A DNA stretch of 64,000 bases from Amphritea japonica ATCC BAA-1530 (GTDB lineage Bacteria; Pseudomonadota; Gammaproteobacteria; Pseudomonadales; Balneatricaceae): NCBI RefSeq assembly GCF_016592435.1, contig NZ_AP014545.1, forward strand, positions 1,240,001 to 1,304,000. The letters run 5' to 3'. Each line of letters starts with the position of its first letter. Within the stretch, counting starts at the first letter, position 1. The notes beneath the pieces were generated by a model, which saw nothing but the letters and a program-made list of their open reading frames with translations, searched no databases and had not been told where the DNA came from. The position numbers and the translations under genes are program-made. Shown here piece after piece: positions 1 to 64,000 of the stretch.

Positions 1-529
1 TACGAATCCGACTGTTTTCTGATTGTAGGAAGTATTCACCGTCTTCAACTTTTAAGCGGCCAACCATCAGGGTCATATTCTGTTCAAGGACTTTGACTAT
101 CTGACCTTCCTGGCGGCCACGGCGATCAACACCGCTGATACGTACTTGTACGCGGTCTCCATGAAAGGCTTTGAGCATCTGACTGTTGTGTAGGTATAGG
201 TCATCACCTTCGCCGTCCTGAGCCAGAAAGCCAAAGCCGTCAGGGTGTCCAATAACGCGGCCTTGAATCAGGTCTTCTTCTCGCAGCAGGCTATAGCCTT
301 TGCGTGGATCGAAATTAAGTTGTCCGTCGCGTTCCATCGCGCGGAGACGGCGTCTCAGGGCTTCTTTCTCTTCGCTTTCGAAAAGCTGTAATGTTTTTCC
401 CAGCTGTTCTCTGTTTAATGTTTTACCGGGTTCATCAAACAGCCCCATGATGTATTCACGACCGGGAATAGGGTTACTGTATTTTTCAAAATCTGCAGCA
501 TTTATTGCTGCTTTGGTATTGTTACTCAT
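1..529 (-). CDS. rnr: Ribonuclease R, N-terminal part (runs off the window start)
   Basis: This is the first 176 codons of RNase R, the 3'-5' exoribonuclease that degrades structured RNA and takes part in rRNA and tmRNA-linked quality control. Translation from the ATG at 529 begins MSNNTKAAINAADF. A basic winged-helix-like segment follows (RRRLRAMERDGQL). Then comes the cold-shock/OB region with GRVIGHPDGFGFL and DDLYLHNSQMLKAFHGDRV, which is typical of the RNase II/RNB family N-terminus. The frame is open to base 1, so the catalytic RNB and S1 domains lie outside the window. RNase II itself lacks the extended N-terminal helix-turn-helix seen here, which favours rnr. Start choice follows the first ATG, and only non-coding sequence lies upstream. 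Confidence 0.88.
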   Translation of the reverse strand, partial: MSNNTKAAINAADFEKYSNPIPGREYIMGLFDEPGKTLNREQLGKTLQLFESEEKEALRRRLRAMERDGQLNFDPRKGYSLLREEDLIQGRVIGHPDGFGFLAQDGEGDDLYLHNSQMLKAFHGDRVQVRISGVDRRGRQEGQIVKVLEQNMTLMVGRLKVEDGEYFLQSENSRIR

Positions 530-1426
530 TCTTTTCTCAAATAAACAACCTCAGACTTTACCCGGTGGTTTAAAGAACTCATTGTGCATGGGCCTGGAAA
601 CGATGGGGAATACTGTGGTCGGTATCACTCATTATGTTGAGTGAATCAATTGGGTTGATGTTCAGAACAGCTAATATGAGCTGAGCTTCTTGCTAAAATC
701 TGAACACCAATAAAATCATGCTGAGATTTTTCATATGTTATCTCATGCATGTGACATAAATATTTACACTGCCGCGGGTGCTGAAAAACAATTTTTGCGG
801 CATATCTCCTGCGAGTTAGCTTCTAAACCAGGCCATTTACCAAGCCTGTAATTCAGCAGGAATAAAACGTATTCAGGCAAGATAAGTTGTGTCAGTGCCT
901 GATTTTTTCTGCTCGGTTAAAGTTGACTGTTTCGTTTAACTGAATCGAAATAGCCTGAAGTAACAGACAGCTATAACGCTGGAGAACCGAACAGCAGAAA
1001 GAAATATCTTTGTAGCGAAAAATAAGACTGGAATTTAAAACAGAGGGACGAGAATACTAAGCGTAATACAACGACAGCAAATGGTTAAAAAATAGACTTT
1101 TTCTAAGCTAAGGCCACTATATAGTGTTAGCGTGTTTTGTCAATGTTTCGGTGTGGTTGCTTTGTACTCATATAACATTGATTGTAAGTTCTTATGAAGG
1201 AGGCTCTATTGAGAGAGCAAATGATGAAGACTGTGGTATTGATACATTCTGTGAATGCTCTGGTTCTCCTCCCATCGCGCATTTACACATTCTATTTTTG
1301 AGTATTCTTAGTCTTAGGGGGATGCCTGAATACTCCTATTCCTAACAAAGCTACTAGCGAAAGCGTGCGTTGATCGTGTGACGTACGCAAAGGGATATGG
1401 TTCATGGAGATAACTAGGCTGTGAGG
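530..1426. other. 897-base gene-poor region upstream of rnr
   Basis: No supportable gene is seen on either strand. The region is AT-rich. It has a small perfect hairpin at 626-643 (CACTCA / TGAGTG, 6-base loop) and a 12-base perfect palindrome at 1115-1126 (CACTATATAGTG). An open frame at 1124-1345 (73 codons) has a Cys/Ser-rich, low-plausibility translation and no convincing ribosome binding site. The rnr promoter should be in the left part, but no single box could be assigned with confidence. Confidence 0.5.
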
Positions 1427-2557
1427 TTATATAGCTAATTGGCTTTGATTGCGTCCATTCTGCTTAGCTTCATAGAGCGCTGAATCAGCAGCACGAAGCA
1501 AACCGCCGATATCGGTGTGATTGTTTTTAGCTAATACTGCGCTTCCCGCACTGATCGTTATAATGCCGACAGGTGAGTGTTTATGCGGTATGGCCAGCCC
1601 TGCAACCGAAGCGCATATTTCTTCGGCCAAGTGTTGCGCAGTGAAACCATCGGTGTCCGGTAAAATAAGTAAAAACTCCTCGCCTCCATAACGTGCAACC
1701 AGGTCACCTGGCCGATGAATTTTTTGAAGGAGGGTTTTGGCTACTGTTTTCAGGCATTCATCCCCCGCTTGATGTCCAAGATGGTCATTGTATTTTTTGA
1801 AAAAATCGACGTCCAGCATAACCAATGCTAACGGCCTTGCATGTCGTATCGCTCTTGCCCACTCCTTGTTCAAGGTGAAGTCCATGTTACGTCGATTAGC
1901 CAGGCCTGTTAGCTGATCTGTATTTGATTCTTCTTTTAGTTTGAATTGAGCTTCTTCGGTAAAGCTCAGTAAAGCAAAGACACCGCTAATTACACTAAAA
2001 ACAGGCCAGATAACTTGTGAAGAGATGATGGTGGCGCTGAAGAGTTCAGGTGAAAGCTCTAGTAACGCTGACCGAGCAGCGAGGCCTGCAGCCATAAAAA
2101 AGCAGGCGTAAGCCAGAACTATATCCGATGGGTTTCTGTGTTTTTTTACGTTGATGAAAAGGTAGCCAATAATACAAAATGCTAAAGGCACAAATAGAGC
2201 GCTAACGTGTAACGCGCCATTAAAATTAGCCACGTAGGTAAAGTAGCCTAAGGCCAGGCTGTTAATGACAAACATAGCGGTTACTAGTGTAAGTGGTAAT
2301 GAGTACTCGCAGCGTTTGTAACTAAAAATAACTAACCCCCAAATAAATACTGAAGACAATATGGCGGATACTATTTTTAATACAATGCCGATCTCAAATA
2401 CATATAAAAACCAACTCAGAAAATTTGCAGTAAAGGCAATCGTAAAGAAGAGGATGGACTTCTGCTTACCTTCAGGGTCCTTGATTCTTGCCCCTGAAAA
2501 CGCCAACACCAGGTTTATTAATGCAACAGTAAAGAAATAGGCCTGCTCAGCTGTCAT
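1427..2557 (-). CDS. Membrane-bound diguanylate cyclase (GGDEF protein)
   Basis: This 376-aa protein would make cyclic di-GMP from two GTP at the inner membrane. Residues 1-200 form about seven hydrophobic segments with no recognised sensor family. A short linker leads to a GGDEF domain starting at the conserved DQLTGLANRR (about 214-223). The active-site loop is GGEEF at 291-295, so the cyclase should be catalytically competent. An RPGD motif at 282-285, five residues before it, matches the product-inhibition I-site (RxxD). DFFKKYNDHLGHQAGD is the usual metal/substrate segment. There is no EAL domain. It is transcribed alone. The LapA-type adhesin at 32241 is a plausible downstream c-di-GMP target in this genome, but no direct link is visible. 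Confidence 0.9.
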   Translation of the reverse strand: MTAEQAYFFTVALINLVLAFSGARIKDPEGKQKSILFFTIAFTANFLSWFLYVFEIGIVLKIVSAILSSVFIWGLVIFSYKRCEYSLPLTLVTAMFVINSLALGYFTYVANFNGALHVSALFVPLAFCIIGYLFINVKKHRNPSDIVLAYACFFMAAGLAARSALLELSPELFSATIISSQVIWPVFSVISGVFALLSFTEEAQFKLKEESNTDQLTGLANRRNMDFTLNKEWARAIRHARPLALVMLDVDFFKKYNDHLGHQAGDECLKTVAKTLLQKIHRPGDLVARYGGEEFLLILPDTDGFTAQHLAEEICASVAGLAIPHKHSPVGIITISAGSAVLAKNNHTDIGGLLRAADSALYEAKQNGRNQSQLAI

Positions 2558-3244
2558 TTATATTCTCTTTCAGAGTAACGCTTCGATACGATTGGCAATA
2601 GTGTTGTCGAATAGTGTCTGTGTGCTTAATTCTGTATGGCTGGGGTTGTGTTGATCGCGTATAAACCTGTCTAAAAGGGCGCGAGGCTGGCAGTTGTTGT
2701 GCCGATGTAATGGAATATATAGCTTCATTGTATAGGCATTAATAGACTTGTCGCTATTCTATCTGAAAAGTACTCTGTCAGTATTGAACATAGGTACTAT
2801 TATTCTTTGTAGGGTGATTTAACTGAAGTTCACAAGGTGAAAAGAAACGATCCAGAGTAGCTGCATATAGTCTAAATAGTAGTAAAAGTATGGAGAAGTA
2901 GTTAAAGGAATTGCTTTGTTAAGGATCAGCGAAGGGGAGGCAGCTGAAAGCAAGTATGGTCAATCAGATCAATCGGTAGTCGAAAAAGGGTTATTAAACC
3001 TTGATCTGTTTATAACTACTTTTGATAGTTATCGCTTCCAATCTGGAAGATTATGCATCATCTTGATATCGCCGATCATTGCCAATGCTTGTCATTCCTC
3101 AAGAGGGGAGTGAGTACCTCCTTCCTATCTAATGTACCTCTGCTCGAAATGTGCTTGCATGGGTCGCGCTCTCTGAATATTATTAATATATTAACTACTT
3201 GCTGGTGCATCAACAGCAGAGCCATAAGCTAGGAGAATCGAGTA
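2558..3244. other. 687-base divergent intergenic region
   Basis: This region separates the minus-strand diguanylate cyclase from the plus-strand hydroxylase and must hold both promoters. Its main content is a repeat-like element at 2849-2995, which has a diverged second copy at 13236-13380. The 65-codon open frame at 2916-3113 starts inside that element. Its frame is not kept in the second copy, so it is not called a gene. The sequence before 3245 reads ctaggagaatcgagtaatg, giving a good Shine-Dalgarno (AGGAG) for the hydroxylase. Confidence 0.6.
2849..2995. repeat. Diverged intergenic repeat, copy A
   Basis: It aligns over its whole length with 13236-13380. Both copies begin gatcc-(a/g)g(a/g)gtagctg and share an almost unchanged core from about 2917 to 2985: gttaaggatcagcgaagggg, then a gctgaaa stretch, then gtatggtcaa and a gat(c/g)aatcggyag tail. 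The TCAGC...GCTGA stem (12-base loop) is kept in both copies. A 1-base length difference after GCTGA breaks any common reading frame, so conservation looks structural, not protein-coding. Each copy lies upstream of a minus-strand gene. The function is unknown: an RNA element or a decayed mobile-element end are both possible. Confidence 0.65.
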
Positions 3245-5179
3245 ATGCAATATCATCTGAATGGGTTTAAACCCGGTAATTACCAGGTTCCTGATGAGGC
3301 TAGAAAGCCTTACCCAGAGCCGCCGATTGTGGACCTGCCTAATGAAGTGGATGTGTTGATCATCGGCACAGGCCCTGCAGGCTTGACTATGGCAAGACAG
3401 TTATCTGAGTTTTCAGATATTAAAACATGCATAGTTGACATGGAATCTGGCCCCTTGCTGTTTGGACGCGCAGATGGGATCTCATGCCGTACCATGGAAA
3501 TTATGGAGGCCTTTAATAGTAGTGAAATGGTGGTTAAAGAAACCTACCAGCTGAAACAAAACACATTCTGGGAGCCAGATGCGGAAAATCCAGAGAACAT
3601 AAAACTTACACACAAAATTGCAGATGCCCGTGCTGGGCTTTCCGAGTTTACACACGGCATTGTTAACCAGGCACGCCTGCATGAGCTGCTGGTTGATGGT
3701 ATGGAAAGATCGGTCACCCAACTCAGCCCTGATTATAGTCGTGAACTGGTTGAGATGAAGATTGATGAAAGTCTCACTCAGGATCTTGATGCTTACCCTA
3801 TAACGGCAACCTTCAAGCGAGTCGATGACGCAGGCGCAGGTAAAACTGAAACGGTTAAAGCGCGTTACATTGTAGGTGGCGACGGTGCCCGAAGTAATGT
3901 TCGCAGAAGCATGAATATCCCTCTGGAGGGTGACTCTGCCAACAAAGCGTGGGGCGTCATGGATATTCTGTTGAATACGGATTTCCCAGACATTCGCGTT
4001 AAGAGCTTTATTCAGTCAAAAGAGCATGGTGCGGTCATGACCATTCCGCGTGAAGGTGGCTATCTTTGCCGGTTCTATGTAGAGCTGGATCTGCTTGGCA
4101 AGGACAAGCGTGCTAAGGATGTCAAACTGACCGAGCAAGACCTTATCGCCAAAGCTCAGAAGATTTTTCATCCCTATACACTGGATGTGAAAGAAGTGGC
4201 CTGGTGGTCAGTCTATGAGGTCGGTCAGCGTATAGCGGAGCGTTTTGACAATCGCCCAGTGGGTAGTTCAGAGGATATTATTCCCCGTGCATTTGTTGCT
4301 GGTGACGCCTGTCATACGCACAGCCCCAAAGGCGGATGGGGTTTGAATACTTCGCTCCCTGACACCTTTAATCTGGGCTGGAAACTGGCTGCTGTACTTC
4401 AGGGCAGAAGCCATTCAAAATTGCTGAGTACCTACGGTACGGAGCGACGCAAAGTGGCGCAGCAGTTAATCGACGCCGACCGTGAGCTATCTAAGCTGGT
4501 TGCTACCCGGCCAAACGCAGGCGATAACTCCGAGCAGGCAAAAGTAGATACGGCTAAGATCGAAGCTTTTATGCAACGACAAAGCGGCTTTGTCTCCGGA
4601 ACATCGATTGAATATTACCCATCGTATATTTGTACAGGCCAGGATAACCAACAGTTGGCTTCTGGCTTTAAGATTGGTCAGCGTTTTCATTCGGCTGAAG
4701 CGACTCGCGTAGCAGACGGTAGAAGCCAGCACTTGGGGCACTTAGTTAAAGCGGATGGTCGCTGGAGGATCTTCCTGTTTGGCGATACGCAAGCTCCCAC
4801 AGATCCTTCATCGGCTGCATATCAATTCATCGATTTCCTGGCCAACGATGAGTCTTCACCGGTGCAAAAATATACACCGAAGGGCTCTGATATTGACTCG
4901 GTCTTTGATACCTATGCGGTGTTCCAGCAACAAGATCTGTCGATGCACGGTCTGCAGGACTACCTGTGGCCTGCAAAAGGCAAGTACGGGCTGCGGGACT
5001 ATGAAAAGGTATTCCAGTCTGATGCAAGCAATGACATCTATGACCTACGCGGAATTGATCGTAGCACTGGGTGTATAGTGGTTGTTAGGCCTGATCAGCA
5101 TATCGCTACCATCCTGCCTGTCACGGCACACGAGGAGTTAACGAAGTTCTTTGATGTCTTCATGATTGAACAGAAGTAA
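3245..5179 (+). CDS. FAD-dependent aromatic hydroxylase, 3-hydroxybenzoate 4-monooxygenase / phenol 2-monooxygenase type
   Basis: The 644-aa protein is a class A flavoprotein monooxygenase that would hydroxylate a phenolic acid using NAD(P)H and O2. The N-terminal dinucleotide fold has GTGPAG at 41-46. The DG motif appears as GGDGARSNVRR from about residue 211, and the FAD-ribose GD motif as GDACHTHSPKGG from about 353. A C-terminal thioredoxin-like domain follows from about 470, as in MobA and phenol hydroxylases. Length matches that subgroup (about 640 aa), not the 400-aa p-hydroxybenzoate hydroxylases. The GD motif reads GGWGLN where MobA-type enzymes, as I recall them, usually have AGQGMN. 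No ring-cleavage gene is nearby, so the substrate is open. A terminator follows directly. Confidence 0.85.
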   Translation: MQYHLNGFKPGNYQVPDEARKPYPEPPIVDLPNEVDVLIIGTGPAGLTMARQLSEFSDIKTCIVDMESGPLLFGRADGISCRTMEIMEAFNSSEMVVKETYQLKQNTFWEPDAENPENIKLTHKIADARAGLSEFTHGIVNQARLHELLVDGMERSVTQLSPDYSRELVEMKIDESLTQDLDAYPITATFKRVDDAGAGKTETVKARYIVGGDGARSNVRRSMNIPLEGDSANKAWGVMDILLNTDFPDIRVKSFIQSKEHGAVMTIPREGGYLCRFYVELDLLGKDKRAKDVKLTEQDLIAKAQKIFHPYTLDVKEVAWWSVYEVGQRIAERFDNRPVGSSEDIIPRAFVAGDACHTHSPKGGWGLNTSLPDTFNLGWKLAAVLQGRSHSKLLSTYGTERRKVAQQLIDADRELSKLVATRPNAGDNSEQAKVDTAKIEAFMQRQSGFVSGTSIEYYPSYICTGQDNQQLASGFKIGQRFHSAEATRVADGRSQHLGHLVKADGRWRIFLFGDTQAPTDPSSAAYQFIDFLANDESSPVQKYTPKGSDIDSVFDTYAVFQQQDLSMHGLQDYLWPAKGKYGLRDYEKVFQSDASNDIYDLRGIDRSTGCIVVVRPDQHIATILPVTAHEELTKFFDVFMIEQK

Positions 5180-5210
5180 CAATCTCTTCGCGTTATCAAA
5201 TACTCCTCTA

Positions 5211-5242
5211 AGCCCGTCGGTTGAATTCTGGCGGGCTTTTTT
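5211..5242 (+). terminator. Rho-independent terminator after the hydroxylase
   Basis: An AGCCCGTC...GGCGGGCT stem with a 10-base loop is followed by six T residues, 32 bases after the stop codon of the flavin hydroxylase. Confidence 0.85.
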
Positions 5243-5725
5243 CTCTCTCCAGATAAGTCCAGTTTCGCGACACCGTGAAACAACTAGAAACCAAGTGTAG
5301 ATATGGCTAGATATTCTGGGCGGGCATAATGTCGTTCTTTGACATAGAGTAGAGCTCTGATTAATTTAAGAACGTCTCTAGCTCAGCTATCGACATAAAG
5401 AAGATACTTAACGTCTGTAGAAAATAACAGACAACAAGAGATTTGTTGTAGCAGCAGCCTCCTGTTCAATCTGCTTGATGTTGGTTTTTTGATAAACTCG
5501 ATTCTTCAGCGTCTATCCCGATAGGGTATGACAGCTCTGATGGACCTGTAAGGATTGGGCCGCAAGCCGATTTCTGAGTTAGTTTTAAAGGGACCTGTGA
5601 AAAAAGTTAACAATATGCCAAAAGCAGTCATCAGTTTCACGTAAAGATTAGAGCCTTATCGCTCCAAAATAACATCACGCTCAAGAAAGTATGCCACCAC
5701 AGCATCCCCGAAAGCAGAAAGACTC
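5243..5725. other. 483-base intergenic stretch
   Basis: It lies between a plus-strand terminator and the 3' end of the minus-strand TetR operon. No open frame of plausible composition, RNA gene or strong terminator was found on either strand. The operon transcript must end somewhere here, but no clear intrinsic terminator is seen. Confidence 0.4.
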
Positions 5726-5980
5726 TTACAGTTTCAATGAGCTGAGTAGCGGACTAAGTAAAAGAGTGATAGCCATAACGATCCAGGTTAGGCAGATAAG
5801 CCAGTATGTCCACGGGTTCTGGTGCTTGCTGACTAACTCAAATAGATGAGTTGTACCGCTTTTAAGGTCGGGTATAACCCAGCATAGGATAATTACTCCC
5901 CATAACCACATTAGCTGCAACCCAACAGCCAAATAGATCAATACCAGCCCGAGAATCGCTTTCCACTTTGTGCTTTCCAT
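5726..5980 (-). CDS. Small membrane protein, 84 aa, last gene of the TetR operon
   Basis: It is very hydrophobic, with about three predicted membrane spans, and rich in Trp. I do not recognise a named family. Its C-terminal two-thirds resembles the 56-aa protein encoded at 8823-8993: both carry W-V-x-x-D-L-x-x-G in the first span, then an N/Q-x-PW-(S/T)-YW motif at the start of the last span. The two are therefore probably paralogues within one operon, this one with an extra N-terminal span. It begins 38 bases after the radical SAM gene on the same strand. Two related small membrane proteins at the two ends of an operon suggest membrane subunits or chaperones of the enzymes encoded between them (inference). 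Confidence 0.7.
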   Translation of the reverse strand: MESTKWKAILGLVLIYLAVGLQLMWLWGVIILCWVIPDLKSGTTHLFELVSKHQNPWTYWLICLTWIVMAITLLLSPLLSSLKL

Positions 5981-6018
5981 GATTACTCATCTTATGTCGG
6001 TATAGGAAGCGCTATAAT

Positions 6019-7260
6019 CTAGAAATAACTGGAGTTAATCCAGCCTATATTTCTGGCTTTAACGAAACTTCGCTTAAGACTACGTCCAAGACTGTTATAT
6101 TTCTCGTAAAACCAGGCCTGTCCCTCTTCTAGCGCTTGAGGCGTCATCTGCTTCGGCTGAAAAACGGCATGGGTGCCATCGTAAAGCGACCAATCTTTCG
6201 TTAATAAGCGTTGCTCATCTTCTAACTGCTGATAAAAAGTAGTACCCGGATATGGGGTGATAATAACTGAATGGCAAACATCCAACTCAACATCTTCAAC
6301 GAAGGCTAACGTCTCTTCGAAGATGTCGCTGTTATGCTCATCGAAACCAAATAGCATCGCAGAATCAACAGCGATATTATATTCGTGTAGTTTACTTATA
6401 TATTCTTTGGTTTTATCTATTTTGATGAACCCTTTTCCTGCCGCTTTCAACGCTGCACGGGAAGGTGTTTCGAGTCCTGATAGCAGATAAAAAAGGCCAC
6501 TCTGAGCCGCGGCTTCTAGCAGGTCATCGTGTTCTGCAATGTTAATGGTCGCTTCTGCTACCCATTTAATATTAAGCGGTTTTAATGCTTCAAATAACTC
6601 AAACGCATACTCTCGATCGGCAATCAGGTTGTCAGCATGAAGCTCAATGTATTCAAGTCCAGACTTACGAATTTCATCGATTACCTGATCAACTGGGCGA
6701 TTATGCATACCATCAAAAAAGCGATGGACCGTGCAATATGAGCATTTAAACTTACAGCCCCGTGAAACCACAACGGAGCCCAGTCCACCATAGGGAGTCA
6801 GATCCATATATTCATGTGGAAAAGGGCGTAGGGATGACAGGTCTGAAAGCTGTTCTCCATGATAGCGAGTCTTCAGTCCCCCATTGGTGAAATCATTCAG
6901 CAAATCGGGCCAGACTGTTTCGGCTTCACCGATAATGACCGCATCACTGTGTTCAAGTACTTCATCAGACATGAAAGATGCATGCAGGCCACCAAAGATG
7001 ACTGCTTTACCTTGTTTTCGGTACTCATCGGCTAAGTGATAGCCCCTGTATGCATCGGGTGTGGACATAAATATTGCAATTAAATCGGCCTTGATTGTCA
7101 AATCAGCTGCGCCCTGGGATGTTTCATCGATCAGGTCAACTTCAACCCAGTCAGGCGTTGCAGCAGCTAATGAGTAAATACTTTGAGGAGGCGCTCCCAT
7201 AAATTGCTTATAGTCTTTAAATGCGCCTGCGGCTGATGCTTTAATAATGTAAATCTTCAT
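6019..7260 (-). CDS. B12-binding-domain radical SAM enzyme
   Basis: The 413-aa protein has a Rossmann-like N-terminal domain (about 1-125) of the cobalamin-binding type found in class B radical SAM enzymes, with VIFGGLHASFMSDE around residues 87-100 and IIGEAE around 110. The radical SAM core carries C-x3-C-x2-C as SRGCKFKCSYC (Cys169, 173, 176), which binds the 4Fe-4S cluster and S-adenosylmethionine. A GLETPS segment further on is also typical of the core. No DxHxxG base-off motif is visible. Such enzymes methylate or otherwise alter unactivated carbons, including in lipids. It sits 30 bases after the di-iron hydroxylase, so action on the same lipid-like substrate is the simplest inference. 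Confidence 0.82.
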   Translation of the reverse strand: MKIYIIKASAAGAFKDYKQFMGAPPQSIYSLAAATPDWVEVDLIDETSQGAADLTIKADLIAIFMSTPDAYRGYHLADEYRKQGKAVIFGGLHASFMSDEVLEHSDAVIIGEAETVWPDLLNDFTNGGLKTRYHGEQLSDLSSLRPFPHEYMDLTPYGGLGSVVVSRGCKFKCSYCTVHRFFDGMHNRPVDQVIDEIRKSGLEYIELHADNLIADREYAFELFEALKPLNIKWVAEATINIAEHDDLLEAAAQSGLFYLLSGLETPSRAALKAAGKGFIKIDKTKEYISKLHEYNIAVDSAMLFGFDEHNSDIFEETLAFVEDVELDVCHSVIITPYPGTTFYQQLEDEQRLLTKDWSLYDGTHAVFQPKQMTPQALEEGQAWFYEKYNSLGRSLKRSFVKARNIGWINSSYF

Positions 7261-7290
7261 GACTTTTTCCTTAACAGAGATACAAGATCG

Positions 7291-8184
7291 CTACACAGAC
7301 TTTATTGTTTCAGATTTTTTTTTAGATTGTCTTTCTGGTTGCCAGCCAGGGCCGCGAAACAGGTATCCTAAAACTTCACCAACACCTTTCGCTTTAACCA
7401 GATCACGATATAGCTTTGGAAATTCATAGAATTGAACTGTGATCGGGTTTTTACTGGTCATAGGTGTTGTAAGGCCATAATTAGGCAGCTCTTCCTCTTT
7501 GTGAAAGGTACCAAAGAGACGGTCCCAGATGATCAGAATACCGCCAAAGTTCTTATCGATATATTTCCTGTCAGAACCGTGGTGTACGCGATGATGAGAA
7601 GGGGTGTTAAACAGCCACTCGATGGGGCCAAGTTTTCCTACCATCTCGTTATGTAGCCAGAACTGATAAGCCTGTACTAAAACTTCAGCAGCGAAGATAA
7701 GGATAGGATTAAAACCCATCAGTACCAGCGGTAGGTGGAACATTACTGAAACAATCGGATCAAAAAAGCTGAATCGGAAAGCGGTGGCCGTGTTCATCAT
7801 TGATGAACTGTGGTGTACCGAATGCGCCAGCCAGAATAGTCGGACCTTATGAATAACATAGTGTTCGATGTAATAAGTCAGATCAGCAAGCATCAGTACC
7901 AGCAAACCGGTGTAACCGTTAATCGGTAGTTTCCAGGGGATCATCTCGTGAATCATAAAATAGAGATAAACCCCGGCACCAAATGTAAAAATTTCAGCCA
8001 GATAGAAAGGAACCTGGGTGAACATGCTGGAAAGAGTCTCCAGAAAGCGTTCACCGCTGAATCGTTTAGTAATCAGATCATCTGTTAACTCCAAAGCGAT
8101 AAAGAAGAGTGCGAATACCAGGGTCCAGTCATAGATATCAAAAGAGATATATTCAAAGAATTCCAGCCAGAGTTGTTCGTTCAT
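7291..8184 (-). CDS. Fatty acid hydroxylase / sterol desaturase family di-iron membrane enzyme
   Basis: The 297-aa integral membrane protein has the full histidine set of the FA_hydroxylase superfamily: HYVIH at 108-112, HSVHH at 121-125, a single His in FWLHNE near 178 and HHRVHH at 197-202. These bind a non-haem di-iron centre that hydroxylates or desaturates lipids. Four or so hydrophobic segments surround the motifs. The family includes sterol desaturases, C4-sterol oxidases and alkylglycerol monooxygenase. No squalene or sterol genes are in the window, so the substrate is unknown. It starts 10 bases after the GyrI-like gene and is followed by a radical SAM enzyme in the same operon, which points to a two-step lipid modification. 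Confidence 0.87.
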   Translation of the reverse strand: MNEQLWLEFFEYISFDIYDWTLVFALFFIALELTDDLITKRFSGERFLETLSSMFTQVPFYLAEIFTFGAGVYLYFMIHEMIPWKLPINGYTGLLVLMLADLTYYIEHYVIHKVRLFWLAHSVHHSSSMMNTATAFRFSFFDPIVSVMFHLPLVLMGFNPILIFAAEVLVQAYQFWLHNEMVGKLGPIEWLFNTPSHHRVHHGSDRKYIDKNFGGILIIWDRLFGTFHKEEELPNYGLTTPMTSKNPITVQFYEFPKLYRDLVKAKGVGEVLGYLFRGPGWQPERQSKKKSETIKSV

Positions 8185-8194
8185 CTTTTTTCCC

Positions 8195-8812
8195 CTACTG
8201 AATAGCCATGTAAGCTGTAAATTGATTGACCTGATAATCCGGTGATAAAAGGTAGATCTCGTAGTCGCCTTTAAACTTAAGCGGATTTACAAATTGATTG
8301 GCCTTTGCCCAACCATCCAGAACATAGTTGTTTGGCATAACTGCATACTGGCCGGGATCAACAGTGATGGCATGAATACGGCCGTTAAATCTAAAGTTTT
8401 TAGGTGCTGGATACCCTAGCGTTACACTCACCTGATTCTGTTGTTGGTTATAGCTATGGTAAACGGCAAATACTTTAAATGGGTCCCTTGGCGTTAAGGT
8501 AGTTGCGAGATCCTGTTGCGCGAATGCTTGCCAGCTTTGATCAAGTTGATGTTGCACATCGCCTGTAAGATCGATGCGACTTTCAATGCCTGCGATAACA
8601 GCACCGTTGCTCAGATAAGCTGTTTTGGGTGTTAGCCGTTTTTTTGTTGGTTGTTGCGATGATTTATCAGTTGCTGTATCGAGCTCTTTACCAGGGTACG
8701 GCTGCTCCGAGGTAAGGGATGACTGAATCAACCAGCCGGCAAGACCAAACATGAGTAGTACTGCAACAAAGTAAATAATCCGGATAAATCCATTGTGATT
8801 CGGCAATGCCAT
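8195..8812 (-). CDS. Membrane-anchored protein with GyrI-like / effector-binding domain
   Basis: The 205-aa protein has one N-terminal membrane span (about 9-31), then a low-complexity Gln/Thr/Lys linker to about residue 65, so the soluble part should face the periplasm. The C-terminal domain has the pattern of GyrI-like small-molecule-binding folds: FKVFAVYHSY, then SVTLGYP, then ITVDPGQYAVMP and a Trp-Ala-Lys helix. That fold is known from GyrI, from AraC/MerR effector domains and from some hydrolases of reactive small molecules. The match is by pattern only. Located between the small membrane gene and the di-iron enzyme, it could bind the operon's substrate or product (inference). Confidence 0.6.
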   Translation of the reverse strand: MALPNHNGFIRIIYFVAVLLMFGLAGWLIQSSLTSEQPYPGKELDTATDKSSQQPTKKRLTPKTAYLSNGAVIAGIESRIDLTGDVQHQLDQSWQAFAQQDLATTLTPRDPFKVFAVYHSYNQQQNQVSVTLGYPAPKNFRFNGRIHAITVDPGQYAVMPNNYVLDGWAKANQFVNPLKFKGDYEIYLLSPDYQVNQFTAYMAIQ

Positions 8813-8822
8813 GTTTTACCCC

Positions 8823-8993
8823 TTACCAATAGAAACAAGATACAGCGACTAGTATCCAGATTAGAATCAGAACCCAATAACTCCATGGCTCCTGATTACG
8901 GAAGTACTCACGGTGTAACCAGACAGAGCCGGCATACAGATCCCATGCGACCCATAGCAGAAGTAAAATACCCAGAATTGATGTCCACACCAT
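8823..8993 (-). CDS. Small membrane protein, 56 aa, second gene of the TetR operon
   Basis: The frame starts MVWTSILGILLLLWVAWDLY and ends SCFYW. An AAGGAG Shine-Dalgarno, placed within the last codons of the TetR gene, lies 7 bases before the ATG at 8993. It has two hydrophobic spans with a short charged loop (HREYFRNQ) between them and eight Trp in 56 residues. The last span opens with EPWSYW, matching NPWTYW in the 84-aa protein at 5726-5980. It lies 3 bases after tetR and 10 bases before the next gene, so it is almost certainly translated. Family not recognised. Confidence 0.75.
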   Translation of the reverse strand: MVWTSILGILLLLWVAWDLYAGSVWLHREYFRNQEPWSYWVLILIWILVAVSCFYW

Positions 8994-8996
8994 GAT

Positions 8997-9611
8997 TTAA
9001 CTCCTTATATGTTTGCAGGGCTTATTAGTTGCAGGGTTTAGCGTATTAATTAGTAGCTCCGCAGCCCTGCGAGCAGAGGGACGGTATTGTGCGCTCATAT
9101 TCAGCGGAGCCAGTGAATCAAGGTTGAAATAGATAGACACTAAACCAAAGGCGATTGCATCAAGATGCTCATCTTCGACTGATTGATTGTCGCGTAATAA
9201 AATGGTTTTCATATCATTAGTGAAGCGATGCATCCAGCCCTGCATCTTTATACGCAGTGGTTCGTCCTGACCGGCAGCAAAGATCAGGGATTCAATAACC
9301 AGAATAAACTCTGCATCACTGTTATCTTCAGTAAAAAGGCCATCTAACAAAGCCGTGGTTACATTTTTTTCAGGCAGGTCATTTATAAATTCAGCCCATT
9401 GTTGATCTGATTGAGCGATAACCCGATCGGCCAGTTGTTGTACCAGTTCATTACGATTACCTGCGAAATGCCGTAGCAGGCTTCGCTGCAACCCGGCCTC
9501 TTCGGCGATGCGTTCTAGTGTGCTTCCCTCAAGTCCGTAGCGTGCAACACAACGCTGTAGGGCTTGTAAAATCTGTTCTGTTCTTTCGGCTTTCTTACTT
9601 GGACGACCCAT
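8997..9611 (-). CDS. TetR-family transcriptional regulator
   Basis: The protein is 204 aa from the ATG at 9611 (MGRPSKKAERTEQIL). A GTG start at 9620 is possible but less likely, because a GGGTG box suits the ATG. The N-terminal helix-turn-helix is classic TetR: RYGLEGSTLERIAEEAGLQ, then SLLRHFAGNRNELV. The C-terminal ligand domain is not assigned. It is the first gene of a six-gene operon and faces the ABC-domain gene at 9721. The 100-base gap holds two near-identical palindromes (9642-9659 and 9678-9695), so self-repression and control of the divergent gene are likely. Its ligand could be the lipid handled by the operon (inference). Confidence 0.88.
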   Translation of the reverse strand: MGRPSKKAERTEQILQALQRCVARYGLEGSTLERIAEEAGLQRSLLRHFAGNRNELVQQLADRVIAQSDQQWAEFINDLPEKNVTTALLDGLFTEDNSDAEFILVIESLIFAAGQDEPLRIKMQGWMHRFTNDMKTILLRDNQSVEDEHLDAIAFGLVSIYFNLDSLAPLNMSAQYRPSARRAAELLINTLNPATNKPCKHIRS

Positions 9612-9641
9612 GCATTTCACCCGGTTGATTAATGCTAGTTG

Positions 9642-9659
9642 ATTATCAATGTTGATAAT
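9642..9659. promoter_or_regulatory. Probable TetR operator 1 (perfect palindrome)
   Basis: ATTATCAA-TG-TTGATAAT is a perfect inverted repeat with 8-base arms, centred about 40 bases before the tetR start. A near copy follows at 9678-9695. Assignment to the adjacent regulator is inference from position and symmetry. Confidence 0.7.
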
Positions 9660-9677
9660 TTATAATTACGTTAGTTA

Positions 9678-9695
9678 ATTGTCAAGATTGATAAT
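9678..9695. promoter_or_regulatory. Probable TetR operator 2 (one mismatch)
   Basis: ATTGTCAA-GA-TTGATAAT has the same right half as operator 1 and one changed base in the left arm. Centre-to-centre spacing is 36 bases. It lies 25 bases before the start of the ABC-domain gene, so a bound repressor would cover that gene's promoter region. Confidence 0.65.
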
Positions 9696-9720
9696 AAAAG
9701 TATTTGTTGGAGAAGCGACT

Positions 9721-10575
9721 GTGCTAACTGGAACCCTTAACCTGAAACTACTGTTAACCCAATACTCCCAAGGTGTTGCTGTGACTTGGGGCTTGGTGTT
9801 ATTGGAAAACATAATGCTAGCTCTGATTCCACTCCTGATCGGCTTTTCAATTGATAACCTGTTAGAGGGGGTTGCCGACCAGCTGATATTGCTGGCGATA
9901 ATCATGGTTTTGTTGACAGGGGTAGCAGTGCTGCGGCGGGTTTATGACACGCGAATGTACGGCGCAATGAAAGTAGCACTTGGGCTTGAGCTGGATCAGC
10001 GTAATCTGTACTTGAACGTATCTACCCGTAGCGCTAGGTTAGATATGTCTCGGGAGCTAGTCAGCTTTCTGGAAGATGATGTTCCAGAGCTAATAACGGG
10101 AGTTACCCAGATTATTATCTCACTGGCAATACTGTCTTCTTTCGGTCTTGGACTGGCAATGAACGCTGCCGGTATGACTTTGACAATGCTGTTGCTCTAT
10201 ACTTTTTTTCACCGCTCATTTTTACGACTGAATCAGGCGTTGAATAACCAGACTGAACGTCAGGTGGCTTTGCTTACAAGAGGGTTTCATACAAGTCTGA
10301 ATAGACACCTGAGCCTTTTATTACGCTGGGAAGTTAAGCTATCTGATCGGGAGGCCATACTGTATGGCTTGATTTTTTTATTGGTAACCGGGTTTATTGT
10401 TTCGAATCTATGGTTAGCGACAGCGATACCTGATATTTCCGCAGGCACTATTTTCACTATTATTACCTATTCATGGGAGTTTGTGCAGGCAGCGTTAGTG
10501 CTACCAATGACGCTACAGGGATTAACCCGCTTGCATGAAATTACTGAGCGTATTAATAGTAAAAAGGTGGTCTGA
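9721..10575 (+). CDS. ABC-transporter six-TM domain protein without ATPase
   Basis: The 284-aa protein starts at the GTG at 9721, preceded by GGAG at 9709-9712. A TTG at 9679 would put the start inside the operator. It has about five to six membrane spans arranged like the ABC exporter transmembrane domain, with MYGAMKVALGLELDQRN followed by LVSFLEDDVPELITG resembling the coupling-helix region. It ends before any nucleotide-binding domain: no Walker A, signature or Walker B motif is present, and none is encoded just downstream. A partner ATPase would have to act in trans. It is divergent from tetR across the paired operators, so the same signal probably controls it. The next gene is a HAD remnant on the opposite strand. 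Confidence 0.75.
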   Translation: MLTGTLNLKLLLTQYSQGVAVTWGLVLLENIMLALIPLLIGFSIDNLLEGVADQLILLAIIMVLLTGVAVLRRVYDTRMYGAMKVALGLELDQRNLYLNVSTRSARLDMSRELVSFLEDDVPELITGVTQIIISLAILSSFGLGLAMNAAGMTLTMLLLYTFFHRSFLRLNQALNNQTERQVALLTRGFHTSLNRHLSLLLRWEVKLSDREAILYGLIFLLVTGFIVSNLWLATAIPDISAGTIFTIITYSWEFVQAALVLPMTLQGLTRLHEITERINSKKVV

Positions 10576-10576
10576 A

Positions 10577-10769
10577 TTAGTTGACCACTACAGTCGGCGG
10601 AACCTTTACAGTGTGTCGTCAACCAAAAGCAGTTGTAATTATTCAAGCAAAACTCAAGAAAGTCTTGTGCATTATTCGCCAGAGCTGGTTTACTGAATAA
10701 AGGGTGTTTCCCCAGTAAAACGCCATCAATATCGATAAATAGGTTAATTTTGCCCCTGATGGTATTCAT
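10577..10769 (-). pseudogene. N-terminal remnant of a HAD-family phosphatase
   Basis: The ATG at 10769 opens a frame with a good HAD motif I (NLFIDIDGVLLG) and continues LEFCLNNYNCFWLTTHCKG, the conserved start of a small HAD family. After that the sequence turns into non-homologous residues and runs antisense into the 3' end of the ABC-domain gene. Motifs II-IV are missing. It is best read as a fragment left by a deletion that joined it to its neighbour. The open frame continues to 10467 but is not meaningful there. Confidence 0.65.
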
Positions 10770-10881
10770 TGAGTCTGATTTCGAACTGTTGTAGTGGTTT
10801 GAGTGGCTGCTTAATTTGATTGGAAGAAGTCGGTATACAGGCGCTTACCTGTGCGTGTTATAGATTTTGAGGTGATAACTA

Positions 10882-11895
10882 ATGAAAATCAGAGTGAGTG
10901 CTTTCTTGCTTATCTTTGTTGTATTCAGTTTTGCTGGCTGCAGCCAATCTGTTGATAACGCAAAGCCAAAATCAACACTGCGGATAGCGAATCTCAGTGA
11001 TCAGATAAAACCGAAAAGCGAAACTCAGTGTAATGATCAATCGGCCGTGCAGTACGCCGAGACATTCTATCGCGAACATTACTATTTCTTCGATAGTCCT
11101 GAGCCCCAAATGATTGATCAGCTTTATACTGCTGACTTTAAACAGGCAATAATGAATCATGCAGAATGTTTGGGCGATCAGGGAATCTGTAATTTACATT
11201 TTGATCCTTGGTTAGATGCTCAGGATGGTTATGCGGATGGGGAGATAGAGTATTCTGTCCGGAAAATTAGCCCGGATTCTATATCGGTTGATCTGAATTA
11301 TCAGTTTCGTGTTCATCCTACACTACCAGCAAAGCCGCAGAGGGTTTCACTATTACTGAACAGAGCAGATACCGCTTTATGCTGGAAGGTGGATGATATG
11401 CTGCTGCCTGATAAGAGATCGATGAAGGCAATGATGGTGAATGATTACCAGCATTTTTATTATTATAAAAAAACCAAATTGAGCTGGAGTCTGCTGTCTT
11501 CAGATATAGATTCTAGCAAAATAGCAGTCTCTCGGGATAACAGGGTGATTGCCGAATATGATCTTAACTGTGATGTAGGTGAGGCGCTGAATCAAAATTC
11601 GGAGCAATTGGATGGGGAGATGAACAAGGTAGGCTTGGTGGTGACGTACTCTAAACCGCAGGGCTTTGTTATTACATCTTGCCGATTCGGGGCTCACTCC
11701 AAGCGTTTAACTGTGTACGATCTGGAAATTAAAAGTTCAACGCCTGTTTGGGAAAGAACGGGCAGTTATTTTGGTGAATGGAGCATCAATCAAAACTATG
11801 ACTTAGTACTGTCCTACGATGAACCCTGTAATAACCTAGATTGTCCTGCTCCTTTTGTTCAAAAAGATGTTATCTGGAGCAATGAAGTTAATTGA
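10882..11895 (+). CDS. Lipoprotein of unknown function
   Basis: The 337-aa protein begins with a short charged N-terminus, a hydrophobic segment and the lipobox FAGC (Cys20), so it should be a lipid-anchored periplasmic or outer-membrane protein. Residues about 50-175 hold an alpha/beta region (QYAETFYREHYYFF, then IMNHAECLGDQGICNLHFDPWLDAQDG) that resembles DUF3828-type domains, by pattern only. A second region of about 150 residues has six or so Cys that may form disulfides. A GAGGTGATAACTA sequence precedes the ATG. The gene stands alone, and I cannot assign a role. Confidence 0.65.
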   Translation: MKIRVSAFLLIFVVFSFAGCSQSVDNAKPKSTLRIANLSDQIKPKSETQCNDQSAVQYAETFYREHYYFFDSPEPQMIDQLYTADFKQAIMNHAECLGDQGICNLHFDPWLDAQDGYADGEIEYSVRKISPDSISVDLNYQFRVHPTLPAKPQRVSLLLNRADTALCWKVDDMLLPDKRSMKAMMVNDYQHFYYYKKTKLSWSLLSSDIDSSKIAVSRDNRVIAEYDLNCDVGEALNQNSEQLDGEMNKVGLVVTYSKPQGFVITSCRFGAHSKRLTVYDLEIKSSTPVWERTGSYFGEWSINQNYDLVLSYDEPCNNLDCPAPFVQKDVIWSNEVN

Positions 11896-12199
11896 TATCA
11901 GTACAGATTATCCGCTGAGGTCAGGTTAGAGGTGAATATTGCTTTAGGGAAAAGATAACTGCGGATGCAGTCCCTCGCTCATCTGAGACTAACCTTCCTG
12001 ATGAAAATGGTCGGCGGTGCATTTATAGAAAGCCTTTAAGTTCATCTGATAAACCTTGTTCGCCAAAAAATCAAAAATGTAAGTGTGCAGGGTTGTTACA
12101 GTATTCATACATAGCTTCCAGCAGTGTGACTATTTTCCCATGATGAGCTGAATTCAGGTTTGTAGTGGCATAACTAAATTGGATGCTTGATTAGATTTT
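11896..12199. other. 304-base convergent intergenic stretch
   Basis: It lies between the lipoprotein gene (plus) and the protease gene (minus). No gene, RNA gene or strong intrinsic terminator was found. Confidence 0.4.
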
Positions 12200-13118
12200 T
12201 TAGTGATTAGCTAAGATTTTATCTAGAGTCAGGGTATAGAAAGTAGTTTCGGTAAAAACAGTTCGTGCATAGTTATCAGTTGTTCTTCTCCCTTTGATTG
12301 ATCCAACAAAGAGGTGCTGAGTACCATATAAGTCATAACCTTCAGCGAACTCTCCTAGGTCGACAGTTACAACGACTGGTCCACCTGAAGCTCCTTCATA
12401 TGAAGTGCAATAGCTCAGCTTGCTTCCACTTTGACCGCCGGTAAGAATGCATTTTTCATGGTAGGTAAGTATCTGTCCTTTCCCCCCAATTCCTTTATCA
12501 GCCGAGTGACCCGCAATAGTAGCGAAGGGCTTGAACTTTTTCCCAAAAAAAATCTGAATCAAGAGCATCAGAATAATCAATTGGAGAGTTAATAAGTGGT
12601 TTAATTACTTCTCTAGAAATAGCTTCGTTTAACTTAACAATTGCATAGTCCCCAGGGTTCATTTGGGCCGTAATAACTTTAGCGATTGTCCTTTTAATGC
12701 TATTACCTGAGTTAGTTGTAAAAATGGCTTCGTTATAACCAACTTTGAAGCCATTTGAGCCTTCGCTTGAGGCCCAATGGGCAATACAGTGGCCAGCGGT
12801 GATGGCGATAATGCCATCTTTTTTTGGTGAATCAACGACGATGCTCAGTGTATATTGCTCTGTATTTCCATTTCTTAAAGTAGAAGTTAAGCTTCCCACA
12901 GCCTCAAGCCATGAGGGAGAAGTTATGGATCTGATCTTTCTTGGGTCGTTGGCCATTGTTTCAGGGTAAGCTTCGCCTGAATGGTGAGTGATTTTAGAAG
13001 GGTTTTGAAAAGAAGGCTGATGAAAATTTGTAGTGAAAGATTGTTCACAAGCCTTGTTGCAGGCCGTACCAGCGAAAACTTGAGTTGTAATAAGCGCAAA
13101 TAGAAGTAGGGTCTTCAC
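12200..13118 (-). pseudogene. Secreted trypsin-like serine protease, frameshifted in a T8 run
   Basis: Two overlapping frames together encode one chymotrypsin-fold protease. The first (13118 to 12498) has a signal peptide (MKTLLLFALITTQVFA), the catalytic His in ITAGHC and the Asp in NPGDYAIVKL. The second (ending at 12200) has the catalytic Ser in YEGASGGPVV. They meet at a run of eight T on the coding strand (12545-12552). With seven T the frame reads DSDFFGKKFKPFATIAG without a break, giving about 305 residues. The triad is complete, so a sequencing error, phase variation by slippage or a recent mutation are all more likely than an old pseudogene. If the run is correct, translation ends early and the Ser is lost. 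Confidence 0.75.
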
Positions 13119-13235
13119 TACAGGCTTTGTCCAGGAGTTTGTTTGTCAGAGAGGTTAGTATGAGAGCAGGGTTTAGCCGAGTGCTGATATTTAAAAGGTG
13201 TTGTTCGGAGTGTTTTTTTGAATCAGAGAATAAAA

Positions 13236-13380
13236 GATCCGGGGTAGCTGTATACAGGTTAAAACAGTAAAAGGTGTATACCCCGGTGAATAACGAAATT
13301 ACTTCGTTAAGGATCAGCGAAGGGGAAGGTGCTGAAAAACAGGTATGGTCAACGCGATGAATCGGCAGACAAAATAGGGT
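13236..13380. repeat. Diverged intergenic repeat, copy B
   Basis: This copy aligns with 2849-2995 and shows clearer secondary structure. The arms CCGGGGTA and TACCCCGG (13239-13246 and 13278-13285) pair perfectly. TAACGAA and TTCGTTA (13291-13297 and 13303-13309) form a second perfect hairpin with a 5-base loop. The conserved TCAGC...GCTGA stem follows. It lies between the protease gene and the last tRNA-Pro gene. No protein frame is shared with the other copy. Confidence 0.65.
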
Positions 13381-13392
13381 GGATCAGAAAAG

Positions 13393-13469
13393 TGGTCGGG
13401 GCAGCAGGATTCGAACCTACGACCCTCTGCTCCCAAAGCAGATGCGCTACCAGGCTGCGCTATGCCCCG
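13393..13469 (-). tRNA. tRNA-Pro (TGG), copy 3 of 3
   Basis: This is a 77-base cloverleaf including encoded CCA. The acceptor CGGGGCA pairs with TGCCCCG, the anticodon loop is TTTGGGA with anticodon UGG, and the T-arm contains GGTTCGAATCC. The tRNA sequence is identical to the two upstream copies. It is the last gene of the minus-strand Asn-Asn-Pro-Pro-Pro array. Confidence 0.97.
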
Positions 13470-13516
13470 ACTAGGGTGAACATTGATTAGACACTGTGTT
13501 CTGAAGTGTTGAAAGA

Positions 13517-13593
13517 TGGTCGGGGCAGCAGGATTCGAACCTACGACCCTCTGCTCCCAAAGCAGATGCGCTACCAGGCTGCGCTATGCCCCG
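13517..13593 (-). tRNA. tRNA-Pro (TGG), copy 2 of 3
   Basis: It is identical in sequence to the neighbouring tRNA-Pro genes: anticodon UGG in loop TTTGGGA, encoded CCA end. Spacers on either side are 47 and 70 bases and not similar to each other, so only the tRNA units are repeated. Confidence 0.97.
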
Positions 13594-13663
13594 ACGAAGA
13601 ACATTATTTATACACGTAAAGTTCCAGTGTGTCTCAGAATTTACCAGTTCTATTACTAGAAGA

Positions 13664-13740
13664 TGGTCGGGGCAGCAGGATTCGAACCTACGACCCTCTG
13701 CTCCCAAAGCAGATGCGCTACCAGGCTGCGCTATGCCCCG
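13664..13740 (-). tRNA. tRNA-Pro (TGG), copy 1 of 3
   Basis: It is identical in sequence to the two following tRNA-Pro genes: anticodon UGG, CCA encoded. It lies 11 bases after tRNA-Asn in transcription order, consistent with one multi-tRNA precursor. Confidence 0.97.
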
Positions 13741-13751
13741 ATCTGAGTGAA

Positions 13752-13827
13752 TGGCTCCTCGAGCTGGACTCGAACCAGCGACCAATAGATTAACAGTCTA
13801 CTGCTCTACCAACTGAGCTATCGAGGA
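13752..13827 (-). tRNA. tRNA-Asn (GTT), copy 2 of 2
   Basis: This is a 76-base cloverleaf. The acceptor TCCTCGA pairs with TCGAGGA, the anticodon loop is CTGTTAA (GUU), the T-arm contains GGTTCGAGTCC and CCA is encoded. It is identical to the copy at 13851-13926, 23 bases upstream. Confidence 0.97.
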
Positions 13828-13850
13828 AAATCATTCATTACGGTTTCAGT

Positions 13851-13926
13851 TGGCTCCTCGAGCTGGACTCGAACCAGCGACCAATAGATTAACAGTCTAC
13901 TGCTCTACCAACTGAGCTATCGAGGA
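13851..13926 (-). tRNA. tRNA-Asn (GTT), copy 1 of 2
   Basis: It is the first gene of the array and identical to the next tRNA-Asn. Its 5' end lies 21 bases after the -10 box of the array promoter. Confidence 0.97.
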
Positions 13927-13947
13927 ACACCTCAACCGTGGCGGCGT

Positions 13948-13976
13948 ATATTAATGATGAGCAGAGGTAGCGTCAA
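13948..13976 (-). promoter_or_regulatory. Sigma70 promoter of the tRNA array
   Basis: Read on the minus strand, TTGACG (13976-13971) and TAATAT (13953-13948) are separated by exactly 17 bases. A GC-rich discriminator (ACGCCGCC) follows the -10 box, the usual sign of stringent (ppGpp) control of stable RNA promoters. Confidence 0.85.
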
Positions 13977-14215
13977 GCAAAAAATCTACTGTTTTTTTAA
14001 GTGGTTAAATAACAATCGAAAAGTATCTGTGAAGGTCATTTATGGCGCTCAGATTGAATTAGTGCAAGGTAGCGTTTCGTTCACTAGATGTTTTCTGTAT
14101 AACAGGCGTATATACGTTGGCGTTTACGCTTTCCATAGAGTGATCAGGGTTAGGCATTGCAGGCTTTTTCACAGACCTTGCTATTAAAAAATATAGGCAC
14201 TAAGGATATTCATAT

Positions 14216-15946
14216 ATGACTATGATTACCGGTAAAGATGCGCCACTGGAAGATTCTATTGCCAGAATGAGTGCGCACCTTCAGAGGCTTGGCTTTGAGA
14301 TAGAAGAAGTGCAGTGGCTTAATCCGGTCCCTAATGTGTGGTCTGTCTATATTCAGGACCGTAATTGTCCTATGTTGTTTGCCAATGGTAAGGGGGCGTC
14401 ACGTGATGCGGCACTTGCCAGTGCTCTGGGAGAGTATTTTGAGCGTTTGAGCTGTAACTATTTCTTTGCTGACTACTATCTTGGTCAGCCGGTTGCTGAG
14501 GGGGAGTTCGTTCATTATCCGAACGAGCGATGGTTTTCTGTGCATGATACCGAGCTGCCTGAAGGGTTGCTCGACGGACCGACCCGGAAACACTATAACC
14601 TGAGTGGTGAATTAAAAGCCTCTATGCTGATTGATACCAACTCAGGTAATCGTCAGCGGGGTATCTGTGCTATTCCGTTTGAGCGCCAACGTAATGCTGA
14701 AAAGGTATGGGTGCCGGTCAATATTGTCGGCAATCTTTATGTGAATAATGGTATGGCTGCAGGTAACACCATAAACGAAGCACGGGTGCAGGCTCTGTCT
14801 GAGATTTTTGAGCGGCATATAAAAAATACGATTATTTCTTCTGGAATTAGTCTTCCAAATATTCCCCAGCATGTGTTGGACCGTTATCCCAGCGTGGTTG
14901 AATCAATCGCTTCGCTACGTGAGCATGGGTTTGTTGTGGTGGTTAAGGATGCATCGCTAGGCGGGAAGTTCCCGTTGGTTAATGTCACACTGATCAACCC
15001 TGCAGACGGGGGGTGTTATGCTTCATTCGGTGCGCATCCTAAGTTTGAAGTGGCATTAGTACGCGCGGTGACTGAGTTGTTGCAGGGGCGGGCACTGGAT
15101 AGCCTGGAGGCGTTACCACTTCCAGACTTTGATATCGCCAGAGTGGCAGATCAGCAGAACCTGGAGGCGCATTTCAACGATTCTAGCGGCTCAGTCGCCT
15201 GGGATCTGTTTTCAACGGAAACGGATTATGAGTTTGCTGAGTGGAATATAGAGGGGGGGACGCAGGCTGAATTTGAACAGCTGTGCCATCTGATCCACAA
15301 AGTCGATATGGATATCTATATTGCTGATTATGAACACTTGGGGATGTATAGCTGTCGAATTATAGTGCCGGGTATGTCCGAGATCTATCTGGTTGATGAA
15401 CTGGTCTGGAACAATAACAATGCCGGTATTGATCTGCGTGAACCCTTGTTGCGTTTGTCTGAATTGAATGAAGAAGAAGCGGAAGCGTTGCTGGTCAATA
15501 TTGAGGAAAGTGGTTTTGATGATCTGCAGCGGGTTGCCGACATAATCGGTGTTTTGACTGACGCTGCAACTGCCTGGAACACATTGCGGGTAGGTGAGTT
15601 AAAATGCTTATTAAACTTACAGCTCGGTGAACTGGAAGACGCGTTGTACTGGAGTGACTGGATCCAGCAGTTTGGTCATCTGGATAAAGACAGAGCGGTA
15701 TTGTTCCGTTGCTTGCATCAGTGTCTGATGTTCCGCTTAGATCAAGAACGGCCCCTGGATGAGTATAGGGGGCTGTTGGATCAAATATACGGTACTCAAC
15801 GGGTCGCAGCTGTATTAGATATGATTGATGGGAACGCGGTATATAGCGGTCTGGTTAGTTCTTCGCTGGCATTAGAGGCTTTCAATGAGCATCAGAATCT
15901 ATTAGCGACTTATGCTCGACTGCAAAGGGTTAAAAAAAGTAACTGA
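14216..15946 (+). CDS. ycaO: YcaO, accessory factor linked to ribosomal protein S12 beta-methylthiolation
   Basis: The 576-aa protein matches Escherichia coli YcaO (about 586 aa) along its length. Its N-terminus includes GKDAPLEDSIARM, then EVQWLNPVPNVWSVYI and ALASALGEYFERLS, close to the E. coli sequence as I recall it. The YcaO ATP-binding fold runs to about residue 400, and the C-terminal part is a tetratricopeptide-like helical region typical of the E. coli type. YcaO enzymes use ATP to activate amide backbones; this subtype assists RimO in methylthiolation of ribosomal protein S12. No peptide precursor or dehydrogenase gene is near, so a RiPP role is unlikely. A terminator follows at 16013. 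Confidence 0.92.
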   Translation: MTMITGKDAPLEDSIARMSAHLQRLGFEIEEVQWLNPVPNVWSVYIQDRNCPMLFANGKGASRDAALASALGEYFERLSCNYFFADYYLGQPVAEGEFVHYPNERWFSVHDTELPEGLLDGPTRKHYNLSGELKASMLIDTNSGNRQRGICAIPFERQRNAEKVWVPVNIVGNLYVNNGMAAGNTINEARVQALSEIFERHIKNTIISSGISLPNIPQHVLDRYPSVVESIASLREHGFVVVVKDASLGGKFPLVNVTLINPADGGCYASFGAHPKFEVALVRAVTELLQGRALDSLEALPLPDFDIARVADQQNLEAHFNDSSGSVAWDLFSTETDYEFAEWNIEGGTQAEFEQLCHLIHKVDMDIYIADYEHLGMYSCRIIVPGMSEIYLVDELVWNNNNAGIDLREPLLRLSELNEEEAEALLVNIEESGFDDLQRVADIIGVLTDAATAWNTLRVGELKCLLNLQLGELEDALYWSDWIQQFGHLDKDRAVLFRCLHQCLMFRLDQERPLDEYRGLLDQIYGTQRVAAVLDMIDGNAVYSGLVSSSLALEAFNEHQNLLATYARLQRVKKSN

Positions 15947-16012
15947 ACAAACATTGGTCATGTTTTTAACTGATTGATTTATGGGTGTTTTTAAAATATA
16001 AAAAATTGAATG

Positions 16013-16040
16013 GGCTATCCTGTAGGGGGTAGCCTTTTTT
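16013..16040 (+). terminator. Rho-independent terminator between ycaO and the SMC operon
   Basis: GGCTATCC / GGGTAGCC forms an 8-bp stem with a 6-base loop, followed by TTTTTT. It rules out a JetA start upstream of about 16040. Confidence 0.85.
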
Positions 16041-16117
16041 GCCTCTTGGTCAGTGTGGTTATTTCCGCTATCATCGGTGGCTTCACCTTGTTCGCGTGTC
16101 CGGAGATTTTTACTGAG

Positions 16118-17524
16118 ATGCTTTTTAAAAAGCTTCCCGAAACAATATTTGTGCCCTTCTCGGGACAAAATAAACATATCTATGAAGCGGTCTTGCTGGA
16201 TCTGGCTGATCAGTTCTTTGATGAAGATCTGGTAGATCCGTTTGTGCCTAAAGACCTTATCCGCTCTTGTATCGAAGATACAGTTGTTCGTTTGGGTGTG
16301 CGTCGCTGGGAGCCTGAAGAGGGTGAGTCCGAAAGCGATCGACAGGAACTACCCCGTTCCACGGCTGAATATACCAGTCGGATCTATCGCCGTTTGGTTG
16401 AAACTGGCTGGTTGGAAGAAGAGCAGCGGATCTACCGTACCTTTGTTCTGTTATCGCCGGCCATTAGTTACTTGTTGCGAACGTTAGTTGGCATTAATGA
16501 GCTGGAAAAGCGAAGCTATGGCGGCGCGGTTCTGAATGTTCTTAGTTCCCTGGAATCTGCCATAAAAGACCCGGCGGGCAGGGGTATTACCCTGCAGGAG
16601 GCGGCGCAAACCGCAGCTGATTTCAGTGCTCACCTGACTGATATGATGCTGGGGTTGCGGGAATTAAAAATGAGCCTGGCTGCGACCTCTAATCCCCAAG
16701 AGATTGTACGTAGTTTCTTTGATCGCTTCGTGGCCCATATTCTTGTCTCTGACTACAAAACACTGAAAACGAAGAACAACCCGTTCCGCTTTCGCCGTCA
16801 GATTCTGACGATGCTACGTGATCTGCAATTTGATCCACTCAAAGTTGAAAAGTTAGCTAAACACTATCAGGAACAGTTTGAACTGGGTTTTGCCGACGCT
16901 GAGGCGATGGTGCACAGCCATATCAACCGTATTATTCGGATTTTTGAGTCGGTGGATCAGCGTTTAGCAACGATCGATGATTTCCGTTATCGTCTAGAGA
17001 AACGGGTTGCCGACACCGTTCGCTATATGGATAAAACGACGCCGGGCATGAGTTCTCGCCTGTCTCGTCTGATCTCCGATGTGTCGAAGCTTGATTCTCG
17101 CTCCATACCTCATATCAACACTTTGGAAGCGGCTGCTTTCATTGCGCCAGGTAGTGTGCGTTCACCGGTTCGGCGCAGGGTTGAAACCAAACCCCGGGTT
17201 ATTCGGCCTATTGAGATCGATCCCCGGGTGTTGGAAATGCGCCAGCTATTCAAAGAGTACAAGGCTCGCCGGGAAGTAAAACCGGAAAATATAGAGCTCT
17301 ATGTAGAACGTCATCTGCTCGATAAGAAGAAAATCAACGCGTCTGACTTCACTATTGAGTGTATCGAAGATTACATCTGCTTCAGTTACCTGCGCCACAT
17401 GCGCTCACTCGGTAAGAAAGGGCGGGGTACCGCCAATAAGTATGAGATTAAGTTCGAAGAAAAATATGTCAACGTCGCGGATATGGTTGAATGTCGCGAC
17501 TTCAGTATTCAGAGGAAAGTATAA
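16118..17524 (+). CDS. JetA/MksF-like kleisin of a Wadjet/Mks-type SMC complex
   Basis: The protein is 468 aa from the ATG at 16118 ([14 protein letters not shown]). The open frame extends to 16010 but crosses a terminator, so that start is rejected. The N-terminal pattern (short LF-x-P-E-x-F-x-P-F, then [24 protein letters not shown]) is that of the JetA family (DUF5716-like) in Wadjet systems, equivalent to MksF/MukF. A long helical middle region follows, and the basic C-terminus would contact the SMC head. The stop overlaps the next start by one base (TAATG), as expected for a complex with fixed subunit ratios. JetA/MksF bridges the two JetC heads and binds JetB. Confidence 0.78.
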
Positions 17525-18261
17525 TGCTGGGTGATCTGCAGAAAATCATCGGTCGCAGTGATCAGTATCAGGAAGAAGATTTCGTTCATGCCGCCAATAT
17601 GCTGCTGGTGAATCAATTTATCTATGCTGAGCGCTCCGGCCATCGGGATAGTTACTTTCTGGTCGCTTCTCATGTGGATTACTTTACTAATCTGTTTGCT
17701 GCTATCGGCTGGTCGCTGATTTATCAGCCAGATGAAGCTTATTTAGGCATATTGCCAAAAGGTGAAGAGCGCTTCATGCGCTTAAAGCTGGATGAGTCGT
17801 TGTTTCTGCTCTGCTTGCGTCAGCAGTATGAACAGAAGCTGGAAGCATTTGATGTGGAGGCCGGTCGGGCCTATATCACCTCTAATGACCTGCTAACACT
17901 CTATGAAAACCTCACCGGTCGTGAGATACCGAACGAAACCCGTTTGAAAGAGCTGCTGTCGTTGTTTAGTCGGCATGGAATTATCGAGCGGGGCAAGCCT
18001 CATGAAACAGACCCTAAAAATATTCCGTTAACGATTAACCCTGCGATTCGCCAGGTGGTTGTGGAAGATTTTATCGGTCAGCTAGAAGCCTTGTGCGAAG
18101 AGCAGGATGACGGCGACTCGGTCTCGGGTGCAGTGGAAGCGGGTTCTGCGGATGAGGCAGTAATTGCGCCTGAAGCTCCTTCGGAGGTGATGCCAGAAAC
18201 ACCAGCTACCGAGCCAACAGACGCCGTGATAGATGAGCCTGCACCGGAGGAGACAAACTGA
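17524..18261 (+). CDS. JetB/MksE-like subunit of the SMC complex
   Basis: The 245-aa protein has a winged-helix-like N-terminal two-thirds ([21 protein letters not shown], then [20 protein letters not shown]) of the MukE/MksE/JetB kind, the partner of the kleisin. The last 55 residues are a low-complexity acidic Ala/Pro/Glu tail, which may be specific to this lineage. The start is the ATG at 17524, overlapping the kleisin stop. The stop overlaps the jetC-like start (TGATG at 18259). Assignment rests on gene order and length more than on sequence motifs. Confidence 0.72.
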
Positions 18262-21200
18262 TGAAACAGCTCAATAGAATGGTGCTGGTTAACTGGTATG
18301 TGTTGGGTGCGGTAGAGATCCCGATTAAAGGTAATGTGGCTATTGTAGGGCCGAATGGGTCGGGTAAATCCTCTTTGCTGGATGCCATACAGACGGTGTT
18401 GATGGGGGGGAATAAAAAATACCTTAGCTTTAACGCCAGTGCGGGTGATAAAAGTGAGCGTAGTTTGCGTACTTATTGTCTGGGTTTTATGGATGATATG
18501 GGTAAGAAAGAAAACTCCCGACAGGATTCTGTTAGTTATATCGCATTGAGTTTTTTTGATACTGAGACGGGCAAAGAGACCTGTGTTGGTCTGGCCATTA
18601 GTGCGTCGCTTTCTTCACCGGAGGAGGATGTATTAGGGCGCTTTATCCTGCCTGACTTTTCCGTCTCTCTGGAGGACTTTACCGATAAGCAGGACGGTGG
18701 TCGTTTGCCAAAAGAGTGGCCAGTGGTACGGGAAAGCTTATTGAAGCAATGCCCTGACATGAAGTTGGAGAAACGCGCGAATCGCTTTATCCGTGAGTTG
18801 GTGACTGAGCTAAGTTATGACCCTCAGATGCCAAATGATGATGATAAGTTCGTTAAAAACTTTCGTAACGCACTTAAATTTGTCCCGATTAATAGCCCGA
18901 CACGCTTTATCCGTGAGTTTGTTCTGGATGAAAATATTGTCCATGTGGGGGGCTTCCGTAAGTCTCTCGATGAATACCGGGCGATGGAAGAAAAAACCCG
19001 TGAAGTCGCGAATCGCATTGGTGAGCTTGAAAAAGTTCAGGAGCAGTGTAAAGGGATCGATCGTAATGTGAAAAATTCGGTTGAGTATGAGTGGGTGGTT
19101 CACGAAACCCGATTTGAGCATGCTGATCTGAAAAAAGAGGAAGCAGAAGAGCGCCTCGAATTAAATCAGGAGAAAGAAACCACGCTACAGTCTGATCTTG
19201 AAGCGAAGAGCGAAGAGCTTAATCAGACGATGCAGTCCTTGGCGAATACCCGGGCTGAGCTGAATAACACCGACAGTGCGCATAAGGTGAAGGCGCTGGA
19301 AAACTCAATTGATGCGCGTTCTCATGAGTTGGGTGTTGTTAAAGAGAAAATTCAGCATGTTTATTCGCTGCTCCGTTCAGCGGTAAGTTTTGCGAACTAT
19401 CAGCAATACCTGCCGGAGAGTTTTATCCCGGTGGTTAAGGATTCCGTTGAACTCTGGCGCTCCGGCGAAGATATGATGGCTGAGGCATGGCCTCTGGCGC
19501 CGGTGGATGTGGATAACAATCTTAAGCAATTAAAAGATTCGGTGGACGGTGTGCGCCGGGAGATTGCGCGCCGCTTTGAAGCGTCGGTTATCCGTATGAA
19601 CGAGCTGCGCAGCGAAATACAAAGTCAGAAAAGTGCCGTGGAGCAGTTGAAAGAGGGGCGGGCGCCGTTGCGTCGTAATACCCGTGAGCTGATGCAGCTG
19701 CTGAAAGACTATGGTATTGAATCTACCCCAATCTGTGAGTTGGTGGATATCAACGATGAGAAATGGCGTATTGCGATTGAAAGTTTCCTTGGTGCACGCC
19801 GCGAAGCTCTTATTGTTGATCCCGACCGGGTTAAAGAAGCGATCACGCTTTACCGGCGTAAAGGTCGTCACCTGAAAGGTTGTCGGGTGGTTAACACCAC
19901 TAAGAGCCATGAATGGGTCAACCGGTCAAAGCCAGGTTCGCTGGCGCAGTTTGTGGATTGCCAGGGTGAAGACGCTTTGGGCTACATGAATCGCGCTCTG
20001 GGCGGTGTGATGGCGGTAGAAACTGAAAGCGAACTGATTCGCCAAGAGCGGGCGCTGACCTATGACTGCATGTTGCAGACTGAAGGAACAACGACCTCAA
20101 TCCGCGAAGAAGCGCCGATGATGGGCAGTGGTGGTGGCCGTCGTCAGCATCAGCTGCAACAGCAGGATCGTCAGGTTGATCAGATGATGGCTGAGTTCAG
20201 CGCGTTGAACAAAGATCATGAAGCGCTGGATAGTCTGAGAGAAAACCTGATCCGTATGACCGCAGCGCTGACCGGCGTGACCGAGCGGACGTTTGATCTG
20301 GTTAATCAGCGTGAGATGCTGCAATCGGAGATTGACGGCTATCGTCAGGGTATTACTGACCTGCGTAATCAGGATGATACGGGCATTCAGCAGCGTATTG
20401 CTGAGTTGGTTGAGGCGCAAAAAGCGGCTCAGGATACTCAGAAGAAACTGATGGATAAGCTACAATCTACCCGCACCAGCCTGATTAAAGATAATGCGTC
20501 TCTTGAAGTGTTGGATAATGAGCTGGAAGAACATGCTGCAGCGCGCTCTAAGTGTGAAGCTGATGCTAATTTTGATGCTCAGTCTGCTCAGGAAAAGCGG
20601 GATTATATGGATGAGTCCTGTTCCGGTGATCTGGATCGGATCATTTTTGAGTCGGCTAAGAAAGCACAGTCTGAGTTGGGGCTGGTGGAGCGAAAGAAAA
20701 ATATTGTCCGGGATGGGGTTGCTCAATACAAGGCGCGCTATCACGGTTCTGGCCTGAGTCATCAGGAGTTGGATAAGGTTGATGAAGATTCAACCCATGA
20801 GCAACTGGCTGAGTTTGTTGATCATACGATTCAATCGTTGCGTGACAGTGAGCTGGCTGAATATACCGAGAAGGCTGAGCGGGCACGGCTGGAAGCAGAA
20901 ACTTCATTCCGTTCCGATTTTGTTGCTCACTTGAAGGATCAGATTGAGAAAATTAAAGAGTTGATTCGGGAGTTGAATGCTCACTTGAAAAACCGTCCTT
21001 TCCACCGGGAAATGTACAGTTTTGAAATGATGCCTAACCCAGAGCTCAAAGATATTCTGGAACTAGTCGAAGCCTATACCCGAATGGATCAGGCTAATGT
21101 TGGCTCGCTGTTCGACATGCAATTTGATGAGAAACGTCCCCATCAGGATGCGCTGACGAAGATCCATGAAGTGCTGAAGGATGAGGGTGAAAGTAGCCTG

Positions 21201-21710
21201 TTACAGGATTACCGTAACTTTTATAACTTTGAGCTGGTGGTGAAAGATGTTGAGGGTAATCGCAAAACGACGCTGACACAGCGGATTAAGACTGGCTCTG
21301 GTGGTGAGCATCAGGTGCCGTTTTACGTTGCCATTGCTGCTGCGATGGGTGCGACTTATCGGCTGCGTGATAGCGCCGACGGCGTTACGCTGGGTGGTAT
21401 TAGCTTATCTGTATTCGATGAGGCATTTAACAAGCTGGATGCTGAAAACACCGTTACCTCCCTTGGGTTTATGAGTGATCTGGGGCTGCAGACGCTGATT
21501 GCTGCGCCGGATGATAAGTATTCACTGATGGCAACGACGATGGATACTATTATCAATGTCTGCCGGGATGGTCGGGTTGTGGATATTGATGTGGAGTTTC
21601 CAACCCAGAATGGTAAAGCGCTACTGAACTCTGATAACCCTTATCGATTGATTGACCGATCAGAAGGGGAGTCGAGTGCAGAAGATGTTGAAGGGTTATT
21701 GCCCGCTTAA
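18261..21710 (+). CDS. JetC/MksB-like SMC ATPase
   Basis: The 1149-aa protein has the SMC layout: N-terminal head with Walker A GPNGSGKSS at 30-38, a long coiled coil, a globular hinge-like segment around 484-620, a second coiled coil, and a C-terminal head with the signature SGGEHQVPFYVAIAAAM near 1013 and Walker B VFDEAFNKLD near 1051. The signature (SGGE-x-Q-x-PFY) is of the JetC/MksB type and differs from MukB. Length is between MksB (about 950) and MukB (about 1490). It would be the DNA-extruding motor of the complex. The expected fourth gene, the topoisomerase-like nuclease jetD/mksG, is not present on either side, so the complex may serve chromosome organisation instead of plasmid cleavage. 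Confidence 0.85.
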   Translation: MKQLNRMVLVNWYVLGAVEIPIKGNVAIVGPNGSGKSSLLDAIQTVLMGGNKKYLSFNASAGDKSERSLRTYCLGFMDDMGKKENSRQDSVSYIALSFFDTETGKETCVGLAISASLSSPEEDVLGRFILPDFSVSLEDFTDKQDGGRLPKEWPVVRESLLKQCPDMKLEKRANRFIRELVTELSYDPQMPNDDDKFVKNFRNALKFVPINSPTRFIREFVLDENIVHVGGFRKSLDEYRAMEEKTREVANRIGELEKVQEQCKGIDRNVKNSVEYEWVVHETRFEHADLKKEEAEERLELNQEKETTLQSDLEAKSEELNQTMQSLANTRAELNNTDSAHKVKALENSIDARSHELGVVKEKIQHVYSLLRSAVSFANYQQYLPESFIPVVKDSVELWRSGEDMMAEAWPLAPVDVDNNLKQLKDSVDGVRREIARRFEASVIRMNELRSEIQSQKSAVEQLKEGRAPLRRNTRELMQLLKDYGIESTPICELVDINDEKWRIAIESFLGARREALIVDPDRVKEAITLYRRKGRHLKGCRVVNTTKSHEWVNRSKPGSLAQFVDCQGEDALGYMNRALGGVMAVETESELIRQERALTYDCMLQTEGTTTSIREEAPMMGSGGGRRQHQLQQQDRQVDQMMAEFSALNKDHEALDSLRENLIRMTAALTGVTERTFDLVNQREMLQSEIDGYRQGITDLRNQDDTGIQQRIAELVEAQKAAQDTQKKLMDKLQSTRTSLIKDNASLEVLDNELEEHAAARSKCEADANFDAQSAQEKRDYMDESCSGDLDRIIFESAKKAQSELGLVERKKNIVRDGVAQYKARYHGSGLSHQELDKVDEDSTHEQLAEFVDHTIQSLRDSELAEYTEKAERARLEAETSFRSDFVAHLKDQIEKIKELIRELNAHLKNRPFHREMYSFEMMPNPELKDILELVEAYTRMDQANVGSLFDMQFDEKRPHQDALTKIHEVLKDEGESSLLQDYRNFYNFELVVKDVEGNRKTTLTQRIKTGSGGEHQVPFYVAIAAAMGATYRLRDSADGVTLGGISLSVFDEAFNKLDAENTVTSLGFMSDLGLQTLIAAPDDKYSLMATTMDTIINVCRDGRVVDIDVEFPTQNGKALLNSDNPYRLIDRSEGESSAEDVEGLLPA

Positions 21711-21733
21711 GGTCTTGGTTTAAGTCAGTCGGC

Positions 21734-22465
21734 TTACAGCGTAGTGGTCCATCGGGTTCCCCGGTGGGCCATTTTTGGTTTTGGGGAATGGTAATCCGGC
21801 TCGAAGCTGCAGAGTGGTGCATTTTGACGCAGGACGATGAGCCGTTTGGGATCGTTCGGGTGGGGGCGAACCTGCCATTGATCCGGTTGATTAATTACCT
21901 CAACTAGCATGGCCTGAGCCTCGGGCGCCGGTATTCCTTTAAACTCCACCATAAAATCATCGTTATTCGGCAGGGCTAATTGCTCAGTGCGTAGGTCCTG
22001 ATACTGATGATTGGCCAATAACTGTTGCAGATGTTGAAGGTCCCAGTGTTTGGGGGCGCAGGTCAGAGGCAGGAGCCTGCCAAGGTGTCCTGGGGAGATA
22101 ACGGCGCGCTCTTTAGAGAAAAACTTGCGCACAGTCAGTTCGGTGTGGGCTTTTAATAACGAATTGTCTCGCACGTTGCCATCAAAATTTACCTGGCTTA
22201 GGCCATCAATCATGATCTGTAGATTAAAATCGCAGGCCTTAATGAATTTCCAGGCAGGTTCAAGTGAGTTTCGTGCTCCCAGGCTGTACTTGGTAGCCTG
22301 CTTGCCGTGACGTGTGTTTGCGTCCAGTACAGTAATCATCAGATAGTTACTTTGAAAATCGACCAGTGCTTCCGGTTGTTCAGTAAAGCAGCAGGAAACT
22401 TCTCGCTGGCAGAAAGACAGCCAGGCTTCTCGCGTATTCAGGTGGGGCAGACAGCGGATATTCAT
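21734..22465 (-). CDS. Conserved-looking protein of unknown function, 243 aa
   Basis: I do not recognise the family. It is a soluble protein with no signal peptide or membrane span. It has a Cys pair (VSCCF) near the N-terminus, ordinary mixed composition and a Pro/His/Arg-rich C-terminus. It is convergent with the SMC gene (24-base gap), and its last 14 codons include the terminator of that operon. It is divergent from the 117-aa gene with 65 bases between the starts. It is not similar to JetD by eye: no Toprim-like E...DxD pattern is seen. Confidence 0.6.
   Translation of the reverse strand: MNIRCLPHLNTREAWLSFCQREVSCCFTEQPEALVDFQSNYLMITVLDANTRHGKQATKYSLGARNSLEPAWKFIKACDFNLQIMIDGLSQVNFDGNVRDNSLLKAHTELTVRKFFSKERAVISPGHLGRLLPLTCAPKHWDLQHLQQLLANHQYQDLRTEQLALPNNDDFMVEFKGIPAPEAQAMLVEVINQPDQWQVRPHPNDPKRLIVLRQNAPLCSFEPDYHSPKPKMAHRGTRWTTTL
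21745..21776 (+). terminator. Terminator of the SMC operon, overlapping the convergent gene
   Basis: TGGTCCATCGGG / CCCGGTGGGCCA forms a 12-bp stem (two G-T pairs) with a TTC loop, followed by TTTTT. It starts 35 bases after the SMC stop and lies inside the last codons of the minus-strand gene at 21734-22465. Confidence 0.75.
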
Positions 22466-22530
22466 TCACATCCCTAAAGCTGGGGTTATAATGCAGGCCA
22501 GTAGTTTAACCGAAGTTGAGATAAGCCTCT

Positions 22531-22884
22531 ATGAAACTGATCAATCGTTCCGGATTTGCCGTTTTACCACGCCAGCCTTTTGCAGATTGGGCTAATCAGC
22601 AGCATGACGAGCTGAATCAGGTGATGAGTCTTGACGAGCATCGGGCTGAGGGTAGTGTTTATCTGACCGAAGAGTTTCAAAGTGAAGACGATTTGTCGGA
22701 ACAATTAGCCGTGCATTATAAAAGAATCTTCGAGAATGAGTTGGCTGCCTGGGATGAGTTTGGTGATCACTGGCCGCAGCAGAGAACCCTGGAACTGTTT
22801 CTTCAATGGTTTGAGGTCATTCCGCAAGTGATGGCGGTGGATCTGTTGCAGGCGCCATTATTGATGGCGCCTTTGGAAGACTGA
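22531..22884 (+). CDS. Small acidic protein of unknown function, 117 aa
   Basis: It is soluble, acidic and rich in Glu, Asp, Leu and Trp. Recognisable features are the opening MKLINRSGFAVLP and a helical C-terminus ending in APLED. Such a protein is familiar as a conserved hypothetical in marine gammaproteobacteria, but I cannot name the family. It starts 65 bases from the divergent 243-aa gene and is followed after 117 bases by the DUF3422 gene on the same strand. Confidence 0.6.
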   Translation: MKLINRSGFAVLPRQPFADWANQQHDELNQVMSLDEHRAEGSVYLTEEFQSEDDLSEQLAVHYKRIFENELAAWDEFGDHWPQQRTLELFLQWFEVIPQVMAVDLLQAPLLMAPLED

Positions 22885-23001
22885 TAAAGGTTGTTGTTAA
22901 TGCGATTGATCAGTGCTTTTGGGTAGGGTAGTAAGGATAGTTGCGTTAGTTGGTGATAATCGCTAACAATAGTATTTCGTTAATAGTTTACAGGTAGTTT
23001 G

Positions 23002-24339
23002 ATGTCTTCAAATACCAGGCTTCAGCTTGATATGCACCCGCTGAGAGAGTCTCTCTATGAAGAGATGCATTCCCGGCCGTTTCAGGTTATCCCCAGCCCT
23101 GCACGCATTTCCCATCTGTCAGTGGTGTGTAGTGAGCAGCAAAAGGCTGAGCAATTCAATCATTTGCAACGCTTATGTGAGATGTTGGGTGGTGATGTAC
23201 CCGCTGCAGACTGCCCCTGTTTTCAGCAACAATTTGGACAGTTGCAAGTGCGCCGGGAGAAACACCTTGAGTTTGTCTCCTATACGTTCATCTGGCTGGG
23301 TGGAAATCACCGTAGTCCTTTTACTGAAACCGCTATTAGTCAGTTGCCTATCGGTTGGCTGGAGCAGATGTGTGGTGAGGTAATTGCAGCGCTGCATATG
23401 ACGGTCGAAGATGTGCGGGAGGTGGGTGAGCCTACGATTCCCGAAGTGAAAAGTTACTTCGATGAAATGCGTTTGGTGGGCAGTCAGCCTTCACAGGGTG
23501 CAGCGCAGATCTGGACCAGCTTTCAGATGCATAATGATGGCTTTGGGCGGTTTCTGATTTATAACCGAGAGATGAGTGACAGTCAGGTGGGCCGGTTGGT
23601 TCAGCGTTTATTGGAGATAGAGTCATACCGGCACATGTCTCTGATGAGTTTACCACTGGCTCGCTCAATCAGTCCTCAGTTACAGCAGATGGATCAGCAG
23701 TTGGCGGAGCTCACGCAGGTTATGTCTGATGAGCAGTCGGAGGGTATAGGGGGCTGTGATGAGAGGTTGCTGTTGGGGCGGTTGACGCATCTGGCATCGA
23801 GAGTTGAGGCCTATCGGGCGCGTTCTACCTTTCGCTTCAATGCCACTAATGCATATCAGGATCTGGTCATGTCCCGGCTTGTTGATTTACGCGAGGATGA
23901 GGTTTCAGGGCATCTGACTTTGAATGAATTTATTTCCCGGAGAATGGTGCCTGCTGTACGCACTTGTCAGTCAACGGCGGAAAGGCTGGAAGATCTCTCC
24001 CGGCGTATAGATCGGGTAAGTGATATGTTGCGTACTCAGGTAGAGCTGTCGATACAGGGTCAGAATCAGGAGCTGCTAAGCTCTATGGATCGCCGTTCGC
24101 AGATTCAGTTGATGATGCAGCATACAGTTGAAGGGCTGTCAGTTGCTGCGATCAGTTATTACACCATCGGATTGGTAAAGATTTTTATTGGCGTGCTCTA
24201 TGATCAGGGTCTGCAGATAGATAAAAGCCTGTCGCTGGGTATCTCTATGCCCCTGGTTATTATTGCAGTAGCGTTAATTACCCGTAGAATTCACTCAAAA
24301 TTTAGTAAGCTTGCGGCTGACCCTGCAGACAAGAACTGA
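23002..24339 (+). CDS. DUF3422 family membrane protein
   Basis: The protein is 445 aa from the ATG at 23002, with a weak AGGTAG upstream. It opens with the hallmark HPLRESLYEEMHSRPF of DUF3422. A large soluble domain with several helical segments follows. Two membrane spans lie near the C-terminus (SVAAISYYTIGLVKIFIGVLY, then SLGISMPLVIIAVALITRRI), an arrangement reminiscent of CorA-like proteins. The biochemical role is unknown. Nothing in the neighbourhood explains its function; bolA starts 19 bases after its stop and may be co-transcribed. Confidence 0.8.
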   Translation: MSSNTRLQLDMHPLRESLYEEMHSRPFQVIPSPARISHLSVVCSEQQKAEQFNHLQRLCEMLGGDVPAADCPCFQQQFGQLQVRREKHLEFVSYTFIWLGGNHRSPFTETAISQLPIGWLEQMCGEVIAALHMTVEDVREVGEPTIPEVKSYFDEMRLVGSQPSQGAAQIWTSFQMHNDGFGRFLIYNREMSDSQVGRLVQRLLEIESYRHMSLMSLPLARSISPQLQQMDQQLAELTQVMSDEQSEGIGGCDERLLLGRLTHLASRVEAYRARSTFRFNATNAYQDLVMSRLVDLREDEVSGHLTLNEFISRRMVPAVRTCQSTAERLEDLSRRIDRVSDMLRTQVELSIQGQNQELLSSMDRRSQIQLMMQHTVEGLSVAAISYYTIGLVKIFIGVLYDQGLQIDKSLSLGISMPLVIIAVALITRRIHSKFSKLAADPADKN

Positions 24340-24358
24340 TAAGAAAGGCGTTAATTAG

Positions 24359-24676
24359 ATGAGCATAGCAACACAGATAGAGCAGCAATTAAAAGAAGCG
24401 CTGACTTTGCAGCACCTGGTCATTGAAAACGAGAGTCATATGCACAGTGGGCCAGCGAGCGATAGTCATTTTAAGCTGGCGGTGGTTGCTGATGATTTCT
24501 CGGGTAAGCGTCCGGTTGCCCGGCATCAGCTAATCTATGGGGCTTTATCAGAGCTGATGAATAACCCGATACATGCTTTGTCATTACATTTATATACTGC
24601 CAATGAGTGGCAAGAACAGAACGGCGATATACCACTATCACCTAACTGCATGGGTGGTTCTAAAAGCGATCAATAA
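24359..24676 (+). CDS. bolA: BolA family protein
   Basis: The 105-aa protein carries the BolA fold signature: IEQQLKEAL at the start, NESHMHSG in the middle with the His residues that help hold a 2Fe-2S cluster shared with a monothiol glutaredoxin, DSHFKLAVVADDF, and KRPVARHQLIYGAL with the invariant His. The length fits E. coli BolA (105 aa). BolA proteins act in iron-sulfur trafficking and, in E. coli, in stationary-phase shape and motility control. A hairpin at 24729 probably ends the transcript. Confidence 0.9.
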   Translation: MSIATQIEQQLKEALTLQHLVIENESHMHSGPASDSHFKLAVVADDFSGKRPVARHQLIYGALSELMNNPIHALSLHLYTANEWQEQNGDIPLSPNCMGGSKSDQ

Positions 24677-24728
24677 ATTGACCTTAATCAATGTTCGATA
24701 GTCATATCAGGCAGAGACTATAACTAGA

Positions 24729-24764
24729 TAACGGGCAGGGGTGACCGCCCGTTACACTTGTTTT
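24729..24764 (+). terminator. Probable terminator after bolA
   Basis: TAACGGGC / GCCCGTTA forms an 8-bp perfect stem with a 10-base loop. The T-run (TTTTT) is seven bases further on, so efficiency may be modest. Confidence 0.5.
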
Positions 24765-24790
24765 TCAGCCTTTGTAGGAGTTACTGTTTT

Positions 24791-25030
24791 ATGCCTAATG
24801 AACATCACGATCTGATTCATGAACTACCTGAACACCGCGAACGTATTCATGTGTTGAAAACAACTAATAACCACTTTGCCAGACTGTTTGATGAATACCA
24901 TGATGTAACCAAGCAGGTTGAGAAAATGGTTGGACTGGCAGAGCCAGTGTGCACCCAAACCGAAGAAGCGCTGAAACTGAAACGCTTACACCTGAAAGAT
25001 CAGCTGTTTACGATGGTTAAGCAGGCTTGA
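24791..25030 (+). CDS. YdcH / DUF465 family small protein
   Basis: The protein is 79 aa from the ATG at 24791, with GGAG 10 bases before it. It is all-helical, with His-rich opening residues (NEHHDLIHELPEHRERI) and a conserved end (LKLKRLHLKDQLFTMV), the pattern of the DUF465/YdcH family. Members are common as monocistronic small genes in gammaproteobacteria, and their function is not established. A strong terminator follows within 21 bases. Confidence 0.85.
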   Translation: MPNEHHDLIHELPEHRERIHVLKTTNNHFARLFDEYHDVTKQVEKMVGLAEPVCTQTEEALKLKRLHLKDQLFTMVKQA

Positions 25031-25050
25031 TTTGAATCTCTAACGATTCT

Positions 25051-25073
25051 AACCCGCTCTTGCGGGTTTTTTT
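25051..25073 (+). terminator. Rho-independent terminator after the DUF465 gene
   Basis: AACCCGC-TCTT-GCGGGTT is followed by a T7 tract. Confidence 0.92.
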
Positions 25074-25178
25074 GTATCTGAGCTCTGCAATCATCATCCG
25101 CTTAGCGTTATTATGCGTAACACTTTTAAGAAAGTGATTAAGTAGCGGCCCGACGAAGACAGAGAGTGACCCCACGAT

Positions 25179-26978
25179 ATGGATCAATCCCAACGCCCAC
25201 CTCATTATAATTGGCGATATATTTTCAATGTGGCGCTCGAGTACCGTCCGTTGCTCATCAAAGCGAATCTTATCGCATTGCTGGCAACGTGCGTCAGTGT
25301 TCCTTTACCTCTCCTTATGCCTTTGCTGGTCGATGAGGTTTTGCTCGATAAGCCTGCAGCGTTGGTGCGTTGGTGTGATGATTTTTTTCCTGCTGACTGG
25401 CAAGGTCCGGTGCTTTATATCACGGCAGTTTTACTGATAACAGTTGTTCTCAGGGCGATAGCACTGGGATTGAATGTCTGGCAGGGCCGGCAGTTCTCTG
25501 TTATCTCAAAAGAGGTGATCTTCCGAATAAGAGAGGGGCTGTTACAGCGTTTGAAGCGGATCTCTATGGCGGAGTATGAGTTATTGGGCAGCGGTGCTGT
25601 CAGCTCTCACTTTGTTACGGATCTTGATACCGTCGATCGCTTTGTTGGTGCGTCGGTCAGTCGGATGTTAATAGCACTCCTGACTATTATCGGTACGGCG
25701 GTGGTGTTGATCTGGATGCACTGGCAGCTTGCACTATTTATTTTGTTGCTGAATCCGTTGGTGGTGTGGTTGACGATGACCATTGGCAAACGGGTAAAAG
25801 ATCTTAAAGCGAAAGAGAATAAGGCTTATGAACGGTTTCAGGGTGGTTTAACTGAAGTTCTGGAAGCAATTTATCAGATTCGGGCAGCGAACCGGGAAAA
25901 TCATTACCTACAGGGTTTGGTTGGTGATGCTCGCGCGTTAAGGGATCACTCGACTCGTTTTGAGTGGCGAAGTGAAGCTGCTAGTCGATTTAGTTTTATG
26001 GTGTTTCTCATCGGTTTTGATCTGTTTCGGGCTCTGTCGATGATAATGGTTGTCTATTCAGATCTGAGTATCGGCCAGATGATGGCAGTGTTTGGTTATC
26101 TCTGGTTTATGATGGGGCCGGTGCAGGAAGTGTTGGGTATTCAGTATGCTTTTTACGGTGCCAAAGCAGCTTTGCAGCGGGTTAATCGGTTGGCTGATCT
26201 GGATGAGGAGCCTGATTATCCGCATCAGAGTGATCCTTTTGCAGGCAAGTCATCTGTCTCTGTCGAGTTAAATGATATTCACTTTAGTTACATTCCCGGG
26301 CAGGAAGTTCTCCGAGGGCTGTCGTTAAAAATTGAAGCAGGACAAAAGATCGCTTTAGTTGGGGCAAGCGGTGGCGGTAAATCGACCTTAGTGCAGGTTT
26401 TGCTTGGCTTGTATCAGGCAGAAAAAGGGCGTGTGTTGTTCGAGGGTGTATCGGTTGAAAAGATAGGGCTTGATCGGGTGCGGGAAAATGTTGTCACTGT
26501 ATTGCAGCAGCCGGCTTTATTTAATGATTCCGTCCGGGGAAACCTGACTTTGGGGCGCGATTATACTGATCAGCAGTTGTGGCAGGCATTGGCCGTGGCG
26601 CAATTAGAGGTTTTTGTGCGTCAGTTGGACGAAGGGCTGGATACAATGGTTGGACGGCAGGGCGTTCGTTTGTCTGGTGGGCAGCGGCAGAGATTGGCGA
26701 TCGCACGTATGGTTCTGGCTGATCCTAAGGTTGTTGTATTGGATGAGGCAACGTCGGCATTGGATGCTGAAACCGAGTATAACCTCCACCGGGATCTGGC
26801 TGGCTTTCTTCGGGGCAGAACCACGATTATTGTTGCGCACCGTCTGAGCGCCGTTAAGCAGGCAGATCATGTTTATGTGTTTGAAGATGGTCAGGTGGCT
26901 GAGCAGGGTGGTCATGAAGAGCTCTTAAAACAGAATGGACTGTATACCCGGTTATATGGGCAGCACCAGCAGCATTAA
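25179..26978 (+). CDS. ABC exporter, fused membrane and ATPase domains
   Basis: The 599-aa half-transporter has about six spans in residues 20-320, then a nucleotide-binding domain with Walker A GASGGGKST, Q-loop VLQQPALF, signature LSGGQRQRLAIAR, Walker B VVVLDEATSALD and the switch His in IVAHRLS. The order and length match MsbA/multidrug-type homodimeric exporters. The N-terminal region has a short acidic insertion after the first span (WCDDFFPADW). Substrate cannot be read from sequence. It is transcribed alone, downstream of a terminator. Confidence 0.9.
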   Translation: MDQSQRPPHYNWRYIFNVALEYRPLLIKANLIALLATCVSVPLPLLMPLLVDEVLLDKPAALVRWCDDFFPADWQGPVLYITAVLLITVVLRAIALGLNVWQGRQFSVISKEVIFRIREGLLQRLKRISMAEYELLGSGAVSSHFVTDLDTVDRFVGASVSRMLIALLTIIGTAVVLIWMHWQLALFILLLNPLVVWLTMTIGKRVKDLKAKENKAYERFQGGLTEVLEAIYQIRAANRENHYLQGLVGDARALRDHSTRFEWRSEAASRFSFMVFLIGFDLFRALSMIMVVYSDLSIGQMMAVFGYLWFMMGPVQEVLGIQYAFYGAKAALQRVNRLADLDEEPDYPHQSDPFAGKSSVSVELNDIHFSYIPGQEVLRGLSLKIEAGQKIALVGASGGGKSTLVQVLLGLYQAEKGRVLFEGVSVEKIGLDRVRENVVTVLQQPALFNDSVRGNLTLGRDYTDQQLWQALAVAQLEVFVRQLDEGLDTMVGRQGVRLSGGQRQRLAIARMVLADPKVVVLDEATSALDAETEYNLHRDLAGFLRGRTTIIVAHRLSAVKQADHVYVFEDGQVAEQGGHEELLKQNGLYTRLYGQHQQH

Positions 26979-27164
26979 GTGAAGGGGTTCGTATAAATAT
27001 TATGGCTCGTCGAGATATGCTTCTGCGCTGTCGATTTATGTTAAAGCCTCGTTAAGCTAGTGGTGGCTATACTTGGATGAATATGCAGCAGGGTTCAACT
27101 GCTCAGGTTATACTTATCAGTGAGCAAAACTGAATATTTTCACAACGCTATTTGGGGCGAATAT

Positions 27165-27626
27165 ATGAACAAGGTGATTGTTATAACGTTTACAGCTGTC
27201 GTGCTGTTGTTGCAAGGATGCGCATCTTCGCTGAGTGGTGATACCTATTCCCGCAGTGAGGCGCGGCGGGTACAGAATGTTGAATTTGCCTGGGTCGATG
27301 CGGTGACGCCCGTTATAATCGAGGGGCGAACGGATAGTCCATTAGGAGCTGGTGCTGGAGCCGTTGTTGGTGGTATAGCGGGTAGTACTCTGGGTGGCGG
27401 TAAAGGAAGTAGTATTGCTTCTGTTGTTGGCGCGGTAGCCGGTGGGATTATTGGTCAGAAAGTTGAAGAGAATGCGACTCGAAAGCAGGGACAAGAGGTT
27501 ACCGTCACTCTTGAGAATGGTAAAACTATCTCCATAGTTCAGGAAGTCGATAACAATGGTTTCTTTCAACCAGGAGAGCGGGTGAGGGTGCTGCGCCAGG
27601 GCGGTACCGCGCGTATCGTACGCTAA
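27165..27626 (+). CDS. SlyB/Pcp-like outer-membrane lipoprotein with glycine zipper
   Basis: The protein is 153 aa from the ATG at 27165 (MNKVIVITFTAVVLLLQGCA); an upstream frame to 27120 lacks a signal peptide and is rejected. The lipobox LQGC marks a lipid-modified Cys. Residues about 62-105 form a Gly-rich double membrane segment (GAGAGAVVGGIAGSTLGGG, then SVVGAVAGGIIGQKVEE), the glycine-zipper 2TM domain of SlyB and Pcp. The C-terminal beta domain has VTLENG and RVRVLRQGG. SlyB-type lipoproteins support outer-membrane integrity. The gene ends at a bidirectional terminator. Confidence 0.85.
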   Translation: MNKVIVITFTAVVLLLQGCASSLSGDTYSRSEARRVQNVEFAWVDAVTPVIIEGRTDSPLGAGAGAVVGGIAGSTLGGGKGSSIASVVGAVAGGIIGQKVEENATRKQGQEVTVTLENGKTISIVQEVDNNGFFQPGERVRVLRQGGTARIVR

Positions 27627-27645
27627 TCTATCTGATTGTCAGAGA

Positions 27646-27676
27646 CAAAAAAGCCCGCAGCAATGCGGGCTTTTTT
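27646..27676. terminator. Bidirectional terminator
   Basis: A-run, GCCCGCA-GCAA-TGCGGGC, T-run. It serves the SlyB-like gene on the plus strand and the YecA/YgfB gene on the minus strand. Confidence 0.92.
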
Positions 27677-27689
27677 AATGGCTTAATTG

Positions 27690-28286
27690 CTACTTTTTGT
27701 CTGCTGGCGCATGAAACAATAAGTAAAGGTCGACTAAAAGGTCAGGAATACTGCGACACATTTCATCACATAAACGACTATCTTCGCGCATCTTCAGAAA
27801 TTCTTCTTCTTCAAACAGCTCGGAAGCGATCATAATCGGCAGCATAAATTCTGCGACTTCTTCTTCGGCCTGGTGATTAAACCATTCGTCTTCTTTAAGG
27901 AATACGGCTTCCATAAAGGCCTGGGCCCATGATGTCATAGCGCTTTGCTCTTCTTCATCATTCTCTGTTTCAAGAGTCAGATCACAAGGCAGCAGCATAT
28001 CCTGATCATTATATAAATCGCTGCCGATGCTGAAATAGAAGCGGCGAAGCAGGTCTTCGATGCGAGCTTTTTGGTTCTCGGAGTTGTATTCGGGGACACC
28101 ATCGAACAGTTCCTGTAGCCACTGCTTTTCAGCAATTTTCACCGGACTGATATTTAGCGCACAAAAATAGCCATGGGTGCCTACCAGATCCAGAGCGTCC
28201 TCGGATACGGCATCAGAGAACATAAAGGCTTCAAGTTCATCCAGTTCAGCATCAGAAAGGGGGGTATTCAGCATTGCGGTTGGCAT
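27690..28286 (-). CDS. YecA/YgfB (UPF0149) family protein
   Basis: The 198-aa acidic protein opens with LSDAELDELEAFMFSD, then LDLVGTHGYFCAL, the conserved start of the UPF0149 family (E. coli YecA and YgfB). It has clusters of Glu and Asp (EEEEFLK) and a helical body. It lacks the C-terminal SEC-C zinc motif that E. coli YecA carries. Translation may begin at the ATG four codons in. The function is unknown. It is divergent from recQ with about 125 bases between the starts. Confidence 0.8.
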   Translation of the reverse strand: MPTAMLNTPLSDAELDELEAFMFSDAVSEDALDLVGTHGYFCALNISPVKIAEKQWLQELFDGVPEYNSENQKARIEDLLRRFYFSIGSDLYNDQDMLLPCDLTLETENDEEEQSAMTSWAQAFMEAVFLKEDEWFNHQAEEEVAEFMLPIMIASELFEEEEFLKMREDSRLCDEMCRSIPDLLVDLYLLFHAPADKK

Positions 28287-28412
28287 AGTTCGGATCCGGC
28301 AAAATAAGAGTGTGCAGATTCTAACAGCGATACTAGACGATGCGTAGTACTAATCTATAGTAATTAGATAAATCTGGATGACACTGCCGCTCGCATCCCG
28401 GATAATGCCGCC

Positions 28413-30554
28413 ATGATAGAAAAGGCCCGGCAACTCCTAAAACAGATATTTGGCTACGACCAATTCAGAGAACCCCAGCAAGAGGTCATCGAGACGCTTT
28501 TGGCGGGGGATGATGCATTGGTGGTGATGCCGACCGGGGGCGGCAAGTCCCTTTGCTACCAACTTCCGGCATTGATTCGTCCAGGAGTTGCGGTGGTTGT
28601 TTCACCACTGATTGCGTTGATGCAGGATCAGGTACAGGCGCTCTCTCAATGGGGTATCAATGCCGGTTATCTGAACTCATCGATGGATTTTAGTATGGCG
28701 CAGGAGGTTGAGCACCAGTTGCGCAGCGGTGAATTAGATCTGCTCTATGTTGCGCCTGAACGATTGCTTCAGCCGCGTACGCTTAAAATGCTATCTGAAT
28801 GCTCGTTGTCGCTGTTTGCGATTGATGAAGCGCACTGTGTCTCGCAATGGGGGCATGACTTTCGCCCTGAATATCTTCAATTAAGTTATCTACAGGAATG
28901 CTTTCCCGGTGTTCCGCGGATCGCACTGACAGCGACCGCAGATGAACGTACTCGTGAAGAGATTTGTGAGCGCCTGGGGTTGGAAAATGCCCGGAAATTT
29001 ATTCAGGGATTTGATCGGCCAAATATTCGTTACCGAATCGGCCAGAAGCATCGGGCTAAAGAACAGCTGCTAAAGTTTTTGAAAGCTGAGCATGCCGGTG
29101 ATTCAGGTATTGTTTATTGTTTGTCCCGTAAGAGGGTTGATGATACTGCGCAGTGGCTACAAGAGCAGGGTTATAATGCTTTGCCTTATCATGCAGGGTT
29201 GCCTCAAGAGATGCGCCAGCATAATCAACACCGTTTTCTGACAGAAGAAAATATTCTGATGGTGGCGACAGTTGCTTTTGGTATGGGTATTGATAAGCCT
29301 AATGTGCGTTTTGTTGCCCACTTGGATCTGCCAAAAAGCATCGAGGCTTATTACCAGGAAACCGGCCGCGCCGGGCGGGATGGGTTACCAGCTGATGCCT
29401 GGATGGTTTATGGGCTTCAGGATGTGATATTTCTGCGGCAGATGTTGGAAGGTTCGCAGGCGGACGATTTACATAAAAGTGTTGAGCGGCAAAAATTGGA
29501 ATCGATGCTGGGGCTTTGTGAAATTACCAGCTGTCGTCGGCAGTCTTTGCTGGCTTATTTTGGTGAGTCGGAAGCCCCACCTTGCGGTAATTGTGATACC
29601 TGTCTTGAGCCGGTGCCGGTGTGGGATGCAACTGATGCAGCACGCAAGGCTTTGTCAGGGGTGTACCGCTGTGGACAGCGTTTTGGCGTCAATCATGTTA
29701 TTGAAGTGTTATTGGGCAAGTCCAGTGAAAGGGTGCTTGAGTTAAAGCATCATCAGCTGAGTACTTTTGGTATCGGTAAGGAGTTGGATCGAAATCAGTG
29801 GCGCTCAGTATTCAGGCAGCTGGTGGCACGTGGTTATCTGAGTGTGGCTGCGAACAGTCATGGAGTTCTCTACCTTACCGATAGCTGTCGACCGTTGCTA
29901 AAAGGTGAGCTACAGATAGAGATGCGTCAGGATAAGCGCAAGCAGGAGTCGTTTCGTAAACGAAATGATCCTCAGCAGAAACTTGATTCAGAAGATTATG
30001 GGCTTTGGAATGCGCTAAAAGCACTCAGGATGGAGCTATCCAGGGAGCAGGATGTACCGCCCTATGTGATCTTCCATGATGCTACTTTGATGGAGTTGGT
30101 AATGTACCGGCCATTGACGCATCAGCAGATGGGGCGTCTTAATGGTATAGGTGAGCGAAAGCTTGAGTTATACGGCGACCCGTTTCTTGAGTTGATTCGT
30201 GAATATCAGGCGGAGCAGCAGAATCCGCAGGATAAAGATTTGCAGGTCCAGGAATCGGTAACGCTTTATCGCACGGGAATGACGGTGGCGCAGGTGGCAA
30301 GGCAGCAGCACCTGTCTGAAAATGTGATATACAATCATCTGGCTGATGGTATAGCTGAAGGTCAATTGATTCTCTCAGATGTGGTAGAGCTAAGCGCCGA
30401 TCAGTTACGACAGGTTCAGCAGTTGATGTGTGAATGTATGGAGTCCTTCGGTGTGGCGCTCAAGCCTGTATATGAGGCGTTGGACGGGCTGTATGAATAT
30501 GGTGTTCTGCGTTGTATTCGTGCCGATATGGAACGTGTAGAGCGGGGTGATTAA
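28413..30554 (+). CDS. recQ: ATP-dependent DNA helicase RecQ
   Basis: The 713-aa protein shows the full RecQ order: Q-motif with DQFREPQQ, Walker A PTGGGKS at 40-46, DEAH near 138 followed by [13 protein letters not shown], helicase motif VI with [10 protein letters not shown], the zinc-binding RecQ-Ct domain ([12 protein letters not shown], then CGNCDTC near 391), winged helix and an HRDC domain around 525-600. Beyond the usual 610 residues it has about 100 extra C-terminal residues forming a helix-turn-helix of the HTH_40 type ([19 protein letters not shown]), seen in many marine RecQ proteins. RecQ unwinds recombination intermediates. The next gene starts 5 bases after the stop. Confidence 0.95.
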
Positions 30555-30559
30555 TTATC

Positions 30560-30979
30560 GTGGGGGATGTTGGGCTCTGGGGGTTGTTTCTAAGTAGCTT
30601 TATCTCCTCAACGCTAATGCCTGGCGGTTCTGAGGTATTGCTGGCGTATCTGTTGACTCAGTCTGAGCTTAGTGCGGTTGAACTGCTCATTGCTGCCGCT
30701 GCCGGGAACTGTCTTGGTGGTACTTTGACCTATGGTATGGGGTGGTGGCTTAGCTCTCGCTGGCCGTTAAAAATGCCTGAAAACAAAAGGCAGAAACAAG
30801 CTCTGGTTTTGGTGCAGCGTTACGGGGCTGTGTCTCTGTTGTTTTCCTGGTTGCCCTTGATTGGTGACCCATTGTGTTTGGCGGCCGGTTGGATTCGTTG
30901 TCATCTATTGTATTCGTTGCTCCTGATCTGTGTAGGTAAAACCCTGCGTTATTCGCTAATCGTATTAGCCGTAAGCTGA
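30560..30979 (+). CDS. yqaA: YqaA family membrane protein (SNARE/DedA-like)
   Basis: The 139-aa inner-membrane protein is of the YqaA type, with about four spans. Typical residues are SSFISSTLMPGGSEVLL near the start, ATYP-like glycine-rich AAAGNCLGGTLTYGMGWW in the second span, and SWLPLIGDPLCLAAGWIR in the reentrant region. The start is the GTG at 30560 (no better ATG), just after recQ, so it is translationally linked to that gene. YqaA proteins belong to the DedA-related superfamily linked to lipid transport; no specific role is known. Confidence 0.82.
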   Translation: MGDVGLWGLFLSSFISSTLMPGGSEVLLAYLLTQSELSAVELLIAAAAGNCLGGTLTYGMGWWLSSRWPLKMPENKRQKQALVLVQRYGAVSLLFSWLPLIGDPLCLAAGWIRCHLLYSLLLICVGKTLRYSLIVLAVS

Positions 30980-31032
30980 TATAGTTTAGGCTTACAAGTC
31001 AGTCTTTAATCAGCATTGAGAACGGAGGAGCT

Positions 31033-31809
31033 ATGCTGAAGTCCCGATGGTTTCGGTTGCTGCGGATCACTGTATTGCTTATCACTCTGTTCGTGGTTGC
31101 AATGAATACCTGGTTGTCTAGTGTGCGTATTAAATCCTGGAGTCGTCCTGTCTGGGTTGTGCTTTATCCAATTAATGCAGATGGCAGGGCTGATACACAG
31201 GCGTATATAGACGCACTTAGTGTCGAACATTTCGAAGAAATTGATGGTTTTTTAAAGCGAGAAGCAAGACGTTACGGGTTGAATCGACAATCAATCGCAG
31301 AGGTTTTTCTATCGACGCCATTAAAAGTATTGCCTCCTGAAATTGATATTGAAGCAGGTGTCTTTGGAAGAGTCTTCTGGAGTTTGAAGATGCGCTGGTG
31401 GTCATGGCGAAACGATAACTGGCCGGGGCCTGAGCCTGATGTAAGGGTTTATCTTCAATACTTTTCTCCACAGAAAAAGCAGACGCTGTCTCATTCGCTA
31501 GGGCTCCAAAAGGGCATGATAGGACTAGTGAATGGCTTTGCCAGTGTTGACTATATAGCGACAAATAATTTTGTAATTACCCATGAACTGATGCATACAT
31601 TCGGAGCATCAGATAAGTACGATCTTGAAACCAATGAGCCAGTTTATCCTGATGGCTTTGCTGATCCATATCAGCTTCCTTTGCTTCCTCAGCTCAGAGC
31701 GGAAATCATGGGTGGCCGGGTAAAGGTCTCTCCTGGTTGGTTGGTAATGCCTCTTGGGTTGAGGGATGTTGTCGTGGGTGTAAAAACAGCAGAAGAAATA
31801 GGTTGGTGA
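31033..31809 (+). CDS. Membrane-anchored zinc metalloprotease-like protein
   Basis: The 258-aa protein has one N-terminal span (about 9-28) and a periplasmic domain. The motif HELMHTFGASDKYD (about 181-194) is the long metzincin-type zinc site (HExxHxxGxxD), placed in the C-terminal half. Further on, EIMGG near residue 222 may be the Met-turn. I do not know a named family with this exact layout. A GGAGG box 4 bases before the ATG supports the start. It lies 53 bases after yqaA, so it may belong to the recQ transcript. Confidence 0.65.
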   Translation: MLKSRWFRLLRITVLLITLFVVAMNTWLSSVRIKSWSRPVWVVLYPINADGRADTQAYIDALSVEHFEEIDGFLKREARRYGLNRQSIAEVFLSTPLKVLPPEIDIEAGVFGRVFWSLKMRWWSWRNDNWPGPEPDVRVYLQYFSPQKKQTLSHSLGLQKGMIGLVNGFASVDYIATNNFVITHELMHTFGASDKYDLETNEPVYPDGFADPYQLPLLPQLRAEIMGGRVKVSPGWLVMPLGLRDVVVGVKTAEEIGW

Positions 31810-32240
31810 GCAGGTTGTAATATCAAAGGTTACAGGTTTAATACCCATATTGAGTACGCGGTTTTATTGTGGAGGAAAGATAAAACAGGCGTTGTAGTTG
31901 TTTGAAGTTATAAAGCTTGATTTTTTATTGTTTAAAAGTTTCTTAAAATCAGTAGGTTACGGTTTTTCTATTTGATGGTTTAGGTGGTTTTGTTCTGCTT
32001 GTTGGTCTGGGTTTTCAAACGTAATCGTTATATATCCGAAATCCACCAAATGGGTATATCTGCTTGTATGCAAGGGTATTTTGACTATTTTATGTGTGCT
32101 ATTATTGAAACAATTATATAAGTAAATTTAGCTGATGGCCTGGCCTCGCGAAATTACTAACTGGAATAATCCAGCCTTATCTTGGTTTTAGCTATTCAAA
32201 GTAGCGCTGAAATCAGACAAAAATCTTCTGGGGGGAAGTT
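31810..32240. other. 431-base leader region of the adhesin operon
   Basis: AT-rich sequence before the giant adhesin gene, expected to hold its promoter and a long untranslated leader. A small perfect hairpin (CTGGA-ATAA-TCCAG) lies at 32161-32174, and a strong GGGGGGAAG box directly precedes the ATG at 32241. No FleQ-like or other recognisable operator was found by eye. Confidence 0.5.
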
Positions 32241-33809
32241 ATGGATAATGTAGAAAACATCAAAGCGTCAGCGGTAAATGTAGCCGGTGAAGTCGTCGTT
32301 GTTGATGCTCAGGGAAATGAACGACCATTAGTGAGTGGAGAGTCTCTGGCTGCTGGCGATATGGTTATCGTTGGTGCTGAGGGTTCTGCAGAACTTAATC
32401 TAGGTAAGAGCGAAACTGAAACAGTGCCTGCGGATACTGCCGCTGTTCTGGAAGTTGACCCTAATACCGGTGAAATTGTTCTTGTGCTTCATTCCGTTGG
32501 GTCTGAAGGGCTTGATGTTACAGATGTTCAGCAAGCAATATTGGCTGGCCAGGACCCCACTGAAATTCTTGAAGAGACTGCTGCGGGTAACACTCCCCCG
32601 ACTCGTGCCGGTTTCTCAGCGTTTCAATCAGTAGACCGTACAGCTGAAGAAGTAATAGCGCGTGCAGGCTTTGATACGGCTGCAGATGATCGGGTTCTTG
32701 ATCCCTATGAACAAAGCGTAGCAGATGCTCTGCTTCCTCCATCACTTTATAGCGTAAATGATGTTCGAGTTAGTGAAGGTGGGCTTATCACCTTTACAGT
32801 AACTCGTACCGGTGGGACTGACTCTGAGTCGATTGACTTTGCAACCAGCATTGCTGGCGGCGACAGTGCTGAAGTGGACGATTTTACTGCTAATAGCGGT
32901 ACGCTGACCTTCGCCGCTGGTGTAACGACTCAGACTTTCACGGTACAGACCGCACAAGATGCGATCTTCGAAGGTGACGAGACCTTCACGGTTAACCTGG
33001 CGAACCCAACCAACGGCGGCCAGATCGCTGATGGCACCGGCGTCGGTACCATCGTCGATGACGGCACAGGTCCAGGTCCGTTCGGCCCAGGACCTGGTCC
33101 GGATAACGATACAACCAGCTTCAGTATCGGCGATATGAGCATCAGTGAAGGTGGTCTAATGACCTTCACTGTGACCCGTACCGGCGATGCTGCAGCAGAT
33201 CAGACCATCGACTTTGCGACCAGCATCGAAGCGGGTGATAACGCCGAAGCCGGAGACTTTGCTGGTAACAGCGGTACGCTGACCTTTGCGCAAGGTGTGA
33301 CCACCCAGACCTTTACTGTGCAGACCACGCAAGATGCGATCTTCGAAGGTGGCGAGACCTTTACAGCGACCCTGAGCAATAACTCAGCGGGCAGCAGCAT
33401 CGCGGATGCAACCGCAACTGGTACCATTCTTGATGATGGCACAGGCCCGGGTCCATTTAACCCAGGCCCAGGTTCAGACGACGATACCACTGAGTTCAGT
33501 GTTGATAGCGTGAGCATCAGTGAAGGTGGCTTGATGACCTTCACCGTGACCCGCACCGGCGATGCCGAAGCGGATCAAAGCGTTAACTTCAGCACCCTGA
33601 TCGGTGCAGGGGATAGTGCAGAAGCAGCTGACTTTACCAACAACAGTGGTACGCTGACCTTTGCGACCGGTGTGACCACTCAGACCTTCACCGTGCAGAC
33701 TACTCAGGATACACAGTATGAAGACGACGAGACCTTTACGGTACTGCTGGATACACCAACCGGCGGCGCGACGATTGCGACCGCAACCGGCACTGGGACG
33801 GTAAACTGA
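32241..33809 (+). CDS. LapA/BapA-like giant adhesin, N-terminal fragment (frame broken at about 33801)
   Basis: First part of one adhesin gene that spans 32241-38924 (about 2,227 residues if two single-base indels are corrected). Residues 1-110 form the LapA-type retention module (MDNVENIKASAVNVAGEVVV, LAAGDMVIVG, LVLHSVG), which would plug in the TolC-like pore. TAAG at 113-116 fits the dialanine site cut by LapG-type periplasmic proteases. Three Calx-beta-like repeats follow from about residue 168, each with (V/I)SEGGL-(I/M)-TFTVTRTG and ending in DDGTGPGP. An extra base at about 33801, just after a 324-base exact repeat, brings a stop at 33809. No lapD or lapG gene is in the window. Confidence 0.85.
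   Translation: MDNVENIKASAVNVAGEVVVVDAQGNERPLVSGESLAAGDMVIVGAEGSAELNLGKSETETVPADTAAVLEVDPNTGEIVLVLHSVGSEGLDVTDVQQAILAGQDPTEILEETAAGNTPPTRAGFSAFQSVDRTAEEVIARAGFDTAADDRVLDPYEQSVADALLPPSLYSVNDVRVSEGGLITFTVTRTGGTDSESIDFATSIAGGDSAEVDDFTANSGTLTFAAGVTTQTFTVQTAQDAIFEGDETFTVNLANPTNGGQIADGTGVGTIVDDGTGPGPFGPGPGPDNDTTSFSIGDMSISEGGLMTFTVTRTGDAAADQTIDFATSIEAGDNAEAGDFAGNSGTLTFAQGVTTQTFTVQTTQDAIFEGGETFTATLSNNSAGSSIADATATGTILDDGTGPGPFNPGPGSDDDTTEFSVDSVSISEGGLMTFTVTRTGDAEADQSVNFSTLIGAGDSAEAADFTNNSGTLTFATGVTTQTFTVQTTQDTQYEDDETFTVLLDTPTGGATIATATGTGTVN
33477..33800 (+). repeat. 324-base exact direct repeat in the adhesin, copy 1
   Basis: It is identical, as far as read, to 34626-34949 (offset 1149 bases = 383 codons = three Calx-beta units). 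Identity ends exactly at the first frameshift. Other repeat units of the gene are similar but not identical at DNA level. Confidence 0.85.
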
Positions 33810-34277
33810 TAAAGATGACGGCACCGGCCCAGGTCCATTTGACCCAACCGGTCCAGGCACGCCAGATGATGATCGTACTGGCTTCAGCGTAGACGACGTA
33901 CAGATCAGTGAAGGTGGCTTGATGACCTTCACCGTGACCCGTACCGGCGATGCAGCAGCGGATCAGTCTGTTGACTTTGCAACCAGTATCGAAGCGGGTG
34001 ATAACGCCGAAGCCGGTGACTTTACCGGCAACAACGGCACCCTGACCTTTGCGGCAGGTGTGACTACCCAGACCTTCACGGTACAGACGGCACAAGATGC
34101 GTCTTACGAAGGTGATGAGACCTTCAGTGTGACACTGGCGAACCCAACCAACGGCAGCCAGATTGTTGATGGCACCGGTGTGGGTACCATTGTTGATGAC
34201 GGTACCGGCCCGGTCCATTTGATCCAACCGGCCCTGGCACGCCAGACGATGACACCACTGCGTTCAGCATCGGTGAT
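33801..34277 (+). pseudogene. Adhesin, out-of-frame middle segment
   Basis: This segment reads as adhesin in the +1 frame: TDKDDGTGPGPFDPTGPG, then a complete Calx-beta unit (DDVQISEGGLMTFTVTRTG...DDGTGP). Compared with sister repeats, one base is extra in ACGGTAAACTGAT (sister: ACGATTACTGAT) at about 33801, and one G is missing in GGCCCGGTCC (sister: GGCCCGGGTCC) at about 34212. The two changes cancel, so the gene is in frame again from there. Separate translation of this part is unlikely. Confidence 0.75.
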
Positions 34278-37200
34278 ATGAGCATCAGTGAAGGTGGTTT
34301 GATGACCTTCACCGTGACCCGTACCGGCGATGCCGAAGCGGATCAGACGATTGATTTTGCGACCAGCATTGAAGCAGGTGATAACGCCGAAGCCGGCGAC
34401 TTTACCGGCAACAGCGGTACGCTGACCTTTGCTGCGGGCGTGACGACTCAGACCTTCACCGTACAGACTGCACAAGATGCGATCTTCGAAGGTGGCGAGA
34501 CCTTTACAGCCACCCTGAGTGGCAACTCAGCGGGCAGCAGCATTGCGGATGCAACGGCAACCGGTACCATCCTTGATGATGGCACAGGCCCGGGTCCATT
34601 CGACCCAACCGGCCCAGGCACACCGGACGACGATACCACTGAGTTCAGTGTTGATAGCGTGAGCATCAGTGAAGGTGGCTTGATGACCTTCACCGTGACC
34701 CGCACCGGCGATGCCGAAGCGGATCAAAGCGTTAACTTCAGCACCCTGATCGGTGCAGGGGATAGTGCAGAAGCAGCTGACTTTACCAACAACAGTGGTA
34801 CGCTGACCTTTGCGACCGGTGTGACCACTCAGACCTTCACCGTGCAGACTACTCAGGATACACAGTATGAAGACGACGAGACCTTTACGGTACTGCTGGA
34901 TACACCAACCGGCGGCGCGACGATTGCGACCGCAACCGGCACTGGGACGATTACTGATAACGATACTCGTCCGACACTAACTGTTGCGGATCAGAGTGTT
35001 GTCGAAGGTGATAGTGGTACTACAACGATTACTTTTATTGTTAATCGTACGGGTGACTCTGAACCTGATCAGACTTTTAATTACAGCTTTGCACCGGGTA
35101 ATACTGATAATGCTGATTTCAATCCTGTGCTGAGTAGCGGCAGCGTTACATTTGCTGAGGGTGAAACCAGCAAAATGATTACGATTCAAGTGCAGGGAGA
35201 TACGGCTGTTGAGCTTGATGAAAGCTTCACTCTGAATCTTGTTGATACTGGGGATCTCGGAAATACCGCTAGCGCAATTGGTACCATCATTAACGACGAT
35301 ATGCCTCCGGTAGTTACTATTCCAAACGATGGTTCTGGTGTTAATGGTAGTGACATCAGCGTTGCTGAAAATTCTACAGAGACAGGGACATTTACGATAA
35401 ATGCACCAGATGGTATTCAGAGTATTACTGTAGGAACTACTGTTATTTCAATGGCTGATCTTTTAGCTAGTGGCACAACGCCAATAATAGTTAACGGCGG
35501 AGAAGGGCAACTTTCTATAAATGGCTTTGTTGGTAATGTTGTCAGTTACGAATATGACCCTACCGGGGCTAGCAGAGATCATAGTGGAGGAGACAACTCT
35601 GTAATTGATAGATTTGCTCTTAGCGTCACCGACACTGACGGAGATGTTAGTGTTTCAAATCCAAGTCTCGATATCCTGATCACCGATACTGCTCCGGTTG
35701 CAAATGCTGATACCCGAGCTGTTAATGAAGATGATACTGGAATTACTGGTAATGTTGTTTCCGGCATAAATGCTGTTGCTGATACTCTCGGTGGTGATCT
35801 GACTATCGTCACAGGTGTTCAATCAGGAGATGCCGGAATTACTGAAGTTACGGGTGGTGCTGGAACAGGAGTTGATGGTATTTATGGTACGCTTCAGATC
35901 GACTCTGATGGTACTTACACCTATCTTCTGAATTCTGCTGCCCAGGCGCTTCTTGCATCAGAGACTGTAACAGATGTGTTTAGTTACAGTATTAGCGATG
36001 ATGAAGGTGATTTCTCAACGGCAACATTTACCTTCACTGTTACAGGTTCGAACGATGCGCCAACGATTACAGCCGTTCAGCCAGCCGTTGTATCGGAGGA
36101 AGGGCTTGCAGCAGGTATTGCTGACACTACCCCTAATCCGGGCGATGTGACTAACTCACCTGTATTTACAGGCACTTATACAGCGACTGACGATTCTGGC
36201 GGTCCTTTGATTGCGTCTCTTGATGACATTAGTTCAGTCACTACTTCTGATGGTACTACTCTACAGTCAGGAGGCATTGATGTCGGCTTTGTCCTGAGTC
36301 CAGATGGCCATACGCTTATGGGTACAGCCGGTGGAGAGGATGTTGTTCAGATTGAAATAATGGATAACGGAACTTATACGGTTACGCTACTGGGGCCGGT
36401 TGATCATGCTCCGGGTAATGGTGAAAACAGCCTTAACTTTAATCTTAACTTCCAGGTGTCTGATGGCCCTCTGGGCGATAGTGCGACTCTGAGTAGTAGC
36501 GGTACTCTTAATATTCGTATAGAGGATGATCAGCCTATTAGTGGTGATATTTATCAAAGTCTTGTGATTCCGCCGCAGGATCACAACGTGATGTTTGTAA
36601 TCGACACCTCTGGAAGTATGGGTAACGATGCATCAGGTACGACCATTGAGAGAATGGAGCTTTTATTAACCTCTATTAAGCAGGTTATCGACCAGTATGA
36701 GAATGTAGGCGATCTTAAAGTGCAGATCGTTACTTTTGATTCAGGTTCTGATTCTACACACCAGACAGTCTGGATGACTGCGGCAGAGGCTCAGGCATTT
36801 ATTGGTGATGGTACAGCAGGCTCCAGGGATTCTGTTCTTAATCCTGGAGGCGGTACTGATTATGACCAGGGCGTTCTTGAAGCTCAATTAGGTTGGGATG
36901 CTGCTGGTAAAATTGAAGCGACTGATGACCGCCCGGTCAGCAATGTTTCATATTTCATGTCCGACGGTGAGCCGCAAACAGGTGGTGGTACTACGGGCTC
37001 TCAGGGTATTACTGGTGTTGAAGTAAATGAATGGATGGAATTCGTTACTGACAACAGTATTAACTCTCATGCAGTGGGTATTGGTTCGGGTGTATCTGTT
37101 GCTAACCTTGCTCCGCTTGCCTATGACGGTGAGCTAGCGAACACCAATGGACAAGACCCTTATAATCCACCCGTGCCTGACCCTGCGGATCCTGTGTTTG

Positions 37201-38924
37201 ACGATGGTATAACGCCATATGCGCTTGTTGTAACCGATTCTGCAACGCTTACCAACGAGCTGCTTGGTACTATTCAAGTACCAGTACTTGGTGGCATCTT
37301 CGGTACTATTGAAAATAATGGTTTTGGTGCTGATGATGGTGCTTTCCTGCAAATTGAGATGGATGGAGTAACATATTCCTATACGGCTGCTGCAAATGGA
37401 GGCTCCGGTCAGATTGATGTGAGTAGTGGTGGATCTGTTGTAGGCTTCGAAATCACATTTACTACCCTTGCGGGTGGTACCATGGCGCTCAATTTTGCCA
37501 ATGGTCAGTATTCATATGTGCCAGACCAGGACCTGGCGATGGATACAGAATTCCAGGAAACTATGGTCTTTCTATCCAGAGATACTGATGGCGATGAAAC
37601 TACCGGCACAGTTACTCTCAATATTGCACGTGGTATGGACACTGATGGTGATGGCGTTATTGATACTATCGATATCGACGATGATAACGACGGCATTCTG
37701 GATACGATTGAAGATGCGTATGTTTCCACTGTTACAACTACGCAGCCGTTTACAGATGTAACATCTGCAGCAAATATCACTAGTAATGGAGGGACCGGTT
37801 CTCAGACTATTGATATGTCCGCTTATGGGGTTGCAGTCGGTGATAGCGTTACTATCAGTAATTTCTTTGCTCGAGGAGATTTAAACAATAATTCTGAATG
37901 GTTCAGGTTGTCATTCGACAACGGCGTTACAACGACTGGAAATATGAATACAGGATTCCAGGATAACGCCTTCCATACAGTGAATCAGAATGTAACGATG
38001 ACCGCGACCATTGTTGATGTAGGGGGAGTTCCCTCTCTGGTTGTATCAGGTGTTACCAGCTCAGATGTTGATAACTTCAATGGTTTTGTCGGAGTCGATT
38101 ATTACTTCACTATCGATGGAGTAGGTACTGTCGCTATAAACGTTCCTGATGCTGATGGTGATGGTATTATCAACAGCCTGGATGCCGATAGTGATAATGA
38201 TGGTATTGCCGATAACATCGAAGCCCAGACTAATGCTGGTTATATTCCCTCGTCTGGCGTAGATGCTGATCATGATGGTCTGGATGATGCTTATGAAACA
38301 GCAGGTCTTACTCCAGAAGGTCCAGTAAGTGCGCCTGATTTCCTTTCTATTGATAGTGATGGAAATGGCACGAATGATGGACAAGAGTCCGCAACTACAG
38401 GTGATGATCGACTTGTTGGTAGTGCTGTTGGAGATGTAATTGATGGTCTTGATGGGAATGATGCGCTGATAGGGCTCGATGGTGGTGACACGCTGATTGG
38501 GGGTATCGGTAATGATATCCTGGTCGGCGGCGCCGGAGACGATATATTGATGGGCGGTGCAGGCGCTGATTTCTTTGACTGGAATGGTGGAGATGAGGGA
38601 ACTGCTGGTGCGCCAGCGACCGATCATATCCAGGACTTTACAGTCGCCGAGGATACGCTTGATCTATCGAATCTTCTTGATTCGCTTGGATTGGCTACTC
38701 AGGGTGGTGTGATAGAGTCTTACCTGAGTCTGGATAACAATGCTTCAAGTCAGGCTGTTCTGAGTGTTAAAGGAAGTGCCGGAGGTAGTGTGGTTCAGGA
38801 GATTGTTCTTGATAATGTCAGTATCGAAGACCTTAAGAATGATCCCGCACTGGGGCTGGATGCAGGTGCAACCAATAGCGATCTTCTCAATCAGTTGATA
38901 AACGATTCAAAGCTGATTGTTTGA
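34278..38924 (+). CDS. LapA/BapA-like giant adhesin, C-terminal fragment (VWA, RTX, type I secretion signal)
   Basis: It continues the adhesin of 32241. The reading frame is actually open from about 34212; 34278 is only the first ATG. Order: two exact-type Calx-beta units, one divergent unit (TVADQSVVEGDSG), bacterial cadherin/VCBS-like domains (NEDDTGITGNVV, ISDDEGDFSTATFTFTV), then a VWA domain from about base 36590 with a complete MIDAS start DTSGSMG. Thrombospondin-type-3 calcium repeats follow near 37640 and 38150 (DTDGDGVIDTIDIDDDNDG). Finally come RTX nonapeptides (GGIGNDILVGGAGDDILMGG) from about 38400 and a hydrophobic C-terminal type I secretion signal. The protein should stay tethered by its N-terminus and bind surfaces or other cells. 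Transporter genes follow directly. Confidence 0.9.
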   Translation: MSISEGGLMTFTVTRTGDAEADQTIDFATSIEAGDNAEAGDFTGNSGTLTFAAGVTTQTFTVQTAQDAIFEGGETFTATLSGNSAGSSIADATATGTILDDGTGPGPFDPTGPGTPDDDTTEFSVDSVSISEGGLMTFTVTRTGDAEADQSVNFSTLIGAGDSAEAADFTNNSGTLTFATGVTTQTFTVQTTQDTQYEDDETFTVLLDTPTGGATIATATGTGTITDNDTRPTLTVADQSVVEGDSGTTTITFIVNRTGDSEPDQTFNYSFAPGNTDNADFNPVLSSGSVTFAEGETSKMITIQVQGDTAVELDESFTLNLVDTGDLGNTASAIGTIINDDMPPVVTIPNDGSGVNGSDISVAENSTETGTFTINAPDGIQSITVGTTVISMADLLASGTTPIIVNGGEGQLSINGFVGNVVSYEYDPTGASRDHSGGDNSVIDRFALSVTDTDGDVSVSNPSLDILITDTAPVANADTRAVNEDDTGITGNVVSGINAVADTLGGDLTIVTGVQSGDAGITEVTGGAGTGVDGIYGTLQIDSDGTYTYLLNSAAQALLASETVTDVFSYSISDDEGDFSTATFTFTVTGSNDAPTITAVQPAVVSEEGLAAGIADTTPNPGDVTNSPVFTGTYTATDDSGGPLIASLDDISSVTTSDGTTLQSGGIDVGFVLSPDGHTLMGTAGGEDVVQIEIMDNGTYTVTLLGPVDHAPGNGENSLNFNLNFQVSDGPLGDSATLSSSGTLNIRIEDDQPISGDIYQSLVIPPQDHNVMFVIDTSGSMGNDASGTTIERMELLLTSIKQVIDQYENVGDLKVQIVTFDSGSDSTHQTVWMTAAEAQAFIGDGTAGSRDSVLNPGGGTDYDQGVLEAQLGWDAAGKIEATDDRPVSNVSYFMSDGEPQTGGGTTGSQGITGVEVNEWMEFVTDNSINSHAVGIGSGVSVANLAPLAYDGELANTNGQDPYNPPVPDPADPVFDDGITPYALVVTDSATLTNELLGTIQVPVLGGIFGTIENNGFGADDGAFLQIEMDGVTYSYTAAANGGSGQIDVSSGGSVVGFEITFTTLAGGTMALNFANGQYSYVPDQDLAMDTEFQETMVFLSRDTDGDETTGTVTLNIARGMDTDGDGVIDTIDIDDDNDGILDTIEDAYVSTVTTTQPFTDVTSAANITSNGGTGSQTIDMSAYGVAVGDSVTISNFFARGDLNNNSEWFRLSFDNGVTTTGNMNTGFQDNAFHTVNQNVTMTATIVDVGGVPSLVVSGVTSSDVDNFNGFVGVDYYFTIDGVGTVAINVPDADGDGIINSLDADSDNDGIADNIEAQTNAGYIPSSGVDADHDGLDDAYETAGLTPEGPVSAPDFLSIDSDGNGTNDGQESATTGDDRLVGSAVGDVIDGLDGNDALIGLDGGDTLIGGIGNDILVGGAGDDILMGGAGADFFDWNGGDEGTAGAPATDHIQDFTVAEDTLDLSNLLDSLGLATQGGVIESYLSLDNNASSQAVLSVKGSAGGSVVQEIVLDNVSIEDLKNDPALGLDAGATNSDLLNQLINDSKLIV
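34626..34949 (+). repeat. 324-base exact direct repeat in the adhesin, copy 2
   Basis: Second copy of 33477-33800. Here the flanking downstream sequence (ATTACTGATAACGATACTCG) is in frame and enters a divergent Calx-beta unit. Confidence 0.85.
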
Positions 38925-38930
38925 TAAGCA

Positions 38931-38964
38931 ATGGGTGGCTCTTTATTGAGCTGCCCATTTTTTT
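38931..38964 (+). terminator. Terminator or attenuator between adhesin and transporter genes
   Basis: ATGGGTGGCTC / GAGCTGCCCAT forms a stem with an inner TG/TG mismatch and a 6-base loop, followed by T7. Its position suggests partial termination so that the adhesin mRNA exceeds transporter mRNA. Confidence 0.7.
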
Positions 38965-39068
38965 GCTTAGCTGAAGATACCGAACAATCGTTTATATGAA
39001 TTTATTTGTAGATTTAAACAGTGCAGACAAGACAGTCTGAGTTGTTATTTATAAGGGCATACTAAAAA

Positions 39069-41249
39069 GTGACACAATCACAAGCAGACTGGCATTTTGG
39101 TACCAGTCGTGAACAGTTTGTTGATCCTTTACTGGATGCGCTGGTACTTATCAGTAAGTACTACGGTATGCCTGCCTCTGAAGATTCATTAAGTAGTGGT
39201 TTACCACTGGTTGATAATTGTCTGACCGTTGAGCTTTTTCCCAGAGCAGCTGAACGGGCTGGTTTATCTGCAAGGCTTGCAGATCAGCCGTTGTCTCAGA
39301 TTCATGAATTGCTGCTTCCCTGCGTGCTGCTTTTAAAAGACCGAAGCTGTTGTGTGCTTATGTCAATTGATAGTCAGAAGGGTCTTGCTCGGGTTCTGCA
39401 ACCTGAAAGTGGGGACGGAGAAGTCGAACTCGAAATTGAGAAACTGGATGAGCTTTATTCAGGGCATCTGTTTTATATCCGCAAGAAATATCAGTTTGAT
39501 CAGCGTAGTCCTGATGTTCTGGATACACAGGAAGGGCATTGGTTCTGGGGTACTTTTCGAAGCGCAATGCCGATCTACAGAGATGTGTTAATCGCGTCGT
39601 TATTGATTAACCTCTTTGCCGTTGCATCACCTTTGTTTGTTATGAATGTTTACGATCGAATTGTGCCTAATCTCGCATTTGATTCGCTCTGGGTATTGGC
39701 AATCGGGGTAGGAGTTGTTTTTGTTTTCGACCTTGTCCTGAAGCATCTTCGGTCATACTTTATAGATGTTGCAGGCAAAAAGCTTGATCTGCAGTTATCT
39801 GCAAAGATTTTCTCCAGGGTAATGGGGATCCGGCTTGAAGCGCGTCCGGTGTCTGTAGGAGCCTTTGCTAATAATCTCCAGTCTTTTGAAACCATTCGTG
39901 ATTTTATAACGTCGGCAACACTGGGGGCGCTTATAGACCTGCCTTTTGCGTTGTTATTCCTACTGGTTATCTGGACGGTGGGTGGCCCCTTGGTTGTCGT
40001 GCCTTTAGCGGTGATGGTTATTCTGGTGGGGTATAGCCTTTATATCCAGAAACCACTGGCAAAACAAATTGAGATGACCTCTAAAATTGCTGCACAAAAG
40101 CAGGCTACACTCGTTGAAGGTTTGACCGGTATTGAAGCGGTTAAAATCAATGGTGCTCAGAGCCAGTATCAGGTTATTTGGGAGCAGGCCGTTAGTAAAA
40201 TGGGGCAGCATGACGTCCAGACACGAAAGTTGGCTAACGGTGCTTCATCCCTGTCAGGTTTCCTGCAGCAAATGATGACAGTAGGAATTGTGGTTTTGGG
40301 CGTGTACTTAGTTGCCGCCGGAGAACTTAGCATGGGGGGAATCATTGCCTCGGTTATGCTGGGTGGGCGAGCAGTTCAACCTTTAGCCCAGCTTTCTTTG
40401 TTAGCAACGCGTTACAACCAGGCTAAAGCTTCTATGGGGCTTATAAACCAGATTATGGAGATGCCGGTTGAGCAGGAAGAGGGCAAGACTTACGTTAGTC
40501 GGCCTAAATTGCAGGGGAAAATCGAATTTAGTAAGGTTAGCTTTGCCTATCCTGACCAACAGAATCATGCACTTAACGATATCAGTTTTACGATTGAACC
40601 CGGAGAGCGGGTTGCTCTAATCGGCGGTATTGGTGCAGGTAAGAGTTCTCTTCAAAAATTAATTCTGGGATTGTATCAGTGCTCGGAAGGTGATGTTCGT
40701 ATCGATGGCGTAAACATCGCACAGTTACATCCGGCCGATCTGCGTCGGAATATCGGTTGTATCACCCAGGATAACCATCTTTTCTTCGGCAGCATCCGCG
40801 ATAATATTGTGATGGGCGCTCCTTTCACCAGTGATGAGCATCTTTTAAGAGCGGCAGAGTGGGGCGGTGTTACTGAATTTACTAACCACGATCCAGATGG
40901 TCTTGAACGTCAGGTAGGAGAAGGTGGGCGACAGCTTTCAGGTGGTCAGCGCCAATCGGTCTCTGCAGCCCGGGCAGTGGTCATGGACCCTCCTATCTTG
41001 TTGCTGGATGAGCCTACCAGCCATCTTGACCGTAAAGCTGAACTTCGTTTTATCAATCGTATGAAGGAGCTTGATCGCGATAAAACTGTGATTTTAAGTA
41101 CCCATAAATCGAGCTTGTTAGATGCTGTGGATAGAATAATAGTGTTGGAAAATGGCCGATTACTGGCTGATGGCCCTAAAGCGGAGGTGGTTAACTGGCT
41201 TCGCGAAGGTATTAACCAACAGAGTGTTAAAAAGGAGGGGCGCTCCTGA
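39069..41249 (+). CDS. lapB: Type I secretion ABC transporter (LapB-like) with C39-like domain
   Basis: The 726-aa protein starts at a GTG. The first about 130 residues form a peptidase-C39-like domain in which no Cys-His catalytic pair typical of active C39 is apparent at the usual place, as expected for the LapB/HlyB group that only docks substrate. About six membrane spans follow, then an ATPase domain with Walker A GGIGAGKSS, signature LSGGQRQSVSAAR, Walker B ILLLDEPTSHLD and switch His in LSTHKSSLL. It lies 144 bases after the adhesin gene. The next gene starts in its stop codon (TGATG). It would export the adhesin at 32241. Confidence 0.9.
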   Translation: MTQSQADWHFGTSREQFVDPLLDALVLISKYYGMPASEDSLSSGLPLVDNCLTVELFPRAAERAGLSARLADQPLSQIHELLLPCVLLLKDRSCCVLMSIDSQKGLARVLQPESGDGEVELEIEKLDELYSGHLFYIRKKYQFDQRSPDVLDTQEGHWFWGTFRSAMPIYRDVLIASLLINLFAVASPLFVMNVYDRIVPNLAFDSLWVLAIGVGVVFVFDLVLKHLRSYFIDVAGKKLDLQLSAKIFSRVMGIRLEARPVSVGAFANNLQSFETIRDFITSATLGALIDLPFALLFLLVIWTVGGPLVVVPLAVMVILVGYSLYIQKPLAKQIEMTSKIAAQKQATLVEGLTGIEAVKINGAQSQYQVIWEQAVSKMGQHDVQTRKLANGASSLSGFLQQMMTVGIVVLGVYLVAAGELSMGGIIASVMLGGRAVQPLAQLSLLATRYNQAKASMGLINQIMEMPVEQEEGKTYVSRPKLQGKIEFSKVSFAYPDQQNHALNDISFTIEPGERVALIGGIGAGKSSLQKLILGLYQCSEGDVRIDGVNIAQLHPADLRRNIGCITQDNHLFFGSIRDNIVMGAPFTSDEHLLRAAEWGGVTEFTNHDPDGLERQVGEGGRQLSGGQRQSVSAARAVVMDPPILLLDEPTSHLDRKAELRFINRMKELDRDKTVILSTHKSSLLDAVDRIIVLENGRLLADGPKAEVVNWLREGINQQSVKKEGRS

Positions 41250-42730
41250 TGGATGAGCAATCTACAGATACCGTTCAGTCATCATCAGGTAGTGGTCTGG
41301 CAAAAGCAAAAGACGCTTTCAGCGCGATGGCTAAGGCTAAGCATGATCAGCCGGTTGTCGATAATAACCTACATGATTTTATAGATAACTCAGCTGCCAG
41401 CGTTTTATTGGATACACCCCAGAGTTCAAGAATCCTTTTATGGGGTGTAGTTTGTTTTGTCATTGTTGCGGTTATGTGGGCATATTTTGCTGAACTTGAT
41501 GAAATTACCAGGGGAGAGGGCAGTGTCATTCCTTCTCAACAAATTCAGGTAGTCCAATATCTTGAGGGTGGCATACTCAAAGAGCTTTTCGTGAAAGAAG
41601 GCGATAAAGTTGAAGCAGATCAGCCCCTTCTTCGAGTAGATGAAACTAAGTTTCTATCGGATTTCCGTGGGCAGGCTCAAGAACAGGCTTATCTCGAAAT
41701 ATCGGTTGCGCGTCATAAAGCGGAACTGGCAAGTATTGTGATCAGTAGTGAGCCTGAGAACGGTAATTGGCAGGAACAGGCCCGGATTGAAGCTCAATCA
41801 ATCAGTGTTGAAGAGGAATGGAAACTCCGTAACCCTGAATTACTCGGGCGAGAGCAGGCGCAACTCGAGGAATACTTACGAAACCTGAGTAACCAACTGG
41901 ATATTCTGGGACGACAGATTCAGCAACGGGATCAGGAAGAGAAAGAGTTAGACTCTAAAATCAGCCACCTAAATCGTACCTACAAGCTGAGTTTGAGAGA
42001 GATGGCGATGACCCGTCCGTTAGCGAAGCAGGGGATTATTCCTGAAATCGAACTGATTAAGTTAGAAAGGGAAGTAAATAGTTATAAACAGGAGCTGGAA
42101 GGTGCCAGGTTATTGTTACCTAAAGTTCGCCTAAGTATCCAAGAGGCAGTTGCGAAACGTCGCGAAATCGCGTTAAATGCACGCAGCGAAAGCCAGCAAA
42201 AATTGAATGAAAGTCAGGCGCAACTCAATCAGAAAACAGAAGCTCAGGTCAGTTTTCGTGATCGGGTAGACAGAACCACTGTTGTTTCGCCTGTTCATGG
42301 AACCATTAAAACGATCTCGGTAAATACTATCGGTGGGGTTATTCAGCCGGGTATGGACCTTGTTGAGATAGTGCCGACTGAAGATCACCTTCTGATAGAG
42401 GCGAAAGTTTCGCCAAAAGATATCGCTTTTCTCAGGCCGGGTTTAAGTGCGGTGGTTCGATTAACAGCCTATGATTTTTCAATTTATGGTGGTCTGAAAG
42501 GTATACTGGAGCATATTAGTGCTGACAGTATCGAAGATGAACAAGGCAATATTTATTACCTGATCAGAGTTCGGACTGAAAATACAGATCTTGGCAGAGG
42601 CGCTAATTCTCTGCCGATTATTCCGGGCATGATGGCCACAGTGGACATTATGACCGGTAAAAAGAGTGTTTTAGATTACCTGCTCAAGCCTATCTTTAAG
42701 GCTCAGCAGCAGGCATTACGAGAACGTTAA
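41249..42730 (+). CDS. lapC: HlyD/LapC-type membrane fusion protein
   Basis: The 493-aa periplasmic adaptor of the type I system has one membrane span near 68-88 (WGVVCFVIVAVMWAYFAEL). A biotinyl-lipoyl-like beta region (EGSVIPSQQIQVVQYLEGG, then LFVKEGDKVEADQPLLRVD) follows, then a long alpha-helical hairpin (about 180-345) and a second lipoyl/beta-barrel part (VVSPVHGTIKTISVNTIGG). The length and order match LapC and HlyD. Its start overlaps the transporter stop by one base, and the TolC-like gene follows, so the three make one export machine. Confidence 0.92.
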   Translation: MDEQSTDTVQSSSGSGLAKAKDAFSAMAKAKHDQPVVDNNLHDFIDNSAASVLLDTPQSSRILLWGVVCFVIVAVMWAYFAELDEITRGEGSVIPSQQIQVVQYLEGGILKELFVKEGDKVEADQPLLRVDETKFLSDFRGQAQEQAYLEISVARHKAELASIVISSEPENGNWQEQARIEAQSISVEEEWKLRNPELLGREQAQLEEYLRNLSNQLDILGRQIQQRDQEEKELDSKISHLNRTYKLSLREMAMTRPLAKQGIIPEIELIKLEREVNSYKQELEGARLLLPKVRLSIQEAVAKRREIALNARSESQQKLNESQAQLNQKTEAQVSFRDRVDRTTVVSPVHGTIKTISVNTIGGVIQPGMDLVEIVPTEDHLLIEAKVSPKDIAFLRPGLSAVVRLTAYDFSIYGGLKGILEHISADSIEDEQGNIYYLIRVRTENTDLGRGANSLPIIPGMMATVDIMTGKKSVLDYLLKPIFKAQQQALRER

Positions 42731-42765
42731 CGTTGAAAGGGACTTTATCCGGGGGGAGCGGTTCA

Positions 42766-44118
42766 ATGGGGAATATTTATAAGTTCGGCACACTAGCGTT
42801 GCTAGTTTGGTCGGGTACAGTATCGTCACAAACTTTGATGGAGGCCGCTTCTTATGCTGTCGGCAGTTCTCCAGATGTGGCGATTGTTAAAAGTCAGTAT
42901 CTTGCACGTGTCGAGCAGATTGGTGTTTCCAAGGCGGGCTATCGTCCGACTGCTGATCTTGCAATTGGGTGGGGAGGGGAGCGTACTAACAGTCCTTCAA
43001 CACGAGCGGCGGCCGCAGCAAATGGTTCTAAGTTTGTAAACCTTGAAAGGGGAGAAGCATCCCTGACCGTGAGTCAGCTTATATATGACGGTTTGCGAAC
43101 AAAAAATGATATTGATCGAACTCAGGCTGAAGCGGGAGCACAGCGCTTCCAGCTGTGGAGTGCTGCCGAAAATACAACTCTGGACGTAGCCAGTGCTTAC
43201 ATGAATGTGATTCATGCACAGGAAGCATCAGTTTTGGCTGCGGCTAACCTTGAAGCGCATATTGAGATTCTGGATGGTATCCGTAAGCGCTCAGAGCACG
43301 GTCTGGGATCTGCCTCGGATCTTTCTCAGGTGAAAGGCCGGCTGAGCCGCGCGCATTCAAATTATCTGGCGACAGATAATAATGTTCTGGATGCCAAAAC
43401 TCGCTATTACAAAGTTGTGGGTCAGGAAGCACTGGGTCTGATAAAGCCGGATGCGGTTGATCAGCATATGCCTGTTTCTTATGAGCAGGCGCTGGAACGT
43501 GCAGGCAAAATTCACCCAACACTTCTGTCAGCACAGTGGGATGTTGATGCTGCTGTCGCACAATTAAAAATGAAGGATTCTGATTTCCGACCTGATGTGC
43601 GATTAGAGCTGGGCGGAACCTGGAATAATAACCTTGACGGCGCAGTTGGTTATAATAATGATCTGACTGCAATGATTCGTATGCGTTATAACCTGTTTAA
43701 CGGAAATGCGGACGTCCATCGTAAGAAAGAAGCTCAGTATCAGTTGATGGAAGCAAGTGCGATTCGTGACCGCGCACAGCGTGAAGTTGCTGAAGGCATG
43801 AGTCTTTCCTGGAACGCCTATCAGTTACTGGAACGCCAAATGGAGTTTCTGGAAGCACATGTAATTGAAGCAGATAAAACACTTGAAGCTTACAAGCAAC
43901 AATTCAAGCTAGGACGTCGTACCCTGGTGGATTTGCTTGATGCTGAGAATGAGTTGTTTGAATCTCGCCAGAAACTGCTTGAAGCCGATAAAGATCGTGT
44001 TCTGACTCAATTCCGAGTGCTTAATGCGATGGGTGATCTGCTAACAGTATTGAATCTGAATCGTGAGTCTCTTTTGACCAGTGAAGAGCAGCAGGAAATC
44101 TCATACCTGCAGAGGTAG
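42766..44118 (+). CDS. TolC-family outer-membrane channel (LapE-like)
   Basis: The protein is 450 aa from the ATG at 42766, which has a GGGGGGAG box 7 bases upstream. An upstream TTG at 42733 would add a poor N-terminus and is rejected. A signal peptide (about 22 residues, ending VSSQ) precedes two TolC repeats rich in heptad helices, with QLIYDGLRTKND and RYNLFNGNADVHRK as the paired beta-strand segments, and KLGRRTLVDLLDAENELF near the C-terminus as the signature. It gives the outer-membrane exit for the type I system and, by analogy with LapE, would hold the adhesin's retention module. Confidence 0.9.
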   Translation: MGNIYKFGTLALLVWSGTVSSQTLMEAASYAVGSSPDVAIVKSQYLARVEQIGVSKAGYRPTADLAIGWGGERTNSPSTRAAAAANGSKFVNLERGEASLTVSQLIYDGLRTKNDIDRTQAEAGAQRFQLWSAAENTTLDVASAYMNVIHAQEASVLAAANLEAHIEILDGIRKRSEHGLGSASDLSQVKGRLSRAHSNYLATDNNVLDAKTRYYKVVGQEALGLIKPDAVDQHMPVSYEQALERAGKIHPTLLSAQWDVDAAVAQLKMKDSDFRPDVRLELGGTWNNNLDGAVGYNNDLTAMIRMRYNLFNGNADVHRKKEAQYQLMEASAIRDRAQREVAEGMSLSWNAYQLLERQMEFLEAHVIEADKTLEAYKQQFKLGRRTLVDLLDAENELFESRQKLLEADKDRVLTQFRVLNAMGDLLTVLNLNRESLLTSEEQQEISYLQR

Positions 44119-44127
44119 TTTTTCTAT

Positions 44128-44156
44128 ACTGCTGTAGTCGCTTGGGCTACAGCAGT
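44128..44156 (+). terminator. Strong hairpin after the secretion operon
   Basis: ACTGCTGTAG / CTACAGCAGT is a perfect 10-bp stem with a 9-base loop, 10 bases after the tolC-like stop. There is no T-run, so it may act as a 3' mRNA-stabilising structure instead of a classical terminator. Confidence 0.45.
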
Positions 44157-44240
44157 TACTTGTCCCTCTATCCAAGCTGCTAATCTTATTTAAATCCGCT
44201 ATAATCGCCGCCTTTTCTAACAGCCCTTTTGAATGTGAAT

Positions 44241-45128
44241 ATGAGCGAAGAACTGGCAAAGCAGCAGAAAACCCGGGTTAATAAACTCCAGAAACGCCTA
44301 CGGCGTGAAACCGGACGTGCTATCGAAGATTTTAATATGATCGAAGATGGCGATAAGGTGATGGTCTGCTTATCCGGTGGTAAAGATTCCTTTGCCATGC
44401 TTGATATTCTGATGAACCTCCAGCGAAGCGCCCCCATCAGCTTTGAGCTTGTGGCGGTGAATATGGACCAAAAGCAGCCAGGTTTTCCCGAACATGTTCT
44501 TCCTGAGTATTTAAGCAAGCTTGAGGTTCCGTTTCATATTATCGAACGGGATACGTACTCAGTCGTAAAAGAGTTGGTGCCTGAGGGGAAAACTACTTGT
44601 GCACTTTGTTCGCGTCTGCGGCGTGGAACCTTGTATGGCTTTGCTGAAGAGATTGGTGCTACTAAAATTGCATTAGGGCACCATCGCGATGACATACTCG
44701 AAACTTTTTTCCTGAATATGTTTTATGGGGGAAAGCTGAAGTCGATGCCGCCGAAGCTGGTGAGTGATGACGGTAGGAATATGGTAATACGGCCATTAGC
44801 ATATGCGCGGGAAAAGGATATTGCCGCTTATGCTGAACTGCGTGAATTTCCGATTATTCCCTGTAACCTTTGTGGCTCTCAGGATGGTTTACAGCGTCAG
44901 GTAATTAAAGAGATGCTGCAGGACTGGGATAAACATCATCCGGGTCGAATTGAGACTATGTTTCGCTCTCTGAGGCATGTGGTTCCCTCCCATTTAGTCG
45001 ATACTGAACTGTTTGATTTTAAAAGTTTAGAGCGGGGATACCCTCACGGAATCACCGATCAAAACTCGGTGGCAAATAGCCAGGCAGCGAGTCCCGTTCC
45101 TGAAATGATCGACATTCTCTCCCTATGA
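44241..45128 (+). CDS. ttcA: tRNA 2-thiocytidine synthetase TtcA
   Basis: The protein is 295 aa from the ATG at 44241 ([14 protein letters not shown]); a TTG four codons upstream is possible. It has the PP-loop SGGKDSF that activates C32 of tRNA with ATP, then the two Cys motifs [12 protein letters not shown] and [11 protein letters not shown] that hold the 4Fe-4S cluster of Ttc[19 protein letters not shown] is also invariant in the family. The enzyme makes 2-thiocytidine-32 in some tRNAs. It is followed by the yaiI gene after 52 bases. Confidence 0.95.
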
Positions 45129-45180
45129 TCTGTGATTTTTTCGACGTTCTCATTTCTCTTATTCACGAGACTAACAACTG

Positions 45181-45634
45181 ATGAAGATATGGGTTGATGC
45201 AGATGCGTGTCCTAATGTTGTTAAGGAGATTCTTTTCCGGGCGGCAGAGCGCTTAGCGGTGGAAACGACCTTAGTTGCAAACCAGTTTCTGAACACCCCT
45301 CCTTCAAAGGTTATCAGTGCTGTGCAGGTGCCTGCGGGTTTTGATGTGGCAGATAATTATATTGTGCAAAAAAAGCCATCCTGGTGATCTGATCATTACT
45401 GCGGATATCCCCCTTGCCTCTGAGGTCCTTGAGAAGGGATGTCACGCATTGAATCCGCGTGGAGAGTTTTATACTCCTGAGAATATCCGCCAGCGGCTCA
45501 ATATGCGTGATTTTATGGATCAGTTGCGAAGTTCAGGGATCGATACCGGGGGGCCGGGGAAACTGGGGCAACAGGACCGCCAGCAGTTTGCTAATCAACT
45601 GGATCGCTTTTTGGCAAAGCATCTTCGCCGCTAG
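45181..45634 (+). pseudogene. yaiI: YaiI/YqxD (UPF0178) family protein, frameshifted in an A7 run
   Basis: Two frames together give one full-length member (about 150 aa). The first (45181 to 45387) reads [20 protein letters not shown], the family's acidic start, and ends at a stop just after QKKPSW. The second frame continues [20 protein letters not shown], then NPRGEFYT and [10 protein letters not shown] to the stop at 45634. With six instead of seven A at 45366-45372 the frame is continuous ([10 protein letters not shown]). All conserved segments are intact, so a base-call error or a very recent mutation is more likely than decay. The family is PIN-like and its function is unproven. Confidence 0.8.
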
Positions 45635-45772
45635 CGATTTTACCTGTTTTATTAATTGTCTTTTAAGCTGTGATAATGCTGTTCATTTGGTGAGTGCATT
45701 AGGGAAAACCTTTATTTTATTTTTGTTTTGTTCTACCGTCTTGGTTATTCAATAATAATAACTGAGATTGCT

Positions 45773-46552
45773 ATGAGTGATGCACTGCTAATCCGCGAAG
45801 ACTCTAACGGAGTCTGTCAACTGACATTAAACCGTCCTGATGCCTACAACTCTCTATCTATGGAGTTAATGAAGGCGCTGATCGCTACATTTGATGAAAT
45901 TGCTGAAGATTTATCGGTCCGTGTCGTTGTATTACGAGGGGGAGGGCGTGGTTTCTGTTCAGGGCATGACTTAAAACAGATGCTGGGTGAGGGCGAAGAA
46001 GAGTACTATCAGTGTACCTTTGATACCTGTTCTGAGTTAATGCAGCGGATTGTTAATCTGTCGGTACCGGTAATTGCACAAATCCACGGAGTAGCCACCG
46101 CTGCCGGTTGTCAGATAGTGGCTAGTTGCGATCTGGCTATCGCCAGCGACAAATCACGTTTTGCCACACCCGGTGTAAATATCGGGCTGTTTTGTTCTAC
46201 GCCCATGGTTGCACTTAGCCGGTCAGTTAGCAAAAAACATGCGATGGAGATGTTGCTGCTGGGGGATATGATCGGTGCTGAGCGCGCCTGGGAAATGGGG
46301 CTGATTAATTGGGTAGTAGATGACGAGCACCTGGAGAAGAAGACACGGGAAGTGGCGGATAAAATTTCAGCGAGCTCCCGTAAAGCTATTTCAATTGGGA
46401 AACAGGCATATGTACGTCAGATTGAAAAGCCTCTGAATGAAGCGTATACCGAATGTAGTCGAGTAATGACTGAAAACATGATGACGCACGATGCTGGTGA
46501 AGGTATCGATGCCTTTATCAATAAACGTAAGCCCAACTGGCAACATCGTTAA
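45773..46552 (+). CDS. Enoyl-CoA hydratase/isomerase family protein, ECHDC3-like
   Basis: The protein is 259 aa from the ATG at 45773. The crotonase fold is clear: LTLNRPDAYNSLS, then GGGRGFCSGHDLKQM for the first oxyanion-hole strand, and HGVATAAGCQIVASCDLAIA for the second. The sequence FATPGVNIGLFCSTPMVALSR is that of the ECHDC3 subgroup, in which the usual catalytic Glu positions of enoyl-CoA hydratase are not clearly kept, so the reaction is uncertain. It is transcribed alone and ends at a strong terminator. Confidence 0.87.
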   Translation: MSDALLIREDSNGVCQLTLNRPDAYNSLSMELMKALIATFDEIAEDLSVRVVVLRGGGRGFCSGHDLKQMLGEGEEEYYQCTFDTCSELMQRIVNLSVPVIAQIHGVATAAGCQIVASCDLAIASDKSRFATPGVNIGLFCSTPMVALSRSVSKKHAMEMLLLGDMIGAERAWEMGLINWVVDDEHLEKKTREVADKISASSRKAISIGKQAYVRQIEKPLNEAYTECSRVMTENMMTHDAGEGIDAFINKRKPNWQHR

Positions 46553-46574
46553 TCTTGTTTGTATGAATACAAAA

Positions 46575-46602
46575 AACCGCAGATTCTTCTGCGGTTTTTT
46601 TT
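46575..46602 (+). terminator. Rho-independent terminator after the crotonase gene
   Basis: AACCGCAGA-TTCT-TCTGCGGTT is followed by a T8 tract. Confidence 0.92.
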
Positions 46603-46704
46603 GTGCTGTGATTATCCATTAGTCGCAATAGGGTGTAATTAGAGCAGACTCTGTTATTATATTTTCAATAAGTAATAAGCTTATAACCTAAAGAAATATA
46701 ATAA

Positions 46705-46736
46705 GGTTCTAATCAATGAATATTGAATATAGAACC
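46705..46736. promoter_or_regulatory. Inverted repeat upstream of soxC
   Basis: GGTTCTA and TAGAACC (perfect 7-base arms) enclose an AT-rich centre that is itself nearly palindromic (TCAATGAATATTGA). It lies about 135 bases before soxC. It could be a regulator site for the sox operon, but no sox regulator gene is in the window. Confidence 0.35.
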
Positions 46737-46868
46737 AGGTTCTTCAGAAATCGCCTAGACATTGGTCGAGTTCTTTTATATTTCCTTTATGTATAAGGTT
46801 ATCTCAAATAATAATATAAAAGTGTTCTGATACCTTGTGTGTTGTGAACAGACCGTCTGGAGGCGTGG

Positions 46869-48194
46869 ATGTCCAATCGGATTAAGAACCTGTCGACCCG
46901 CGAGCTAATGGCTCAACTAGCGAAAGAATCTCAAGGTTTATCAATTTCTGATCGTCGGAATTTTTTGAAACAGGGTATGCTGGCAGCGGGAGCAGTGACT
47001 GCTACGACTGTTAGCGGACTGGCTGGCGCTGCAGGTAATAACCTGCCGCCGATGGAACCTGAGTGGGGCCGTCGCCTGGGTGCGGGTGTCATCGATAAAC
47101 CTTACGGGGTTCCCTCAGAGTATGAAAGTAGTGTAGTTCGACGCACGGTTCCCTGGTTGACAGCAGAGTCTATCGCCTCGATCAGTATGACCCCAATTCA
47201 GGATCTGAAAGGCATTATTACGCCAAATGGCCTGGTGTTTGAACGTTATCACGCGGGTGTTGCACAGATAAATCCTGAAGAACATCGTTTGATGATTCAC
47301 GGTTTGGTTGATCGTCCTATCGTATTCACCATGGAAGACTTAATGCGTTTTCCGTCGGTATCAGAGATCAAATTTATAGAGTGTCCGGCCAATGGCGGTA
47401 TGGAGTGGAAAGGGGCCCAAATGGAGGCGCTGCAGTTTACTCACGGTATGATGAGCTGCTGTGAGTGGACCGGTGTTCCGCTAAAAGTGTTGCTTGAAGA
47501 GGTTGGGGTAAAGCCAGAAGGCAAATGGTTACTGGCTGAAGGTGCTGATGGCTCGCACATGAGCCGCTCTATTCCTATCGAAAAAGCACTGGAGGACACA
47601 CTGGTCGTCTACGCGCAAAACGGCGAGATGCTGCGACCTGAACAGGGATATCCGTTGCGTCTGTTAAACCCTGGCTGGGAAGGTAATACCTCAATTAAGT
47701 GGCTACGTCGAATTGAAGTGGGTGATAAACCCTGGTACCACCGCGAAGAAACTTCTAAATATACAGACCTGATGGCCGATGGGCGTGCGCGAAAGTTCAC
47801 CTTTGTTCAGGAAACTAATTCGGTTATTACCAATCCATGCCCGGAAAAACCCATTATTAAAAGTGGATTGATTGAGATAGAGGGTCTTGCCTGGACCGGC
47901 AGGGGGAAGATCAAACAGGTCGATATCTCTTTCGATGGCGGTGTGAGCTGGGTGCCTGCAAAGCTAAAAGGTTTGGTGCTTGATAAGGCGCTGACACGTT
48001 TTAGTCTGGTTACTAAGTGGGATGGTCAACCCTGGTTGCTACAAAGTCGTGCTATTGATGAAACAGGTTATGTTCAGCCTACTTTAGGCCAGTTGCGAGA
48101 GGCTCGGGGTACGAATTCAATTTATCATAAGAACTCAATTCATACCTGGAAAGTTGAAGCAAACGGAGGGGTTAAAAATGTACAAATTAGTTAA
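46869..48194 (+). CDS. soxC: Sulfane dehydrogenase subunit SoxC (molybdenum cofactor)
   Basis: The 441-aa protein is exported by the Tat system: DRRNFLKQGMLAAGAVTA around 32-49 is a twin-arginine signal with an extended N-region. The mature part is of the sulfite-oxidase family, with the conserved Cys that binds molybdenum in FIECPANGG and the dimerisation domain with KIKQVDISFDGG. SoxCD removes six electrons from the sulfane sulfur bound to SoxY and allows complete oxidation of thiosulfate to sulfate without sulfur globules. It is the first gene of the sox operon and overlaps soxD by 17 bases. Confidence 0.93.
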   Translation: MSNRIKNLSTRELMAQLAKESQGLSISDRRNFLKQGMLAAGAVTATTVSGLAGAAGNNLPPMEPEWGRRLGAGVIDKPYGVPSEYESSVVRRTVPWLTAESIASISMTPIQDLKGIITPNGLVFERYHAGVAQINPEEHRLMIHGLVDRPIVFTMEDLMRFPSVSEIKFIECPANGGMEWKGAQMEALQFTHGMMSCCEWTGVPLKVLLEEVGVKPEGKWLLAEGADGSHMSRSIPIEKALEDTLVVYAQNGEMLRPEQGYPLRLLNPGWEGNTSIKWLRRIEVGDKPWYHREETSKYTDLMADGRARKFTFVQETNSVITNPCPEKPIIKSGLIEIEGLAWTGRGKIKQVDISFDGGVSWVPAKLKGLVLDKALTRFSLVTKWDGQPWLLQSRAIDETGYVQPTLGQLREARGTNSIYHKNSIHTWKVEANGGVKNVQIS

Positions 48195-49185
48195 AGTGTC
48201 CCTTCAGGCTACAGCGATTTCTGCAGCGCTTCTGCTAGCTTCAGGTTCTCTGAGTGCAGCTGAAAAATATGGTTTTGGTAAGACTGCAACCGAGGCTGAA
48301 ATTCAGGGCTGGGATATTGATATACGTCCAGATGGAATGGGTTTGCCTGCCGGTGAGGGCTCTGTCGCGGATGGTGAAGAACTGTATGAGCAGCTCTGTG
48401 CTACTTGCCATGGATTATTCGGTGAGGGTGAAGGGCGCTGGCCTGTTCTGGCCGGTGGAGAGGATACTCTGACCGAGGAAAGGCCTGTAAAAACGGTAGG
48501 TAGCTACTGGCCATATGCGAGTACTCTTTATGATTATATTCGCCGGGCAATGCCGTTCACCGCCCCTCGTTCTCTGAGTGACGAGCAGACCTATCAATTA
48601 GCCGCTTATGTGTTATATCTGAACGAAGTCGTTGATGAAGAGTTTGTTGCAAACCAGGATACGTTGGCTAAAGTTGAAATGCCGAACCGTGATGGTTTCT
48701 TTGTTGATCCAAGGCCTGACGTAAAGAATGTGCGTTGTATGGATAACTGTGCTGACCCGGCTAAGCTCAATATTGTTGGTACTCTACAAGGGATAACGCC
48801 TGTCGGTCACTTTGTGGAAGGGGCTGATGCACCGGCAGCATCGCACCATGCTCAGGAGTTGAAAGAGCGAAAGTTGCAAGGTGAAGATGTAGCGGATGAG
48901 GCTGAGCATGCTGTTTCATTGTCTGACACAGCGGTCGCTGGACGAAAGACCTATGATAATGCATGTCAGGCATGCCATGCTTCAGGTCTGGCTGGTTCGC
49001 CAAAACTGGGGGATAAAGCAGACTGGAAAACGCGTATCGATCAGGGTATCCCGGTGCTTGTTGAGCATGCTATAAATGGCTTTACTGGCAACAACGGTAT
49101 TATGCCACCCAAAGGTGGACGGAATGATTTGACGGATGAACAGGTTAACCAAGCGGTAACCTATATGGTTGAGTCAAGCCAGTAG
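48178..49185 (+). CDS. soxD: Sulfane dehydrogenase subunit SoxD (dihaem cytochrome c)
   Basis: The protein is 335 aa from the ATG at 48178, with GGAGGGG just upstream inside soxC. A Sec signal peptide ends at SLSAAEKYGFG. There are two haem-binding sites, CATCH near residue 78 and CQACH near 265, each followed by a Met-containing segment (RRAMPF; GIMPPKGG). A Cys-x3-Cys pair lies between them (VRCMDNCADP). It is the electron-accepting partner of SoxC in the periplasm. A charged linker separates the two cytochrome domains. Confidence 0.92.
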   Translation: MYKLVKVSLQATAISAALLLASGSLSAAEKYGFGKTATEAEIQGWDIDIRPDGMGLPAGEGSVADGEELYEQLCATCHGLFGEGEGRWPVLAGGEDTLTEERPVKTVGSYWPYASTLYDYIRRAMPFTAPRSLSDEQTYQLAAYVLYLNEVVDEEFVANQDTLAKVEMPNRDGFFVDPRPDVKNVRCMDNCADPAKLNIVGTLQGITPVGHFVEGADAPAASHHAQELKERKLQGEDVADEAEHAVSLSDTAVAGRKTYDNACQACHASGLAGSPKLGDKADWKTRIDQGIPVLVEHAINGFTGNNGIMPPKGGRNDLTDEQVNQAVTYMVESSQ

Positions 49186-49271
49186 TACATGGTTAATTGT
49201 TACCTCTGCAGAGGTAACTTTTAGTATAAAAATAACAATAAACAGAGAATGGTAATTCCGGAGGAATGCGA

Positions 49272-49634
49272 ATGCGTAAGCTGAAAACCTTGTTATGTGT
49301 GACAGGTTTACTGGCGATGCTGTCAGCAGGTTCTGCTCAGGCCGCAGGTCAGGAGGAGATGATTGAGATGGGTAAGGCAGTATATCTGAATAAATCCAGA
49401 GGTAACTGTGTATCTTGTCACCAGATCGATGACCCTGATGCCACTCAGGCAGGTAATCAGGGACCGCCAATTGTGGCCATGAAACAGAGGTTCCCAGATA
49501 AAGCTGTGCTCCGTGCACAGGTTTGGGATGCCACCGTTAATAACCCTATAACAATTATGCCCCCGTTGGGTAAGCACTGGATTCTTTCTGAAGCAGAGAT
49601 CGATGCTGTAGTCGAATACGTTTACCAGTTTTAA
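49272..49634 (+). CDS. soxX: Cytochrome c subunit SoxX
   Basis: The protein is 120 aa. The ATG at 49272 is chosen over the one at 49266 because GGAGG ends only 1 base before the latter and 7 before the former. A signal peptide ends in SAQAAG. The haem site is CVSCH with the axial Met in IMPPLGKHWILS. SoxX pairs with SoxA in the enzyme that couples thiosulfate to the SoxY cysteine. It is followed by soxY after 51 bases. Confidence 0.92.
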   Translation: MRKLKTLLCVTGLLAMLSAGSAQAAGQEEMIEMGKAVYLNKSRGNCVSCHQIDDPDATQAGNQGPPIVAMKQRFPDKAVLRAQVWDATVNNPITIMPPLGKHWILSEAEIDAVVEYVYQF

Positions 49635-49685
49635 TTTACAGTGCAAAAAATAAATTGATGTCCCGATAGATAGAGGATTTTAAGA

Positions 49686-50141
49686 ATGATGAATCGTCGT
49701 AAAGTAATTAAGGCACTCGCGACTGGTGGTGCTTTGATTGGTGCAAGTGTCTTGATGCCAGGCCTGGCTTTTGCCGGTTGGAATAAAGAAGCCTTTAGCT
49801 CAGAGAACCAAAGCATGGCTATGAAAGCACTGTTGGGTGCTGAGCCTGCTGAAAGTGCAGAAATTAACCTGAAGGCGCCTAGTATTGCTGAAAATGGCGC
49901 CGTTGTGCCGGTTACTGTGAAGACGGGTGCTGCGAATGTTGAATCGATCAGTATTTTTGTAGAAGGCAATCCAACACCCTTAGTTGCCGAATTTATGATT
50001 CCGGCAGGCACTAAAGCTGAAGTGTCTACCCGTATTCGTATGGGTAAAACTTCTAATATTACCGCTGTAGTGAAAGCAGATGGCCAGCTTCTGAGTGCGT
50101 CTCAGGAAACAAAAGTGACCATCGGTGGTTGTGGCGGATAA
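49686..50141 (+). CDS. soxY: Sulfur carrier subunit SoxY
   Basis: The 151-aa protein has a Tat-type signal (NRRKVIKALATGGALIG) and ends in the diagnostic flexible arm GGCGG, whose Cys carries the thiosulfate-derived sulfur chain between the Sox enzymes. The middle region has the Ig-like fold residues VPVTVKTG. It is exported folded with SoxZ, which has no signal of its own and is encoded next, 26 bases on. Confidence 0.95.
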   Translation: MMNRRKVIKALATGGALIGASVLMPGLAFAGWNKEAFSSENQSMAMKALLGAEPAESAEINLKAPSIAENGAVVPVTVKTGAANVESISIFVEGNPTPLVAEFMIPAGTKAEVSTRIRMGKTSNITAVVKADGQLLSASQETKVTIGGCGG

Positions 50142-50167
50142 GTTAAGGCTTTATAGAAGAGGAAAGA

Positions 50168-50485
50168 ATGATGGCTGGAATTATGAAAGTTAAGGCTAAG
50201 TCAAAAAAAGAGATGACTAGCGTTAAGCTGATGGCTAAGCACATTATGGAAAGTGGTCAGCGTAAAGATAAAAAGACCGGTGAGCCTATTCCTGCAATGT
50301 TTTTGCAGGGTATAACCGTTCAACACGCAGGTAAAACTGTCTTTGAAGCAAACCTGGGAACAGCGGTTTCAAAAAACCCATATTTGGCGTTTACTTTTGC
50401 CGGTGGCGCGAAGGGTGATGAGCTGACAATCAGTTGGGTTGAGAGTACAGGTAAGACAGGCACTGAAACTGCCGCCATTAAATGA
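50168..50485 (+). CDS. soxZ: Sulfur carrier partner SoxZ
   Basis: The 105-aa protein, with no signal peptide, has the SoxZ sequence landmarks: KVKAKSKKEMTSVKLMAKHIMESGQRKDKKTGEPIPA split by charged turns, then VFEANLGTAVSKNPYLAFTF and LTISWVES. It forms the SoxYZ heterodimer and hitchhikes with SoxY through the Tat path. It may start at either of the two adjacent ATG codons (50168 or 50171). Confidence 0.94.
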   Translation: MMAGIMKVKAKSKKEMTSVKLMAKHIMESGQRKDKKTGEPIPAMFLQGITVQHAGKTVFEANLGTAVSKNPYLAFTFAGGAKGDELTISWVESTGKTGTETAAIK

Positions 50486-50553
50486 TTTGAGCGGGGGCTT
50501 TGCGGAAGGTCTAACCCCCGTTCTTCTTACCTGTATAGCTGTGGAGTGTATTG

Positions 50554-51420
50554 ATGAAAATAATAAAAACGATGGCATTCGGCATGGGGCTTGTATTAAG
50601 CGCTCAGGTATCTCAGGCGGCAGATTCAGGCTTTACCCTGGAAACTGTTAACCCTGAGGCTGACCGAGTTGCCCTGCAAAACTATTTCAAAAAGCGTTTT
50701 CCGGATTCTGAACTGAGCGATTATGTTAATGGTATTTATGCTGTCGATTCCTCCTCGAGAGAGCAGTGGGAAGAGATAGAAGAATTTCCTCCTTACGAGT
50801 TTGCGGTTGAAGAGGGCGAAGCTCTGTTTAATACCTCATTTGCTAACGGAAAGGGTTATGCCGATTGCTTCGAAAATGGTGGAGTGGGTATTCGTCATAA
50901 CTTCCCTTATTGGAGTAAAGATGAGGGGACCGTTAAGACTTTGGAAATGGAGATCAATGAGTGCCGCGAAGCGAATGGTGAATCACCATTGAAGTGGAGT
51001 AAGGGGGATATTGCAAAGATCTCTGCTTATATGGCCTGGACATCCCGTGATCAGGTTGTTGATGTAAAAATTCCGGAAGATGATACGCGCGCCATGGCCG
51101 CTTACCTGGATGGTAAAAAATTCTTCTACGCTAAGCGCGGACAGCTGAATCTTTCCTGTGCTAACTGTCATGTTCAGGGTGCAAATATTCGAATCCGTGC
51201 AGATCTGCCAAGTCCACAGTTAGGGCACACCACTCACTTCCCTGTGTTTCGTTCTAAATGGGGCGCGCTGGGTACCCTTCATCGTCGCTATTCTGGTTGT
51301 CATAAGGATTCCCGCTCCCAGCCACTTAAGCCGCAGACTGAAACTTTCCGTAACCTGGAATACTTCCAGAGCTATATGAATAATGGTCTGGTCATTAATG
51401 GTCCTGGTGCACGTAAGTAA
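50554..51420 (+). CDS. soxA: Cytochrome c subunit SoxA
   Basis: The protein is 288 aa from the ATG at 50554 (GGAG 7 bases before); an in-frame start one codon upstream is possible. The signal peptide ends at SQAAD. The C-terminal domain has one haem site, CANCH, and the conserved active-site Cys in YSGCHKDSRSQP, which becomes the persulfide haem ligand. The N-terminal domain has lost its haem and keeps two Cys (ADCFENGG; NECREANG), probably a disulfide, as in monohaem-type SoxA. With SoxX it makes the thiosulfate-SoxY ligating enzyme. Confidence 0.93.
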   Translation: MKIIKTMAFGMGLVLSAQVSQAADSGFTLETVNPEADRVALQNYFKKRFPDSELSDYVNGIYAVDSSSREQWEEIEEFPPYEFAVEEGEALFNTSFANGKGYADCFENGGVGIRHNFPYWSKDEGTVKTLEMEINECREANGESPLKWSKGDIAKISAYMAWTSRDQVVDVKIPEDDTRAMAAYLDGKKFFYAKRGQLNLSCANCHVQGANIRIRADLPSPQLGHTTHFPVFRSKWGALGTLHRRYSGCHKDSRSQPLKPQTETFRNLEYFQSYMNNGLVINGPGARK

Positions 51421-51438
51421 CCTAGAGGAGAAAGAATC

Positions 51439-51861
51439 ATGAAAAAAGCACTGATTTTTGTCGCTGCACTGGCGCTGACTCCAACTTTTGTTGCGGCGGA
51501 AAGCTTTGAAAATGCATACCTGAAAGCGCGGGCTATGTATGGTCCTGGAGCGGTATTTGAGTGGAACGGTAACCAGTATGCCGCCATTCATGAGGAGGAA
51601 GCTGAAGCGGATGTTGCAGCGACGGCTGAGAATGCTCAGATGATGATTGATAAAGCAAAAGCGAAAAATAAAGAAGTCGCTGAGCTTGGTTTTGAGTGGA
51701 AACTCACTCGAGGGATTATCAAGGATGCGGAAACTGCTTTAGCGGCAGGAGAATACCGCAAGGCTTTGGACCTGGCTGCACAGGCTAAGTACCATGCCCG
51801 AATGGGTATTAAACAGTATCATTACTCCCAGTCAAACTGGCAGGCCTCCGTCCCTCAGTAA
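51439..51861 (+). CDS. soxK: SoxXA-binding protein SoxK (SAXB)
   Basis: The 140-aa periplasmic protein has a clear signal peptide (MKKALIFVAALALTPTFVAA). The mature part is helical, rich in Ala, Glu and Lys, with AEALGEY-like segments (ETALAAGEYRKALDLAAQAK) and a Tyr/His/Gln-rich end. This fits the small SoxK/SoxXA-binding protein that sits between soxA and soxB in several sox operons and raises SoxXA activity. The naming leans partly on this position. Confidence 0.8.
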   Translation: MKKALIFVAALALTPTFVAAESFENAYLKARAMYGPGAVFEWNGNQYAAIHEEEAEADVAATAENAQMMIDKAKAKNKEVAELGFEWKLTRGIIKDAETALAAGEYRKALDLAAQAKYHARMGIKQYHYSQSNWQASVPQ

Positions 51862-51928
51862 CAGGGACTCCTAATCACTGCGGCCGTTTGGCCGCAGATT
51901 TTAATCCGTATCGATTCAGGTATTCGCT

Positions 51929-53695
51929 ATGTCAATGTCACGCCGTGAGTTTGCCCAATTAATGGGGCTGGCTGGTGCAGCCGGAATGCTTCCACTGCAA
52001 GGTTTTGCTGCTAAGAAGCAGTCAGCAGAGCTCTACGAAGTTCCAAGTTTTGGTAATGTAAGATTGCTGCATATTACTGATTGTCATGCGCAGTTAAAGC
52101 CGATCTATTTTCGTGAGCCCAATGTTAATCTGGGTGTTGGTGGTGCGCGGGGAAATGCTCCCCATCTGGTCGGTGATAAGTTGCTGAATCATTTTGGAAT
52201 CCAGGCAAACTCACTGGAAGCGCATGCGTTTACTTGTCTCAATTACGACAGTGCAGCGCTAAAATATGGCAAGGTCGGTGGCTTTGCTCATATCAAGACG
52301 CTGGTAAACCGCTTACGACAGAGTTATGGCAGTGAAAACACCCTGTTGTTGGACGGAGGAGATACCTGGCAGGGCTCGGGAACTGCGTTTAAAACCAGGG
52401 GGATGGATATGGTTGAAGCGTCCAATGATTTGGGTGTGGATATTATGACCGGTCACTGGGAATTTACCTATCATCAGGAAGAAGTGCTAAAAAACATTAA
52501 AGCCTTTAAGGGGGAGTTTCTGGCTCAGAATGTTTTTATTACCGAAGATGCGCTGTTTGAAGGAGCAGATGAGTATATCCATGATGAAGATTCGGGACGG
52601 GTATTTAAGCCCTATACTATTCGTGAAATGGGTGGTGCACGTGTAGCGGTTATCGGTCAGTGTTTTCCTCGAACTAAAATTGCCAATCCCGCCCGTTTTA
52701 TCCCAGACTGGACCTTTGATATTTACGATGACTCCTTACAGGAGTTGGTTGATGAGATTCGGGGGGCGGAATCGGTTGATGCGGTTATCGTCATCTCTCA
52801 CAACGGTATGGATGTTGACCTGGAAATGGCCCGCAGGGTTAGTGGTGTCGATGTGATTCTTGGTGGTCATACACATGACGGCATACCTGCGCCAACGATT
52901 GTCCAGAATAATGGTGGTAAGACTCTTGTTTGTAACGTGGGTTCAAATGGCAAGTTTGTCGGGGTAATGGATCTGGATATTCGGAATGGTAAGGTACAGG
53001 ATTTCCGCTATCGCTTGTTGCCGGTATTTTCTGACCTTATTCCAGCCGATCCACAGATGACCCAATTAATTGATGATATTCGCGCGCCGCATATGCCCTG
53101 GTTAAGTGAAGAGCTTGCGGTTGCGGATGAGTTGATGTTCCGCAGAGGAAACTTTAACGGCACATTCGATCAGGTAATCTGTGATGCCTTACGCAATGTG
53201 AATGATGCGCATATATCGCTATCACCGGGCTTCCGCTGGGGTACAACGGTACTTAAAGGGCAGATGGTGACAATGGAGCATGTATTGGATCAAACTTGTC
53301 TGACGTATCCGGAAACCTATGTCCGCGAGATGAAAGGGGAAGAGCTGAAGCTAATTCTTGAAGACGTAGCGGATAATCTGTTTAACCCTGACCCGTATCT
53401 ACAGTCCGGGGGGGACATGGTACGGGTCGGCGGCTTTGATTATGTTTGTGACCCAACTCAGCCGATTGGTAAGCGAATCAGTGAGATGACACTGGATAAC
53501 GGTGAAAAGATTGACGCGTCCAAAAGCTATAAGGTCTCCGGTTGGGCAACCGTAGGGGCCCGCTCGGAGGGTGCTGATATATGGGATGTTGTAGCAACAC
53601 ACTTGCGTGATAGAAAGGTTGCCAGTATCGATAAGCTGAACACGCCGAAGCTAAAAAATGTGGCGGGTAACCCGGGGATTCTAGATTACAGTTGA
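51929..53695 (+). CDS. soxB: Thiosulfohydrolase SoxB
   Basis: The 588-aa protein has a Tat signal (SRREFAQLMGLAGAAGM). Dimanganese-site motifs of the 5'-nucleotidase-like fold are all present: HITDCHAQ near 49, LLDGGDTWQGS near 141, GHWEF near 172 and GGHTHDG near 310. The C-terminal domain closes over the SoxY arm. It hydrolyses the terminal sulfone as sulfate. It is the last gene of the operon and ends at a terminator, completing a full set (SoxXA, YZ, B, CD). Confidence 0.95.
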   Translation: MSMSRREFAQLMGLAGAAGMLPLQGFAAKKQSAELYEVPSFGNVRLLHITDCHAQLKPIYFREPNVNLGVGGARGNAPHLVGDKLLNHFGIQANSLEAHAFTCLNYDSAALKYGKVGGFAHIKTLVNRLRQSYGSENTLLLDGGDTWQGSGTAFKTRGMDMVEASNDLGVDIMTGHWEFTYHQEEVLKNIKAFKGEFLAQNVFITEDALFEGADEYIHDEDSGRVFKPYTIREMGGARVAVIGQCFPRTKIANPARFIPDWTFDIYDDSLQELVDEIRGAESVDAVIVISHNGMDVDLEMARRVSGVDVILGGHTHDGIPAPTIVQNNGGKTLVCNVGSNGKFVGVMDLDIRNGKVQDFRYRLLPVFSDLIPADPQMTQLIDDIRAPHMPWLSEELAVADELMFRRGNFNGTFDQVICDALRNVNDAHISLSPGFRWGTTVLKGQMVTMEHVLDQTCLTYPETYVREMKGEELKLILEDVADNLFNPDPYLQSGGDMVRVGGFDYVCDPTQPIGKRISEMTLDNGEKIDASKSYKVSGWATVGARSEGADIWDVVATHLRDRKVASIDKLNTPKLKNVAGNPGILDYS

Positions 53696-53727
53696 TTTTG
53701 ATAGGTTGATCTTTTGAAATTTTCCAC

Positions 53728-53750
53728 AGGGGCTTAATGCCCCTTTTTTT
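53728..53750 (+). terminator. Rho-independent terminator of the sox operon
   Basis: AGGGGC-TTAAT-GCCCCT is followed by a T7 tract, 32 bases after the soxB stop. Confidence 0.88.
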
Positions 53751-53828
53751 GTTCTTTGATAGCCGTAGAAGGGAAAGCGGTTCTACTCGAAGGAGGCATC
53801 CGCTAGAATGTGCGCACGAGTTTAAGCG

Positions 53829-54512
53829 ATGGGTATAAGGGATATAATTGTGAACCGAATCACTATATTGGCTCTTCTGAGTGGATTCGCGTTAGTAGGT
53901 TGTAATGCAGCGGGTGTTCAGCCTGATCAGAGTGTTGGCCAGCCTCAGGCTCCAGCGCCAGTAACTATGGCTGGGTCTGATTTTGATCAAGTGGCTCAGT
54001 TTGAGCAGCTGAACGGACGTATCACGCTATTGCAGGAGCAGTTTCTTGAATTGAAGGTACAGAATAGTGCTGTTGCTGAGCGGCTACAGTTACTCCTGAC
54101 TCAGTTTCAGGTGCTCGCGCAAGCGGTAAAACAACCCCTCCCGGAGGCAAGCAAAACGCCTGCGGCAGATACTTCAGAGTTGATACGACGACTTGATCAG
54201 CAATTGGTTGAGTTGCAACAGCTTGCACCTGAGCTGGGCGGGGGTGATCCGTTCAAATTGGCCACCTGTTACACTGCCAAAGGGCAATGGGTTTTGATCC
54301 GCTATAATCGTTTTTCCGGCGAGAGCTGGATTTCAGCAACAAATAGCTGGGAACCGTTAGCCGAAGAGTTAACGCCGTCTATTTCTTCCTATGAAGTGCA
54401 GTTGTTACCTGCTAAGGGCGATGTGAAAGGGTATGTGGCAGCGCGTGTGGATCAGAATAGCGGTGAGACCTGGTGGTTGAATCGCAAGGCCTGGGTAAAA
54501 TATCAGCAATAG
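53829..54512 (+). CDS. Lipoprotein with coiled coil, unknown function
   Basis: The 227-aa protein has a lipobox LVGC at about residues 22-25. A Pro/Ala/Gln-rich linker follows, then two Gln/Leu heptad helices (about 55-145, including LNGRITLLQEQFLELKVQN) and a compact C-terminal domain with repeated Trp (GQWVLIRYNRFSGESW; NSGETWWLN). A start at a later in-frame codon (GTG, VNRITIL) would give a more usual signal peptide. No family is recognised. It begins after the sox terminator and ends 14 bases before epmC. Confidence 0.65.
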   Translation: MGIRDIIVNRITILALLSGFALVGCNAAGVQPDQSVGQPQAPAPVTMAGSDFDQVAQFEQLNGRITLLQEQFLELKVQNSAVAERLQLLLTQFQVLAQAVKQPLPEASKTPAADTSELIRRLDQQLVELQQLAPELGGGDPFKLATCYTAKGQWVLIRYNRFSGESWISATNSWEPLAEELTPSISSYEVQLLPAKGDVKGYVAARVDQNSGETWWLNRKAWVKYQQ

Positions 54513-54526
54513 TTTTAAGACCGACG

Positions 54527-55063
54527 ATGACAGAACCAACTACTGACAGCCTGACTAAGCTCTTTGATGAGTTATTCAGCAAAACATTGAATACGATACT
54601 GGTGCGCGGAGATGATGAGCCGATCTATCTTCCCGCTGATTCAGAAAATCCGCAACACCGTGTTATTTTTGCTCACGGTTTTTTTGCCAGTGCACTGCAT
54701 GAAATTAGTCATTGGTGTGTCGCCGGAGAGCGGCGTCGCCTATTAGTGGACTTTGGGTACTGGTACAAACCCGATGGGCGTACTGCCGAAGAACAGGCAG
54801 AGTTTGAAATGGTTGAGGTGAAGCCTCAAGCGCTGGAGTGGATGTTATCGGAAGCTGCGGGCCATAAGTTTCACTTCAGTGCCGATAACCTGGGTAGTGA
54901 TATTGGTGCGAGTGAACTATTCAAAAATAAGGTCTTCCGCCAGGTGCAAGATTACCTTCTTGAGGGTATACCTGAGCGGCCTGCGAGCCTGATTAATGCA
55001 TTCCAACAATATTATGGAACAGAGCCCCTTGCCCCAGAGCGATTTTCCTTAAAGGGGAGGTAA
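54527..55063 (+). CDS. epmC: Elongation factor P hydroxylase EpmC
   Basis: The 178-aa protein has the metal-site motif ALHEISHWCVAGERRRLLVDFGYW split over residues about 54-78, followed by FEMVEVKPQALEWMLSEAAG, the conserved core of the EpmC (YfcM) family. EpmC hydroxylates the modified Lys of EF-P. The EpmA and EpmB genes are not in the window. The ATG at 54527 is the first suitable start, and the frame upstream overlaps the lipoprotein. Confidence 0.9.
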   Translation: MTEPTTDSLTKLFDELFSKTLNTILVRGDDEPIYLPADSENPQHRVIFAHGFFASALHEISHWCVAGERRRLLVDFGYWYKPDGRTAEEQAEFEMVEVKPQALEWMLSEAAGHKFHFSADNLGSDIGASELFKNKVFRQVQDYLLEGIPERPASLINAFQQYYGTEPLAPERFSLKGR

Positions 55064-55068
55064 GAAAA

Positions 55069-55090
55069 AACCGGCTATTGCCGGTTTTTT
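55069..55090 (+). terminator. Rho-independent terminator after epmC
   Basis: AACCGGC-TATT-GCCGGTT with flanking A and T runs. It may also stop minus-strand transcription from the copper operon. Confidence 0.88.
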
Positions 55091-55115
55091 CTTGTCGCCA
55101 TATTATGCGTATGGT

Positions 55116-55592
55116 TTATTGATCTTGCATTTTCTTAGGCATGCCATGGTGCATCTTCATGTGGCCCATGCCTGACATGACATCTTTAATGCTGATGTCC
55201 AATGATTTTGAACTGCCATCACTGAAGTTTAGTGTCAGATCTACCGTTTCGCCCTTTACCAGATTCTGTTTAAGACCTATTAGCATGATGTGCAAACCAC
55301 CGGGCTTTAGCTCAACTTGCTCGTTCGCTTTTAAAGTGATTTGCGGGATTTGACGCATTTTCATTACGCCATTTTCATTGGTGTGAGTATGTAACTCAGC
55401 AACATTTGAGACAGAACTGGAAGCTGATACCAGTGACACTTCGGTGTCTGCGGTATTATTAAGTGTCATAAAAGCGGCACTGTTTGGCTGGCCTGGAGGA
55501 ACAGCACGTGCGTATGGCTGATCAATAGAGACTTCGGCAAAGGCGGAAGCCGACAGCGTAAGCGCGGCGACCAGTGTGATTAGCTTTTTCAT
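55116..55592 (-). CDS. Periplasmic copper chaperone PCu(A)C
   Basis: The 158-aa protein has a signal peptide (MKKLITLVAALTLSASAFA) and a cupredoxin-like domain with the PCu(A)C copper motif: His in ELHTHTNENG, Met in GVMKMRQI, then His and Met in PGGLHIMLIGL. The C-terminus is Met/His-rich (GMGHMKMHHGMPKKM), giving extra copper ligands. It delivers Cu(I) to the CuA site of cytochrome oxidase together with Sco. It is the last gene of a three-gene minus-strand operon. Confidence 0.92.
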   Translation of the reverse strand: MKKLITLVAALTLSASAFAEVSIDQPYARAVPPGQPNSAAFMTLNNTADTEVSLVSASSSVSNVAELHTHTNENGVMKMRQIPQITLKANEQVELKPGGLHIMLIGLKQNLVKGETVDLTLNFSDGSSKSLDISIKDVMSGMGHMKMHHGMPKKMQDQ

Positions 55593-55642
55593 AACAGTCC
55601 TTATCTATTTACAATTGAGTTCTTACTAAGTTAAAAGTCGCT

Positions 55643-56245
55643 TTAAAGCAGGTTTTTCAGCTCGGCAATCAGTTGATCAGGCATGGTTCCATGAGCCATC
55701 GTTTTGCTAAGCTCGCCTTGTTTGTTGATTAAGTAAGTTCGGGATGAGTGATCGACGGCATAGCCCATGGCAGAACCTTCCATATCAACCATGCGATAAA
55801 ATGCACCATATTGCCTGACGACAGAATCGATGTTTTCCCGACTGCCGGTAATACCCAGAATCAAGGGGTGAAAGAAGCCGCTATATTCGGCTAGCCTTTC
55901 GGGTGTATCTCGCTCAGGATCGACACTGATGAAAAGTGGTTGGATGTTCTTGAGCTGTTTAGCATCCATGTTCTTCATCGCTTGTGACATAACCGCCAGG
56001 GAAGTAGGGCAAACATCCGGGCATTGGGTATATCCGATATAGATCATTACCACCTTACCTTTGAAGTCATGCAATGATACATCGCCATTAACCCCTTGCA
56101 GGGTAAAGTCCCCGCCTAATGTTTGTAACATCGATTGGTCTGAGGGGTTAGAGCGTGGTGCGAGTATATAGGCGGTGACAACGCCTCCGAGAAGTGCCAG
56201 CGTCAGCAGCAAAAGATTGCGTAGTGTTGTTAGGTTACTTGTCAT
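55643..56245 (-). CDS. SCO1/SenC family copper/thiol protein
   Basis: The 200-aa protein is anchored by one N-terminal span (LLLLTLALLGGVVTAYIL) with a periplasmic thioredoxin-like domain. The copper-binding CxxxC is YTQCPDVCPTS near residue 74, and the third ligand His is in YAVDHSSRTYLI near 164. Sco proteins mature cytochrome oxidase CuA or act as thiol reductants. The start ATG overlaps the stop of the upstream 159-aa gene at 56245. Confidence 0.93.
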   Translation of the reverse strand: MTSNLTTLRNLLLLTLALLGGVVTAYILAPRSNPSDQSMLQTLGGDFTLQGVNGDVSLHDFKGKVVMIYIGYTQCPDVCPTSLAVMSQAMKNMDAKQLKNIQPLFISVDPERDTPERLAEYSGFFHPLILGITGSRENIDSVVRQYGAFYRMVDMEGSAMGYAVDHSSRTYLINKQGELSKTMAHGTMPDQLIAELKNLL

Positions 56246-56724
56246 TATTTTGCTCTGAAATTAAATCGGGTATCTAATCGTCCAGCAGCGGTTTCAGCTG
56301 AAACTGTTAATCGCCAGCCCATTTCTCCGGTTGTGCAAACTGCCAGTTCTCCCTGGCCAGTGAACATACCGGGTTTCTCTGCAACCGGTGACAGTGCTGT
56401 CTGGTTAATGCCCATAAACATCTCGCTACCCTGTAGATCAATCATTACCTGGCTAGCATTAGTGCCTTCGATATTGACCAGATAACTCAATGGTGTCAGT
56501 GACCGGATATCGCGGGGCTGGATATCCAGAGTAATTGTTACTTCGCCATGGCTGACCGTACAGCTTTGTTGTCGTAAATCGCAATTACTGGTGACTCCAG
56601 GTTGATCTGTTTTTGGAAGAGCAAACAGAGATGTCCCCAGCCATATAGCCAGAATAAACCCTCCCAGCAATAGTAGATAAAGGTACTGTGTAGTGCTCTT
56701 TTTTTTAGTTTCAGCTTGTGTCAT
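56245..56724 (-). CDS. Anchored periplasmic protein, first gene of the copper operon
   Basis: The 159-aa protein has a short polar N-terminus and one span (about 14-33), then a beta-rich periplasmic domain with three Cys (SNCDLRQQSC; LAVCTTGEMGW) and Met (GSEMFMGIN). The arrangement resembles FixH/YtkA-like domains linked to oxidase copper supply, but the match is loose. Strict coupling to the Sco gene (overlapping stop and start) indicates a job in the same pathway. Confidence 0.68.
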   Translation of the reverse strand: MTQAETKKKSTTQYLYLLLLGGFILAIWLGTSLFALPKTDQPGVTSNCDLRQQSCTVSHGEVTITLDIQPRDIRSLTPLSYLVNIEGTNASQVMIDLQGSEMFMGINQTALSPVAEKPGMFTGQGELAVCTTGEMGWRLTVSAETAAGRLDTRFNFRAK

Positions 56725-57017
56725 TTACTGGTGTTTCCTTGGTGTTGAATTGTCACCGATTATGACCGGGATCTGAATGTGACAAATTGTCGCATTAACA
56801 GTGGAGTAGTGAAATGTTTGATTAATAAACTAAACCTGACTAAATGTAAGTGTTTGTTTTAAATAAAAACGTTTGTTTGTTTTTAATCTATTGTAAATAA
56901 AGTATTTTTTTATAAATTTGAAATAATTCTGTATTTGTTTTCGTATTAATTTTGTGAATTATAAAAAGATAGCTTCTATACTGACAGTGGATTGAGCATT
57001 AGCTCATGGGGGGGTAT

Positions 57018-57209
57018 ATGCATCCACATTGTCGAGACTGTAAGTTTTTGATTGAATCAAAACTCATTACTGAGCCACATCAGAGTTTAAAGCCTTTGTT
57101 GGACAGGCCTTCAGCACAAGTTTATCAATGCCGTAATTGTGAAAGCTGTTTTATTTTTACGAATAACGATATCTCTTTGGTTATGTTGAATAAAGAAGGT
57201 GAGCATTAG
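57018..57209 (+). CDS. Small zinc-ribbon-like protein
   Basis: The protein is 63 aa from the ATG at 57018, which follows a GGGGGGG box. An ATG at 57006 would lie before that box. Two Cys pairs (CRDC near the start, CRNCESC in the middle) suggest a zinc ribbon. The rest is unremarkable. It is not recognised. It lies downstream of an AT-rich region and upstream of dgt on the same strand. Confidence 0.55.
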   Translation: MHPHCRDCKFLIESKLITEPHQSLKPLLDRPSAQVYQCRNCESCFIFTNNDISLVMLNKEGEH

Positions 57210-57264
57210 GCAGGGATAAGTAACTCGCTTACATCTATCAGAAGCGTCTTTTGTTAGGATTTAA

Positions 57265-57342
57265 ATGATTGATTTGCCTGACCTGATCCCTCAGACTGAG
57301 AGGAAAAAGAGCAGGCCGGAACTCAATGATGCAGTGGGATAA
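57265..57342 (+). CDS. Possible 25-codon leader frame overlapping dgt
   Basis: AGGATTTAA precedes the ATG at 57265. The frame reads MIDLPDLIPQTERKKSRPEL and stops 17 bases inside dgt, whose own ribosome site is weak. Translation of this leader could couple to dgt. The evidence is only the ribosome site and the overlap. Confidence 0.3.
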   Translation: MIDLPDLIPQTERKKSRPELNDAVG

Positions 57343-58648
57343 GCTTCTTACAACTAAACGCTATGGCCATGAAGATTTGACGCCGGAAGAGGTTGGTCGT
57401 AGTCATTTCCATAAAGATCATGATCGGATTATTTTTTCCAGCGCATTTCGTCGTCTCGGGCGGAAAACCCAGGTTCATCCGTTAGCATTGAACGATCATA
57501 TCCACACCCGGCTGACGCACAGCATTGAAGTGGGAAGCCTGGGGCGAAGCCTGGGTATTCGGGTTGGGGAGCTGTTACAGGATCAGTTACCTGAGTGGAT
57601 CAGTCCCCACGATTTGGGCACCATCGTTCAATCCGCATGCCTGGCCCATGATATTGGTAATCCGCCTTTCGGTCATACCGGGGAATATGCGATCCGTGAC
57701 TGGTTCAAATACCAAGCTCCAGCTCATTACCTTGAAGGCCTCAGCGCCGATGAACTATTGGATTTACAGACATTTGAAGGTAATGCTCAAGGATTCAGAG
57801 TGGTTACCCGAATTGAGAATCATCTGTTTGATGGAGGTTTGCGATTAACCTATCCGACACTAGGGACTCTTCTCAAATACCCCTGGACGGTTAATCGAGC
57901 AGGAAAAAAGGGTAAGTTCAGTTGTTTTAATACCGAGCGTGAGATATTGAATGCACTGGGTCGTGAGTTGGGCCTGATTCAATTAGGTGATGATTACTGG
58001 TCTCGACACCCTCTGGCTTTCCTGGTCGAAGCTGCAGATGATATCTGCTACGCGATTGTCGACCTTGAAGATGCAATTGAACTGGATATTCTTGGATTTG
58101 ATGACATCAAACCGATTTTATTACAGATGTGCGGTGATCTTAATTATGAAGATGAGATCTTCGCAACCCAGGCATCCGCTCGGCGTAAGGTGTCGGCGCT
58201 GCGGGGTATGGCCATGGAAAATATGGTGGAATCTGTCGTTGCTGCCTTTATGGCTAACCTGACTGAAATCATGAATGGCCAGTACTCTGGAGAGCTTTTG
58301 GCAGATGGTGATCCAGGTGTATGCGCAGGGTTACAGAATGCGAAGCAGCTGGCCCGAGAACGGGTGTATCCTGATAATCGTAAAGCTGAACTTGAGGAAG
58401 GGGCTTACACCACCCTTGGAACCCTTTTAGAAGCTTTTTGTCAGGCGGCCTTTGAATTGCATAGCCTGGGGAGCGAACAATTAAGCTATCGAAGTAAAAA
58501 ACTCATCAATCTGATGGGTATACATAGCCCCGAGCCTGAGTGGCGTCTATATCTATCCTATATGCGAGTGCTCGATTTTATCGGTGGAATGACCGACAAT
58601 TACGCGGCTTATCTGGCTCGTCAGATAAAGGATATGTCCGCTAATTAA
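57326..58648 (+). CDS. dgt: Deoxyguanosinetriphosphate triphosphohydrolase-like protein (dGTPase)
   Basis: The 440-aa HD-domain enzyme would cleave dNTP to deoxynucleoside and tripolyphosphate. The metal-site residues are in LTHSIEVGSLGRSLG (His), CLAHDIGNPPFGHTGE (HD) and EAADDICYAIVDLEDA (Asp). The opening segment RSHFHKDHDRIIFSSAFRRL with KTQVHPL is invariant in the dGTPase family. Length favours the widespread type-2-like family (about 440 aa) over the 505-aa E. coli Dgt. It is followed by yciH after 29 bases. Confidence 0.93.
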   Translation: MMQWDKLLTTKRYGHEDLTPEEVGRSHFHKDHDRIIFSSAFRRLGRKTQVHPLALNDHIHTRLTHSIEVGSLGRSLGIRVGELLQDQLPEWISPHDLGTIVQSACLAHDIGNPPFGHTGEYAIRDWFKYQAPAHYLEGLSADELLDLQTFEGNAQGFRVVTRIENHLFDGGLRLTYPTLGTLLKYPWTVNRAGKKGKFSCFNTEREILNALGRELGLIQLGDDYWSRHPLAFLVEAADDICYAIVDLEDAIELDILGFDDIKPILLQMCGDLNYEDEIFATQASARRKVSALRGMAMENMVESVVAAFMANLTEIMNGQYSGELLADGDPGVCAGLQNAKQLARERVYPDNRKAELEEGAYTTLGTLLEAFCQAAFELHSLGSEQLSYRSKKLINLMGIHSPEPEWRLYLSYMRVLDFIGGMTDNYAAYLARQIKDMSAN

Positions 58649-58677
58649 GTTAAGACTAAACAAGAAGGTATTTATTC

Positions 58678-59049
58678 GTGTCGATGCGTGATCAGTTAAG
58701 TAATCTGGTTTTTTCCACTGAGAAAGGAGCATTGTGCCCTGGCTGTAAAGAGGCAGTGGATAGTTGTATTTGTAACCAGTTGTCCGATCAGAGTCGAATA
58801 GAAGGCTTGGATGGAATTGTACGGATACGCCGCGAAACCTCAGGTCGTAAAGGTAAAGGGGTATCCACTGTTACCGGAGTCCCGTTGGCAGAGAAAGAGT
58901 TAAAGGCTTTAGCAAAGAAACTTAAGCAACAGTGCGGCACAGGAGGTTCTTTGAAGGATGGTGTTATCGAGATTCAGGGTGATCATCGGGATAAGCTTAA
59001 ACAGTTGTTAGAAAAACAGGGTTTTACTGTTAAGTTAGCAGGAGGCTGA
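58678..59049 (+). CDS. yciH: SUI1/eIF1-like translation factor YciH
   Basis: The 123-aa protein has an N-terminal Cys set (CPGCKEAVDSCIC) and a SUI1 domain with RIRRETSGRKGKGVSTVTG and the GTGGSLKDGVIEIQGDHRD loop. The GTG at 58678 is preferred (AAGG 9 bases upstream); the ATG two codons later is possible. Bacterial YciH resembles eIF1 and may affect start-site fidelity. Confidence 0.92.
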   Translation: MSMRDQLSNLVFSTEKGALCPGCKEAVDSCICNQLSDQSRIEGLDGIVRIRRETSGRKGKGVSTVTGVPLAEKELKALAKKLKQQCGTGGSLKDGVIEIQGDHRDKLKQLLEKQGFTVKLAGG

Positions 59050-59050
59050 A

Positions 59051-59170
59051 ATGACAGAGAAAAAGCCTAAAAAGGTCTGCACATTCTGCTGGGTTATGCG
59101 CTTTATGTTACTGTTTTTTGCAATAGTCGCTGTTTTCTTAATGAACGGGCTCTATCATTTCTGGAATTAA
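59051..59170 (+). CDS. Small single-span membrane protein, 39 aa
   Basis: The frame starts MTEKKPKKVCTFCW and ends GLYHFWN. A perfect AGGAGG box overlaps the yciH stop codon and lies 5 bases before the ATG. A basic N-terminus with a C-x2-C pair is followed by one membrane span of about 18 residues. It sits in the yciH transcript. Not recognised. Confidence 0.65.
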   Translation: MTEKKPKKVCTFCWVMRFMLLFFAIVAVFLMNGLYHFWN

Positions 59171-59216
59171 AACCTTATTTGGCAGGATGCCAATTTCTTT
59201 ATCAGGGAGTTAAGTG

Positions 59217-59972
59217 ATGAATAAAAGCGTGATGCTTGTCTATGTGATCTGTAGCGCTTTGTCGTTTTCAGTATTTAATGTCAGTGCTGAGATATTTTCC
59301 TATGTTGATGATAAGGGCCGAAAAATATACGTTGATAGCCAGCATAAAATCCCACCGCGATACCGTGATCGGGACCACACCAGAGTCATTGCAGTCGAGC
59401 AGTTGACGGAACAAGAACAGCAAGATCGAAAACTGAAGCGTGACTTGGAGGACAAACGGCAAAAATTAAAGCGAGAGCTGCGGAAGCTGGAAACCACACT
59501 GTCGAAGATGGAAACCACGATTATCCTGAGGGGAAGACAGGCAATAGTCCCGGTTGATATCAATTGGCGAGGTCGTAAGCGCACGCTTAATCTGTTATTG
59601 GACACCGGCGCTTCAATAACGGTGTTACATCAGGGGGCTGTCGCTTCACTGAATACCGTTAGCCGGGATAGTAGCTATGCTCAGGTAGCTGGTGGCGGAT
59701 TAATTAAAACCGAGAGAGTCGTGTTTGATCGACTGAGTGTGGGCCCCTATGATTTTGACAATCAATCCACCGCGGTTATTGAAAACAGTGGTAGTGGCGG
59801 CTTTGATGGCTTATTGGGCATGGATGTTCTGGGCAGGGTTCGTTACGAAATAGATTACGGCCAGCGTAAAATTATCTGGAGCCCTGGCGAATATAAGCAG
59901 ATGCAACTGGCAGCAGAGAAGTTGGAAGAACTTCAGGCTGAAGCTGCTAACATCACGGCTATGGATGAATAA
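59217..59972 (+). CDS. DUF4124 + retropepsin-like aspartic protease
   Basis: The protein is 251 aa from the ATG at 59217 (GGGAG 7 bases upstream). A signal peptide ends near NVSAEIF. A DUF4124-like beta segment (FSYVDDKGRKIYVDS) is followed by a charged coiled coil (about 60-105). Then comes a retropepsin-type half-domain with the catalytic LLLDTGASITVL near 129-140 and the flap/second-loop GGFDGLLGMDVLG. It should act in the periplasm, and dimerisation would complete the active site. Its substrate is unknown. Confidence 0.85.
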   Translation: MNKSVMLVYVICSALSFSVFNVSAEIFSYVDDKGRKIYVDSQHKIPPRYRDRDHTRVIAVEQLTEQEQQDRKLKRDLEDKRQKLKRELRKLETTLSKMETTIILRGRQAIVPVDINWRGRKRTLNLLLDTGASITVLHQGAVASLNTVSRDSSYAQVAGGGLIKTERVVFDRLSVGPYDFDNQSTAVIENSGSGGFDGLLGMDVLGRVRYEIDYGQRKIIWSPGEYKQMQLAAEKLEELQAEAANITAMDE

Positions 59973-59993
59973 AGCCCGCAATCGCGGGCTTTA
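59971..59993. terminator. Bidirectional terminator
   Basis: AAAGCCCGC-AATC-GCGGGCTTT lies between the convergent protease and MTHFR-like genes. T-tracts are short (TTTATT) on the plus side. Confidence 0.75.
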
Positions 59994-60008
59994 TTCTGAC
60001 GACTCTGC

Positions 60009-60968
60009 TTAACTAATTTCCTGCTCTGCCAGGTTAAGATCCAGTGTTGCTTTAAGCAATTTATAGAGACGGATAGCAGCGTCTATCTCCTCCTTACGAT
60101 TGGTCAGACTCTCGATGTTTAATCCCAATGGAATGCCCAGACCGCCACAAGCTTCCAGGATCTGATCCAGGTTATTACGGCAGATTCGAATTGATTCTCC
60201 TAGTGGGTTATGCGCATCAAGGATACGGTGACGGGTTGCCTGGGGCACTGATATACCAAGCCACTCCATAAATTCAAGTGTTTTCGCGCTGCCGCAAGGC
60301 GTAAAGGTGAGGATTATCCGTTTAGGGTCAACCCCTCGTTCTTTACATTCTCGGGCATATGAGCTGAGCAGATCGATGGTTGCCTGTGGGTTATAGACCG
60401 CCTGAGAAACAAAAAATTCACACCCCTGAGCACTCTTTTCCAGCAGGCGCAGATGCTCATTTCCTTTATCGGCATGACGTTCTGCAATAGTAACGCCACC
60501 CATATTAAAGTTTAGGCTATGTTCCCGCATGGTTTCATAGGCTTGTGGCAACGTAAGCTTAATATCACCCTCAGAAGAGGGGCTGCCAACTAACACCAGA
60601 TCGCGAACACCGTGGGGGCTCCAGGCTTTGTCCAGCCAGTCATTAAAGTCTTCCCGGTTACGCTGGGAAACGCTTTTATAGGTAATGACAGGGCGTCCGG
60701 ACTTTTCACGCAGAATAGCGGAATAATCACGGGGGTCATGGGTGTTCATGAAAGGAAAAGGGCGAGGCTTGTCGATGCGACTGCTTTCATCCTGAATGTC
60801 GTAGACGATAACTCCGTCATAATCGATCTGCTCTAAACGTTCTAATAGTTTGTTACCAATGTCAGATAGCTGCTCCATAGAAACAGAAGATTTCGGTGGC
60901 GTAGTACCAATAAAATAGACGCCGCGCTTCGGGTCGGCGAATTTCTGTTTTAGCTTTGAATCACTCAT
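60009..60968 (-). CDS. Methylenetetrahydrofolate reductase-like protein
   Basis: The 319-aa protein has a TIM-barrel pattern of the MTHFR/FAD-linked oxidoreductase superfamily: GVYFIGTTPPKS at the start, IVYDIQDESSR, then DLVLVGSPSS, FNMGGVTIAERHADKGNE and GCEFFVSQAVYNPQATIDLL in the order of MTHFR strands. It differs from typical E. coli MetF, so it may be a divergent MTHFR or a related C1 enzyme. It is monocistronic. Its 5' neighbour on the opposite strand is DUF1285. Confidence 0.6.
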   Translation of the reverse strand: MSDSKLKQKFADPKRGVYFIGTTPPKSSVSMEQLSDIGNKLLERLEQIDYDGVIVYDIQDESSRIDKPRPFPFMNTHDPRDYSAILREKSGRPVITYKSVSQRNREDFNDWLDKAWSPHGVRDLVLVGSPSSEGDIKLTLPQAYETMREHSLNFNMGGVTIAERHADKGNEHLRLLEKSAQGCEFFVSQAVYNPQATIDLLSSYARECKERGVDPKRIILTFTPCGSAKTLEFMEWLGISVPQATRHRILDAHNPLGESIRICRNNLDQILEACGGLGIPLGLNIESLTNRKEEIDAAIRLYKLLKATLDLNLAEQEIS

Positions 60969-61172
60969 CTTGGTATCCGTAATCTATATGGTCTGTATCG
61001 CGTCTGATGTATGGCGACTAATGTTGCTCTTTAATAGCAAACTATTCTAACAATGAATGCCTTTCATGTGTTTAAGTTATATGCTGAAATTTTTTGTAGT
61101 TAATATGAGCCGATTTAATGTCAGCTGAAATACAATAGAGATACGAATGTACAAGATAGTTAAGGAATCTCT

Positions 61173-61727
61173 GTGAGCGATAAGAAACCGGATCTCAAAT
61201 CGATCCAACAGCAGCTGGGAAATGATCAGGTAAAAGAGCGGATGATTCCACCTGTTCATCTTTGGAAGCCTGATTTTAGTGGTGATCTTGATATTCAGAT
61301 AACCCGCGATGGCCGCTGGATTCATGAGGGAGGGGAGATCAAACGGCCGGCGATGGTAACACTGTTCTCCTCTATTTTATGGCGCGAAGATGATAGCTAT
61401 TTTTTAGTGACTCCGGTTGAAAAAGTGGGGATACAGGTTGAGGATGTTCCTTTCTCTTTTATTGCGTTAGATGTGCGCCAAGGGAATAACGGACAGGAGT
61501 TGGTGTTTACCTCCTCAACTGAAGATGTCATTACCGCTTCTGCAGAGCAGCCTTTGCGAATCGAAACCGATCAAGATAGCGGTGAACCTTCACCCTACCT
61601 GATGGTGCGCTACGGTATGGAAGGTCGTCTGAGTCGTAATGTTTTTTATCAATTGGCAGAATTAGTAGAAGAGCGGAATGGCGAGTTTGGGGTTGAAAGC
61701 TGTGGGGAGTGGTTCAAAATCGGTTAG
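61173..61727 (+). CDS. DUF1285 family protein
   Basis: The 184-aa protein starts at a GTG. Family landmarks are PPVHLWKPDFSGDLDIQI, then RDGRWIHEGGEIKRPAMVTLFSSIL and SYFLVTPVEKVGIQV, ending SRNVFYQLAEL. DUF1285 proteins are widespread in proteobacteria and structurally known as small alpha/beta folds; the function is not established. Confidence 0.88.
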   Translation: MSDKKPDLKSIQQQLGNDQVKERMIPPVHLWKPDFSGDLDIQITRDGRWIHEGGEIKRPAMVTLFSSILWREDDSYFLVTPVEKVGIQVEDVPFSFIALDVRQGNNGQELVFTSSTEDVITASAEQPLRIETDQDSGEPSPYLMVRYGMEGRLSRNVFYQLAELVEERNGEFGVESCGEWFKIG

Positions 61728-61806
61728 ATTTCTAGAATGTCGCAACTGCTAGATGCGGCTTTGTCGCTTGTTAGTATGAAAATAATACTTATCAGCCTTT
61801 GTTTTT

Positions 61807-61873
61807 CTAGCATCTGGCAAGTCACGCAGTGACGTCTAGCGAGTGGCGAAGCCACGTTCTAGCAACTTTTTTG
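61807..61873. repeat. REP-like palindromic element after DUF1285
   Basis: Two perfect short hairpins, GTCAC-GCA-GTGAC (61821-61833) and GTGGC-GAA-GCCAC (61843-61855), are separated and flanked by TCTAGC-type repeats (61806, 61835, 61858) and followed by T6. A weaker relative (GCTAGATGCGGC...GTCGC) lies at 61748. The architecture is that of an intergenic palindromic repeat family. Confidence 0.6.
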
Positions 61874-61876
61874 TTT

Positions 61877-62860
61877 TTAATTATATAGCTGCAACGGCGC
61901 TTCTTGCAGGGCAAATAGCTGTTCTCGCAACTCTAGAATGTGTTCGCTCCAGTAGCGAACGGTGTTAAACCAGGGGAAGTTATGGGGAAAAGCTGGGTCT
62001 TCCCAGCGGCGTGCAACCCAGGCTGCATAGTTCATGATGCGTAGTGTGCGAAGGGTTTCTGTTAACCGGAGCTGGGCTGGATTAAAGTCGCAGAATTCAC
62101 TGTAGCCTTCGATGATCTCAAGTAACTGGGCCTGTTGGCTGTCTCTTTCTCCGGAGAGTAACATCCAGATATCCTGGATTGCAGGCGCCATACGGGCATC
62201 GTCAAAATCCACGAAATGTGGTGCATCATCCCGCCAGAGCATGTTCCCTATGTGGCAGTCTCCGTGGACTCTTATCTGGTTGATCGGTTCGCAAGCTTGC
62301 CAATGCTGTTCCATTAGCTTGAGCAGGTCGGCCGTGAGTGTATCGTAAGACGTTTTCAATTCAGCGGGAATAAATTGCTCGCTGATCAGCTTGGCGCTTT
62401 CATGACCGTAGCTGGTAATGCTGATGGCAGGGCGATGAGTGAACGGTTGGCTGGCACCTATCTGATGAATGCGGCCTAACATACGCCCCAGCGTAAACAG
62501 GTTATCCATATTATCCAGCTCTGGCGCGTGCCCTCCCTTGCGGGGAAACAGGGCAAACATAAATTCGCCAAACGTAAACAGGCTTTCGCCTTCCAGTATC
62601 AACGGTGCGACAACTGGTAACTCTTGCTCTAAGAGTTCGAAGCAAAATTCATGTTCTTCAATAATTTGTTCTTTGCTCCAGCGAGCCGGCCTATAAAACT
62701 TGGCGATCAGCGGTTCGCTCTCCTCAATACCGACTTGATACACGCGGTTTTCGTAACTATTCAGACCGAATACCCGTCCGTCACAAAGGTACCCCAGGCT
62801 TTCAATCGCATCCTGAATAAAGCTGGGAGTGAGGTTTTCGAACGGGTGGGCAATGCTCAT
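61877..62860 (-). CDS. srkA: Stress response kinase SrkA (YihE)
   Basis: The protein is 327 aa from the ATG at 62860 (MSIAHPFENLTPSFIQ), equal to the E. coli length of 328. A longer frame to 62932 overlaps the CYTH gene and is rejected. Kinase landmarks are NSYENRVYQVG, the Lys in LIAKFYRPARW, the catalytic loop RVHGDCHIGNMLW and the metal motif FVDFDDARMAP. SrkA is an aminoglycoside-kinase-fold protein kinase that protects stressed cells. It begins 4 bases after the CYTH stop, as one operon. Confidence 0.92.
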   Translation of the reverse strand: MSIAHPFENLTPSFIQDAIESLGYLCDGRVFGLNSYENRVYQVGIEESEPLIAKFYRPARWSKEQIIEEHEFCFELLEQELPVVAPLILEGESLFTFGEFMFALFPRKGGHAPELDNMDNLFTLGRMLGRIHQIGASQPFTHRPAISITSYGHESAKLISEQFIPAELKTSYDTLTADLLKLMEQHWQACEPINQIRVHGDCHIGNMLWRDDAPHFVDFDDARMAPAIQDIWMLLSGERDSQQAQLLEIIEGYSEFCDFNPAQLRLTETLRTLRIMNYAAWVARRWEDPAFPHNFPWFNTVRYWSEHILELREQLFALQEAPLQLYN

Positions 62861-62864
62861 CGGG

Positions 62865-63329
62865 TTACCAGTTTTTAAAAGGGTGGCTAAGCAGATTAGA
62901 GTTGAAGTAGCGCGGGTCATGTGTGACCTCATCGGTAATCCACATGGGCAAATCCAGTTGTTCGTCTTCGTTATCTAGCTCTACTTCAGCAACTACCAGA
63001 CCCTGATTGTCGCCAGAAAATATATCCAGTTCCCAGAGGTGTGCTTTATGAGTAATAAGGTAGCGAATTTTGTCGACTACCGGACCTTTACAGAGCTCTG
63101 CAAGCATTTGCCGGGCATCATCAGTGGGAATCTCGTATTCGAACTCTGTACGAACCGCGCCACGGTTTTCTCCTTTCAGCGTGAGAAATGCTTTGTTGCC
63201 CATGATGCGAACTCTTACGGCGGTTTTGTCTGCCGTGGGAATATAACCCTGGCAGATGGTAAGCCCTTGTTCCGGTAGCTGGAGTTTTTCCAGGTCTACC
63301 AGAAACTTTCGTTCGATTTCCTGTGCCAT
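62865..63329 (-). CDS. CYTH-domain triphosphatase-like protein
   Basis: The 154-aa protein opens with the signature EIERKFLVD (ExExK) and continues with VRVRIMGNKAFLTLKGE and RTEFEYEIP, the alternating charged strands of the triphosphate tunnel fold, ending with EVELDNEDE. Short single-domain CYTH proteins of this kind hydrolyse inorganic triphosphate. It is followed directly by srkA. Confidence 0.9.
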   Translation of the reverse strand: MAQEIERKFLVDLEKLQLPEQGLTICQGYIPTADKTAVRVRIMGNKAFLTLKGENRGAVRTEFEYEIPTDDARQMLAELCKGPVVDKIRYLITHKAHLWELDIFSGDNQGLVVAEVELDNEDEQLDLPMWITDEVTHDPRYFNSNLLSHPFKNW

Positions 63330-63343
63330 CTATATTCCCTAAT

Positions 63344-63370
63344 AAAAAAAGGCACTCACAAAGTGCCTTT
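63344..63370 (-). terminator. Terminator of metG
   Basis: AAAGGCACT-CACAA-AGTGCCTTT on the plus strand. On the minus strand the stem is followed by T7 (63350-63344), so it ends transcription coming from metG. Confidence 0.8.
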
Positions 63371-63525
63371 CAAGATAACTAAGACAAACCATTAAAGATG
63401 ACCTTAAGAGTAGTCATTGTTGTTGGAGTACAAGGCGCCGATTGATTTTTGAAGCGTAGTGTACTGTTGTACATGAGCAATCAGAAATTAATCTGCAACG
63501 CAGTAATCCGACACCAAGGGTGCTC

Positions 63526-64000
63526 TTACATGATCCGCATGCCGGGTTGTGCCCCTGCATGGGGTTCCAGGATCCACAAATCCTTGCCACCAGGGCCTGC
63601 TGCCAGAACCATGCCTTCGGACATGCCGAATTTCATTTTACGTGGTGCTAAGTTTGCCACCATCACGGTCAACTTCCCCTCGAGATCTTCAGGATTGTAA
63701 GCAGACTTAATACCAGCAAACACGTTGCAGGTATCGCCACCCAGATCCAGGGTTAATTGAAGTAGCTTATCAGCTCCTTTGACATGCTCAGCTTTTACGA
63801 TGAGAGCAACACGCAGATCAACTTTAGCGAAGTCATCAAAGGATATCTCTTCGGCTACCGGATTTTTCTCTAACTCTGTTTTTTGGGCGACAGGGGCAGC
63901 AGGGCTGGTTGCGGCAATCGCTGCCAGCGTGGCCTTACTGTCTTCAATCATCGCATTGACCTTGTCTTCGTCAACGCGCTGCATCAGAGGCTTGAACTTA
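63526..64000 (-). CDS. metG: Methionyl-tRNA synthetase, C-terminal part (runs off the window end)
   Basis: The last 157 codons of MetG. The frame is open to the window edge and reads [17 protein letters not shown], then an Ala/Pro/Glu-rich linker and the C-terminal tRNA-binding domain ([14 protein letters not shown], then [14 protein letters not shown] and [18 protein letters not shown], ending QPGMRIM). This EMAP/OB-fold appendix gives dimerisation and tRNA affinity in the long-form bacterial enzyme. The catalytic part lies outside the window. Confidence 0.93.

Follow-up and report, generated by a model that had tools for sequence, protein, structure and literature searches.

A Wadjet-type JetABC operon without jetD as the probable sole chromosomal condensin of Amphritea japonica and related marine bacteria

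The MksBEF condensin was reportedly described by Petrushenko et al. in 2011. A chromosomal role is known for MksBEF from Pseudomonas aeruginosa (PMC7485682), in which it coexists with SMC. In the type I Wadjet of Escherichia coli the dimeric JetABC extrudes the plasmid, and the nuclease JetD is activated only once extrusion is complete (PMC12647877). MukBEF provides the precedent for a KITE-type complex which replaced SMC-ScpAB in one bacterial lineage, and a review has proposed a possible former defence stage for MukBEF and MksBEF, which would account for their diverged sequences, while calling their origin unresolved (PMC10586767). The existence of MksBEF condensins is already known; what is surprising about the locus described here is that it is linked to nuclease-bearing Wadjet systems and that, within a single family, it and SMC-ScpAB take each other's place. 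A literature search for prior reports on the genera concerned found nothing relevant.

The window, i.e. the whole stretch of DNA that was analysed, comprises 64,000 nt of the Amphritea japonica ATCC BAA-1530 genome, and coordinates refer to it unless stated differently. The operon consists of three genes on the plus strand, a jetA/mksF-like kleisin gene (16118..17524; 468 aa), a jetB/mksE-like gene for a KITE subunit (17524..18261; 245 aa) and a jetC/mksB-like gene for an SMC ATPase (18261..21710; 1149 aa), which overlap by one base each at the junctions TAATG and TGATG. JetA matched PF18982 of Pfam with 313.6 bits and the PADLOC profile JetA1 with 706 bits, JetB matched DUF4194 (PF13835) with 74.4 bits and JetB1 with 332 bits, and JetC, also assigned by the JetC tree, matched JetC1 with 1731 bits. 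The overlapping three-gene arrangement and the identities of kleisin, JetB/MksE-like protein and SMC, all of which had been put forward in the original prediction, are confirmed by these coordinates, junctions and profile matches. A longer in-frame ORF for jetA begins at 16010; the PADLOC profile sets in with the first residue of the product started at 16118. The tail of JetB is acidic and of low complexity, and the MksE model PF21980 scored 25.2 bits against JetB, slightly short of its cutoff of 27.

With homologues of JetA, JetB and JetC in one operon, as found by PADLOC and the tree, the locus resembles Wadjet type I, with which it shares the three subunits, the gene order and the overlapping operon, and within which it is nested by sequence. 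It differs from type I Wadjet in having no jetD, in its spread as part of the core genome and in replacing SMC-ScpAB rather than coexisting with it. As an operon of a MukBEF-like kleisin, a KITE subunit and an SMC protein it also resembles MksBEF in the broad sense, whereas unlike the P. aeruginosa complex JetABC occurs here alone and lies on the type I JetC branch.

Terminator-like hairpins were found on both sides of the operon. The upstream hairpin, with a 10 bp stem followed by a T run, is located at 16012..16035 (+), in accordance with a terminator predicted at 16013. A closing terminator had been predicted as well, with a 12 bp stem at 21745; the hairpin is present at 21743..21773 (+), although with a stem of 14 bp (8 GC), and overlaps the 3′-end of a convergent ORF on the minus strand (21734-22465). 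Due to the convergent orientation of the gene 3′ of jetC, a fourth gene is not co-transcribed and no jetD is part of the operon, as had been anticipated. A JetD remnant 3′ of jetC was rejected, as there is no room for it and no profile match. The convergent gene encodes 243 aa and adjoins jetC in 55 named family loci; it was rejected as a substitute effector on account of having no Pfam match and being absent beside jetABC in a second family, f27.

The ATPase motifs of JetC are intact. Walker A (GPNGSGKS, residues 30-37, 18348..18371, +) is invariant in 17 aligned family sequences, and the family alignment is likewise invariant at the ABC signature SGGEHQVPFY (residues 1013-1022, 21297..21326, +), the JetC-type signature expected for this 1149-aa protein, and at Walker B with the catalytic glutamate (FDEAF, residues 1052-1056, 21414..21428, +). 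Residues G30, G33, G35, K36 and S37 of Walker A and D1053, E1054, A1055 and F1056 of Walker B are conserved also in JetD-bearing relatives. The SMC hinge domain was located at residues 490-588 (19728..20024, +; PF06470, 22.7 bits at a cutoff of 22.5). Where JetD-bearing relatives show conserved positions, JetC agrees with them at 68 of 69, JetA at 18 of 19 and JetB at 8 of 8. Within Amphritea, dN was 0.02-0.06 for jetA and jetC versus a dS of about 1.7-2.4, which is near saturation and renders the dN/dS ratios approximate, and both genes are conserved more than the neighbouring recQ and DUF3422 genes. Purifying selection on jetA and jetC is therefore strong. The structure model of JetA is of modest confidence (pLDDT 70), and its top Foldseek matches, JetA of E. 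coli JetABCD (8q72_E) followed by JetA 9qxt_E and MukBEF chains, are all weak (E 1.4e-3 and above); the JetC model is of low confidence (pLDDT 61).

The host genome is complete (3.83 Mb, one contig), and profile searches of it gave no match to JetD_C (PF09983), to the MukB N-terminal domain (PF04310) or to ScpA (PF02616), and none to SMC (TIGR02168) at E <= 1e-40; against the JetC of the window, TIGR02168 (SMC_prok_B) scored 61 bits at a cutoff of 567. With SMC-ScpAB and MukBEF both absent, JetABC is the only SMC-type complex detected in the host genome. Grouping with MukB was rejected because of the absence of PF04310, the MukB signature by whose lack JetABC also differs from MukBEF. SMC-ScpAB, whose cellular job is the one proposed for JetABC, belongs to a sequence family that JetABC does not match, and the two were never found together in one genome. 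No scar of an old smc locus was found in the 1.66 Mb of host genome searched, and no jetD was found around the orthologs at 78 named loci of the host family, for which flanks of at most 10 kb were covered.

Sampling of 60 host-family genomes gave a JetC ortholog in 54, with 63-99% identity and as a single-copy core locus; three of the 54 orthologs are broken, split or fragmentary. The named bearers are Amphritea, Aliamphritea, Marinobacterium, Neptunomonas, Neptuniibacter, Nitrincola, Pontibacterium, Motiliproteus, Pokkaliibacter, Balneatrix and Osedax symbionts. Neither SMC nor ScpA was detected in any of the 54 ortholog-bearing genomes. In genus g2 the ortholog is missing from all four genomes, SMC is present in all four and ScpA in three. 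One genome of genus g10 (G026) has no ortholog, and ScpA and SMC only as broken fragments. In this small genome (L184) in-frame TAA codons interrupt both ScpA and rpoB, and a fragment is all that was found of SMC; the cause may be pseudogene formation, errors in the sequencing or an unusual code. Another genome with neither ortholog nor SMC (G010) was rejected as a counterexample, since the syntenic DUF3422 gene is missing too, which makes an assembly gap the likelier cause. In a genome scored 78% complete (G002, L185), frameshifts interrupt both jetA and jetC and are probably sequencing errors.

For the order, 392 genomes were surveyed, with a close ortholog defined by at least 800 bits. Such an ortholog was found in 34 genomes, divided equally between the host family (17) and family f27 (17), whose JetC is 40-42% identical to that of the host. 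ScpA was present in none of the 34 genomes with the ortholog and in 343 of the 358 without it (Fisher p about 1e-37, which is no true probability as the genomes are related), and these raw counts overstate the strength of co-occurrence because few independent clades underlie the pattern. The 15 genomes with neither ortholog nor ScpA comprise nine with SMC and six draft assemblies, several of them incomplete. In f27, all 17 sampled genomes carry the ortholog and have no SMC, JetC itself being the top match to the SMC model. MukB was found in one of 97 genomes tested.

Taken together, a nuclease-less JetABC motor of Wadjet lineage has probably become the sole chromosomal condensin of these bacteria and replaced SMC-ScpAB. 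As no other complex of this class was detected in the genome, JetABC has most likely taken over the chromosome-folding role from the standard SMC condensin, and the absence of every other condensin points to a function in chromosome organisation and segregation. A chromosome-organising condensin was one of two readings offered by the original prediction, and it is strongly supported by the absence of SMC-ScpAB and MukBEF, a check which the prediction itself had proposed, and by the mutual exclusivity of JetABC and SMC-ScpAB across the order; the replacement of SMC in two families and the descent from nuclease-bearing type I Wadjet had not been foreseen. In such a complex, two JetC proteins would be joined at their hinges and closed by the JetA kleisin with its JetB KITE subunits, and ATP hydrolysis by JetABC would drive the extrusion of chromosomal DNA loops, leading to folding and segregation. 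With JetD lacking, no cut would follow once a circle has been fully extruded, and the motor would therefore be free for housekeeping on the chromosome.

More distant type I JetCs (26-35% identity) occur in genomes that keep SMC, and in 11 regions (L155, L156, L158-L162, L175-L178) jetD follows directly after jetC; in L157, L163 and L179 a contig end or a stop codon truncates the region. Among type I operons on plasmids, jetD is present in L192, L193 and L195 and not found nearby in L191 and L194. In f27, jetD is absent from seven regions of 18-19 kb. MksB-like proteins of about 1200 aa make up a second group, which is found beside SMC and both with and without JetD; in the tree these proteins, which come from genomes of the order that have SMC, branch as a clade separate from the JetC described here.

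A JetC tree of 48 sequences was rooted with the 1200-aa MksB-like group. The JetD-free JetCs of the host family (f1) and of f27 form one clade (100/100), which is nested among the type I Wadjet proteins that have JetD (support of the outer nodes 97/92 and 100/98). In the JetD-free clade the end branches measure 0.02-0.13 versus mostly 0.8-2.0 for JetD-bearing lineages, and the length of the latter makes the rooting uncertain. The local order jetABC, bolA, UPF0149, recQ, ttcA is common to the host family and f27, which favours a common chromosomal locus over separate acquisition. In the rpoB tree the SMC-bearing g2/g10 lineage falls within the host family (98/99), with the deeper order poorly resolved; the JetABC genomes were not recovered as a single clade, although their monophyly was not rejected (AU p = 0.077). 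To account for this placement of g2/g10, one needs coexistence in the ancestor with reciprocal loss, or else re-acquisition or transfer. The simplest history starts from an ancestor that had both complexes, with reciprocal loss thereafter, and re-acquisition of SMC by g2 is a possible alternative. It is moderately probable that a plasmid-defence system turned into the sole chromosome condensin in this way: in an ancestor of the two gammaproteobacterial families a type I Wadjet was deprived of its nuclease, existed beside SMC-ScpAB for a time and then displaced the latter in nearly all descendants, with one genus retaining SMC and losing JetABC. The loss of jetD from the JetABCD operon would then have preceded the split of the two present families, and that of SMC-ScpAB would have come afterwards in most lineages.

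The direction from defence to condensin could also be read in reverse, with JetABC having always been a chromosomal condensin of the MksBEF type, never a defence system, and with its relatives having gained JetD later; such a history would differ in origin and not in present function. The MksBEF condensins of P. aeruginosa do have housekeeping roles (PMC7485682). However, JetD-bearing operons surround the JetD-free clade on all sides and occur in the 1200-aa outgroup as well, so that loss of JetD is the simpler reading and an origin without a defence stage is considered unlikely.

Descent of a sole condensin from a nuclease-bearing Wadjet would offer a more recent and traceable case of the transition from defence to condensin, with extant relatives on either side, namely nuclease-bearing Wadjet, nuclease-free JetABC in genomes that lack SMC, and SMC without JetABC within one family, and it makes the proposed transition directly testable. 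The bearers of JetD-free JetABC are a large group of marine bacteria and a natural source of JetABC motors without a nuclease, and automatic defence annotation may mislabel a housekeeping condensin as an incomplete Wadjet.

Wadjet motors work on circular DNA (PMC10586767) and plasmid maintenance is influenced by MksB in other bacteria (PMC10123090), both of which would suit a nuclease-free guard that silences or destabilises foreign circles such as plasmid or phage DNA by compaction, as proposed for Smc5/6, and has no main chromosomal role. Whole families would in that case live without a chromosomal condensin, and no account is given of why the SMC-bearing g2 genomes are those without JetABC, which makes a pure guard improbable; guarding as a side role beside the condensin work is possible.

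The second reading of the original prediction, a defence complex with an unlinked nuclease, is not supported. Such a plasmid defence would recruit an unlinked JetD or an unrelated enzyme encoded elsewhere. It agrees with the PADLOC classes JetA1, JetB1 and JetC1 and with the few family genomes which encode JetD elsewhere, namely three of the 54 ortholog-bearing ones. In one of these (G036) JetD adjoins a different, type II-like JetC; the JetD genes of the other two (L001 in G028, L006 in G039) have no recognisable JetC within 3.5 kb and are possibly orphan nucleases or parts of other Wadjet types. The host and 51 of the 54 genomes show no JetD above the cutoff, and whereas defence operons are patchy, this operon is near-universal, syntenic and slowly evolving. 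As the strict exclusion of SMC-ScpAB would also be left unexplained, recruitment of a remote nuclease is very improbable. A decaying Wadjet remnant after nuclease loss can practically be dismissed in spite of the missing effector gene, since nearly all genomes have the three genes intact, with invariant ATPase motifs and strong purifying selection, and the sole frameshifted copy sits in the incomplete genome described above.

Near oriC of the host genome, parA and parB, recognised by conserved motifs, are kept in the absence of SMC-ScpAB, with parB near 3824018 (-). Two parS-like sites at 25098 and 29491 of the host contig (G000:C1) each differ by one mismatch from TGTTYCACGTGRAACA, and none was found in five shuffles. 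The persistence of ParAB and parS-like sites without SMC makes it testable whether ParB can load a Wadjet-type motor. Elsewhere in the window, three tRNA-Pro(TGG) genes are clustered with two tRNA-Asn(GTT) genes at 13393-13926 (-), and a 104-aa mechanical ORF at 13471-13785 results from translating them. Two overlapping ORFs of 126 and 206 aa at 12200-13118 (-) resemble a frameshifted or split trypsin-like protease.
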